Shown here: in pieces, positions 1-42,888 of the stretch
Layout: each line of letters opens with the position of its first letter
Position numbering within the stretch: position 1 is the stretch's first letter
IMG/VR virus record: IMGVR_UViG_3300043448_000379
Coordinates: 1 to 42,888 of that record
DNA length: 42,888 nucleotides
Source of the DNA: a virus
Direction: 5' to 3' (one strand)
The notes under the pieces: model-generated
What the model was told of the DNA's origin: nothing
The model's input: only the letters and a program-made list of their open reading frames with translations
Database searches by the model: none
Made by a program: the position numbers and the translations under genes

Positions 1-256
1 ATGTTCTTAAAGTTGAAATAGTTGGTCCGAATCTACCAGATGTTCCACCTGTAGTAAATGTGTGAGTAGTAAATGGAAATAGTGCTCCACCACCAATTGC
101 TTTCCAATCATCCCCATTAAAAACTTCTAAAGCATTGGAACTAGAATTAAAAATGATTAATCCAGTATCTGGATTTGCTGGTCTGGTTGCCGTTGTATAT
201 GATGGAATAGTTAATTTTCCGCTCAAAAGCAATTTATCTACATTAAGTTCAGACAT
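1..256 (-). CDS. Tail fibre or structural protein, C-terminus cut by window edge
   Basis: The reading frame starts at an ATG at 254-256 and stays open to the left edge, so only about 85 N-terminal residues are visible. The N-terminus contains IPSYTTATRP, then TGLIIFNSSSN and a W residue (DDWKAIGG). The visible end reads FTTGGTSGRFGPTIS, a motif I recognise from cyanophage fibre proteins. Its first 55 residues align by eye with the small gene just upstream, so the two look like paralogs. It is the last gene in the late minus-strand run, 3 nt after the preceding stop. A role at the fibre tip is inferred from motif and position. The C-terminal function cannot be judged here. Confidence 0.75.
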   Translation of the reverse strand, partial: MSELNVDKLLLSGKLTIPSYTTATRPANPDTGLIIFNSSSNALEVFNGDDWKAIGGGALFPFTTHTFTTGGTSGRFGPTISTLRT

Positions 257-259
257 TTA

Positions 260-439
260 TTAAACCTCAAAATCTAGATTGTTCCACTGACTATTGAAAA
301 ATAACTGACATTTTCCTTCAGTAGAATTAAAAATTAAATCGCCAGTACTATTACCTGATGTAGGTCTAGTCGCATTTGTATATACTGGCATTTTAATACC
401 TTCATATAAATTTACTTTTTGTACAACAATAGTAGACAT
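260..439 (-). CDS. Small fibre-associated protein, paralog of the next gene
   Basis: This gene encodes 59 residues from an ATG at 437-439 to a TAA at 260-262. It contains MPVYTNATRP, TGDLIFNSTEG and a terminal W-N-N-L segment, matching the N-terminal part of the following partial gene (IPSYTTATRP, TGLIIFNSS, DDWKAIGG). The same fold signature, IFN or RFN followed by a tyrosine or tryptophan-rich turn, also occurs twice inside the 1332-residue protein. It starts 6 nt after the stop of the 2998-residue fibre gene and was probably translated with it. I infer a small structural or fibre-tip subunit made of one copy of this module. No catalytic motif is visible. Confidence 0.7.
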   Translation of the reverse strand: MSTIVVQKVNLYEGIKMPVYTNATRPTSGNSTGDLIFNSTEGKCQLFFNSQWNNLDFEV

Positions 440-445
440 ATTTCT

Positions 446-3400
446 TTAAACGATTGACCAAGCGGCACCAGTTGATATAGTTACTGTTATGCCATTATTT
501 ATAGTGATAGGACCAGCACTTAGAGCATTTGTATTTGCTGGAATAGTTATATTTTCGGCAACGGTATTTCTGTTGGTCTTGAACACTCCATATGTATCAA
601 TATACTGTCTATCTCCATTTGCTTTCAAAACTAATGTATTTGCTTGACTTACAAATGTAGATCCTTCAATATTTACATCACCTGAAATATGTAACGTAGA
701 TGTTGGATCTGCTTTGTTGACACCAACTTTAGATAATCTATGAATATCTGTGCCATTTGTTGATGCTGTCCATCTCGAAGTTACAAATGGTAGATTATTT
801 TGATAAACCTGACCATTAATATTGATATTTCCTTCTACGTTTAGTTGGTAGTTAACTGTGGACCCAGTAGCAGTGCTACTAAATGTAGTTGTGCCAATAC
901 CAACTCTTCCACTAGTGCCCTGAATTGCCAATGCTGGAGTTGTTGCCCATGTTGATCCACCAGCAGCAGTAGAAGGTGTAATTTCAAAAATATCATTGGC
1001 AAGTAACTGGTTACCAATTCTAAAGTTTCTAAATCCAGAAGAACCGAGGAACAATATAGATGCCCCAGAGTTATCAGAAGCATCACGGATTTCCAGGGAA
1101 GTGGAGAACCTACCTTTTCCAGAAACATCTAAAGCATATCCAGTTGCTGGTTCTTTGTTGATACCTACAGTACCATTTCCTCTAAAACATGCTATGAGGT
1201 TAGTATATGAAGCAGCACCAGTAGTATATGTAGAATTTGTAGATAAGATACTAAAACTATCAGCAACATCATTATCTCTCAATCCAATAGTAAGATGTCC
1301 ATTTGTTGGTCCTTCAATAATAGCACCAAAATTAGAACCAGATAATAAAGTATCAATTGAAGTATCAGTAGAACTCCAACTTCTCATTATTATTTCAGAA
1401 TTTGTGCTAGTGGAACTTCCTGCTTTGATAGGTCCGTTAACCGTAAGTGCTATACCAGCAGCGGTACTGGTAGTTGCAATTCCAACACGATTGTTTGTGG
1501 CATCAACAAATAATGTATTAGTATCAACGGTCAAATTGCCAGTTAGAGTAGTATTACCAGTAACTCCAAGGGTTCCTGATACGCTTAGATTGCTACCAGC
1601 ACCAGTTAAGGTTAGAGAACCAGTCATGGTATCTCCAGCCTTGAGGACGTTACCAGAGGCATTACCAGTTAGGTTTGCTGTGATTGTTCCAGCAGCAAAG
1701 TTACCAGAAGCATCACGAATAACAGCAGTAGAAACAACGTTTGTACTATTGAATGTTACGTTACCAGCATTCCAGATGGTGTTGCCGTTGAGTGTAAATC
1801 CATTAGCGTCAACAACCTTAACATCAAGAGTACCGCTAGCAGTTGATCCATTACCACCAGTAGCTACGATGGCAGCGTTGTAAGTAGCAGCAAGCGTTGA
1901 TGAGTTGAAGTATAATCCAGGTGAAGATGCCTGACCATCTTTTCTACCAAGTCTTAGATTGGCAGTTCCACCATCGCTCTCAAGAGTAGCAGCAACAAAT
2001 GTACCATCAGGAATTCCATTGGCATCCGCATCCAGATAAGAAATACTATAATCTCTAATTGTTTTTTTGTTGCTGGCAGTTCCGATTGAAACAGCACCAG
2101 TAAAATTACCAGTTGTTAATGTGCCAGTAATAATTGTGTAATTATTAAACACATCGTTTGTATCATTATTTACAGTAACATCTGCAATAGAAATTGTTCC
2201 AGTTCCCTGATCATTTGAATTATAAAGATTGACTGTTAGACCAGGAAGGAATGGAGATGTAGTTAAAGTTTCATCTGGGATATAAATTCTATATCTTGGT
2301 TGACCAGTAAACGAAACAACTCTTATTGTATCCTGAAAATCTTTTCTGGTTTGATAGGATGGTAAACGATTATCACTTAGAATACCATAGTTCATATTAA
2401 TGGCATTCTGGAACCAAGTGCCTTGGCGATTATCTAATCTGTCGGCATCAAGACCAGTTCCAGGACCATCATTTAGAGAAGTCCAAACTTTAGCCCATGA
2501 TCCAAAAGCATCAACATTAGTTCCAGATCCACGTAACCACATGTTATCATTATCTGTAAATGCCAGCTGCTTGACACCACCATCTACAGTAAATCCAGAT
2601 CCTCCTGGTCTGATTGTCATAACAAGATTTTTTGTACCCCCATCAGACAATCCATTGGAAGCGTTGTTTCTTGTATCAGCAACAATACCAACAGAGAAAG
2701 CGTTTGGAGATGGGTTTGATGTTGGGTTTGAAGTATTTGTAATTAAACGAATTGTGTTACCAGACTGACCAGAAATACTAATATTATATGTACCAGACAA
2801 TCTATCTACAGATATCGTGCCAGCATTTAAGTTTGAAGCATTTAGATAGTAAGAACCCTGTGCTCCATCAAGAAGGTCCGCATCAAGACCACTATCAGCA
2901 CCTGTCTTAAGAACAATAGATCCATTTCCAGATTGACCAATTGTAAATTGAGATTTCTTAAATCTAGCAACACCAATTGTACCAAATTCATCTGCTGAAA
3001 TTGTAAGATCGGTTACTCTTTGAACATCAATTGAAGTATTAGCATACTGTCTACTGACTGTGCTAATTTTTGCGGAAAGAACAAGACTAGATCCACCACC
3101 AATCTGAGCAGGAGCAGAAGATACATTAAAGTCAGCAGTATAATTTAAACCAGAATTTGTTACGGTAACTTCTGTGACAGATCCACTAGAAACAATAATA
3201 TTAACTCTTAATCCAGTGCCAGATCCTCCAGTTAAAGGAATATCAAAATATTGACCATCTGTAAATCCAGTTCCGCCATTGGCAATTACAATACTATCAA
3301 CAAAACTTCCTTGAGTGTATGATGACTCGAATACCAGAGGCGAAGCTCCTCTCCTAAATTCAATTATAGTTCCTGCAGCAAGTGTTGATGTTAGTGGATT

Positions 3401-6400
3401 GTTTAAAGATACAGTAGTTAATCCGCCAGAAGTTACAACACCATTGATAGAAGTATTTGATTGAATTCCAGTTACATTATCAACAACTGTATGCCCTACA
3501 AGAGTATTAGAATTGGTAGTAAAAATTAATTGACTAGATCCACTACTTGCCTGGGAGAATAATTTAGCAAAATATCTGATTTCTGCTCCTTTAACAGATT
3601 GAACCACGGGAGCATAACTTTGATCTCCTCTAAGAAAGCTGAATGAGTTAGCAGCATCTGAGTTATTTGCTAATCTTGATGTAGCGATAACACCAGATGT
3701 AATATCAGAAGCAGCAATTTGATTAGTAGAAAGTGATACCCAATTATTACTATTAGAAGCGGAAGTATTTACAACTCTATTAATATTAATTGTTTCTGCT
3801 GGAATATCGCTTGATTCAATAGTATCAGATTCTTCTATCTTAATATTATTAACAATATTACCATATAATCTGCTTTCAATTAACGCAACACCAGTTGCTT
3901 GTGTTCCAGCACCAGATGGAGCAGAGAATGTTACTGTTGGTGGAGTTGTGTATCCTTTACCGCCGATATAATTATTAAATGTTTGAATTGTTATTGTTAC
4001 AACGCTTCCGTTAGCAATGCTACAAGTTGCTGATGCTTGAACAGAACCAGCTTGCGGATTGCCACCAGTGATAGTAATAACTGGCGGAGCAGTATATCCA
4101 GATCCAGGATCTGTGATATTAATTTGATAAACTACACCCTGACGATATTCTGTTGCCTGGATTTTACCACCAGAGATGCTGCCAGTAAATACATCACCAG
4201 TTGTAAACTGTAGGGTAGGATCTACATTGAATGAAACGAACAAGCTGCCGTTGTCATTGTTTAGAATATATGAAGTAGAAGTATCCTGTTGAATAGCAAT
4301 ATCGCCAGCAAGAGCGCCTTCGATAGCAAGACGAGATGCTTGATCTGGTACTGTATAAACGCTGAATGGTCTTAGTGGTGGAATTTGATCAATAGAGATC
4401 TTACCGCTGTCTGTGAGTTCTACCAGAGCTCTAGGAACGGCGTTTGTAGAGAATGGTTTGTTAATGTATGGACCAAGATTATTTGTGATGTAATCTCTAA
4501 CTGCCTTTTGAGTTGGTAGTTTAGAGTCAGTTGTATTAGCACCTCCGAGAGTATTAGAAGCGTCAAAACCAGTAACAACAACATCTCCACCTTTTAACTT
4601 AAGAAATTCGACTTCAGAAATTGTAACTGTACCTGTAAAGGTGATGTTACCAGTTCTGTTTTCAATTCTAGCAAATGTACCAACTTTGAAGTCACCTAGT
4701 TCATCAGTACCAGAACAATAAACACGACCATAATCTTCTGATACTTGTTCATATGCTTCAATCTTAACACCACCATTTTCTGGTAAAGCATTATAGTTTG
4801 TTCCAGATCCAGCAAATTCCCAAGTATGAGAAGAGCTATTGACAATTGATGGGCGACGTAATCTAATTGTCGCTCCAGTCAACGTGGAATTTGAAACTGC
4901 TTGTCCAGTAGCAATTGATTTAAATTCCGCTGGACCACCAGTGCCAGATTCAATAGTTACTTGAGCACGAAATGGCGATGCCTCAGTAAGTGGAGTTACA
5001 GAATCAAGATAGTATTCAATTTCTGGATCTACATTTTCATATCCATCAATTTTTACAATATAGTGCTCAAGTGGTTCTCTTCCAAGACCATCAATTGTGA
5101 GGATTGTTCTACCAGTTGGTGTAGAAGAAACATTAGTAATAGTTCCAACGTCAAAAGAGTAAGCAAAACTATTATATCCAGTTGCTCTCAAAGCAAAGAT
5201 ACCAAAGTTGGTAGCAGAGTTTGTAATAGAAGCATATCCACCACTTTCTGCTAACACACCATCAGCACAGAAGATAACAAATACCGAAACTAACTGAACA
5301 TATCCATCATTAATAATTTTATATCCAATTCCACCAAATGATACAATGGTGAATGCCGAAGCAACCATTGACTTACCCTGATTTGGAAAAGTAGCAGAAC
5401 CATCTAATTCAAGACCAGGGAATGGACAGTTTGGTTGCTTGACTTTTAAACCATCAACAAGAGCGCCACCACCACCAAGGAACGAAATTACAGAGGCGTT
5501 TTGTGTGTATGGCGAAGCTTCAATGATTGGATAATCATCAAAATCTGACTTAGGTGTAATGATAACTCCATCAGCATCGTAAATTGTGCTATCTGGATAT
5601 GTAACTATTCCAACAGTATTAAATAATGTTCCAAATGTTTTTGTTGTTGCTCCAGGAGCAATAGTACCATCTAAAATATCTTCTAGTAGTGTAAATGAAG
5701 TTGTGATCGAAGAAGCAACGTTAGCACAAAGAGGACTTTGTGATGACAGTAGAATATTCCAATCTTCATATTTTGGTATTGGTGAAGTTAGAGCAGATGT
5801 AACTGGGTTGTAGATAATGATAGTTCCATTTGCTAGGGCACTTACAAATGTGTGGGTTGCTCCAGATGCTGTTCCAGCATCTCCAACATTAACTGTAACA
5901 GTGGTATTTCCACCAGCAGTTGATACATTGGTGATCGTTAAACTTTTACCATAGTTACGATCTGTTGGTGTTGGACTTGCTAGATTTCCGCCACTACCAG
6001 AAGTACAACTGAACGTTAGTGCTCCTTCTTTAAAAGCAAGTCTGTGAGCAGTTGTAACTGGAGTTGTTGGGTTTGGGAAAGTAACTGTTAGAACACCAGT
6101 TGTTGCGTTGTATGTGGCACCAGTTGGAGTTCTAGTCGCTATTGTGCCACCACTCCAGTTACGAATTGCCTGAATGGTTAAATCTTTTACTTGATTAAAA
6201 GCATAAATTGTTTCGTCTCTTTGTGCTTCTGGAATACCAGTAAGTGCTGTACCAGTAAAATATGATTCGGCCGCAGTAACAATACCAGCATTACCACCAA
6301 GAATGAGATCTCTTAATAAACCACTGATAATATAATTAATATCTCTTCTACACTTGCTTTCATTTAAATTTGAAAGACCGAGAGATGGATATTGAGTTTT

Positions 6401-9400
6401 TGTTGTATTATATGCTTGATCGGCAATTAAATCTCTGTTTCTAGCAATTAAATATGCGGCATCCAAATAAGTTCCAGAAGATCCATTTGCTAATACATCA
6501 ACAAATAGATATGAGAGTGTGTTGATAGCAGATGCTACGTTAGCACATGCTGGAGAAGCAATATCATCAATTACAGTTGGATCAAAATATCTAGCAACTG
6601 AAGAATACTGTGGAGTATAAACTGGATCAGAAGGAGTACCGTTACCAGTTCTCCACTTTCTCATAGCATAAATTGCTAGTTCTCTAGCATATTCAATAGC
6701 ACGAATTGTTTGAGTAATTTCATAATCTACAAGATCAATTTGACCAGCAGAAATATATTTCTTAGCAGCTTCGATTACGTTGTAGTTGCTTCCAAACTCT
6801 AGGTCTCTAATAATAGCACTAAGGAAGTGTCCAACATCTCTACGGCACTTGGAATCGCTTACTGGAATGTTAAAGCTTGGATATGTCTTTTGAGTTGTTA
6901 CTCCATCAATATCACACTCTACAATAATTCCATCAAGTTTTACAATACTATCATCTACTAAAGAAGCAACTGGGATAGATGTTGTAATTGTTGCTTCTCC
7001 AGTTATAGCATTATCATATGTAAAATCAGTTATGTTGTAAGCAGTTCCATTAAATGTTACTGTACCTCCACTTACATAAGTATGTTCGAATGATGATGGT
7101 CCGAGATATATTTTAAATTGAACACCACTAATTCCATATACAGGGAAATATTCTCTCTTAAATTGGTCATTAATTTTTCCTACAACTTCATCAGCAATAA
7201 AATCAATATTATTTCTAATCTGTAAGCAAGCATCTTGATATCTTCTTGCTACTGGAGTTGCTACTGGGAATTTATTTGGTGAGTTTAGTAGAGAAAGGGT
7301 AATAGATTTTGAATAAGATTTTACCGTAGCAAACTGACCAGGATCAAAATTAGAATCAACTGTAACTGTAGTTTTCTTTGGAATAACAAATCTTCTTGTT
7401 CTTCCATCAGCATCTTCAAGTACTTTGTAAATTCTTTGCTTTCCATTTAAAAAGGAAAGATCTGGTGCTGATGATGAGAGACCTGAAATTAAAATTTCTT
7501 GTCCTTCTTTGAAATTGTGAGTATTCTGTCTTCCAACAAGAGCATTTGTATAGAAGACAATACCACCAAGATCTTCTGGTGTTCCATAGTCTCCAAAACC
7601 ACCAGTAGCAACTTCTGGATCACCTTGTTTTGAGAAATCAATTCTTACAATTGGTAAAGCAGAAGTAATATCTTCATCAATGAATACAACTTCTCCTTCT
7701 GCTCGGATAGAACGAATGTCAGTAGAAATAAATTCGTATGCTGCTCTAAGGAATGTAAATACTGCGGTTCCACTCGTAACAGCACCAGTAGTATGTGATG
7801 GAGCAGAAGATCCACAAGTACCAGCAGTTGTTATTGTATAAACATTATCTCCAGTCCAAACCAACTGTCCTAATGTGTAAGCAGTATTTGGAGTAAAACT
7901 TACGGATCCTATTCCTCCATATTGGAAAGTTTCTCCAGCATTAAAACTTCCACTAACAATATTATAATCTACACTACCATTTACATAAGCATCTGCTCCA
8001 GTAATTCTAGTAAATTGTACATCAGTGAGTAAACCAATAGCGCCAGTGTTTACGCCACGAACTCTTTGTCCAGCTGTCAGTTGAGATAATCCAGTGTTTG
8101 ATTGAAAAGTAGATCTAAATTTTTCTGGTCCAAATATTTGGTGACCTACTGGAAAATCTGTGCCAAAATCTCCATTTGTGCTGTAATCATATTCAATTCT
8201 TTGCTTGTCGTCAAAGACCATAGCAAAATCCCATGTTGAAACTGGATCTCCGTTCGAATCTACTTTATCTCTATAGGTTACGCCAGTTACATAATTCTTA
8301 TCTCCAAACTTAAAGATATGTTTACGTGGATTATTTGGTCTAATAATAACAAGACGTAAATTATCACCAACAACAGAACAATCTGGTGGAAGTGAAATTG
8401 GATTGTCTTCTACATAATCACCACCAGAAATAACAATAGTTTCTTTGACACCAGGAGTTGTCCAAGCAATTTGTGCCGCTCTTTTAATTGTTCTTACTGG
8501 ATTAACAGCGGAACGACCATCGTTCAAATCGGAACCAATTTGTTCGGAAACATAAACACGACCACCAACATCATTTGTTGCTAGATTGAGAACATATTCT
8601 GTTGTAGCAATCTTATCTGATTTGTCGCCAAAGTCTGGTGTAACAGAACGTGGAAATATTCCAGATTGTCCACCTTGTCCAAAATATGGTTGATTTGTAT
8701 CATTAGCACGAATACCTACATGTTTAAATTGAACTTCTCCATTTAATTGAATTCCATCAGTATGCTGTGGCGGTGTAGTTCCAGTTTCTCCTGTATTTAA
8801 AGATATATAAACATTCGCGTTATGATATCTATATTGTCCTTGTTGTACAATAACATTTGCCGACCAAGGAGTTCCACCACTATTCAAGTATGTTTTTAAA
8901 TTTGGTGCTCTAAACTGAGCATCTGGAGTAACAAAATTATCAATGTCTAGGTTTAGAATTCTTGCTGTGTCAGAAATAATCGAAGTTGATGTTCTGATAG
9001 CACCATTAATATCAAGTTCAAAATCGACGGTATCAAGAAAAGCAGTAGCATTAGCACCTTGACCATTACCACCAGTAATAGTTACAGAAGGGGCCGTTAG
9101 GTAACCACTGCCAATATTATCTACAAGAATTGCTACAACTTTTCCATCACTAATTAAGGCAGAAGCAAGAGCTTGTGTTCCGCCATTTGGGGGAGAAGAT
9201 AATGTGACTGTTGGTTGTGTGGTATATCCAGAACCTTGGGATGTTACTTCAATTCTGTCAATTCTATTACCAGTTCTATTAATACCTACGCGAGGTAGTT
9301 TAGTACTTAAATCTAGTTGAGCTCGAAGTACTTCTTTTTCGTTGGATCCAGAACCTGAACGAATTGTTAATTCATTTGAACCAATGAGAGAAGGATTAAT

Positions 9401-9442
9401 AGCATTAATTTGTTCTCTATCGGAATTAAACTGAAAACTCAT
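446..9442 (-). CDS. Giant tail fibre protein (2998 aa)
   Basis: This very long protein probably forms a distal tail fibre or fibre-like baseplate appendage that contacts the host. Residues about 60-130 hold two GSGYT/GSGYL-x-P-x-V-x-I modules. Residues about 290-370 read GSDLNDG...NPVRTIKRAA and then SGGDYVEDN, typical of the first coils of pectate-lyase-like right-handed beta-helices. Residues about 735-1240 hold two copies of a helical unit centred on SKCRRD. More GSGYT modules lie near 1780, 1830 and 2060. Fibre motifs LDADLLDG and LDADRLDN lie near 2190 and 2335. The C-terminus (AGPITINNGITVTIST, then GAAWSIV) matches a tip motif I know from marine phage fibres. The ATG follows a short gap holding a weak late-promoter-like box. 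Fibre assignment is strong; the receptor is unknown. Confidence 0.88.
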   Translation of the reverse strand: MSFQFNSDREQINAINPSLIGSNELTIRSGSGSNEKEVLRAQLDLSTKLPRVGINRTGNRIDRIEVTSQGSGYTTQPTVTLSSPPNGGTQALASALISDGKVVAILVDNIGSGYLTAPSVTITGGNGQGANATAFLDTVDFELDINGAIRTSTSIISDTARILNLDIDNFVTPDAQFRAPNLKTYLNSGGTPWSANVIVQQGQYRYHNANVYISLNTGETGTTPPQHTDGIQLNGEVQFKHVGIRANDTNQPYFGQGGQSGIFPRSVTPDFGDKSDKIATTEYVLNLATNDVGGRVYVSEQIGSDLNDGRSAVNPVRTIKRAAQIAWTTPGVKETIVISGGDYVEDNPISLPPDCSVVGDNLRLVIIRPNNPRKHIFKFGDKNYVTGVTYRDKVDSNGDPVSTWDFAMVFDDKQRIEYDYSTNGDFGTDFPVGHQIFGPEKFRSTFQSNTGLSQLTAGQRVRGVNTGAIGLLTDVQFTRITGADAYVNGSVDYNIVSGSFNAGETFQYGGIGSVSFTPNTAYTLGQLVWTGDNVYTITTAGTCGSSAPSHTTGAVTSGTAVFTFLRAAYEFISTDIRSIRAEGEVVFIDEDITSALPIVRIDFSKQGDPEVATGGFGDYGTPEDLGGIVFYTNALVGRQNTHNFKEGQEILISGLSSSAPDLSFLNGKQRIYKVLEDADGRTRRFVIPKKTTVTVDSNFDPGQFATVKSYSKSITLSLLNSPNKFPVATPVARRYQDACLQIRNNIDFIADEVVGKINDQFKREYFPVYGISGVQFKIYLGPSSFEHTYVSGGTVTFNGTAYNITDFTYDNAITGEATITTSIPVASLVDDSIVKLDGIIVECDIDGVTTQKTYPSFNIPVSDSKCRRDVGHFLSAIIRDLEFGSNYNVIEAAKKYISAGQIDLVDYEITQTIRAIEYARELAIYAMRKWRTGNGTPSDPVYTPQYSSVARYFDPTVIDDIASPACANVASAINTLSYLFVDVLANGSSGTYLDAAYLIARNRDLIADQAYNTTKTQYPSLGLSNLNESKCRRDINYIISGLLRDLILGGNAGIVTAAESYFTGTALTGIPEAQRDETIYAFNQVKDLTIQAIRNWSGGTIATRTPTGATYNATTGVLTVTFPNPTTPVTTAHRLAFKEGALTFSCTSGSGGNLASPTPTDRNYGKSLTITNVSTAGGNTTVTVNVGDAGTASGATHTFVSALANGTIIIYNPVTSALTSPIPKYEDWNILLSSQSPLCANVASSITTSFTLLEDILDGTIAPGATTKTFGTLFNTVGIVTYPDSTIYDADGVIITPKSDFDDYPIIEASPYTQNASVISFLGGGGALVDGLKVKQPNCPFPGLELDGSATFPNQGKSMVASAFTIVSFGGIGYKIINDGYVQLVSVFVIFCADGVLAESGGYASITNSATNFGIFALRATGYNSFAYSFDVGTITNVSSTPTGRTILTIDGLGREPLEHYIVKIDGYENVDPEIEYYLDSVTPLTEASPFRAQVTIESGTGGPAEFKSIATGQAVSNSTLTGATIRLRRPSIVNSSSHTWEFAGSGTNYNALPENGGVKIEAYEQVSEDYGRVYCSGTDELGDFKVGTFARIENRTGNITFTGTVTISEVEFLKLKGGDVVVTGFDASNTLGGANTTDSKLPTQKAVRDYITNNLGPYINKPFSTNAVPRALVELTDSGKISIDQIPPLRPFSVYTVPDQASRLAIEGALAGDIAIQQDTSTSYILNNDNGSLFVSFNVDPTLQFTTGDVFTGSISGGKIQATEYRQGVVYQINITDPGSGYTAPPVITITGGNPQAGSVQASATCSIANGSVVTITIQTFNNYIGGKGYTTPPTVTFSAPSGAGTQATGVALIESRLYGNIVNNIKIEESDTIESSDIPAETININRVVNTSASNSNNWVSLSTNQIAASDITSGVIATSRLANNSDAANSFSFLRGDQSYAPVVQSVKGAEIRYFAKLFSQASSGSSQLIFTTNSNTLVGHTVVDNVTGIQSNTSINGVVTSGGLTTVSLNNPLTSTLAAGTIIEFRRGASPLVFESSYTQGSFVDSIVIANGGTGFTDGQYFDIPLTGGSGTGLRVNIIVSSGSVTEVTVTNSGLNYTADFNVSSAPAQIGGGSSLVLSAKISTVSRQYANTSIDVQRVTDLTISADEFGTIGVARFKKSQFTIGQSGNGSIVLKTGADSGLDADLLDGAQGSYYLNASNLNAGTISVDRLSGTYNISISGQSGNTIRLITNTSNPTSNPSPNAFSVGIVADTRNNASNGLSDGGTKNLVMTIRPGGSGFTVDGGVKQLAFTDNDNMWLRGSGTNVDAFGSWAKVWTSLNDGPGTGLDADRLDNRQGTWFQNAINMNYGILSDNRLPSYQTRKDFQDTIRVVSFTGQPRYRIYIPDETLTTSPFLPGLTVNLYNSNDQGTGTISIADVTVNNDTNDVFNNYTIITGTLTTGNFTGAVSIGTASNKKTIRDYSISYLDADANGIPDGTFVAATLESDGGTANLRLGRKDGQASSPGLYFNSSTLAATYNAAIVATGGNGSTASGTLDVKVVDANGFTLNGNTIWNAGNVTFNSTNVVSTAVIRDASGNFAAGTITANLTGNASGNVLKAGDTMTGSLTLTGAGSNLSVSGTLGVTGNTTLTGNLTVDTNTLFVDATNNRVGIATTSTAAGIALTVNGPIKAGSSTSTNSEIIMRSWSSTDTSIDTLLSGSNFGAIIEGPTNGHLTIGLRDNDVADSFSILSTNSTYTTGAASYTNLIACFRGNGTVGINKEPATGYALDVSGKGRFSTSLEIRDASDNSGASILFLGSSGFRNFRIGNQLLANDIFEITPSTAAGGSTWATTPALAIQGTSGRVGIGTTTFSSTATGSTVNYQLNVEGNININGQVYQNNLPFVTSRWTASTNGTDIHRLSKVGVNKADPTSTLHISGDVNIEGSTFVSQANTLVLKANGDRQYIDTYGVFKTNRNTVAENITIPANTNALSAGPITINNGITVTISTGAAWSIV

Positions 9443-9483
9443 CTTACTATCGAGCCTCTGGCGTAGGTTTTATTTTCTTTATC

Positions 9484-9491
9484 TATTTAGC
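9484..9491 (-). promoter_or_regulatory. Weak late-promoter-like box GCTAAATA
   Basis: It shares TAAATA with the late box and lies 42 nt before the giant fibre gene, directly after the stop of the previous gene. Confidence 0.35.
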
Positions 9492-9492
9492 A

Positions 9493-10002
9493 TTAAGTCC
9501 AAGAAACACTAACAACTTTTACGTAAACAATCCATTTAATAGTAGTTGTAGTACCAGCTCTTACTGTACTATAACTATATCTATTCGCTGCTCCACTATC
9601 GAATGGTTCTATTGTCCAAGATTGTCCCTCTGGAATGCTATCTTTAATTATAGTAGTCATTGATGATAATTCTTGAACATTTCCCGATTGATCCACGGAA
9701 ACTGCAGTTTCTAATTTTGATGATATGTGACCGCCTCCAGTATCATTGACTCCAATAATATTTGCTGTTATAAAATTAATTGTATTTGATGGTAATATAA
9801 TTTGAGATCCAATACTATCTAATGATAATACATTTGTATTTAAACCTCTTAAAATATAATAAGAAGTTGAGCTATCCGAATAAAAAGAATTTTTTACTTC
9901 CAAAGAATTAACATTCTTTACATCTTTTAATTCATTGATAATTTCAGTATTATCTATAGAAAATCCACCAACAGAATCTAATGTTTTTAAATTTGATGCC
10001 AT
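9493..10002 (-). CDS. Structural protein of the fibre cluster (169 aa)
   Basis: This 169-residue protein starts at the ATG at 10000-10002, only 4 nt after the stop of the 1332-residue gene, and ends just before the gap in front of the giant fibre gene. The sequence is rich in Ser, Thr, Asn and Ile and is predicted to be mostly beta. The C-terminal part, IPEGQSWTIEPFDSG followed by RYSYSTVRAGTTTTIKW, looks like a compact beta sandwich with an exposed Trp-rich edge. There is no signal peptide or membrane segment. Position between two fibre genes suggests a connector, chaperone or small virion protein; I cannot choose between these. I recognise the general type from cyanophage structural clusters but no functional name. 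Confidence 0.75.
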   Translation of the reverse strand: MASNLKTLDSVGGFSIDNTEIINELKDVKNVNSLEVKNSFYSDSSTSYYILRGLNTNVLSLDSIGSQIILPSNTINFITANIIGVNDTGGGHISSKLETAVSVDQSGNVQELSSMTTIIKDSIPEGQSWTIEPFDSGAANRYSYSTVRAGTTTTIKWIVYVKVVSVSWT

Positions 10003-10006
10003 TTTT

Positions 10007-13000
10007 TTACCTCTTTATTATATTACTAATAATAGTTACTTCTATAGTGTGCCCAGAAGTTATAGTATCATCTAGTGTAAATGTTATTCTGACATTGTTA
10101 GAAGCATTGAAATCAAAAGATGATGATATCAAATTTGCTCCAGTTGTTATATTACCAAAATCAGTAAAGAATATATCAGTACCATTATCAACGACAGAAT
10201 ATTCAATAAATTCTTTATTTCCATTTATTGTATTATGAGCAATAATTTGAACTTTAGCAGACTCGTGAATTGCTGGATCATACAATATGGCACTTCCTGT
10301 ATTTACGGTATTTTTTATTAAAGTAGTTTTAGATGTTGATATTCTATAGTCTGCTATTTCCCATTCTTTTAGTTCACTATCAAATATTTTAACACCATTA
10401 TAAATACCAGATCCAAATCCTAAATTATAAAAAATATCTCCTGTATCTGTTAATCTTAATAAAGGATCATTTACTAATCCTGTGGATAATCCAAGATCAA
10501 GATTATCTTTTGTAGTTGATATTAAAGATGATGATAAAGATGAATTATCAATAGATGTTGATAAATTATCAAATGTAATTAAGGAAGCGTTGAAATTGAG
10601 AGTACTTGACGTATTAGAAGCAATGGTATCAATAGTATCTAATTGAATATCATTTGCGGTAACTCTTAGCGTATTACTTCCATTATTATAGAAGTATAAA
10701 ATATTTTCATTAGAACCAGCAGAGAGTTCAGGAATAATATAAGTGTTTCCATCTACATCACGAACTCCACCAAGAGAAGACCAGTTAGTTCCGTCATATC
10801 CTTCATATTGAGAGATTGTAGTATTAAATCTAACAGATCCTCGAATTGGAGCTCCTCGCTCATTGATATTTCCAACTGGAAGAACCAGCGAAGTTTTAGC
10901 ATCAATAGTTACTTTCTTTCCAGTATTTGGTCTTAATTTTAAATCATTGATATCTGTGGAAATTTCATTAGTTTGTAATCTCAAATCTCCATTAATAACC
11001 AAAGATGTCCCGCCATCTGGAGCAACACGAAGTTCTGAAATTTCTTCAAAAGTTAAAGGAGCAACAGCAGATATAAAATATTTTAATGTTGCTGTTCCAT
11101 TTGAGAAATTACTTCCAGTTGTATTTGTTGGTTCGTTACCACTAGTTCCTGTTGTACCACCAGTTACAACTTCGTAAATATTATTACGATATTTTAAATA
11201 TTGTCCTGTAGTTACTGGGGCGTTTGCTGACCAATTTATGGTCACAGGAGCAGAAACATTTAATGACCTTACTTTTTTTGCATTTATAAATTCCTGATAT
11301 TCTGTAGTAAATCTTACAGTATTGATATTATCATTATAGAACCACAAGCGATTATCATTTGATCCTATAGTTTCTTCTGCTGTAATATAAGTATTGCCAT
11401 CAAGATCTCGTACACCACCAAGAGAAGACCACGATGATGTTGCTCCACTATATCCTTCATATTGATTAGTATCTGTATTAAAACGAATAGATCCACTTTC
11501 TGCTACAGAACTAGATGGTCTTTGTGAAGAATTTCCAGCTGGTATTGTAATTGCTGTACTATTATCAATTTTTAAAACTTTACCATCTGGAGGATTTATT
11601 AAAATATCTGTAGATGATGTCGAAATTGTATTATTTTCTATAGTTAAAATATCATTAATATTTAAAATATTTGATGTCTTCAGAAAACCACTAGTTGATA
11701 AATTTCCATTTGCTGAATTTATGGTAAAATATGTAGATATATTTAAATTTCCACTTAAAGTCAAAGAAGGGCAATCTACTGTCAAATCAGCAGTAGAAGA
11801 AATAGATGTTGTTGATAAAGATGAAGAAGATATAGATTGAGAAGTAATACTGGTGGATGATAAATTAGATATATTACCAGTTGATGAAGATAATGATGTT
11901 GATGATAAATTACCAGTTTCTACATTAATAGAAATGACCTCATTTGAAGAAATAGCAAGAGCTAGAGCAGAAAATCCTGAACCAAAAGTTTTTGGATTAT
12001 TTGAATCTATTGTTAAAATACCTTCGGATCCTACAGATCCACCTAAATTTGGATTTTGTGTACTGTAATAGTATAGTGTAGAAGGTGTTGTACTTGTTAC
12101 TTTAATTGATACAGATGTTGAACTTGTAGTTACTCCATCAGTGTAAGGAACTCCTTCAAATTTTAATACTACAGAACCAGAAGAAAATGCTGGGTTTGAT
12201 AACGTTATTTGAGTTAGACTGTCTACAGATTCTACCAAAGTATTTGAAATTAATTGCCCACTGCCAGATGTAACTGTTACAGACATCCCAGCAACTATTC
12301 CAGTTGTATCTCCAATTGTTATAATTGAAGAACCAGCTACTAAATTAGTAGATATATTTTGTATTAAACTAGACCCCCATTGTCCACCAGGAAATTCCGA
12401 AAATCTAAACGTATTGCCAGTATTTGAAGAGTTTGATATATCAAATGTGTAAGTGTTGCCAACATACAAAGTTAAATCTGGTGTTTCTATATTTCCAGAT
12501 CCAGTGTCGATATAGTAGCGTGAACCAGAACCAGAATCTGCTACAGTAACTAGATAAGTTATTTGTTGAGTTAAATCTGCAGAATTTATTGATAGTGTAT
12601 CATTAACTTGATACCCATAACCACCACCACTAATAGAAAATGAAGTTATTACACCCAAATCACCAATTATGTATTGAAATGGTGTTGTTGGAGTGTTCCA
12701 CGGAGGTGTGAATGATAAAGTTGCTGTTCCTGCTACAGAAGGAGCATTACTGAGGGTTATGGTATTTGTTGTTGAATTTACCGAGGAAACTGTAATACCA
12801 GAACCCAAAGTTCCCGTACCACCTGTTTGAGAAACAGAAGATCCAATAATTATAAAATAAGTATCGTTAACAGTTATTTCCGTAGCATTTCCAGGAGAAG
12901 CAAAATTCAATACTACAGCACCATTAAGTATTGGGGCAGCACTTAATGTTAGTTGTGTTGAACTATTAACAGACAAAACTGTAGTATCTGCTGCTAAATC

Positions 13001-14005
13001 TCCAGTTCCAGAATCAACAGTAACCAACATTCCTTGAAGAATTCCTGTTGTTGAAGAAACAGTTATTGTAGATGATGCTGTTGATAATGTAGTGGAAATT
13101 CCACTAACAGATCCTTTTAAATTTGTAGATACGCCTGTTACCGATCCTGGTAAAGTTAAAGTTTCTCCTGATAAATATCCAGAACCTTTACTCACGAAAG
13201 AAAAATTACTTATTTCACTGGGATTATTTGTAATAGTAAATATAAATCCAGAACCAGTTCCACCAACATTAGAAGATAAAAAACTTAAAGTATCTCCATT
13301 TTCATATCCAGAACCAAAATTAGTAATAGTAAATTGTGTAACTATCCCATCTAGAATTGTTACATTTGCTAAAGCATTCAATCCACTACCATTAGTTGTC
13401 AAAGGAACATCTATGTATGTATTGTCCGTATATCCAGATCCTGGAGATGTTATTGTTCCTGATATATTGTTAATTGTAAAACTTGCTACAGCGTTGTCGC
13501 CACTTCCCCCAAATAAAGGAATTGCTGTGTAGTTTCCAGGAGAAAAATATCCATATCCAGCATTGGATATTTGTCCAATATAAGAATCTACAGTTAAGTT
13601 TGCTGTAGCAGCAGTACCAGAACCCCCCAACAAAGAAATATTATTATATGTTCCAGCATCATAATTTTCTCCATAAGAAACAATTGAAACATTTGATGTT
13701 TCTAAAGAAGATTTTACAGCAGAAAAATTTCTATAAGTTATATGAGCAGAATCTGAAAAATCAAATACTCTTTTTGAATTTGAAGCTATTGAAAAAGTTT
13801 GAACGCCAGATTTGTATATTCCTAAATTGCTGTCAGTAATAAAAGATAAAGATGGTAAACTTACAGAACCATCTCCCAATTTTAAATTACCAGTAGAAAG
13901 ATCACTACCCCCTTGGGTTAAATTGAAAAGAGAACTTCCAATTTCATTAATTTTTTGCCTTTGAACTTCAAAGGTATCTGTTTTAGCGACGTTAATTGCT
14001 GGCAT
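10007..14005 (-). CDS. Large modular structural or fibre protein (1332 aa)
   Basis: The N-terminus (MPAINVAKTDTFEVQRQKIN, then GGSDLSTGNLKLGDGS) resembles an N-terminal type I know from cyanophage virion proteins. Residues about 150-290 hold a run of GYGYF, GSGYT, GSGYE and GSGYL modules. Residues about 478-668 resemble a cupredoxin-like domain found in marine phage proteins (YVGNTYTFDISNSS, FRFSEFPGGQW, TLYYYSTQNPNLGGS), but an approximately 70-residue beta module splits it. Near 835-910 and 1057-1125 are two copies of a unit reading RFNT, YEGY, WSSLGGVRD and DGNTYI. Between 680 and 790 there is a Ser/Thr-rich low-complexity stretch. The gene overlaps the 67-residue gene upstream by 14 nt. 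A baseplate-attached fibre role is inferred. Confidence 0.82.
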   Translation of the reverse strand: MPAINVAKTDTFEVQRQKINEIGSSLFNLTQGGSDLSTGNLKLGDGSVSLPSLSFITDSNLGIYKSGVQTFSIASNSKRVFDFSDSAHITYRNFSAVKSSLETSNVSIVSYGENYDAGTYNNISLLGGSGTAATANLTVDSYIGQISNAGYGYFSPGNYTAIPLFGGSGDNAVASFTINNISGTITSPGSGYTDNTYIDVPLTTNGSGLNALANVTILDGIVTQFTITNFGSGYENGDTLSFLSSNVGGTGSGFIFTITNNPSEISNFSFVSKGSGYLSGETLTLPGSVTGVSTNLKGSVSGISTTLSTASSTITVSSTTGILQGMLVTVDSGTGDLAADTTVLSVNSSTQLTLSAAPILNGAVVLNFASPGNATEITVNDTYFIIIGSSVSQTGGTGTLGSGITVSSVNSTTNTITLSNAPSVAGTATLSFTPPWNTPTTPFQYIIGDLGVITSFSISGGGYGYQVNDTLSINSADLTQQITYLVTVADSGSGSRYYIDTGSGNIETPDLTLYVGNTYTFDISNSSNTGNTFRFSEFPGGQWGSSLIQNISTNLVAGSSIITIGDTTGIVAGMSVTVTSGSGQLISNTLVESVDSLTQITLSNPAFSSGSVVLKFEGVPYTDGVTTSSTSVSIKVTSTTPSTLYYYSTQNPNLGGSVGSEGILTIDSNNPKTFGSGFSALALAISSNEVISINVETGNLSSTSLSSSTGNISNLSSTSITSQSISSSSLSTTSISSTADLTVDCPSLTLSGNLNISTYFTINSANGNLSTSGFLKTSNILNINDILTIENNTISTSSTDILINPPDGKVLKIDNSTAITIPAGNSSQRPSSSVAESGSIRFNTDTNQYEGYSGATSSWSSLGGVRDLDGNTYITAEETIGSNDNRLWFYNDNINTVRFTTEYQEFINAKKVRSLNVSAPVTINWSANAPVTTGQYLKYRNNIYEVVTGGTTGTSGNEPTNTTGSNFSNGTATLKYFISAVAPLTFEEISELRVAPDGGTSLVINGDLRLQTNEISTDINDLKLRPNTGKKVTIDAKTSLVLPVGNINERGAPIRGSVRFNTTISQYEGYDGTNWSSLGGVRDVDGNTYIIPELSAGSNENILYFYNNGSNTLRVTANDIQLDTIDTIASNTSSTLNFNASLITFDNLSTSIDNSSLSSSLISTTKDNLDLGLSTGLVNDPLLRLTDTGDIFYNLGFGSGIYNGVKIFDSELKEWEIADYRISTSKTTLIKNTVNTGSAILYDPAIHESAKVQIIAHNTINGNKEFIEYSVVDNGTDIFFTDFGNITTGANLISSSFDFNASNNVRITFTLDDTITSGHTIEVTIISNIIKR

Positions 14006-14195
14006 TTCTTACAATCTCTCTAAGAAGCTGTTTAATTTCAGATAGTTCTTCCTTCAAAGTATTTATGTCGTGAAGCGCATTATTGAAAGTACTAGAAAAG
14101 TTTACTGGAGCAGGTTTTTCATTACTGATAATTGCTCCAGTATTTACATCACGTACTAAATTTTCGTGTCCTTTTACTTTTAAATATCTATTCAT
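13992..14195 (-). CDS. Small conserved fibre-cluster protein (67 aa)
   Basis: The chosen start is the ATG at 14193-14195, which overlaps the TGA stop of the 2693-residue gene as TGATG. A TTG one codon earlier is possible but less likely. The N-terminus reads MNRYLKVKGHENLVRDVNTG, and the second half (NALHDINTLKEELSEIKQLL) is a likely coiled coil. The 3' end overlaps the start of the 1332-residue gene by 14 nt, so translation of the three genes is probably coupled. Short proteins of this form, a basic head plus coiled coil, recur in T4-like phage structural clusters. A trimerisation or assembly-accessory role is a guess. A CATAAATA late-promoter match lies inside it at 14060-14067. Confidence 0.8.
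   Translation of the reverse strand: MNRYLKVKGHENLVRDVNTGAIISNEKPAPVNFSSTFNNALHDINTLKEELSEIKQLLREIVRNASN
14060..14067 (-). promoter_or_regulatory. Late promoter box CATAAATA inside the 67-aa gene
   Basis: It fits NATAAATA and is 55 nt before the 1332-aa gene. It lies within coding sequence (H-D-I-N codons), so it could be chance. Confidence 0.35.
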
Positions 14196-17100
14196 CAATA
14201 GGAAGCCACAGCACGTAAATCTTGGATTTTGGGAACATATGAAGGGTTGTCTGTCTTCATAACAAGTTTGATGGCAAAAGAAGTAAACTGAGGAAGATTC
14301 GCTACATTATAAATTAATTCTTGGTAATCAGATTGCTTTTCAAACTGACCAGAAATTGAATTCGTAGGTGTTGCCAAATCATCATTATTTGGATTTCCAT
14401 CTAGATTAAATGGAACCCAGTTAATATCTTCAAAGTTTACAGCACTAGATGCTTCTCTAATCTTATAGAACACTTTAATATTTTCTACATCGGTTAGATT
14501 TACAGTAGTTCTTACATCAATTGAAGTTCCTGGATTATTGATAGAAACTTCTTTAGTTACATACTTAGCAACAGAAGAACTATTTGAGGCATCTGTTTCT
14601 GAAACATAATCAATGCCAGTAGTGAAATCCATTGTATTAATTTCGACAAAAATAGGATCATCATCTCCAGTTGATTGAACAACATCGCCAACCCTAAAGA
14701 TATCTGGTTGCTGTTCTGCCGCTTCAGGATCTCTGGCATAAACTACATCACTAGTAGTTGTAGTTGTATAATTATTATTAATTGGAGAATAAGAATTTTC
14801 AATAATAAGAATTTTATCTTCAGCATCCCATAGAACTACTTTACCGTTAATCTTATTGGAATAATTAACATCGGTGTCTTGTGGGTAATAAGCGATGACG
14901 TTTGATCCTTTGCTGAAATTAAACTCAATTTCTTGAATTGCTGTAATCTGGATTGCTACAGATTCAATCAAAACACCTTGCTCATCATATAGACTTAGGG
15001 ATTCTCCTTGCTGGAATGGAGTTTGTGTTCTGAGTCTAATAGTAGCATCATTATTAGCATAGTTTGTAATAAATCCTTCTGCCTTAGACAAGCTACCAAC
15101 TAAAGTCTTATTCTCATCAACTTGAGCAGCATTAGAACCGCTTACAGATAGAGTTAAGATATAAAGTGGTTGGAATGTTAAAATTTGATCTCTCTTTCCA
15201 TAACGATTTTCATAACCAGTAGCATTCTCAACTCTGTTTGTAACTGTCTTTACGGTAGCAGTTCTTAAATCAATTACTGGTGATAAGGTCGAATTTGTTG
15301 ATGATAGTCTGAACTTATACTTCAATGAATGTTGTAAACCATTAATTGTTTGATTAATTCTTGAAGCAATCATTTTTTGATTTGTAAAGAAGTGCTCTTC
15401 ATTCAAAAATGTTTTTTCATAATCTTCTACAGAATATGAAGTATAATTTGTAGTTTTGGAATCTACAGGAACTACATTTGTTGTATATACAAACGAATCA
15501 ATCTTTGTACCATCTAGTTGTAGATATGGAACTTGAGCATATAGTTTTTCATACTTTCTGTTATATGAAGCTAAGACTTTGCTTCCTCCACCCAGAATAC
15601 TAGATCCAGCATTATTTGGTGAAGCAATATTATAAAAATCAATACCACCATTAGTTACTTTAAACAGAGTTCCGTTGAGAAGAACATTTGAGATACCACC
15701 AATATCTTCAGCATTTCTAAAGAATACATAAGACTTACCAGAATCTTCAAATCCATTATCTCTGTGGTTGACTTTGATAATAGAGTTGTTATTTTTAAAT
15801 AGTGGTGAAGTGGCGTTTGTTGCCGAACGAACACTGGTTTCAAATGGGGAGATATTTAACAATTCGTAACCAAGATTTTCATTGGTAACTTCTAATTCAG
15901 CTTCTTTGCTGATATCAAACTCAGCACGATATAAAGTAAACTTAATGTCTTCGAATAAGTCTTCAGTCCAGTTATCTGTATTTTGTGACTTATAAACAGA
16001 ACCCAATCCAGGTTGAGTAGTAACAACATTGCTAGTGGAAATCTCGATCTCGCCTAATTTTGATGTCCATAATTCATACTCAATCGAATCAGTTTCGATC
16101 GCTAAAGCATATTCTGAATTATTCTGTAGGTAAACTGGATGTCTGAAATTAAATCTAGTTGGAGTAGTTGACTCAATTACACCTTCCACATCGGTAGCAA
16201 CACCCATTCTTACAGCAGGAGTATCTATCTCAAGCACAGACTCGATCACAGCGCCAGCAGCGCCTGTTCCAACGCCTTTGATGACTACTGACGGGGGTTC
16301 TGTATAACCACGACCAGAGAGCGATATCTCGGCGTTGTAGACCTTTCCTCCAGAGACATTGATAGATCCAGTAGCAGCAGATCCTCCTGGTAGCTGTGGA
16401 CTTTCGATTGTAATAGATGCTGTTTCGTAATTGCTACCAACACTGGAAATTCTCAAATCAACAACTTTGCCAGAGTCTTTGGCAATAAAGACACCAACGT
16501 TGGTGTTATTGGTAGCATTGAATGTTGTTACTGATTGAATAGTGAGCAGTTCATTTGCCAAGAAAGAATTGCCATTGTGGTTGTTTAAAACAAGAGTATA
16601 TACTTGCTCTTTGTTTAATGTAAATGTTGTGCTGGAATCATCACCAACTCTAACATTATTACCATCAAAAACTTTATCAATTGGACCAGAAGCATTTGAG
16701 TTCTTTCCAGTAACTAATTCGCCCCTTGACAGTGTAATTGTTTCGCTTTCTCCAGTAACATATACTCTTAAGTATGTTTCTGGTGTTAGGGAAATTTGAG
16801 TGCCAGGAATAATATTCTTACCAGGCTTTCCAGAAACAGTGTCTGTTAAGTATGCTCTAATAGGAATATTTGAACTCTTCTTCTTAAAGAAAAGATCGAC
16901 TCCAGTGACCATAACACCACCTTCAAAGTTTTCAACCTTGAATGTTTGAGCAAGTGGGTTTGGTTTAACTGGATTATCTGTATTACTGTCAACTAACTGT
17001 ACACCTTCATTTGACTTGAAGAAAGCAGATGATGTTGAAGTGATGCTAGGTGGATTTGCTGGAATCAAACCAGTAGCATAGAACTTAACTTCAGCATATG

Positions 17101-20100
17101 TATCAACATTATCTTTAGTCTCATCAGTAGAACTTGAAGTAAATCTAATTGTCTTGACGCCAGTAGTAAATCTTACTTCTTCTTTACCTTCATCATAATT
17201 TACAGTATCTACATTACCAGTCCAAGGACTATTTGGAACTGGAGGTAATCCAGCAGGAATCAAAATTAAACCACTGAGGTTACCATTTGAATCAGTAACT
17301 AAAGAAGAACCAAATGTAGATAGACTATTAGCAGCAACGCCAGTAAATCTTGTATCAGGAATGATCCACGAATTAATGTCTCTGCCTTCCATAAAGACAT
17401 AAACTTTTGTATTTGGTTTTAGTCTATTAATGATAAACTTAACTGGTGTCGATCTAGCAAAGAATTGAATAGAACTAGCAACTTTCTTCTCATCAATTGT
17501 TTTTGTTGCTATGCCTTTACCAACTTCGTTATTTTGTGGACTTACATTTGAAGAACTAGCTACCGAAGCAGACTGTACAGTTGATTCTATATCTTCACTG
17601 TTTATATTAGCAAACGATTCAATATTTCCAAATACCTGATTGATGCCAACCCAGTTTACAATAAATGAATTGTAGATACTTGAATAAGCATCTTGAATAT
17701 TGCTATCTTGCTTAGCTAAGAAAATAGAATTAATTTTTGTATTAGAATCCACAATCAAAGGAGCAACTGATTGATCATACCAAGAATCTTGCTGTGGAGA
17801 AATAATAGATTCTCCAACATATTGGATGACAACAAATGGATTTGGATTGATTGTAGTTGTGGCATTTTGGTTGCTCAATAGAACAACATTTGTAAATGGC
17901 AATGTCACTACATTATCATTTACTCTATATCCAGCAACAACTCTTTGATCTTCTCTAGTATTAATTTCTTTCAAAGCAAAACTGTCTTCTTTTGCCTGAG
18001 GTCTTAATACAGATTGCTGAGTATCGATAGCACACTTGTAATCAACTGACTTGAGATTTCCTACTTTATGTGTTTCAAAATTATCAACTAAGAAACCACT
18101 CTTGAATCTATCCAAACCAATCTCATTCTTCACTTGCATGTTTAGTGCTTGCTGTTCAAGAATGCTGAGTGTTGTGTAATACTCAAGACGTTCAATACGC
18201 TTCTCAAGTTTACCAATATCCCTCATTGTGTATCTACGATTATCCACAGGAATAATACGTACATCTTTGCTGCTCTTAGTATAAGCAGGAATATGTAGAT
18301 AGCATAGAGCTACAGCATCATCAACTGATTCTGGTTTTGATGGATTGAGAGAAGAGTTTCCTTTCTTTACAATAAACTCTCCTTTCTTTGTGAGGAATAA
18401 TCCATCAACACGATCTAGATATTGCTTTTCACTAAATGTCATAGTAAATGGCAGATTAAAATCTGGAGCTGGTGTCAATGTAGGAATACCACCTGTTCCC
18501 ACAAATGTCACATAATCTGTTGTATCAAATAGTGACACAATAGATTGATCTTGGAAACCAGTAATAGTTGAATTACCATCTACCTTTGGTCTGAAATCAA
18601 TACAATCTCTCAAAGAAATAATTCCATTCACCGATGAGTTGAATAATGGAATCTCTTCTGCTGGAACTCCTGCTTCATGTAGATAAGAATCTACTGTACA
18701 GAAATCTCCTTGAGAATGCTCGAAATAATCAAAAGCAATTACTAGTTGTCCAGATGGAGCATCGAATCCTGGTTTTAAAACAATTCTAGAAACATCATAA
18801 TATGTGTCTCTTTGTCCATCATCAAAATTATACTTGTATGTTACATCAGTACCACTAACTAGGTTTCCAGCATTATCTACAACTGGAGGATTGGTGGTAG
18901 TTCCTTCATAAACATATCTTAATTTGTAAACATCCGAGTATGAGAATGTTTCGATAATATCAGAATCGTAATCTTGACCTCTAAGTGGAATAACTCTATC
19001 TCCACTAGGAATAACAATAACTCTCTTATTGGTAATTGATGTTTTTAATCTTGGTCTCGCTTTGTCAATTTCGACAGTAGCGGTTAACTTAAGTGTTGGA
19101 TAATTGCTATCTAAAATAGTACCAAAATAGCTTGTTGGAAGATTCTTAATTCTAAGAGCGCCAGCTGTTACTTCATTGGCACTAACTAAAGATTCTTCAA
19201 CTTCGATGTATCTAGGATCGATATAAACAATATCACCATTATTGACAATGGTCGAAGAACCTTTGCTTAAAACGGTAACCAAGAAATTTTCTTCATTAAA
19301 TCCTACGAACTTTTGAGTACCAACTGGAAGTTGAGCAGTGAAAGTGATATTACCACCACTAGTAGACATATCGGTAATAAAATCTTTTCTAGCATGATAC
19401 TTAAACTTGGTATTGCTTGTATCACTAACCAGTGACGCCACTTGCTTACTTCCTGTTGGAAATACTAGTGTTGCTGATGTATTAGAAATTCTTGGACGAA
19501 GCCTAATAATGGTAGCATTAGAAACATTTGCTGGTAGAGCGTAGTCAAGATAAATTCTTGATTTTTCGATACCAGATGGTGACGTTACGTTCTGAACAAT
19601 ACACTTGATAACATCATTATTAGCATCAGTAAATTGAATGATATCTCCTTGAACTAGTTCTCCAGTTAAATCGGCACCAAATCCATTACATTCAATATAC
19701 TTAGAACCTTTTGATCCGAAAAAAGTAAAGTCACTGATTTGGGTGTATGTGGCATAAGATGTTGAAGTGAAATCAATATCAGCAGTAAACTTGTAATTAT
19801 TAAAAGTCGAAGCAAATGACTTTACGTTTTGGGGTGTGTAAGTAACAACAGTATCTTTAAAAAGAACTGGAGTTACTACTGCTTTATCTGACTGTGATGG
19901 AGTTTCTGTACTAAATGTAACTGATGGAGGGTTAGAGTATACAGTTTGTACAGCACTCCTATTCTTGACAATAACTTTTGCTACAGAACCACCATATAAT
20001 GTGATTTCAATTTTTGATTGATCAAACGTTACGCCATTGATTACAATGTCAGATGTACTGTTGTAGCTGCTACCTCTCTTGTTTACAATGAAGTGAGAAA

Positions 20101-22276
20101 TTGTATTTTCTTTAGCAATCTTGATGGCATTATTTGCTTCATCAATAATGGTTTCTCCAGGAATAAACTTACCAGAAAGGGTAGTTACAAAAAGTGTAGA
20201 GACACCACTGAAATTTCCAGTGCTATCATTTTCGATAACACCATATGCTTTACTTTCTCTACCAAAGATATATTTTCCGTTTTCAAAAGTTCCAATTTCA
20301 ATTTCTTTCTCTAATTGAATTTTAGTAAAGAAAACAGGATTAAAATATGTAAATCCAAAAGTAGCATTATATGGTTGATTTGTACCAGTTCTGCCTCTAG
20401 AAATAACAATATCGGTGTCTGGATTAAATCCAGATCCTCTACTTAAAAGTCTTAAATTTTTTGGTTTAGCAACACCAACAATAGGAGTAATGCTGCTATT
20501 GTAATCTACAACGAATCCATATGGGTCTGTAGATGTTTCTACTCCAGATTCTGTTGTGTAGATATATCTTCTGAAATCAGTTTCTCCAGAATCATATTCT
20601 GTAATAAATTTATCCAATACTGCTTTATCACCAAGAATTGTTAATTCGGCAAATACAGCTGTGCTAACAACACTAACTTCTGGTCTATTAACAATTGCTT
20701 TACTAATTACAATAGCACTCTTTCCTTCTACAGTTCCAGTTCCTCTTGTTGTAACAAACCAAACTGTATCTGGTAACTGAGTAGTTTGTGTTGGTTGCTC
20801 GTTAATTACCTGAACATAAATTGTTTTAATCGCTTGCTTTAATTGGAAAGATTGTGATCTTCTGTTGACAGTTGTTCTGAAATAATCTGCTGGTTGTAAT
20901 CCAGAAAATCCAATAGTTCCATCATTAAAAACACTATTGAGTGTTACAGTTGGATATCCAGTTAGTTGATCACCAACTGTATTTAATGGTACACTACCAT
21001 AAACATTGGTTATATTGAATTCTGGAAGTCCTTTGGTTTTTAGAGTTGCGTTATCTCTTGTTAGAGTGTCTCTTCCTTTATCAACTTCTAAAGACTTAGT
21101 TTCTTTGTTTACAATTTCATAACCCTTGACGTATGCTTTACCAGCACTGACGCCTAGAATCATTTTATTATCTGCTTCGACAGGTGAATAGATATTGACT
21201 AAACCAGTTTCAGAATTTAAACTATACAATCCACCGTTTCCATTTTTCTGATAATACTCTCTAATATCAAAATTAAAATCATCTACTACATAGTCACCAG
21301 ATTCGTCGTAAGTTCTTCTAGCTAAAGTTTCTTCGAGGAGAGTGTAATCTGCCGCTCTTACTTGCTTTTCTACTACACCTTTATTAACTTGTAAAAGTTG
21401 AATAAAGTTTTTATCTGTAGTAGCATTATAATCATATCTTTTTAAAACAAGATCAATGCTTAATCTATGAGCACCAGGAGCAGAAGCATTGGAAAATCCT
21501 CTAGCATTATCATATAAGGAAGCATCTTCTTCTGGCGTGACAATATTTTCTTCAATAACAAATCCAACTTTTGCTGATGCTTTATTGTAGTATTTGTCAA
21601 TAATTAGAAGTTGTTTTTGATTTCTAACAAAAAATCCATTGACAAAATACACGCCTTCCTGTACTTCGACAGCAGTAGCATATCCCATCGCTGGGCTTTG
21701 AATAGTAGCTACTGCTCCTGTGATGGGATCTGTTACATTAACACTGGTTGGAAGAACACTACCATCGGTTCCAACAACCAGCAACGGAGTATTAATACCA
21801 TTTACCACCTCCAGAGTTTCTCCCTGTCTGAAGGTGGATTCATTATTAGCATTACCACTAGTAGTGTACTTTACAAACAGAATATCAGCTTCAGTTTCTG
21901 AACCGTATTCTGCTCCAATTACTTGACCAATAACACCAGAGTTAAGTCCTTGTAATTGAGTGTCTACTAGTTGTTTAATGTCATATTTTTTGTATACAAC
22001 CTGACCGTTTTCACTAACAGCCACCTCAGACACAGAAGACAACTTAACGTAATCAAGTTTGGTGTTTAAACCAACTTCACCAGGAATTACTTGTTGACCT
22101 TGTTTAAAAGTAAACCTACCATGATTTTCAATTTGATTTTGGAGAATTGATTGTAGAGAAGTTAGTTCTCTAGTTTGAATCGAATATCCAGGACGAAATA
22201 AAACTTTATAAAAGTTTTTATTTACGTCAAAATCATCATGATAAGGAGATACATTAAGATTTGTCTTCTGTGGCAT
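14195..22276 (-). CDS. Giant DUF4815-type baseplate or fibre protein (2693 aa)
   Basis: The N-terminus (SPYHDDFDVNKNFYKVLFRPGY followed by ELTSLQSILQNQIENHG, residues 11-55) matches the DUF4815 family of phage structural proteins as I remember it. Later segments include YTMRDIGKLEKRIERLEYYT near residue 1350, a likely coiled coil, and NPLAQTFKVENFEGG near 1770, followed by DLFFKKKSSNIPIRAYLTD, which is common in phage fibre-like proteins. GSNYE and GRGYTEPPSV modules sit near 1945-2005 in an unusually GC-rich patch. The ATG has a good ribosome binding site (GGAG). The gene lies directly downstream of gp8, where T4 carries gp9 to gp12. I infer a baseplate-peripheral or short-fibre role; no enzyme motif is visible. 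Confidence 0.85.
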   Translation of the reverse strand: MPQKTNLNVSPYHDDFDVNKNFYKVLFRPGYSIQTRELTSLQSILQNQIENHGRFTFKQGQQVIPGEVGLNTKLDYVKLSSVSEVAVSENGQVVYKKYDIKQLVDTQLQGLNSGVIGQVIGAEYGSETEADILFVKYTTSGNANNESTFRQGETLEVVNGINTPLLVVGTDGSVLPTSVNVTDPITGAVATIQSPAMGYATAVEVQEGVYFVNGFFVRNQKQLLIIDKYYNKASAKVGFVIEENIVTPEEDASLYDNARGFSNASAPGAHRLSIDLVLKRYDYNATTDKNFIQLLQVNKGVVEKQVRAADYTLLEETLARRTYDESGDYVVDDFNFDIREYYQKNGNGGLYSLNSETGLVNIYSPVEADNKMILGVSAGKAYVKGYEIVNKETKSLEVDKGRDTLTRDNATLKTKGLPEFNITNVYGSVPLNTVGDQLTGYPTVTLNSVFNDGTIGFSGLQPADYFRTTVNRRSQSFQLKQAIKTIYVQVINEQPTQTTQLPDTVWFVTTRGTGTVEGKSAIVISKAIVNRPEVSVVSTAVFAELTILGDKAVLDKFITEYDSGETDFRRYIYTTESGVETSTDPYGFVVDYNSSITPIVGVAKPKNLRLLSRGSGFNPDTDIVISRGRTGTNQPYNATFGFTYFNPVFFTKIQLEKEIEIGTFENGKYIFGRESKAYGVIENDSTGNFSGVSTLFVTTLSGKFIPGETIIDEANNAIKIAKENTISHFIVNKRGSSYNSTSDIVINGVTFDQSKIEITLYGGSVAKVIVKNRSAVQTVYSNPPSVTFSTETPSQSDKAVVTPVLFKDTVVTYTPQNVKSFASTFNNYKFTADIDFTSTSYATYTQISDFTFFGSKGSKYIECNGFGADLTGELVQGDIIQFTDANNDVIKCIVQNVTSPSGIEKSRIYLDYALPANVSNATIIRLRPRISNTSATLVFPTGSKQVASLVSDTSNTKFKYHARKDFITDMSTSGGNITFTAQLPVGTQKFVGFNEENFLVTVLSKGSSTIVNNGDIVYIDPRYIEVEESLVSANEVTAGALRIKNLPTSYFGTILDSNYPTLKLTATVEIDKARPRLKTSITNKRVIVIPSGDRVIPLRGQDYDSDIIETFSYSDVYKLRYVYEGTTTNPPVVDNAGNLVSGTDVTYKYNFDDGQRDTYYDVSRIVLKPGFDAPSGQLVIAFDYFEHSQGDFCTVDSYLHEAGVPAEEIPLFNSSVNGIISLRDCIDFRPKVDGNSTITGFQDQSIVSLFDTTDYVTFVGTGGIPTLTPAPDFNLPFTMTFSEKQYLDRVDGLFLTKKGEFIVKKGNSSLNPSKPESVDDAVALCYLHIPAYTKSSKDVRIIPVDNRRYTMRDIGKLEKRIERLEYYTTLSILEQQALNMQVKNEIGLDRFKSGFLVDNFETHKVGNLKSVDYKCAIDTQQSVLRPQAKEDSFALKEINTREDQRVVAGYRVNDNVVTLPFTNVVLLSNQNATTTINPNPFVVIQYVGESIISPQQDSWYDQSVAPLIVDSNTKINSIFLAKQDSNIQDAYSSIYNSFIVNWVGINQVFGNIESFANINSEDIESTVQSASVASSSNVSPQNNEVGKGIATKTIDEKKVASSIQFFARSTPVKFIINRLKPNTKVYVFMEGRDINSWIIPDTRFTGVAANSLSTFGSSLVTDSNGNLSGLILIPAGLPPVPNSPWTGNVDTVNYDEGKEEVRFTTGVKTIRFTSSSTDETKDNVDTYAEVKFYATGLIPANPPSITSTSSAFFKSNEGVQLVDSNTDNPVKPNPLAQTFKVENFEGGVMVTGVDLFFKKKSSNIPIRAYLTDTVSGKPGKNIIPGTQISLTPETYLRVYVTGESETITLSRGELVTGKNSNASGPIDKVFDGNNVRVGDDSSTTFTLNKEQVYTLVLNNHNGNSFLANELLTIQSVTTFNATNNTNVGVFIAKDSGKVVDLRISSVGSNYETASITIESPQLPGGSAATGSINVSGGKVYNAEISLSGRGYTEPPSVVIKGVGTGAAGAVIESVLEIDTPAVRMGVATDVEGVIESTTPTRFNFRHPVYLQNNSEYALAIETDSIEYELWTSKLGEIEISTSNVVTTQPGLGSVYKSQNTDNWTEDLFEDIKFTLYRAEFDISKEAELEVTNENLGYELLNISPFETSVRSATNATSPLFKNNNSIIKVNHRDNGFEDSGKSYVFFRNAEDIGGISNVLLNGTLFKVTNGGIDFYNIASPNNAGSSILGGGSKVLASYNRKYEKLYAQVPYLQLDGTKIDSFVYTTNVVPVDSKTTNYTSYSVEDYEKTFLNEEHFFTNQKMIASRINQTINGLQHSLKYKFRLSSTNSTLSPVIDLRTATVKTVTNRVENATGYENRYGKRDQILTFQPLYILTLSVSGSNAAQVDENKTLVGSLSKAEGFITNYANNDATIRLRTQTPFQQGESLSLYDEQGVLIESVAIQITAIQEIEFNFSKGSNVIAYYPQDTDVNYSNKINGKVVLWDAEDKILIIENSYSPINNNYTTTTTSDVVYARDPEAAEQQPDIFRVGDVVQSTGDDDPIFVEINTMDFTTGIDYVSETDASNSSSVAKYVTKEVSINNPGTSIDVRTTVNLTDVENIKVFYKIREASSAVNFEDINWVPFNLDGNPNNDDLATPTNSISGQFEKQSDYQELIYNVANLPQFTSFAIKLVMKTDNPSYVPKIQDLRAVASY

Positions 22277-22310
22277 CGTACTCCGCCATTACACTAGTAT
22301 ATCGTAGAAT

Positions 22311-22318
22311 TATTTAGA
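22311..22318 (-). promoter_or_regulatory. Weak late-promoter-like box TCTAAATA
   Basis: It matches TATAAATA at seven of eight bases and lies 35 nt before the DUF4815-type gene, in the same position as the gp8 promoter relative to its ATG. Confidence 0.4.
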
Positions 22319-22333
22319 TGGTTAAAATCTAAA

Positions 22334-24187
22334 TCAGAACTCGATAACTAGTTTGATATCTTCGATTTGGTCAGCAGCACGGGTGATTAGTCTTCTGTTC
22401 TCAACATAAATGATCTCACCAGAATTGTTATCAATTTCTGGAGTAGCTAGACCAGAGTTGAAAGCAACACCTTGAAGAACTGTACCACCAGTTACTGCTG
22501 TATTTACAGTTCCAGAAGCAAGTGAATTAGCACCAGTAATAGCGTTAGCAATATTTGCTTCAAAAGGTCTTACTTCACCAAAATCTGTGTGTAGAGAAGG
22601 AGTTTGAATATACTTAAGAACACCGCTGCCACCAGGACCTGGGTTACCAGTGTCCAATGTCCAAGAAACAACAGTACCATAAGCAGTACCACCACTAGCA
22701 GTTGTTTGTTCAATTGTTTCGTCAATTTGGAAATCTGCTGTAGCACTAGTAATCTTAATAGCATATACTCCATTTAATGTTGAAGTGGTAGCAAAAGTTG
22801 TAGTTCCATAAGCATATGGATCCTTGATAATACCAATACGACGGAAGTCGTTATCAACTGGGAAGTCTCCAGATCCTTCGGCGTATGTCAAACGAATGTT
22901 TGTCATGACACGCTTAGCATTAAGCTCTTCTTCAAAGTTAGAACCATGTCCGCCCTGAGGAGGAATAATAACTTCTAAAGCACCAGTAGCAGTAGCACCA
23001 ACAGTAACGCTTGATGAGAGACCAGTATTACTGTAAAGACCATAAGGAGCGCCAGCAACTGTAGCACCAGTCTTTAGGGCAACACTACCATAGGTGTATC
23101 CCGAACCATTATCAATAACTGTAGCTGAAGTAATAGCACCACCAGAAACAACAATTTGTACTTTACCACCAGTTCCATCACCCAGAATTGGCGAGTAATG
23201 AGTGCCGTTTGGAAGATTAGCTCCTACATTTTCTACATAAACAACATCAACAGCATCTGGGTCGGCAGCAGCAATAGCTTCTGTAGCAATTCTTGTAGCA
23301 TCAGTAGGAAGAACAATTGGCATGAAATCTGTTGAAAGGAAGCGAAGTACATCATCAGTTGGGATGGTGTACATGTACTTCCAAATGTAATCTCCAGTTG
23401 AACCAGGATCTTCTTTAAAGATACCGCCTGAATATGTTCCTTGTCCAGCAGCGGGAGTTGTTTTTGGTTCGTTGGTTACGTTAGCTCCACCAGGAACCTT
23501 ATCTTCTCCGTTATAGAGACACTTGAATACTTCGTACTGAGAATTTAGAACATAAAACTTAGCATCAGCAATGTTGGTAGCACCATTAGCAGCAGGCTTA
23601 CCAATCTGACCACCACTACCAGGAGTAGAGGAGTAATCAGGCTTCCACATATCAAAAATTGGGTTTGCTGATGGATCCCAGTTATAACGACGAATTACAG
23701 CTCTAGCAAAATCAGTTGTAATTCTCTTGGCAGCAATGATATCATCATAGATATCATATTTTTCTGTTTGGTTATCGAGAGGAACAGGTGGTACGTCTTC
23801 AGTAGCGTAGCGATACACACCTGTTCTTGCTTCTGCTCCAGTGTTAGCAGTTCCATTCCATCCTTTTAGGGTAGAACCAACAGCAGGAGAAGAATTAGTT
23901 GATGGACCAATAGAATAAAGTAGCAAAGAGTTTTCGTAAACTTCTCTAATTACTCCTTTGAAAGTAGCAGAAGCATAATTAGCTCCTACATAAACTTCAT
24001 TGCCTGCCACAAAGGCAGTAGCATTTTTATTGAAGATTTCAATGTAAGCATCCCAACGCTGGGGACGACCTACGAAGAAATACATTCTAGTACGTTCAGT
24101 GCCAGTGTCGGAAGAACCCTCAGACAGCGACTCAAGAAACTGGGTAGCATTAAAAATTCTAAATTTATCTGAGATAATAGCAGCCAT
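22334..24187 (-). CDS. gp8: Baseplate wedge protein gp8
   Basis: This is a homolog of T4 gp8, a dimeric baseplate wedge subunit. Shared features in order are SDKFRIFNATQFLES near the N-terminus, then FVGRPQRWD, then GDYIWKYMYTIPTDDVLRFL around residues 265-290 (T4 has GDGYVWEYLFEIPPDV), and the C-terminal EIIYVENRRLITRAADQIED with a terminal F (T4 has EMIYMENRPPIIMAMDQTEE). At 617 residues it is nearly twice the 334 residues of T4 gp8. Part of the extra length is a GSGYT beta module near residues 345-385. It is preceded by a tandem TATAAATA late promoter and starts 41 nt after the giant gp7-position gene. Identity is strong from both ends of the protein and from gene order. Confidence 0.92.
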   Translation of the reverse strand: MAAIISDKFRIFNATQFLESLSEGSSDTGTERTRMYFFVGRPQRWDAYIEIFNKNATAFVAGNEVYVGANYASATFKGVIREVYENSLLLYSIGPSTNSSPAVGSTLKGWNGTANTGAEARTGVYRYATEDVPPVPLDNQTEKYDIYDDIIAAKRITTDFARAVIRRYNWDPSANPIFDMWKPDYSSTPGSGGQIGKPAANGATNIADAKFYVLNSQYEVFKCLYNGEDKVPGGANVTNEPKTTPAAGQGTYSGGIFKEDPGSTGDYIWKYMYTIPTDDVLRFLSTDFMPIVLPTDATRIATEAIAAADPDAVDVVYVENVGANLPNGTHYSPILGDGTGGKVQIVVSGGAITSATVIDNGSGYTYGSVALKTGATVAGAPYGLYSNTGLSSSVTVGATATGALEVIIPPQGGHGSNFEEELNAKRVMTNIRLTYAEGSGDFPVDNDFRRIGIIKDPYAYGTTTFATTSTLNGVYAIKITSATADFQIDETIEQTTASGGTAYGTVVSWTLDTGNPGPGGSGVLKYIQTPSLHTDFGEVRPFEANIANAITGANSLASGTVNTAVTGGTVLQGVAFNSGLATPEIDNNSGEIIYVENRRLITRAADQIEDIKLVIEF

Positions 24188-24219
24188 TGAAAATCTCTCT
24201 GTAAAAGTTTTGTCTGATT

Positions 24220-24233
24220 TATTTATATTTATA
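24220..24233 (-). promoter_or_regulatory. Tandem late promoter before gp8
   Basis: The minus strand reads TATAAATATAAATA, two overlapping perfect copies of the T4 late box TATAAATA, 33 nt before the gp8 ATG. The first copy overlaps the TAA stop of the giant gene. Confidence 0.8.
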
Positions 24234-27200
24234 CAATTGTGAAGGGAATAATATCATCATTTATGTTAATAGATGCGGGTCCCCTAACAACAGAAATTCC
24301 TGTAAATGATGTGGATGTTAATCCAGTATAAGAAAGAACAGTTCCAGATTCGGTAAACAGATAATGTAATGGTTTTCCAGTGACGGATGGATTGTTGAAG
24401 TAATCGGTATTTTGAACTTGTAATATGTTACCAATAGATCCGCCAGAAGTGCAAATAGTAACTGGAGTTTGATATGTTGGAATAGCTAGATTAAATTTGG
24501 CGCCACTTGAAGTAAATGATGAATTTCCTCTAGATTCAAAATCTCTAATAGTCAACGTTGGATATAGCAAATCAACATCACCGATAGAAGTTCCATAACT
24601 TATTCCAGTGTCAACAAAAGCAGAAACTTGGAAAGATTTGATAATTAATCCAGCATTGCCTACAGTGTAATCTTCAAATCCTTCTGGAGCATATTGCTCT
24701 TTATTTTCTACTAAAAATGTAGAACCATCTCTATAAACTACTTCATTGTATGGATCATCTAAAATAATATTATCGCCATCTCTTTGTTTGATGAATTTCT
24801 CCAAAACATAGTCTTCAATAAGATAATCGACAACAGCACTTCTATAATCAACTTCTGTACTTGAAGCAGATCCAGCTCCAATACCAAGAACCATAGTAAA
24901 AGTCGTAAAGAATGTATCAACATCAGCAATAGTTGCTTTTAATTCCGTATTGTGATACATTACAAAAGGATCACTTACACTTTCTCTACTGATTAGCGAT
25001 GTTACATTACCAGCAAATGAAGTTATAGAAGCTATAGTTGAACTATAAGATTGAATATCCAAATCAGATGTTTGAACATTTTCTATAATTTGAGTAGAGA
25101 AAGTTGTAAAAGTATTGACAGTTTGTAACTGTGTTGATATAGTAATTTCACTGATTTCGTGTGATGTAGTTACAATTGCTGAAGAAGATGATATAGTAGC
25201 AGCAACGTTGCCAATACTTACTGATGTAATTACAGCAGAAGTATCTAATTGTATCTGCTGATCAGATGTTAACTGAATTTCTCTTTCGTTTAATGTAACA
25301 ACTTGAGATACAACAGCTCCAACTACTTCAAAAGATGGAGCATTGATTGGAGTTATATAAGAAACTGAAGAATAAGTTTCGGTGACAATATTGTACGAAT
25401 CTCTTGGAATAATAGCAATCCAAGGTAAAACTTTAGGTTGGAAAGTTTTAGGAGATTCTACTTGTAGTTTAGCATCAATTTCATTGTAAGATTCCTCAGA
25501 TTGCTTAACTTCTACAATAGATTGAATGGATGTTTTTTGTTCTAGAACAGTAATGTCACTAGAAGAAACACTTCCTTCGCTGAGGATAGTATTGATACCA
25601 CCAGAAACGATAGTAATAAATTCTGGGTAATGTAATACTAAATCTCCAGCATTATGTGTTTCTAGTGGACTTCCTTGATATCCTCTAGTTAAACCTAAGA
25701 AACGATCTTGCTTCTTGTTGGTATAGTAAATTACTTCACGACCAATTCTAAGTCTGCTTGGAGTATCTGGGAATCTTTCTGTATTAGGAACAAAAGCAAT
25801 AACATCATCAAGATCCATTGGAGCGTCAAGAAATGTTCCAATTCCGTTAACAGAATCTGCTTTTTCTTGTCTAAACGCCTTATTAGCTTTGATTTCAATA
25901 ATTTTAGTTAGTTCTTCTGCTGATATGGTTTGAATAGAAACACTCGATTCAAATCCAGAAACACCACCAACAACAACTGATATAAAAGTATCTACTAGTT
26001 GATCGACATAATAAACTTCAATAGTTGGAGATTGTACAGTAAATTCACTGACAAATTTCTTGTCAGTCATTCTCACAATCTTTGGCGAAGGCAATACAAT
26101 CTCTGTTATATTAGTATCGCTATTCACACCAGCAATTAATCCACCAAAAGTAGCAACAGAAACAAATCCAGAAATGTCTCCAGCACCAGTAATAGTGATT
26201 TGAGAATCAGAAACAATCTCTTGTTTTACACTAATTTCAGTACCAATATTCAGCACTGTCAACGAATCAACTTTACGACTTAATTCTTTAATTCTTTTGT
26301 ATCTTCTTGATACAACTACTTTTGGTGGTACTGTGTATCCAGATCCACCATCAATTAATACAACATCAAGAATTTGACCGCCATAAGCAATTACTTCAGC
26401 TTTTGCTCCACCCCCGTTACCATCAACAGGAATAAAATGGATTTCTGGAGTTGTGTAATATTCGTAGGCAGTTGGTTGAAGTAGAATTCCTTGTTCAAAA
26501 TATAAATCAAGATCTCTTTGGTTCCAATCAACATCAGAAACATTTAATGTAGTAATTTGTCCAAAAGAATTTACATTTGCCGTGATACTTAGACCTTCAC
26601 CTTGAGTGTCTCCTTCGTAATTTGTTGTTTTAGCATTAGCATAATATTCGTTTTGTACCAAGTCTCCATCTCTATAAGACTTAGTTTTAGTAGTATCTGG
26701 TGTTGAAATTATAGTTCTAAAATCATTTTCTCCATCGATTAAAATTCTATCACCAGGCAAAAGATTGCCAAGCATAGAATTTTTATTGCTCCAAGCTATA
26801 TTACCTAACTGAGATCCATAAAGCCACGAAGGAACAGTTCTTTCTAAAACTCTTTCGCCGTCAGAATCGGTTTTATAATAATATGATATTGTATAGTTAC
26901 CCTCTAAAACAGTTTCTTGTGAATTTTTATCTACGTTAACTAATGTTAATTGATTTTGATTTAGTAGACTAATATTTTTTGGATTTTGGAATAAAATTTC
27001 TATTTTGTCAGCATTTAATTGAGTATATCGAACTACTTTTCCAATAATAGTGTCATCTTGCTTAAAATAATTAACATTTAGCGAGTTCGAGTCATATAAC
27101 TTTATGAATTTGGAAGAAATATCATCACCTTCTAAAGTTAGAATTAATGTATTATTGAAAGTATATGGTTCGAAATCATAGAAAGTTAGAGTCTTTGCTA

Positions 27201-30200
27201 CATCTCTACCATACATCAAGATAATATTTACATCTTGAGTAATTCTATCACCATTAGGATCTTGGTATACTTTTAAGTTTTGAGTGAAAGTAATGTTAGG
27301 ACCTACAATTTGATAGGCATCTACATCTCTTTGTAGAACACCATCGATAAAGACCAGAGCATATCTAGGTTCATCAATTTTTCTAATAGAACCAGTAACT
27401 TCATCCTGGATTAAGTAAGGTCCAGCAAATCTATACTCATATAGATTAGAATTGATAGTCAATCTTTCATAACTACCGACGCTATAGATAAAGCATTTTT
27501 CATAATTTTTTAGACTTTCTGGAATTTCTTCTGGAGGTCCATATAGATCTTCGTTATCAACAGGTGGTTTGGAAAATCTAATTTTATCAGTAACCGCTGG
27601 GTCTTCTGATCTAATAATACTATAAGAATTTCCAAATGGTTCTTTCTCAGTTAATCTTGCTTTCTGTACAACACTATTGAGTGCTACAATTAAATTTTCT
27701 TTAGGATCAGTCTTTACTAGTGAATTATCATCTTCCCAATATAAATCAAATTCGAACTGTACTCCATCAAATTGATTAGCAATCGATTTTACTTTTCTAA
27801 AGTATCTTGATGATAATGAAGGAGTTTTAAACTTGATCGCTCTTCCATAAAACTTAACAGCTTCGACTTCTTGACCTTCTACAATTCTCTTTCCTAGTGG
27901 TGGAGCGGAGAATATAATATTAGATCCAGAAACAGTATATGATACTCCAGGTTCTTGGAAAATACCATCTAAAGTTACAATTAATTGCTGAGAATTATTT
28001 AAACTTACTGCTGTATTATTCGCTTTATTAATTAGAGTAAATGATGTATTACCGATTAATTGACCAGTGTCTGGATCAAAGTCTCCATTAAATTCTGGAG
28101 ACAACTTAATATCAAATGTTTGAGTTTCGGAAGTATCGAATGTATCAACAGAAACTGATCCAATACCATCTTCTAAAATTAACGACTCTAACTTGTATTG
28201 AACAACAGTTAAGATCTTAGAAGTAGAAATAGATGTAATTTGAATTGGATCTAATTCAATAACACTAAAATGTGATATTGGTTGTTGATCAGTAGGCATT
28301 TGACTCTCTGCCTTAGAGTCAATAATCATTTCACCAAACATCAAGAAACCAGCAGGATGGGTAGTTTCTTTGATTAGATTTCTCCAAGCTTCAATAGAAG
28401 ACTTAGACTTCACGACATATGAGTAATCCTGATAGAAATAAGAATCTTGTAATCTTTGATTGGCATTACTTAATTTACCTCTATCCGAAGTAAAATAACC
28501 TACGTTATCTACATACGATTTTATTTCTGGGTTGAATTCTGTGGATAACTGAGCATATAAAGTTCCAAATCTGCCGTTATCTTTTGTGCTTTTGATAACA
28601 GTACCATTTTCAAATACACCAGTAATTTTTTGAACTTTGAGTAAGTTGCTACCCTCTCTCCACCCATCTTTTGCTACTACAGCTGTAGCATTTGTAGATA
28701 GTTGAATAATTTTTTCCCCAGCAAAAAATCTTCCACTTATGTTTCTCAAAACAAAAGTAGTTGGTGATTTGTATGTGCTTAGTTGTGATTGATCTGAATT
28801 AAATCCTCTTCCTGGATTTGTAATTTTAATATTTCGTGGGGCCCCAATATTATTGGATTCCATATAGATTTTCACATTAGATTCTACAACTTTAAATGTT
28901 GGTTTATATGTAAAAGAAGAACCTTTTTTAATAACTTTTACCTGTCGTATTTTTCCTAATTCTACCAAACATTCATATTCAAATCCAGTTCCATCTCCAT
29001 CGCTCATTACAATGATTGGATTTGAATAGTTATTACCTTGCTCCAAAATATCAAATCCCAATACATCTTTTGATATAGGATCCCAGATTGGATCAACAAT
29101 AGCTTCATTAGATTCTGCTGGAGAAACACCAAACACAGTAGGAATAAATTTATAATTTTCTCCAGTATTAACTACTCTAACTGATTTAATTTGACCAATA
29201 GCATTCCTAGCAGTTGTTGTGTAAGACATTACACCACTTCCATCATATGATGGAGTTTTGTCTAATTCATATACAAACTTATTAGCAGTTGTGTAGATTA
29301 CATTTTTAGTACCAGCAAGTGGATCATCAACAATTTTTAAATATGATCCACCAGTATCTACATCGGGAGAAACCTTAATGAAATAAAAATAATTCTGGAA
29401 GTTTACTGCTTTTCTTTCCTGATATGTATTGCTAGCAATAGCAGGACCAAATCCTAATTTTATAGAAACAAATGATCCTGAGTTTCCAGGAGCAATTGTA
29501 CTAACTTCTTTTTCTTCTGTAAAAATATTATAGTTAGAACTCGAAGAGAAATCTAGATAGGTATCTCCCATGGAAGGATGACCTACGTCAAAATTATACT
29601 TGTAATATTTTTGTATTTCTATAATTGGATTTGTATCAAAATTAGAATTATCTGTGGAAAACTCCAATTTGAAATTAGCTTCATCAACAGATTTAAACTT
29701 AACTAATTTTTTTGGAAGACTTTCATCAAAGAAAGTAGAACTGATTGATAATTTCTGTGGATTTTGAACGGAATATTCAAAAGCAACATTAATATTTTGT
29801 GTGTTCTCATCATATGAAATCAAGAATGGTTTTAAAATGTCAGAACCAAATGGTCTGAAATTATTGCTAAATCTATAAAAACTATCTTTTAATGTTACTT
29901 CGGCATCATTATAGTGGTTTAAAGGAACTGTATTTTGCTGCCCTCTAGATACAACAACTTCCTTTTTAATTACATCAACTGATACTACTTTTACAATTTC
30001 TTGACTTATTTGAAGATAATCATCTTGAGAAATATTATTAACATTAGAAAGTTTCAGAACCGTATTATTAGCAGCAAAGCCAACGTGATCAACTTCTAAT
30101 ACCAATCTTTGTGGTGATGTATCAGAAACATTTCTATTAAGATCATCATCATCTACAGTGAGAACATCACCTTTTCTATACCCCTTTCCTTTGGAAGTTA

Positions 30201-33200
30201 TAATTACTGAAGTTACGGTAGATCCATTGACGCCAGGATTGCTAACGATAATAGTAGCTTTGGCGTTATTGAGATCTCCTGGTTTGCCAATATTAGTTCT
30301 TGCTTTATTGATATCTTGGAATATCAATTCAACATCTGTATATGTTCCTACAGTATATCCTCTTCCAGAATTTAAAACATCAGCACTACCAATACCTTGA
30401 TCAACAATATTAGAAGTATGTGATGGAGCAATTGCTACAGCCTTCTGATACAGTCTTTTTCTCACATAGTATTGAGTTTCGGAAACAGCATCATTAGGAA
30501 TTACATCAATATTAACAGAATCCCCAACACCTAAGTTATGTGGTTGTGATGTTTGTACAATAGCAATATTTTCTTGTACATTAAATGGTGTTAAATCTCT
30601 ACTCAAAGACTCTAACGAAATAATTTCCGCTCTATTTGTATCACTTAAATTAGAACTACGCAGATAATAGTCTTCAGTAACAATAAAATCTCCACTAGTT
30701 AACTTAACTTTAACTGAATTTTGTCTTACAATAGTTTCTAAAATGATACCTTGAGCAATAACTTCATCATCGTCATTTCTTAGTACTAATGTTGAATTTA
30801 CTGTAAAGTTTGAATCAATATTGAGAACCAATCTATAAACTTGAGTTGACGAATCTATTGGTCTAATAGAATTAAACTGACCAGTGACGTTTCTTAAAAC
30901 TAACTCGCTAGCATTAAAAACATCTCCAACTAATCTAGCATTAGCTAGAACTGTGCCATCGGCATCAGTTTGTGTAATTAGATCATTATCAAATAAGTAG
31001 GCACTTTCTTGAATGAAAATTCTAATAGCTTTTGTTTGAATAGATTCGATTGAAGAAATTGGTTTTCCAGTAACTTCATTTACTACAACTGAAGCTCCAC
31101 TACCACCAGTTTCAAAATTATTTAAGTATACAACATTTCCTGGGGAGTGAATTGGTAATGATGATTCAACATAACCAGAAGTTATATTTCCATTTTTTAC
31201 ATCTTGAATTAATCCAATAAATCCACTACCGTTTCTTTCTGATACATCAGAACGAATCGATTTTAAAGTACGTGGAATATCATCTTGTGAAATAGATGAA
31301 TTATAATTTGAATCTACTGGTAAAGAGTAATAATTTACACCTAGAATGTAAGGAAATACAGGTGTTTCGCTAGAATCTATAGTTATAAAGTAAGCATACA
31401 CTCCATTTGGATAATCTGGAGTTACACAGAATCTGCCATTATTTTGATCTAACTCAGTTTTACCAGAATTAACACTAGGAACCCATCTATAGTCATCAAT
31501 AAAACTACCTAGTGGATATCTTCCAGTATCTGGTCCGCTTGGTCTTGAGTTCTTTATTTGATAACCAGAAGATAATCTGACAATATTGGAAGATGAATCT
31601 ATTGGATCTTCATAACCATAAGGTCCGTAAATTGGATTGCCATCATAAGCATATCCTACAATAGGAGAATGAACAGATCCATCATCAGATGTGAAATCTG
31701 TTAAACTAGCATAAGATCTTTTACGAACGTTCAATGGATTTGCCACATAAGCATAACCATAGTTTTTACTTGGATCGAAACTAGCAAAAACAGTTCCGTT
31801 ATCACTATCTAAGTTATTCTTTAATTTTTCGTATCTATTGAATACCCATTCTTTAATAGATGCCCTAGCAGTAGCATTTTTACCAACAGGTTCAACAGTT
31901 ACGATAGTGTTACCTCTTGTATAAAATCTTCCTCCTGCTATTTTACGAGCTTCTATAATAGAACCATTAGGATCTAGTACTGCCTCATACTCAGCAAAAT
32001 TGCCTTTACCTAAAGTATCGACAATTCTAATAATAGGAGCTGATGAATAATACTGACCTGGATCAAGTACATCCATACTGGTAATACTTCCGTTAGTAAT
32101 AACGGGTCTTAACACAGCACCTTCACCAGATGTAATTCTTACTTCAGGATCTTCTGTAAATACTTCTTCTGTTAAAATTTCAATAGAGTCTACAACAGAA
32201 CCAGACAATATTGCTCTAGCTTTGTTTGGAGTTTCGTTTATAAGAACGAATGGTGGTGCTTGATAAGAAACACCTTTATTAGTAATACTCGATGATACGA
32301 TTTTTCCATACTTGATAGATTCATTATCTTTATAACCTAAAGCAGGAACACCATCAATAAAAATACCAATATCTCTATTTGTAGTTGGATAAACTTCGGT
32401 CGTTGTAATAGGTTCTTTTCTGATTAATTTCAGGTGCTTTTGGTCACTTAATGTTACACTGTAATTAGTATTTACTAAAATATTCTCAGATGGATACGAC
32501 GAAGAACAGATGTAGAAATATTGCTCATCTTCTAGAACAGTAGCAACATCTGAATAAAATGGACTTTCTACACCTTTGATCTCGGCAAAGTTTGTAATTG
32601 GATTTTCATTAATCAACCATCTAGTTCTACCAATATTTCTATCAAAAGCAACTGGATCTAAAGTTTCAAATCCAGGTTCTGAAACCTGAATCATTTCTCC
32701 AGACGATGAATATGGAGCAGCATTAATTGGTGATAGATTATAAATTAATCCTAATGTAATAAGTCTAACACTGCTGCTAGAAATAGTAGAATAACGATAG
32801 ACAGTCTTGTTTGAATTATGATTTCTTATTGGGCCTAAACGAGTATCAATAATAAACTGAGTAGCATTTTTGTCATTGTAAGTAATGACTTCATCACCAA
32901 TTAGAAGCTTCCCTTGTTTTGGAAATCCTAACGTTGATTTTACAGTAATTCTATCACCAGTTGAATATGAACTTGGTACAGTTTTAGTAGTGGTTGTTCT
33001 GCCATATACTTCAAATCTACCATTAACTGTGCTTGGTTCTAAAATTAACTGATATAAGTCATCCTGCCCATCATTGCCGATAAAAATCACATTATCAACA
33101 ACAGCAGAAGCAAATGTAATGCTGGTATCATAATCATCTAAATTTTGAGTAATAGTATTACCAATTAGACTATTTGGATCGCCATTACTAATCTTTACCT

Positions 33201-33930
33201 TCAGCGAATAGTCTTTTGTCCAATCAGATGTTGAAGATTTTAAAGTAAAATCTTTTGGGTTATAAATTTCTGGAACATCTGATGGTTCCTTAGCAATAAT
33301 TGAGTTAAAAATAAATTTAACTGATCTATCAGTACCTTTTGCTTTGTAGAAGTTACTGATATTTTTAATTAAAGTTCTCTTATCAACTTCACCCTTCAAA
33401 TATGCTTCTGGGAAAGAACCAAGATAAGTCTGCTCAAAATTCTTTACTAAGGCATATAAAAAGAGATTACTGACATTGTATACAGTATCTCCAGTATAAT
33501 GTGGACCAGCAGCTGTTGTTACAAATGAAGATGACTCGTATAGATCTCCTAGAGTTGTATTTCCACTAACTCCTCTAGAAACTTCTAAAAATTGAGTATC
33601 TGTTCTAGTTTGATAAAATAATACTTCACTTCCGATCTTGATATAACCATTCTCTTCTGGGAATGAAGTTGCATCATCTACAGTAACTGTAGTAGAATCA
33701 GCTAAAATATTTGATGATAGTCTAGTTGATTGATTAAGTAGATTCTCTTCGTAATAGTTTATATCTCTATACTTGTCAAGATTAGAGATTATATCTAGTG
33801 GTTGACCAGCAGATTCCAGATGTTCGTAGTACTTTTCTACAAACTTAGAGAAATTTTCATACTCTGTCGTTATAAACCCTGGGAGTTGAGACTCAATCAG
33901 GGATGATATCCTTCTCTTCTTTGGAGCCAT
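24229..33930 (-). CDS. Giant baseplate structural protein at the gp7 position (3233 aa)
   Basis: This gene sits between gp6 and gp8, where T4 has gp7 (1032 residues), but is three times longer. I see no convincing sequence match to T4 gp7, so equivalence is by position only. The N-terminal 230 residues (LIESQLPGFITTEYENFSKF...YYEHLES, then GSFPEAYLKGEVDKRTLIKN) form a mainly helical start that I know from cyanophage structural proteins. Residues about 748-867 match the YHYH domain (SPIVGYAYDGNPIYGPYGY, RPSGPDTGRYPLGSF, YPNGVYAYF). GSGYT-like modules lie near residues 595-660, 1570-1670 and 2510-2550. The 2850-3000 region is rich in Ser, Thr and Val. The start follows gp6-side spacing closely: its stop codon overlaps the late promoter of gp8. 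Confidence 0.85.
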   Translation of the reverse strand: MAPKKRRISSLIESQLPGFITTEYENFSKFVEKYYEHLESAGQPLDIISNLDKYRDINYYEENLLNQSTRLSSNILADSTTVTVDDATSFPEENGYIKIGSEVLFYQTRTDTQFLEVSRGVSGNTTLGDLYESSSFVTTAAGPHYTGDTVYNVSNLFLYALVKNFEQTYLGSFPEAYLKGEVDKRTLIKNISNFYKAKGTDRSVKFIFNSIIAKEPSDVPEIYNPKDFTLKSSTSDWTKDYSLKVKISNGDPNSLIGNTITQNLDDYDTSITFASAVVDNVIFIGNDGQDDLYQLILEPSTVNGRFEVYGRTTTTKTVPSSYSTGDRITVKSTLGFPKQGKLLIGDEVITYNDKNATQFIIDTRLGPIRNHNSNKTVYRYSTISSSSVRLITLGLIYNLSPINAAPYSSSGEMIQVSEPGFETLDPVAFDRNIGRTRWLINENPITNFAEIKGVESPFYSDVATVLEDEQYFYICSSSYPSENILVNTNYSVTLSDQKHLKLIRKEPITTTEVYPTTNRDIGIFIDGVPALGYKDNESIKYGKIVSSSITNKGVSYQAPPFVLINETPNKARAILSGSVVDSIEILTEEVFTEDPEVRITSGEGAVLRPVITNGSITSMDVLDPGQYYSSAPIIRIVDTLGKGNFAEYEAVLDPNGSIIEARKIAGGRFYTRGNTIVTVEPVGKNATARASIKEWVFNRYEKLKNNLDSDNGTVFASFDPSKNYGYAYVANPLNVRKRSYASLTDFTSDDGSVHSPIVGYAYDGNPIYGPYGYEDPIDSSSNIVRLSSGYQIKNSRPSGPDTGRYPLGSFIDDYRWVPSVNSGKTELDQNNGRFCVTPDYPNGVYAYFITIDSSETPVFPYILGVNYYSLPVDSNYNSSISQDDIPRTLKSIRSDVSERNGSGFIGLIQDVKNGNITSGYVESSLPIHSPGNVVYLNNFETGGSGASVVVNEVTGKPISSIESIQTKAIRIFIQESAYLFDNDLITQTDADGTVLANARLVGDVFNASELVLRNVTGQFNSIRPIDSSTQVYRLVLNIDSNFTVNSTLVLRNDDDEVIAQGIILETIVRQNSVKVKLTSGDFIVTEDYYLRSSNLSDTNRAEIISLESLSRDLTPFNVQENIAIVQTSQPHNLGVGDSVNIDVIPNDAVSETQYYVRKRLYQKAVAIAPSHTSNIVDQGIGSADVLNSGRGYTVGTYTDVELIFQDINKARTNIGKPGDLNNAKATIIVSNPGVNGSTVTSVIITSKGKGYRKGDVLTVDDDDLNRNVSDTSPQRLVLEVDHVGFAANNTVLKLSNVNNISQDDYLQISQEIVKVVSVDVIKKEVVVSRGQQNTVPLNHYNDAEVTLKDSFYRFSNNFRPFGSDILKPFLISYDENTQNINVAFEYSVQNPQKLSISSTFFDESLPKKLVKFKSVDEANFKLEFSTDNSNFDTNPIIEIQKYYKYNFDVGHPSMGDTYLDFSSSSNYNIFTEEKEVSTIAPGNSGSFVSIKLGFGPAIASNTYQERKAVNFQNYFYFIKVSPDVDTGGSYLKIVDDPLAGTKNVIYTTANKFVYELDKTPSYDGSGVMSYTTTARNAIGQIKSVRVVNTGENYKFIPTVFGVSPAESNEAIVDPIWDPISKDVLGFDILEQGNNYSNPIIVMSDGDGTGFEYECLVELGKIRQVKVIKKGSSFTYKPTFKVVESNVKIYMESNNIGAPRNIKITNPGRGFNSDQSQLSTYKSPTTFVLRNISGRFFAGEKIIQLSTNATAVVAKDGWREGSNLLKVQKITGVFENGTVIKSTKDNGRFGTLYAQLSTEFNPEIKSYVDNVGYFTSDRGKLSNANQRLQDSYFYQDYSYVVKSKSSIEAWRNLIKETTHPAGFLMFGEMIIDSKAESQMPTDQQPISHFSVIELDPIQITSISTSKILTVVQYKLESLILEDGIGSVSVDTFDTSETQTFDIKLSPEFNGDFDPDTGQLIGNTSFTLINKANNTAVSLNNSQQLIVTLDGIFQEPGVSYTVSGSNIIFSAPPLGKRIVEGQEVEAVKFYGRAIKFKTPSLSSRYFRKVKSIANQFDGVQFEFDLYWEDDNSLVKTDPKENLIVALNSVVQKARLTEKEPFGNSYSIIRSEDPAVTDKIRFSKPPVDNEDLYGPPEEIPESLKNYEKCFIYSVGSYERLTINSNLYEYRFAGPYLIQDEVTGSIRKIDEPRYALVFIDGVLQRDVDAYQIVGPNITFTQNLKVYQDPNGDRITQDVNIILMYGRDVAKTLTFYDFEPYTFNNTLILTLEGDDISSKFIKLYDSNSLNVNYFKQDDTIIGKVVRYTQLNADKIEILFQNPKNISLLNQNQLTLVNVDKNSQETVLEGNYTISYYYKTDSDGERVLERTVPSWLYGSQLGNIAWSNKNSMLGNLLPGDRILIDGENDFRTIISTPDTTKTKSYRDGDLVQNEYYANAKTTNYEGDTQGEGLSITANVNSFGQITTLNVSDVDWNQRDLDLYFEQGILLQPTAYEYYTTPEIHFIPVDGNGGGAKAEVIAYGGQILDVVLIDGGSGYTVPPKVVVSRRYKRIKELSRKVDSLTVLNIGTEISVKQEIVSDSQITITGAGDISGFVSVATFGGLIAGVNSDTNITEIVLPSPKIVRMTDKKFVSEFTVQSPTIEVYYVDQLVDTFISVVVGGVSGFESSVSIQTISAEELTKIIEIKANKAFRQEKADSVNGIGTFLDAPMDLDDVIAFVPNTERFPDTPSRLRIGREVIYYTNKKQDRFLGLTRGYQGSPLETHNAGDLVLHYPEFITIVSGGINTILSEGSVSSSDITVLEQKTSIQSIVEVKQSEESYNEIDAKLQVESPKTFQPKVLPWIAIIPRDSYNIVTETYSSVSYITPINAPSFEVVGAVVSQVVTLNEREIQLTSDQQIQLDTSAVITSVSIGNVAATISSSSAIVTTSHEISEITISTQLQTVNTFTTFSTQIIENVQTSDLDIQSYSSTIASITSFAGNVTSLISRESVSDPFVMYHNTELKATIADVDTFFTTFTMVLGIGAGSASSTEVDYRSAVVDYLIEDYVLEKFIKQRDGDNIILDDPYNEVVYRDGSTFLVENKEQYAPEGFEDYTVGNAGLIIKSFQVSAFVDTGISYGTSIGDVDLLYPTLTIRDFESRGNSSFTSSGAKFNLAIPTYQTPVTICTSGGSIGNILQVQNTDYFNNPSVTGKPLHYLFTESGTVLSYTGLTSTSFTGISVVRGPASININDDIIPFTIV

Positions 33931-33934
33931 CTAA

Positions 33935-35737
33935 TTACTCTGGATACGCAGTAAATTTACTCTTGCTGATATCTACATCTAGATACACTTCTCTTGAAGC
34001 ACTGATATCATTAGAAAGTGGATTTACACGTACTTCAATCTTATTATCATCAAAACTACCTTGAACGATAGTTAAATTGTATAGTTTAATTTCGCCTTTG
34101 TCATAATCTACTGTACCTAGAGAATCATTTAATGTAATTTTTTCACCAGTTAAACTGTCTATTCTATATAGGACGATTATGCCATCCCTATCTTCGAAAT
34201 ACACTGTGTAGGTAGGGAACTCGGTGACTTTGAATCCTGTTGACTGAAGCGTTGGACCTTCACAATCTTTGTCAAATGGATTCTGGAAGCAAAGCTCGTA
34301 ATAAGATGAAGAATTGATTTGAGGATAGAAATCCTTTCTCATTTTGATCGTTGTAGCATTTGAATTGATTGAACGATCAGAATTATCAATTGTTGATACA
34401 AATTTACTAAATCTAAACTTTCCGTTAAACTTTTCTACCGTTGATTGTGCTAGATATGCTTCTACACCAGAAACTACCTTATTTCTAATCTCCTCTGGTC
34501 TCTGGGTGGTGATAGATTGTGAATAGTAGATATTACTAGTTGCTTCGATATAAAGAATTGATGGGTCAATGATTTCTGGAATCACCGAAGCAACCATATA
34601 CTTCTTCAGTTTTGCTACAATATCTCTCTTTGTAGTAGAAGATAAGAAGCTAGCGGATGATGGTTTGATTACGATTTTTACTTTACCATACTCAGGTGGT
34701 TCGTCTTCTTCTCCACCGAACGTAATAATGTCGGAAATCGCTGGGTAAATGTTTCTAACGATAGCAGCATAATCGTCAGCAGTAACAGCACGATCTTGTG
34801 TACCAAAATATTTTGGGGCATTATATTTAATTTTAGCAATTGATTCGATGTCAGCACCACCGTTAGCAACAACAGTAGCAGCAGGATTAATAATGACAGT
34901 ATTTGGATAACCAGTAGCACCAATTAAATCTGTTAGTACGCCATTGTATGTAAAGTTTTTAGCGCCATTTGTAGCAGCACCGTTAGTAATCAAATACGAA
35001 ACTTCAATCTCTTGTCCATTCTCCAATGCTTTACCTAGAATACCATCACCAAAGAATAATTGATATCTTTCATCTTCAATCTCTTCCAGGAAGAAAATTC
35101 TAGAATTTGGAGTTACATTCAGAATGTTGTCAGCATATTCGTAGATTTCGTAGAAAGTTGACTGAATACTGTCAAAAACTTTAACACGAATGGAGCTGAT
35201 ATCAACATCGGCATTTTGAATAATGAAACGTTGAGTCAGTGAAGTATTAACAACAAATTTGTTAGTAACAACAGTTCCTTCGTAAATGGGAATATCGTCG
35301 AAGTAAGCAATGCCGTTTTCCACAGGTGCTGACTGATCTTCAACACAAACGAAAGAATATAAAGTCTCATCAAATACAGTTGTGAAACCTGTGCCCTTTT
35401 TTAGTACAGCAGTCTTTGGAGCTGTGCCATTATATTCTACTCTAAAGGTGATTTTCGCCTCGGGAGCAACCTTTGATTTTGGTCTATACCCTAATTGCTT
35501 AGCAAGTGCTACAACGTTGTCCCTGAGGGTTGCCGAGTCCAGAAACAACTCATTCACCAGCATGTTAGCATTGAATGCTGTGTAATAAGTGTTGTAAGCA
35601 AGAACGTCCAAAAGGACATTCATCGCTGATCCTTCAAAATCATACGAAGTGAAGTCTGATTGTGCTCTAAGATATTCCTTTAGAGCAGTTTTAATTTGAT
35701 TGAAGTCTAAATTAGAGACTTGTACGTATGATGCCAT
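33935..35737 (-). CDS. gp6: Baseplate wedge protein gp6
   Basis: This is a homolog of T4 gp6, the baseplate wedge subunit that forms the continuous ring of the baseplate with gp7 and gp53. The N-terminus (SYDFEGSAMNVLLDVLAYNTYYTAFNANM) and the following LFLDSATLRDNVVALAKQLGYRP are hallmark segments of this family. Residues about 220-265 (RYQLFFGDGILGKALENGQE, then VSYLITNGAATN) match the baseplate J-type core. The length of 600 is close to the 660 of T4 gp6. The ATG is 2 nt after the gp25 stop and the stop is 4 nt before the next start, so gp25, gp6 and the giant gene are one translationally close unit. Confidence 0.95.
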   Translation of the reverse strand: MASYVQVSNLDFNQIKTALKEYLRAQSDFTSYDFEGSAMNVLLDVLAYNTYYTAFNANMLVNELFLDSATLRDNVVALAKQLGYRPKSKVAPEAKITFRVEYNGTAPKTAVLKKGTGFTTVFDETLYSFVCVEDQSAPVENGIAYFDDIPIYEGTVVTNKFVVNTSLTQRFIIQNADVDISSIRVKVFDSIQSTFYEIYEYADNILNVTPNSRIFFLEEIEDERYQLFFGDGILGKALENGQEIEVSYLITNGAATNGAKNFTYNGVLTDLIGATGYPNTVIINPAATVVANGGADIESIAKIKYNAPKYFGTQDRAVTADDYAAIVRNIYPAISDIITFGGEEDEPPEYGKVKIVIKPSSASFLSSTTKRDIVAKLKKYMVASVIPEIIDPSILYIEATSNIYYSQSITTQRPEEIRNKVVSGVEAYLAQSTVEKFNGKFRFSKFVSTIDNSDRSINSNATTIKMRKDFYPQINSSSYYELCFQNPFDKDCEGPTLQSTGFKVTEFPTYTVYFEDRDGIIVLYRIDSLTGEKITLNDSLGTVDYDKGEIKLYNLTIVQGSFDDNKIEVRVNPLSNDISASREVYLDVDISKSKFTAYPE

Positions 35738-35739
35738 AG

Positions 35740-36132
35740 TTATCTAGCACTCTCTAGGAAGAACTCTACGTTGGTGGGAAGATCATCTCTACCAATAACT
35801 GTATAATACAATTCAATGTCATAACCATTGTCTTCGAAGTTAGTGTCAACAGATAAGTTCTGGACACTAACTCGTTTTTCGTAGTTATTTAAGATTACAA
35901 TGATTTCATCACGAATCAATGAAGCTGTAGCAAAATCTAGAGGTTCAAACAACAAGTCAAACAATTTGGTTCCAATTTCAGACTGAAACAAACGTTCACC
36001 TTTTCTAGTCATTAAAAGATTTTTAATGGACTGCTTAATGTCAGCAGAATCCTTAACCACCATCAAGTCGCCTGTTACTGGATGTGGTTTAAAGTTAACA
36101 TTAAAATCTTTAAATGTCTGGAACTCAGGCAT
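35740..36132 (-). CDS. gp25: Baseplate wedge protein gp25 (lysozyme-like fold family)
   Basis: This 130-residue protein matches T4 gp25 (132 residues) and the GPW/gp25 family, which joins the inner baseplate and nucleates sheath assembly. Key segments are DIKQSIKNLLMTRKGERLFQ (T4: IKNSLLGIITTRKGSRPFD), EIGTKLFDLLFEPLD, and NYEKRVSVQNLSVD, in the same order and spacing as in T4. The conserved basic TRKGERLF loop is intact. It opens the gp25-gp6 unit. A CATAAATA box lies 19-26 nt before the ATG, directly after the stop of the preceding gene, so it may be transcribed from its own late promoter. No strong Shine-Dalgarno sequence is visible. Confidence 0.95.
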   Translation of the reverse strand: MPEFQTFKDFNVNFKPHPVTGDLMVVKDSADIKQSIKNLLMTRKGERLFQSEIGTKLFDLLFEPLDFATASLIRDEIIVILNNYEKRVSVQNLSVDTNFEDNGYDIELYYTVIGRDDLPTNVEFFLESAR

Positions 36133-36150
36133 AGAGATAGTTTTATTGAC

Positions 36151-36158
36151 TATTTATG
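36151..36158 (-). promoter_or_regulatory. Late promoter box CATAAATA before gp25
   Basis: The minus strand reads CATAAATA just after the TAG stop of the 60-aa gene and 19 nt before the gp25 ATG. This fits the NATAAATA late pattern of T4-like cyanophages. The resulting leader would be very short. Confidence 0.55.
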
Positions 36159-36159
36159 A

Positions 36160-36342
36160 CTATTCGTGCCATCGCTCCACAAAATCATCGAAACCGTTAG
36201 CACCACCACAAGGTCTAGAATAACGATCTTCAGGAATTTTATATTTTAACTTTTTTAAATATTTTTCGGAAGACAGTTCGGTAATCAACGTCATTCCCGA
36301 GTTTTTAAATTCTTCACTTTTATCAATAGGCGAAGTAGCCAT
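36160..36342 (-). CDS. Hypothetical 60-aa protein before gp25
   Basis: This gene encodes 60 residues with an ATG at 36340-36342 preceded by GGAGAA, a plausible ribosome binding site. The first half is charged and probably helical (KYLKKLKYKIPEDRY). The second half reads CGGANGFDDFVERWHE. It is conserved in neither T4 nor any family I can name. It sits between a terminator and gp25 and is preceded by a weak TGTAAATA box at 36402-36409, so it is likely the first gene of the late baseplate transcript. It is too short to be T4 gp53 (196 residues). Function unknown. Confidence 0.7.
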   Translation of the reverse strand: MATSPIDKSEEFKNSGMTLITELSSEKYLKKLKYKIPEDRYSRPCGGANGFDDFVERWHE

Positions 36343-36401
36343 CTGTTTTCTCCATAAAGGTTTAAACAGAACTTTTTAAGGGGTTCCTATCCCTCTATTA
36401 T

Positions 36402-36409
36402 TATTTACA
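36402..36409 (-). promoter_or_regulatory. Possible late promoter TGTAAATA
   Basis: On the minus strand this reads TGTAAATA, one base from the T4 late box TATAAATA. It lies 60 nt before the 60-aa gene and downstream of a strong terminator, so a promoter is needed about here. The match is short and could be chance in AT-rich DNA. Confidence 0.4.
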
Positions 36410-36462
36410 CAACCTCAGCGGTCCTGGCTTCAGAGATATGATTCTCAGAGCACTCAAAATAT

Positions 36463-36489
36463 AAAAAAAGCGTAGGAAAACTCCCACGC
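36463..36489 (-). terminator. Rho-independent terminator after the small basic gene
   Basis: On the minus strand an 8-bp stem (GCGTGGGA with TCCTACGC, one G-U pair) closes a 4-base loop and is followed at once by seven T residues. It lies 11 nt after the stop of the 47-aa gene and separates that gene from the baseplate operon. Confidence 0.85.
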
Positions 36490-36500
36490 CTCAAAATTGT

Positions 36501-36644
36501 TTATTTGCCCTGTCCACGATATTTCTTTCTGGCAGGATTACGTGAACTGGCAGCATACTTGGTTCCGTTGCCAGTACCCTGCCTGGACTTCTTAGGAGCG
36601 CCTGGAATATAACTCGTTTTGCCGTTAATGGTTGCTTTTGCCAT
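36501..36644 (-). CDS. Small basic conserved phage protein (47 aa)
   Basis: This gene encodes 47 residues from an ATG at 36642-36644 to a TAA at 36501-36503. The sequence is strongly basic and has few hydrophobic residues (GAPKKSRQGTGNGTKYAASS, then RNPARKKYRGQGK), so it is probably disordered and may bind nucleic acid or a virion surface. I recall closely similar short proteins in T4-like cyanophages but no assigned role. It is unusual in this late region in having its own sigma70-like promoter (TTGCCT, 17 nt, TATAAT) and its own terminator, so it can be expressed as a single-gene unit by host RNA polymerase, independently of late promoters. Confidence 0.75.
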   Translation of the reverse strand: MAKATINGKTSYIPGAPKKSRQGTGNGTKYAASSRNPARKKYRGQGK

Positions 36645-36667
36645 AGTGTTCTCTAAACTCTTTGTGT

Positions 36668-36696
36668 ATTATAGCACTAACTGCCCTTTGAGGCAA
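36668..36696 (-). promoter_or_regulatory. Sigma70-type promoter for the 47-aa gene
   Basis: The minus strand has TTGCCT (36691-36696), 17 nt, then a perfect TATAAT (36668-36673), 23 nt before the ATG. The -35 matches TTGACA at four positions. It overlaps the end of the 122-aa gene. Confidence 0.7.
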
Positions 36697-37045
36697 ATAT
36701 TACACTGGCAGGACCAAATGGTGCTGTCAGTAATCTGTCAGTGCCTAACAGTTGTGCCTTATCTCCCTGTACAGCTGGCAATTGCTTGTTAATGTAGACA
36801 GTTTTGTTAATGCCAGGGACAATTACCCTAGTGCCAGGTTGACAAGGCAAAGGACTGAGAGGATTAATCTTCACTCCTTCCACTGTAGAAGGCACTGTAG
36901 AGGACGTGTAAAACTCTACCTGCTTCTTACCTATGTATACATTCGGAGACACGATTGGAGCGCCTCCTAGGGGTTTTGGAGGATACGTACAGGTTCCATC
37001 TGTACTTGCCGTATCACTCGTCTGTGGTGTTACTATCTGTGGCAT
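36677..37045 (-). CDS. Possible PAAR-like spike-tip or small virion protein (122 aa)
   Basis: This gene encodes 122 residues rich in Pro, Gly, Thr and Val. The second half, VYINKQLPAVQGDKAQLLGT followed by APFGPASVIF, has the V-x-I-N-x-K-x-A-x-x-GD rhythm of PAAR-type spike-tip proteins such as T4 gp5.4, and PNVYIGKKQVEF earlier could be a second strand pair. The match is loose and the usual proline-alanine-alanine-arginine motifs are not exact, so this is a tentative call. It overlaps the end of the 56-aa gene by 32 nt and lies between a late promoter and the baseplate wedge genes, where a spike component would be at home. Confidence 0.6.
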   Translation of the reverse strand: MPQIVTPQTSDTASTDGTCTYPPKPLGGAPIVSPNVYIGKKQVEFYTSSTVPSTVEGVKINPLSPLPCQPGTRVIVPGINKTVYINKQLPAVQGDKAQLLGTDRLLTAPFGPASVIFASKGS

Positions 37046-37184
37046 TTTCTAGATTTCTAAGTCTTGCTTCTACTTGATCTAAGTATTCAGTAATTTTCAT
37101 ATAATCTCCACCAGGAGGCTTATAGAATAATTCTAATTTACTCAGATAAGCATTCAGTTCTTCCATCGAAGGAAATTTTTTCAT
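37014..37184 (-). CDS. Hypothetical coiled-coil protein (56 aa)
   Basis: The start at 37182-37184 has a GGAG ribosome binding site 9 nt upstream; an internal Met at residue 7 is an alternative. The protein is charged and helical: MEELNAYLSKLELFYKP, then KITEYLDQVEARLRNLENAT, which has heptad spacing of leucines. It overlaps the preceding gene by 47 nt and the following one by 32 nt, each in a different frame, which is dense even for a phage. No family recognised. Given its position before the PAAR-like gene it may be an assembly accessory, but that is inference only. Confidence 0.6.
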   Translation of the reverse strand: MKKFPSMEELNAYLSKLELFYKPPGGDYMKITEYLDQVEARLRNLENATDSNTTDE

Positions 37185-37359
37185 TTCTCATTTCTCCATT
37201 GTCTAAAACTGTCTCAACATTAATATCGCTAGGGGCTTTCAATCCTTGATAATATTGTTGGGCAACACTTTCCATACTGTCAGCAAATTCATCAAAATTA
37301 TCAAATAATGTCTCCTGTAAAGTGCCATCGGGCTTTTTGTAAGTTACTTTGTGTTCCAT
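37138..37359 (-). CDS. Hypothetical acidic protein (73 aa), first late gene of this unit
   Basis: This gene encodes 73 residues beginning MEHKVTYKKPDGTLQETLFD, followed by an acidic helix (NFDEFADSMESVAQQYYQGL). It is the first gene after the terminator at 37,504-37,532, with a GATAAATA late box 61 nt before the ATG. Its last 16 codons overlap the next gene in another frame. No domain is recognised and there is no signal peptide or membrane segment. Confidence 0.65.
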   Translation of the reverse strand: MEHKVTYKKPDGTLQETLFDNFDEFADSMESVAQQYYQGLKAPSDINVETVLDNGEMRNEKISFDGRTECLSE

Positions 37360-37419
37360 ATCGAGGTTTTTTGAGATTTTTTACCTGGGGAATTTTTTTT
37401 ATATAGGGGGACCCTGAAA

Positions 37420-37427
37420 TATTTATC
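37420..37427 (-). promoter_or_regulatory. Late promoter box GATAAATA
   Basis: The minus strand reads GATAAATA, matching the NATAAATA late consensus, between the strong terminator of the early-type island and the first late gene. It marks the likely early-to-late boundary. A second AT-rich run (TATATAAAA) follows 20 nt later. Confidence 0.65.
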
Positions 37428-37503
37428 GGGCGCTGGGAAACGTTTGTAGGTTAGAAAGAAGGTACTTTTTTGGATCGACCCCCCGCTCGGCCGCCTTAAG
37501 TAT

Positions 37504-37532
37504 AAAAAAAGGGGGACAAATCACTGTCCCCT
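37504..37532 (-). terminator. Strong Rho-independent terminator closing the small-gene island
   Basis: A 7-bp stem (GGGGACA with TGTCCCC) and 6-base loop are followed by C and seven T residues on the minus strand. It is 11 nt after the stop of the 66-aa gene. Confidence 0.88.
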
Positions 37533-37542
37533 GTGTATACTG

Positions 37543-37743
37543 TCAACCGTTACCCATCACAACAGCATAAGCGGAGGGCGAAGAGATTGCCTCACGATCT
37601 CGCCACTGTTGACTGCCTCGCTTAGTCTTAAACCCTACACGTTGGCAGATGAGTTCACCCTTACGTGGGCGACGTGGGCGAATGGTTCGGATCTCGAATC
37701 CTGCTGCCATGAGTTCTGCTTTGGTTGCTGTGGCGAAGTTCAT
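37543..37743 (-). CDS. Hypothetical basic protein (66 aa)
   Basis: I start this gene at the ATG at 37741-37743 because a near-perfect promoter lies just upstream and longer versions would begin inside it. The product has 66 residues: an N-terminal helix (MNFATATKAELMAAGFEIRT), a basic patch (IRPRRPRKGEL), and KTKRGSQQWRDREA. The high Arg/Lys content fits nucleic-acid binding, but no fold is recognised. It is the last gene of the GC-rich island and is followed by a strong terminator, so with its own promoter it forms a single-gene transcription unit. Confidence 0.7.
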   Translation of the reverse strand: MNFATATKAELMAAGFEIRTIRPRRPRKGELICQRVGFKTKRGSQQWRDREAISSPSAYAVVMGNG

Positions 37744-37764
37744 CGGGTGTTGGTTGCTGTGTGT

Positions 37765-37793
37765 ATTGTACAGGGTAGGGGGCGAGGGGTCAA
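37765..37793 (-). promoter_or_regulatory. Sigma70-type promoter with -35 inside a hairpin
   Basis: The minus strand has TTGACC (37788-37793), 17 nt, TACAAT (37765-37770), 22 nt before the ATG. The -35 lies between a G-run and C-run (37778-37798) that can pair. Confidence 0.75.
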
Positions 37794-37975
37794 CCCCCGT
37801 GATGAAGTCCTGCCCACTCAGCAGCACAGAACCCATCGATACCTGCTTCTGCCAGTGAGGCGCCACAGCGACCCTCACGGTGAGAGTTCATCTGGGGGCG
37901 ACCCTTAACGACGTTGGTGCTGACCCAGATGGTCTGACGGGTCTTGAGGTCGGTTGCTTGGTTGAACAGTGCCAT
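37790..37975 (-). CDS. Hypothetical 61-aa protein, Cys/His-containing C-terminus
   Basis: This gene encodes 61 residues beginning MALFNQATDLKTRQTIWVST. The C-terminal half holds two Cys and three His residues (HREGRCGASLAEAGIDGFCA, then LHHGG), but the spacing does not match a zinc finger I know. It has its own promoter-like element (GTGACC, 16 nt, TACAAT) 25 nt upstream. Its stop lies 47 nt before the next ATG, inside the hairpin-promoter element of that gene, so the extreme C-terminus (the HHGG end) is encoded by repeat-type sequence. Function unknown. Confidence 0.6.
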   Translation of the reverse strand: MALFNQATDLKTRQTIWVSTNVVKGRPQMNSHREGRCGASLAEAGIDGFCAAEWAGLHHGG

Positions 37976-37999
37976 GATGAGGGGGAGAGGTTCTAGGGT

Positions 38000-38027
38000 A
38001 TTGTAGCAGATGGGGGGCAGGGGTCAC
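38000..38027 (-). promoter_or_regulatory. Sigma70-like promoter for the 61-aa gene
   Basis: The minus strand has GTGACC (38022-38027), 16 nt, TACAAT (38000-38005), preceded by TGC as in an extended -10. The -35 overlaps the stop of the previous gene. Confidence 0.6.
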
Positions 38028-38185
38028 CACCGCTGGCGATCGTATTGTGCCTCACCCCATCCGTCACGCTCCCAGCGGCGGGCATCGTAGTCGTCGGCAT
38101 CCATCAGGTCGTCGTGCTCACAGTCCAGGAAGCGATCATCGTACTGGGGGGCGAACTGGGAGCGGTAGGCGTTGGAGCAGGTCAT
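38024..38185 (-). CDS. Hypothetical acidic Asp/Trp/Arg-rich protein (53 aa)
   Basis: This small gene runs from an ATG at 38183-38185 to a TGA at 38024-38026. The product has 53 residues and is rich in Asp, Arg, Tyr and Trp: FAPQYDDRFLDCEHDDLMDA, then DYDARRWERDGWGEAQYDRQ. It lacks hydrophobic core segments and may be largely disordered. GC content is about 60%. It carries the repeated leader with a TAGACT -10 box, which starts at the stop codon of the preceding gene. No family recognised; the regular codon structure and its own leader support a real gene. Confidence 0.65.
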   Translation of the reverse strand: MTCSNAYRSQFAPQYDDRFLDCEHDDLMDADDYDARRWERDGWGEAQYDRQRW

Positions 38186-38222
38186 GGGTCGTTTCGTTTG
38201 ATGTGTTTAGTCTACAGGGTCA
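38186..38222 (-). promoter_or_regulatory. Repeated leader with TAGACT -10 box, copy 1
   Basis: The minus strand reads CCTGTAGACT and then ACATCAAACGAAACGACCC up to the ATG. The -10-like TAGACT is at 38209-38214. Nearly the same sequence precedes three other genes nearby. Confidence 0.6.
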
Positions 38223-38396
38223 GGGCATCTGGCAGGCACCAGGGAGGACACTGTTGTAGGTGGCACAGCGGCGCTCGGTGGCGGTGTTGACTGCCTCTAC
38301 GGTGTCGGCAGCGAACCCGATGGCGGCAGCGCCCACGGTGGCGATGGGAGCGTAGAAGGCGGCACCGAGGGCAAGGATGGCGAGGGTCTTGAGCAT
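38220..38396 (-). CDS. Small secreted or membrane protein (58 aa)
   Basis: This gene runs from an ATG at 38394-38396 to a TGA at 38220-38222. The product is 58 residues. Residues 2-30 are hydrophobic and alanine-rich after a single Lys (MLKTLAILALGAAFYAPIAT, then VGAAAIGFAA), which fits a signal anchor or a short transmembrane segment. The C-terminal part has two Cys residues (RRCATYNSVLPGACQMP) that could form a disulphide outside the cytoplasm. Possible roles include a membrane-acting early protein, but there is no homology evidence. It has its own leader and TAGACT box and follows a G/C-run hairpin. Confidence 0.65.
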   Translation of the reverse strand: MLKTLAILALGAAFYAPIATVGAAAIGFAADTVEAVNTATERRCATYNSVLPGACQMP

Positions 38397-38431
38397 GTGT
38401 CGTTTGCTGATGTGATCAGTCTACAGGGTCA
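38397..38431 (-). promoter_or_regulatory. Repeated leader with TAGACT -10 box, copy 2
   Basis: The -10-like TAGACT is at 38418-38423, followed by GATCACATCAGCAAACGACAC to the ATG. The GATCACATC core equals copies 3 and 4, while the GAAACGA part has diverged. Confidence 0.6.
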
Positions 38432-38443
38432 GATGGCAGGATG

Positions 38444-38465
38444 GGGGGCATCGGTGGACACCCCC
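38444..38465 (-). repeat. G-run/C-run intergenic hairpin
   Basis: GGGGG and CCCCC flank a 12-base loop that contains TGTCCACCGATG on the minus strand, 8 nt after the stop of the 93-aa gene. It is one member of the dispersed intergenic element. Confidence 0.65.
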
Positions 38466-38472
38466 TCAACCG

Positions 38473-38754
38473 TCACAGCTCTGCCATCATCTCCAGGATC
38501 TCAGCATGGCAGACGGCAGGATCATTGTATGCCACACCGTCACGGGTGGCAGGTTGATCACAGTTGCTCATGCAACGGATGAACTTATCGTAAGGGGTCT
38601 CATCATCACCACAATACTCTACACATGCTTTGGCAGTATTATAGAGGAAAGGCGAGTTCTGAATCCACAGTGCCACATTCCAGGTCTCGTAATTTGCCCA
38701 CCCGTTGTAGGTATTGTCGCTGGCGTGGTTGGTGATGAAGGATTGAACGGTCAT
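38473..38754 (-). CDS. NGW-NYETW family phage protein (93 aa)
   Basis: This 93-residue protein has the motif NGWANYETW at residues 17-25 followed by NVALWIQN. I recognise this motif from a small protein family common in phages, including cyanophages, and lacking a known function (DUF7249 type, from memory). Four Cys residues (ACVEYCGDD, RCMSNCDQ) and acidic stretches are notable. It has the full repeated leader with a TAGACT -10 box directly before its ATG, and a G/C-run hairpin on both sides, so it is probably a single-gene early unit. Confidence 0.8.
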   Translation of the reverse strand: MTVQSFITNHASDNTYNGWANYETWNVALWIQNSPFLYNTAKACVEYCGDDETPYDKFIRCMSNCDQPATRDGVAYNDPAVCHAEILEMMAEL

Positions 38755-38792
38755 GGGTCGTTTCGTTTCGATGTGATCAGTCTACAGGGTCA
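38755..38792 (-). promoter_or_regulatory. Repeated leader with TAGACT -10 box, copy 3
   Basis: The minus strand has TAGACT (38779-38784) then GATCACATCGAAACGAAACG and ACCC to the ATG. This is the most complete copy of the leader. Confidence 0.65.
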
Positions 38793-38796
38793 GGAT

Positions 38797-38814
38797 GGGG
38801 GATCGGTGTCCCCC
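38797..38814 (-). repeat. G-run/C-run intergenic hairpin
   Basis: GGGGG and CCCCC flank an 8-base loop, 14 nt after the stop of the upstream gene and 13 nt before the TAGACT box region. It belongs to the dispersed intergenic element. Confidence 0.65.
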
Positions 38815-38827
38815 TTGTGCCACTAGC

Positions 38828-39016
38828 TCAGGTGTCCATCCCCATCGCTTCCTTAAGTGCCTTGTATGCTGCCAGGTAGTAGTCTGCGTCAGCGTGGTTG
38901 CCTTTGGCGCGCTCATCACATGCCAGGCACAGCACAGCGGTTCGGATCGTAGACCAGCGGGCCTCGGGCAGGGTGACCGTGGTGAGGGTCTCGGGATTCC
39001 AGAGGGTGGAGAGCAT
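38828..39016 (-). CDS. Hypothetical helical protein (62 aa)
   Basis: I place the start at the ATG at 39014-39016 since the repeated leader and a TATACT box end exactly there; the open frame extends 26 codons further upstream but through the promoter. The product is 62 residues: MLSTLWNPETLTTVTLPEAR, then a helical C-terminal half (HADADYYLAAYKALKEAMGM) that resembles one TPR-like helix pair. It contains two Cys (VLCLACDE). The family is unknown to me. Confidence 0.65.
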   Translation of the reverse strand: MLSTLWNPETLTTVTLPEARWSTIRTAVLCLACDERAKGNHADADYYLAAYKALKEAMGMDT

Positions 39017-39056
39017 CGGTTCGGTTCGTTTCGATGTGATCAGTATAGAGCCCAGG
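39017..39056 (-). promoter_or_regulatory. Repeated leader with TATACT -10 box, copy 4
   Basis: The minus strand has TATACT (39042-39047) then GATCACATCGAAACGAACCG and AACCG to the ATG. The -10 differs from copies 1-3 by one base, while the leader is conserved. Confidence 0.65.
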
Positions 39057-39068
39057 GCGGGGGGATCT

Positions 39069-39090
39069 GGGGGTGGAGTGTGCCACCCCC
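39069..39090 (-). repeat. Perfect 8-bp GC-rich intergenic hairpin
   Basis: GGGGGTGG and CCACCCCC flank a 6-base loop, 9 nt after the stop of the ArdA-like gene. There is no T-run, so termination would depend on the stem alone. Confidence 0.7.
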
Positions 39091-39099
39091 TCAACCGTC

Positions 39100-39528
39100 C
39101 TAGTAGTCGCTGAAGATGGCGACCTGACGGTATTTTACTTCACAAGAGGTGAAATCGTAGCGAAGTGAAGAATCGTAGGTTGCTTGCCAATCGATCACCA
39201 GAGAGGCAGGAATGTTCTCGATGTCGTTGTAGAACTGTTCAGCAAAGTCTGCCTCAGATTCATACCAACCACGGAAGCGTTCATCACACCCTTCGATGTC
39301 AGAAACGTCTCCCATTTCATCGATGAGAGCATCTACAGCATCGTAACCGATTGCTTCACCACAGCGAACATACTCTTCATAATAGTGTACAAAATCGTTC
39401 TCATTGTAGGTATCGATGAACTCCAACATGTCATCGAGAGCATAGTTCTCATCGAGAAGTTCATCAATCTTCTCAACAGTAACCTCAGCAAGGGTTTCTT
39501 TATAGTTAGCAGTCAAGGTGATGGACAT
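39100..39528 (-). CDS. ArdA-like antirestriction protein (142 aa)
   Basis: The C-terminal 75 residues resemble the ArdA family, DNA mimics that block type I restriction enzymes: FRGWYESEADFAEQFYNDIE (ArdA has an AYQG-W-S-E-EDFA-E segment), IPASLVIDWQATYDSSLRYD (ArdA: YIDWEA-A-DL) and a terminal VAIF. Upstream is an acidic region (KIDELLDENYALDDMLEFID) like ArdA domain 2. At 142 residues it is shorter than typical ArdA (about 165) and seems to lack the first domain. The net charge is strongly negative, as expected for a DNA mimic. It has a TATCAT -10-like box 22 nt before the ATG. The assignment rests on recalled motifs, not a search. Confidence 0.68.
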   Translation of the reverse strand: MSITLTANYKETLAEVTVEKIDELLDENYALDDMLEFIDTYNENDFVHYYEEYVRCGEAIGYDAVDALIDEMGDVSDIEGCDERFRGWYESEADFAEQFYNDIENIPASLVIDWQATYDSSLRYDFTSCEVKYRQVAIFSDY

Positions 39529-39549
39529 TGGTTTGGTTGAACTGAAAGA

Positions 39550-39555
39550 ATGATA
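39550..39555 (-). promoter_or_regulatory. -10-like TATCAT before the ArdA-like gene
   Basis: TATCAT lies 22 nt before the ATG, the same distance as in neighbouring genes. I see no good -35 box at 16-18 nt. Confidence 0.4.
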
Positions 39556-39574
39556 GAACAGATTGAACGGGGGT

Positions 39575-39596
39575 GGGGGTATCAGTGGACACCCCC
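39575..39596 (-). repeat. G-run/C-run intergenic hairpin
   Basis: GGGGGT and ACCCCC flank a 10-base loop on the same pattern as the other gaps, 8 nt after the stop of the upstream gene. The minus-strand loop side carries TGTCCACTGAT, as in the copy at 38,444. Confidence 0.65.
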
Positions 39597-39603
39597 TGTA
39601 GTG

Positions 39604-39765
39604 TCACATCCCGTTGGTGTAGTCTCCGATGATGATGCCATTGTGGCGAACCTGAGCGTATCCGAACTCTTCAGACAGCGACAGGCACAGATCCCAGGCA
39701 CGGTCCTCATCGGTCGTGGTGTTCTCCCAGGGAGCGGAGGGGCAGATCACGTCGTAGCGGTTCAT
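39604..39765 (-). CDS. Hypothetical 53-aa protein
   Basis: This gene runs from an ATG at 39763-39765 to a TGA at 39604-39606. The product is 53 residues: MNRYDVICPSAPWENTTTDE, then DRAWDLCLSLSEEFGYAQVR, ending HNGIIIGDYTNGM. The alternation suggests a small alpha/beta fold. A CGAAACGAAACGAACC leader and a CATACT -10-like box precede it. This is the only leader copy here not preceded by a clear G/C-run hairpin. No family recognised. Confidence 0.65.
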   Translation of the reverse strand: MNRYDVICPSAPWENTTTDEDRAWDLCLSLSEEFGYAQVRHNGIIIGDYTNGM

Positions 39766-39797
39766 GGTTCGTTTCGTTTGATGCCCTTAGTATGGCA
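39766..39797 (-). promoter_or_regulatory. Repeated leader with CATACT -10 box, copy 5
   Basis: The minus strand has CATACT (39789-39794), AAGGGCATC and then AAACGAAACGAACC to the ATG. The right half equals copies 1 and 3 while the left half has diverged. Confidence 0.55.
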
Positions 39798-39866
39798 CCG
39801 ATCGGGGGGCAATGGGGCAGTTGGTGGACAGTCTGGCAGCTGGCACACGGGCGGCTGACCAGTTAG

Positions 39867-40064
39867 CTATACCAACACATGACGATAATCAATGGATTTG
39901 ATACACCAACCCGTAGCACATGTGATCTCTTCGATTAGATCATCTTCATCACATGCTTCCCAGATTTGACCAATGGTTTCGGATGTGATGAGGTCTTTAT
40001 CATACGAATCCATCTCATCTTCACCGTCAAAATCAAACTCAATGTAGAGGATTTGGTACATCAT
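39867..40064 (-). CDS. Acidic hypothetical protein (65 aa), last of a six-gene overlapping operon
   Basis: Starts at ATGATG (40059-40064), overlapping the TGA stop of the gene before it, so translation is probably coupled. The product is highly acidic: IEFDFDGEDEMDSYDKDLI, then IWEACDEDDLIEEIT, and ends with a beta strand (SIDYRHVLV). The acidic surface could suit a nucleic-acid mimic or protein-binding role, but no family is recognised. It is the most distal gene of the operon that begins at 40,818. Confidence 0.7.
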   Translation of the reverse strand: MMYQILYIEFDFDGEDEMDSYDKDLITSETIGQIWEACDEDDLIEEITCATGWCIKSIDYRHVLV

Positions 40065-40222
40065 CAGTTCACATTCTCCACGAGATCAAACTTAGAATCA
40101 ACACACTCCCATTGATGACACAAATCGTAGTCGGGTTCGTTGATCCATTCCTCTGCTTCTTCTTTAGTATTGAAGAACACAGCAGTCGTGTTAGTTTCAG
40201 TAACGTAGACAGTGTAAGACAT
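40064..40222 (-). CDS. Hypothetical 52-aa protein
   Basis: This gene runs from an ATG at 40220-40222 to a TGA at 40064-40066. The product (MSYTVYVTETNTTAVFFNTK, then EEAEEWINEPDYDLCHQWEC) looks like a beta-hairpin followed by a helix and a tail, and may be a small compact domain. It starts 2 nt after the stop of the gene before and overlaps the start of the next as TGATG. Function unknown. Confidence 0.7.
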   Translation of the reverse strand: MSYTVYVTETNTTAVFFNTKEEAEEWINEPDYDLCHQWECVDSKFDLVENVN

Positions 40223-40224
40223 GA

Positions 40225-40410
40225 TCAGTCAAGAAGATCGGGATAGTAAGACTCAACCTCAGAAATCAGTTCCTCATCAGTATAGCTGGTGATGTTTTCT
40301 TCCATCTGGTCACCAACAATACGAAGCAAATCTTTGGTGCTCATGTTATCAAGCAAACGATCAATGTATGCTTCAACGAGTGCTTGACGATCAAAAGAGT
40401 TAGGTGTCAT
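40225..40410 (-). CDS. Acidic helical hypothetical protein (61 aa)
   Basis: The product has 61 residues, mainly helical and acidic: DRQALVEAYIDRLLDNMSTK, then DQMEENITSYTDEELISEVE and a terminal SYYPDLLD. Its ATG overlaps the TGA of the preceding gene as ATGA. The shape, two or three amphipathic helices with an acidic end, is like the neighbouring gene at 40,407, though I see no clear alignment. No family recognised. Confidence 0.72.
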   Translation of the reverse strand: MTPNSFDRQALVEAYIDRLLDNMSTKDLLRIVGDQMEENITSYTDEELISEVESYYPDLLD

Positions 40411-40565
40411 TTGAGAAGTGCGGTGAAGTTGTCACAAACGATGTTGCAAAGTGCATCCAGAACATCATCGTTCAGGAAGATTTGCTCATCATCAATTAGA
40501 CTAGCATAGGAGAGAATGTCCTCCTGGATTTGTTCCCGAACTGAAATAATGTCAGTTTCAGTCAT
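40407..40565 (-). CDS. Acidic helical hypothetical protein (52 aa)
   Basis: This gene runs from an ATG at 40563-40565 to a TGA at 40407-40409 and overlaps both neighbours by the ATGA arrangement. The product is 52 residues: MTETDIISVREQIQEDILSY, then ASLIDDEQIFLNDDVLDALC and a terminal NFTALLK. It is helical and acidic with two Cys residues. Function unknown; tight overlap on both sides supports a real, co-translated gene. Confidence 0.7.
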   Translation of the reverse strand: MTETDIISVREQIQEDILSYASLIDDEQIFLNDDVLDALCNIVCDNFTALLK

Positions 40566-40693
40566 TTGTGATTACGGTAACGGTCAGATGCAGTAGGGTC
40601 GGGATCATAAAGGCCACCGCCCATACGATCATCGAGGTGAAACATGATGCCAAAGGTGGCGAGAATGACGCCACCAACGATTGCAGTAATCAT
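40562..40693 (-). CDS. Small membrane-anchored protein (43 aa)
   Basis: This gene runs from an ATG at 40691-40693 to a TGA at 40562-40564, overlapping both neighbours. Residues 1-20 (MITAIVGGVILATFGIMFHL) form one hydrophobic segment, a likely membrane anchor. The rest is polar, with DDRMGGGLYDPDPTASDRYR. Tiny single-span proteins are frequent in cyanophage early regions, but the role is unknown. It is the only membrane protein of this operon. Confidence 0.68.
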   Translation of the reverse strand: MITAIVGGVILATFGIMFHLDDRMGGGLYDPDPTASDRYRNHK

Positions 40694-40818
40694 CAGGAAT
40701 CTTTAGTGTCAGTTACAGTTTCGTTCAATTCCATGTCATGCCAACATTCTGCCATAGGATGACACCATTCTTCGATGTCGAAGATTTCACCAGGCATGTC
40801 TTGGATTTCTTCCCACAT
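40693..40818 (-). CDS. Hypothetical 41-aa acidic protein, first gene of the operon
   Basis: I choose the ATG at 40816-40818, giving 41 residues, because the longer frame begins inside the promoter and hairpin. The product (MWEEIQDMPGEIFDIEEWCH, then PMAECWHDMELNETV) is acidic with three Trp, two Cys and two His residues; C19-H20 and C25-x-H27 could bind a metal, but this is speculative. It overlaps the next gene as TGATG. A TATTCT box 27 nt upstream and a TTGATT box in the hairpin loop probably drive the whole operon. Confidence 0.65.
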   Translation of the reverse strand: MWEEIQDMPGEIFDIEEWCHPMAECWHDMELNETVTDTKDS

Positions 40819-40844
40819 AATGTGTCGGTTTGTTTGACCTTTAT

Positions 40845-40872
40845 AGAATACACGAGAAAGGGGGGCAATCAA
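40845..40872 (-). promoter_or_regulatory. Sigma70-like promoter of the six-gene operon
   Basis: The minus strand has TTGATT (40867-40872), 16 nt, TATTCT (40845-40850). The -35-like box is in the loop of the G6/C6 hairpin. TATAAA (40840-40845) is an alternative -10. Confidence 0.55.
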
Positions 40873-40880
40873 TCCCCCCT
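40859..40880 (-). terminator. G6/C6 hairpin followed by TTTC
   Basis: AGGGGGG pairs with CCCCCCT around an 8-base loop, followed by TTTCTC on the minus strand, 23 nt after the stop of the 66-aa gene. It may terminate that gene, and its loop carries the -35-like box of the next unit. Confidence 0.6.
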
Positions 40881-40903
40881 GTGCCACTTCCTAAACTGTC
40901 ACA

Positions 40904-41104
40904 TCAAAACACCACTTCTCGACCGTAAACATCTACGATGATATTACCAGGAGCAGGCATCTTTTCAGCAATTGTATCACTAATTGCTGTTACAGTTTCC
41001 ATCACTTCAGCTTGAACATCGTTGGCGATAGTATCAAGAATCTGAAGGATTTGCTCACCAGTTTTACCTTGACGAAGCATCGAAATCATTACATCTTTAG
41101 TCAT
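40904..41104 (-). CDS. Hypothetical helical protein (66 aa)
   Basis: I choose the ATG at 41102-41104, 2 nt after the preceding stop; a TTG two codons earlier is less likely. The product has 66 residues: MTKDVMISMLRQGKTGEQIL, then QILDTIANDVQAEVMETVTA and ISDTIAEKMPAPGNIIVDVY, ending GREVVF. The first part resembles a short helix-turn-helix-like three-helix segment (MLRQGKTGEQIL), but not well enough to assign DNA binding. It is the second gene after the 39-aa gene and is followed by a G/C-run hairpin. Confidence 0.7.
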   Translation of the reverse strand: MTKDVMISMLRQGKTGEQILQILDTIANDVQAEVMETVTAISDTIAEKMPAPGNIIVDVYGREVVF

Positions 41105-41106
41105 AA

Positions 41107-41226
41107 TCAATCCTGGGTAGTGTAATCAAAGTCAATAGTTGGGCTAGAAGATCTATCATCAAATTCTAGATCTTCATCATTCAATTGTTCGATTAATTCA
41201 GTTTCAATATACTCTTGAAATGTCAT
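41107..41226 (-). CDS. Very small acidic protein (39 aa)
   Basis: This gene runs from an ATG at 41224-41226 to a TGA at 41107-41109. It has the best ribosome binding site in this region (AAGGAG, 8 nt spacing). The product (MTFQEYIETELIEQLNDEDL, then EFDDRSSSPTIDFDYTTQD) is very acidic: a helix then a disordered tail. It lies directly before the 66-aa gene with a 2-nt gap, so the two are probably co-expressed. Function unknown. Confidence 0.7.
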   Translation of the reverse strand: MTFQEYIETELIEQLNDEDLEFDDRSSSPTIDFDYTTQD

Positions 41227-41273
41227 AGAATAATCTCCTTAGTTTGAATTAATCATTAATATTTAATTTTTTG

Positions 41274-41305
41274 AAAATCTTAAAAAATACAAATTTTAAG
41301 ATTTT
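41274..41305. repeat. Perfect 12-bp inverted repeat TTTTAAGATTTT
   Basis: AAAATCTTAAAA (41274-41285) and TTTTAAGATTTT (41294-41305) are perfectly complementary arms around 8 bases. The same 12-mer recurs with one-base trimming near 42,658 and 42,696. It lies between a terminator and a gene start, so it may be an operator or a weak second terminator. Confidence 0.7.
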
Positions 41306-41307
41306 GT

Positions 41308-41340
41308 AAAAAAAATAACTTCCAGTATTTTGGAAGTTAT
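41308..41340 (-). terminator. Rho-independent terminator after the 110-aa gene
   Basis: A perfect 10-bp stem (ATAACTTCCA with TGGAAGTTAT) and a 6-base loop are followed by eight T residues on the minus strand, 43 nt after the stop of the upstream gene. Confidence 0.88.
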
Positions 41341-41382
41341 AGAGTTCTACGTAAGTTGGAAGATAGGGAAAGGTTGAATGAC

Positions 41383-41715
41383 TCAACCCAACCTCATCGA
41401 AGAAAAGAAAGGAACAGTGGTCAAACCTTGAGCAGTGTTCATTTGAACAAACCACTCAAACTTCTTCTGAAACACACAATCACCAGTCTCACCATGCTCT
41501 GCCAGAATAGCATTCAGGCGAGATTTGGTGGTGTTGGATTGCCAACCACCATCAAACAGTCGGATGAAGTTATCACCGATATCAGCGATGTGGTTGCCAT
41601 GAAGAAACACTTTGGAGACGTTCTCTGCCTCATCAAAGGTGACACTGGTGTTGCCAGATTGCCAATCCTTGCTGTCACGAATGGCAGCATTCATTTGGCG
41701 TTCGATCTTTCTCAT
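41383..41715 (-). CDS. Conserved phage hypothetical protein (110 aa)
   Basis: The product begins MRKIERQMNAAIRDSKDW, continues with NTSVTFDEAENVSKVFLHGN and IADIGDNFIRLFDGGWQSNT, then TKSRLNAILAEHGETGDCVF. I recall proteins with this KIERQM-x-AI, V-LHGN and W-x-x-x-TT-KSRLNA layout in many phages and some plasmids, none with an assigned function. The pattern of beta strands ending in a helix suggests a compact 70-80-residue domain plus a tail. It is a single-gene unit with one of the best promoters in the window (TTGACT, 17 nt, TATATT) and a strong terminator, so it is likely early and well expressed. Confidence 0.8.
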   Translation of the reverse strand: MRKIERQMNAAIRDSKDWQSGNTSVTFDEAENVSKVFLHGNHIADIGDNFIRLFDGGWQSNTTKSRLNAILAEHGETGDCVFQKKFEWFVQMNTAQGLTTVPFFSSMRLG

Positions 41716-41742
41716 GGGAGAGCAGTTGTTTGAACTGAAGTC

Positions 41743-41771
41743 AATATAGGGTGGATTGGGGGCAGAGTCAA
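41743..41771 (-). promoter_or_regulatory. Strong sigma70-type promoter with -35 in hairpin loop and over a stop codon
   Basis: The minus strand has TTGACT (41766-41771), 17 nt, TATATT (41743-41748), 28 nt before the ATG. The -35 contains the TGA stop of the upstream gene and lies between GGGGG and CCCCC arms (41758-41776). Confidence 0.78.
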
Positions 41772-41950
41772 CCCCCTGTGGACACTTGCTGAACTGTCAC
41801 ACGACGCTGTGCCACCTCTTCAACCGCCACGATGATACCAGTTTCGGTGAAATATTTCATGGCAAGATCGTGAGCGGTTTCATAATCATCGACGATCTGA
41901 CATTGCCAGCCGCCGATGTTATAAGGTCCAGGAATGAATGCAGCAAACAT
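41768..41950 (-). CDS. Hypothetical 60-aa protein with repeat-encoded C-terminus
   Basis: I choose the ATG at 41948-41950; a TTG two codons earlier is possible. The product reads MFAAFIPGPYNIGGWQCQIV, then DDYETAHDLAMKYFTETGII and VAVEEVAQRR. A beta-helix-beta arrangement is likely. The last 11 residues (VTVQQVSTGG region) are encoded by the same sequence that is untranslated intergenic repeat after the 66-aa gene (GTGACAGTT...CACAGGGGG). It follows the 56-aa gene with a 2-nt gap. Function unknown. Confidence 0.65.
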   Translation of the reverse strand: MFAAFIPGPYNIGGWQCQIVDDYETAHDLAMKYFTETGIIVAVEEVAQRRVTVQQVSTGG

Positions 41951-41952
41951 GA

Positions 41953-42123
41953 TCAAACAGTAGCAGGGGAGAGTGACACTTCGATCCTTTTAATGTTTAA
42001 ACCACTCAATTGTTCATTCACACGCTTACAGATAGAATCGGTGGGATTCTTTAGTCTGGACTTCTCATACCAGATAGTTGTACAACCATCGTAAGTGTCA
42101 ACTTGAATTCGAATAGTTTTCAA
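41953..42123 (-). CDS. Hypothetical 56-aa protein with TTG start
   Basis: The frame is closed by TGA directly upstream, and the best start is a TTG at 42121-42123 with an AGGA ribosome binding site at the right distance. The product (KTIRIQVDTYDGCTTIWYEK, then SRLKNPTDSICKRVNEQLSG and LNIKRIEVSLSPATV) has a clear beta-helix-beta layout like a small ferredoxin-like domain. An overlapping 15-codon ATG frame is rejected. Function unknown; the regular secondary structure supports a real gene. Confidence 0.6.
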   Translation of the reverse strand: MKTIRIQVDTYDGCTTIWYEKSRLKNPTDSICKRVNEQLSGLNIKRIEVSLSPATV

Positions 42124-42190
42124 AGGTCAATTCCTGACGACTCATGTACAATACACCAGATCTGCCACCATAGGGTGATCAGTGGACAGT

Positions 42191-42358
42191 TCAGAAACTG
42201 TCATACTCATCACTGTACTCTTTGAATTTTGGTGTACGTTTGGATTGAGATTTATAACGTCGGGCATTCTTTACATCATACCCGAAGTCTTCGTAATCAT
42301 CTTCGATTTGATTGTTATACTTCGAAGATTGAACTGAATTACGATTAATTTTAGCCAT
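42191..42358 (-). CDS. Hypothetical basic/acidic Tyr-rich protein (55 aa)
   Basis: This gene runs from an ATG at 42356-42358 to a TGA at 42191-42193. The product reads MAKINRNSVQSSKYNNQIED, then DYEDFGYDVKNARRYKSQSK and RTPKFKEYSDEYDSF. It is very hydrophilic with seven Tyr residues and is probably disordered. It lies 27 nt after the KTSC gene stop. Similar short, charged proteins occur in cyanophage early regions, but I recognise no family. Confidence 0.65.
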   Translation of the reverse strand: MAKINRNSVQSSKYNNQIEDDYEDFGYDVKNARRYKSQSKRTPKFKEYSDEYDSF

Positions 42359-42385
42359 TAGTCTGTGATTAGTTAGTAATTAGAA

Positions 42386-42622
42386 TCAATTAGCAGTATT
42401 TAGATTAGTATATTCAACAATTGCTTTATTCTTTATAGCAGTATTGATGAATTTACCAATACTTTCTTCATTTACAATTACATTTTGAAGCATTTCATTG
42501 AAATCTTCATCTTTTACTTCGTAATTATACACTTTATCTGAAGAATTAAAGATTACTGATATAATATTATCATTAACTTCAATCTCTTTGATAGCTGAAC
42601 TGTTCAAATTGTTAAAAAACAT
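42386..42622 (-). CDS. KTSC-domain protein (78 aa)
   Basis: The product fits the KTSC domain family: NSSAIKEIEVNDNIISVIFN at residues 7-26, then YNYEVKDEDFNEMLQN and ESIGKFINTAIKNK near the end (the family has a SSAI-x-x-I start, a Y-x-Y-x-V-x-x-x-x-F middle and a S-x-G-K-x-x-N-x-x-I end). KTSC domains are about 60 residues and are found alone or fused to nucleic-acid enzymes; their role is unclear. The usual Lys-Thr-Ser-Cys tetrad that named the family is not obvious here, so this is a recognisable but divergent member. It has an AAGGA ribosome binding site and lies downstream of the AT-rich, DnaA-box-like region. Confidence 0.65.
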   Translation of the reverse strand: MFFNNLNSSAIKEIEVNDNIISVIFNSSDKVYNYEVKDEDFNEMLQNVIVNEESIGKFINTAIKNKAIVEYTNLNTAN

Positions 42623-42657
42623 TGAAAATCCTTAAAATTTAAAAATTAAAGTTTTTG

Positions 42658-42707
42658 AAAAATCTTAAAAACTCAAAAAGTCAGATTTTTAAGAATTTAA
42701 GATTTTT
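42658..42707. repeat. AT-rich inverted repeat
   Basis: AAAAATCTTAAA (42658-42669) and TTTAAGATTTTT (42696-42707) are perfect 12-bp arms. A second, imperfect pairing (AAAAACTCAAAAA with TTTTTGAGATTTT) overlaps. The whole 42,623-42,740 stretch is extremely A/T-rich. Confidence 0.65.
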
Positions 42708-42741
42708 CAGTTTTTGAGATTTTTGAAAAAAGTGAGAATTG

Positions 42742-42775
42742 AGTTTTCCACAGTTTCCACAGGTTGTGGAAAACT
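42742..42775. other. Cluster of three DnaA-box-like sequences in a perfect hairpin
   Basis: TTTTCCACA occurs at 42744-42752 and, on the other strand, at 42765-42773; GTTTCCACA (one mismatch) lies between at 42753-42761. TTTTCCACA fits TTWTNCACA and the form I recall for cyanobacterial DnaA boxes. The outer two copies form an 11-bp perfect hairpin directly after a stop codon, so a terminator is the alternative; the nearest T-run on the minus strand is 11 nt away. Confidence 0.55.
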
Positions 42776-42888
42776 TATGAGTCCCACGAAGGACGACCCA
42801 CAGCGAATGCCTTAAGCATCATAATCTTAGCATAGGCAAGAGCTTCGTTTCTCTCCCCTGCTGCCAAGTGCTTCAGATATGCCTCGGT
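42775..42888 (-). CDS. C-terminal end of a protein cut by the right edge (37 aa visible)
   Basis: An open frame enters from the right edge and stops at TAA (42775-42777). The visible residues read TEAYLKHLAAGERNEALAYA, then KIMMLKAFAVGRPSWDS. It is helical and amphipathic. The TAA overlaps the last base of the DnaA-box hairpin. The N-terminus is missing, and no family can be assigned. Confidence 0.6.
   Translation of the reverse strand, partial: TEAYLKHLAAGERNEALAYAKIMMLKAFAVGRPSWDS

Follow-up and report, generated by a model that had tools for sequence, protein, structure and literature searches.

A candidate sigma-70-type promoter whose −35 box forms the loop of a gene-end hairpin in a T4-like cyanophage fragment and other phages

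Promoter-early stem-loop (PeSL) cassettes are known from the T4-like phages RB49, phi1, KVP40 and nt-1 (Arbiol et al., 2010; Comeau et al., 2014, both cited in PMC4503421). For the cyanophage S-PM2, in which PeSLs were sought, a separate host-like early promoter and stem-loops and a low density of PeSLs are reported (PMC4503421). Lambdoid phages carry morons, in which an ORF is flanked by a promoter and a terminator (PMC1524935). Here we describe three elements, E1, E2 and E3, in which a −35 box lies within the loop of a G-C hairpin; they occur in the window, that is, the whole 42,888 bases of IMG/VR record IMGVR_UViG_3300043448_000379. Like PeSLs, they join a strong promoter, sigma-70-like by sequence, to a stem-loop within a single short intergenic unit, present in several copies per genome in a region where the genes of a T4-like phage are small and variable. 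The layout differs, however: in RB49 the hairpin occupies the 17-nt spacer (TTGACAGGGGATCACCGATCCCCTATAAT; at least 12 copies in the genome) or surrounds the −10 box, in KVP40 the −35 box is part of the stem (AAAAGGGTTGACnnnnGTCAGCCCTTT; seven copies), and two of the three window copies lack a U-tract. The window element would resemble PeSLs in its working, with the −35 in the loop as a variant by comparison with the RB49 and KVP40 genomes. As in the lambdoid morons, promoter and terminator would insulate small accessory genes, but there they form two separate sites flanking the ORF whereas here about 50 nt would hold both, one on top of the other. A GC-rich stem, a short loop and a position at a gene end are shared with Rho-independent terminators, as is the U-tract in most copies in other phages; unlike these, the loop is a −35 box, and the U-tract is missing at E1 and E3 and partial at E2. 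No description of a promoter inside a terminator loop was found in the literature searched.

The gp6 baseplate gene product shares 65% identity with those of S-RIM44 and Syn1 and 64% with that of S-PM2, so that the window is, by this comparison, a fragment of a T4-like cyanophage (Kyanoviridae). The genes at 37.1–42.9 kb are small, for the most part have no known function, and run on the minus strand, which is the coding strand at E1, E2 and E3. PeSL cassettes are also credited with effective termination and with mediating recombination and gene shuffling; orthologues of window genes are dispersed in S-PM2, S-RIM32, S-CREM1 and S-SZBM1, with none of the junctions traced to a cassette. A search of the window for tRNAs and for Rfam families at gathering score gave no tRNA and zero family matches. 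The features of the three elements are as follows.

41743–41776, minus strand: composite element E1; 5' arm GGGGG at 41776–41772, 3' arm CCCCC at 41762–41758.
41743–41771, minus strand: putative E1 promoter; −35 TTGACT at 41771–41766 in the loop, −10 TATATT at 41748–41743, spacer 17.
41956–41768, minus strand: ORF upstream of E1; its stop TGA (41768..41770) lies inside the E1 −35.
41383–41715, minus strand: gene downstream of E1; Kyanoviridae Gp96 family (PF23790), function unknown.
40845–40879, minus strand: composite element E2; hairpin GGGGGG-A-TTGATT-G-CCCCCC, −10 TATTCT at 40850–40845, spacer 16.
37765–37798, minus strand: composite element E3; 5' arm GGGGG at 37798–37794, 3' arm CCCCC at 37782–37778.
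37765–37793, minus strand: putative E3 promoter; −35 TTGACC at 37793–37788, −10 TACAAT at 37770–37765, spacer 17.
37975–37790, minus strand: ORF upstream of E3; it stops at a TGA inside the E3 −35.

Read on the minus strand, E1 is GGGGGttgactCTGCCCCC-AATCCACCC-tatatt, in which the hairpin GGGGG-TTGACT-CTG-CCCCC is followed by the tail AATCCACCC and TATATT, and E3 is GGGGGttgaccCCTCGCCCCC-TACCCTG-tacaat, in which GGGGG-TTGACC-CCTCG-CCCCC is followed by the tail TACCCTG and TACAAT. The first-pass annotation had placed these two −35 boxes between GGGGG and CCCCC arms at exactly 17 nt from their −10 boxes, and this is what the sequence holds; both promoters match the consensus at 10 of 12 bases in a promoter scan. 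It had also taken TTGATT at 40867–40872 to repeat the plan. E2 (GGGGGGAttgattGCCCCCC-TTTCTCGTG-tattct) indeed has the hairpin, the TTGA loop and the −10, but its spacer is 16 and both hexamers are weaker; its post-stem tail, TTTCTCGT, is T-rich in part. Predicted hairpin energies are about −10 to −15 kcal/mol. The earlier wording ‘terminator-like’ is apt for the G-C hairpin but not for what follows it, there being no U-tract after the stem at E1 and E3, and a terminator scan of the window lists none of the three elements.

A perfect G-C stem of at least five pairs with TTGA in the loop occurs at exactly three sites in the whole window, which are E1, E2 and E3, and all three have TA...T at 16–18 nt. 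Dinucleotide shuffles in 2-kb blocks (n = 300) gave a mean of 0.003 such hairpins with a −10 (maximum 1) and 0.013 when no −10 was demanded. The promoter scan alone found 14 sites in the window against 13.1 expected, with no excess; the signal is the overlap of promoter and hairpin, and the promoter scan by itself carries no evidence.

The region 37.5–42.2 kb holds, among small ORFs, the three composites and four sibling hairpin/−10 cassettes. The siblings lie within 38418–39596 in a GC-richer block, lack a −35 and are mutually similar, three of the four having TAGACT or TATACT followed by GATCACATC. A canonical terminator lies further along.

38779–38814, minus strand: sibling cassette without −35 consensus; hairpin GGGGG-ACACCGAT-CCCCC at 38814–38797 with its loop in the −35 position (ACCGAT), −10-like TAGACT at 38784–38779.
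38418–38465, minus strand: sibling hairpin GGGGGTGTCCACCGATGCCCCC at 38465–38444; −10-like TAGACT at 38423–38418, no −35.
39042–39090, minus strand: sibling hairpin GGGGGTGG-CACACT-CCACCCCC at 39090–39069; −10-like TATACT at 39047–39042.
39550–39596, minus strand: sibling hairpin GGGGGTGTCCACTGATACCCCC at 39596–39575; −10-like TATCAT at 39555–39550; precedes an anti-restriction-like gene (39528–39100, phrog_36653).
37499–37531, minus strand: canonical terminator GGGGACAGTGATTTGTCCCC; its T-rich tail ends in TATACT (37504–37499), a −10-like hexamer without a −35.

The pattern GGGGGTTGAC N2-8 CCCC, which is silent on the −10, was scanned for in 2.9 million viral contigs and returned at least 120 loci. 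Among the matches listed, 81 of 122 distinct GGGGGTTGAC..CCCC sites carried a −10 (TA...T) at 16–18 nt, compared with 2 of 118 for the permuted −35 control GGGGGTGATC..CCCC (Fisher P = 4e-30); by single spacings, again among the matches listed, TA...T stood at 17 in 65 of 126 sites and at 18 in 17, with 0–13 at the other spacings tested. Upstream stop codons typically fall in the last 40 nt ahead of the −35 or within the hexamer. At E1 and E3 the upstream ORF ends GGG GGT TGA, with the TGA within the −35; a design in which the −35 supplies the stop was considered and rejected, as this TGA is found in 12 of the 81 composites but also in 8 of the 41 sites without a −10 and is therefore nonspecific. 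The full pattern GGGGTTGAC..CCCCTTTT..TATNAT, which comprises stem, −35, U-tract and −10, was found at no fewer than 120 loci in viral contigs and at none once the −35 letters were permuted, while prokaryote genomes yielded 17 occurrences per 257 billion bases, some of which may derive from phage contigs assigned to genome bins. The 126 distinct copies with a spacer of 17 have the consensus aaaaGGGGGTTGACAAnCCCCCTTTTTnTGnTATAATA, which reads as an intrinsic terminator with an overlaid sigma-70 promoter, TTGACA-17-TATAAT; the sixth −35 base, demanded by no scan pattern, is A in 83% of these copies, and the stem ends a median of about 7 nt before the −10. A U-tract follows the stem in 91 of the 126, a share that is partly selected since the second pattern contained TTTT; the cleaner figure is the T-rich tail (at least 4 T within 8 nt after the stem) of 61 of the 81 composites. 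One overlaid copy each in Aerococcus phage AVP (Herelleviridae), Acinetobacter phage Barton and Enterococcus phage VRE9_1 indicates that the design extends beyond the T4-likes.

The association was also examined independently of GGGG stems, by giving the left flank of each promoter-like site a right side taken from another site. At 120 control loci, selected without regard to the −35, 5.3% of promoters had a strong stem spanning the −35 (score at least 20), compared with 0.3% once flanks were swapped; in another locus set, from which the searched sites had been removed, the shares were 8.5% and 0.8%. Over 567 promoter-like sites, a set in which many loci had been fetched for a composite elsewhere so that its rate is not a population rate, 48 strong-hairpin centres lay within 0–10 nt of the first base of the −35 against about 4 after swapping. 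In phages, −35 position, loop and −10 spacing are thus linked far beyond chance, and the overlay that had been read from three sites is real and under selection. The same test was negative in RB49, as expected because its hairpins sit in the spacer. The strong hairpins over the −35 in the 567-site set use 16 different inner arms. Such variation bears on whether the inverted repeat is instead an operator in the DNA, bound by a dimeric regulator of phage or host, the RNA hairpin being incidental. The symmetrical arms on either side of the −35, and the words GTGGCACA and GTGTCCAC that recur beside hairpins in the window and its relatives, would suit an operator. A specific operator would hold both letters and position, however, whereas stem letters vary widely with pairing kept, U-tracts come after stems, and the hairpin of other phages shifts to the spacer or round the −10, which makes this reading highly improbable.

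Two other structured elements were encountered in the control loci. A recurrent conserved phage sequence, CGGGGGTGATCAA(G/A)TCCCCGACCTAAG-N4-CTTAGGATTT, forms two hairpins (L153:302-320, L172, L191, L213, L216, L224 and others), and the two loci checked have several tRNA genes each; an Rfam search with it matched no family (best E 0.46), and it is possibly an undescribed structured element. An abiF RNA match (RF03085, 47.5 bits) lies beside tRNA genes on a viral contig at L153:1139-1175.

The overlay is also conserved at orthologous genes. Relatives of the PF23790 gene were collected by protein only, blind to the DNA motif, and in 13 of the 72 distinct upstream regions the loop of a G-C stem holds a −35-like hexamer with a correctly spaced −10, against 0.01 in shuffles of these regions; of the contigs with a composite, two had also been picked up by the DNA scan and one (L437) is very closely related to the window. 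Because the −35 lies outside the loop in the other 59 of 72, exact overlay is one of several solutions at these promoters: in two regions (L475, L486) the −35 directly follows the hairpin, and in some others the hairpin lies further upstream. Strong hairpins (score at least 17) occur in 42 of 73 PF23790 upstream regions compared with 15% in shuffles, with T-poor tails, the U-tract being absent at E1 orthologues as at E1 itself. In S-PM2 the hairpin of the PF23790 gene is kept with its loop at the −35 position, the hexamer having decayed to TTTCAA. A chance origin, with GC-rich intergenic G and C runs falling near ordinary promoters, would agree with the lack of excess in the promoter scan alone, but is rendered practically negligible by 81 of 122 against 2 of 118, by at least 120 loci against none on permutation, by the 0.003 of the window shuffles and by 13 of 72 orthologues against 0.01.

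Among cultured cyanophages, S-PM2, which belongs to the same virus family as the window, has overlaid copies at positions 22046, 124309 and 145887; these are absent from the S-PM2 account in the portion of PMC4503421 used here. S-RIM32 has overlaid copies at 170577 and 194354. Distinct from the hairpin at the PF23790 gene, an overlaid copy with an 11-bp stem in S-PM2 lies there between a DUF1825 gene and gene 32, and the gene 32 copy is also present in S-RSM4, S-WAM2 and S-H9-2. In the gene 32 leaders of these four phages (L427, L434, L435 and L436 respectively) a further hairpin, for example GTGGTTGGGAGTTCGCAACCAT, separates the composite promoter from the start of gene 32; T4 gene 32 autoregulation offers a comparison. 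In S-CREM1 (L301, upstream of 3229) the loop of CCCCCTGAT..ATCGGGGG contains the −10 box CATACT, which is the second RB49-like arrangement, here in a cyanophage.

We consider it rather probable that each site is a compact boundary element of co-directional early-type genes, in which a sigma-70-type promoter is overlaid on the 3' hairpin of the upstream transcript; for E1–E3, promoter activity, early timing and 3'-end formation are predicted from sequence. The −35 hexamer would serve also as the hairpin loop, while the 3' arm, plus the U-tract where present, would fill the 17-nt spacer, so that the loop would cost the −35 nothing and the spacer would accommodate the rest at no cost. RNA from upstream would fold into the hairpin and end, or be trimmed, at about the point where the −10 box begins; with a U-tract this would be an ordinary intrinsic terminator releasing RNA near the −10 start. 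The new transcript would begin about 7 nt past the −10, downstream of the hairpin, and so escape it. Since the hairpin would be read in RNA and the promoter in duplex DNA, the two functions should not compete structurally. The first-pass annotation had allowed the hairpin to form in RNA or in extruded DNA: RNA suffices, and extrusion is unneeded and unsupported. A cruciform was accordingly rejected, the arms being only 5–7 bp and an RNA hairpin from upstream being enough.

Because most copies elsewhere carry a U-tract, the overlaid unit in other phages would usually be a standard intrinsic terminator with a sigma-70 promoter. At E1 and E3, where it is missing, 3'-end formation is predicted to be the weakest step, and these two may be weak terminators or hairpins that protect or process 3' ends. 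Rho is not known from cyanobacteria, so Rho-dependent release is an unlikely substitute there. In its strict form the alternative is that the promoter acts independently and that the hairpin of E1 and E3 shields the upstream mRNA at its 3' end or marks a cleavage site, with no termination at all. The missing U-tract at E1, E3 and their orthologues speaks for it, as do the T-poor composites (41 of 226 in a sample, several on cyanophage-like contigs). It is nonetheless unlikely, given the T-rich tails in three-quarters of the same-class copies (61 of 81) and at the S-PM2 (124309) and S-RIM32 (170577) copies, where termination would be the usual job.

A further alternative is polymerase recycling, in which the terminating RNA polymerase would stay on the DNA and restart at the overlaid promoter, coupling upstream and downstream expression. 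The short distance from stem end to −10 would leave a terminating polymerase halted on the promoter, and after intrinsic termination RNA polymerase mostly stays on the DNA and is able to initiate again (PMC6978322). As restart is usually antisense in that work, and packing economy accounts for the geometry equally well, such recycling appears very unlikely. Broader still, and in our estimate quite unlikely, is that the −35-in-loop terminator-promoter is a phage-wide convergent control element, rare in cellular genomes, whose geometry hands the terminating polymerase to the next promoter; the reach named for it comprises T4-like cyanophages, a Herelleviridae phage, and Acinetobacter and Enterococcus phages.

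The elements may offer a ready compact insulator for synthetic biology, and natural constructs for asking whether termination is followed by a restart of the same polymerase at the overlaid promoter. For the phages themselves, a single stretch of about 50 nt probably serves as promoter and terminator alike, two objects that annotation treats as separate, and the simple pattern that locates it in many uncultured phages may allow operon boundaries and early genes to be recognized from sequence alone.
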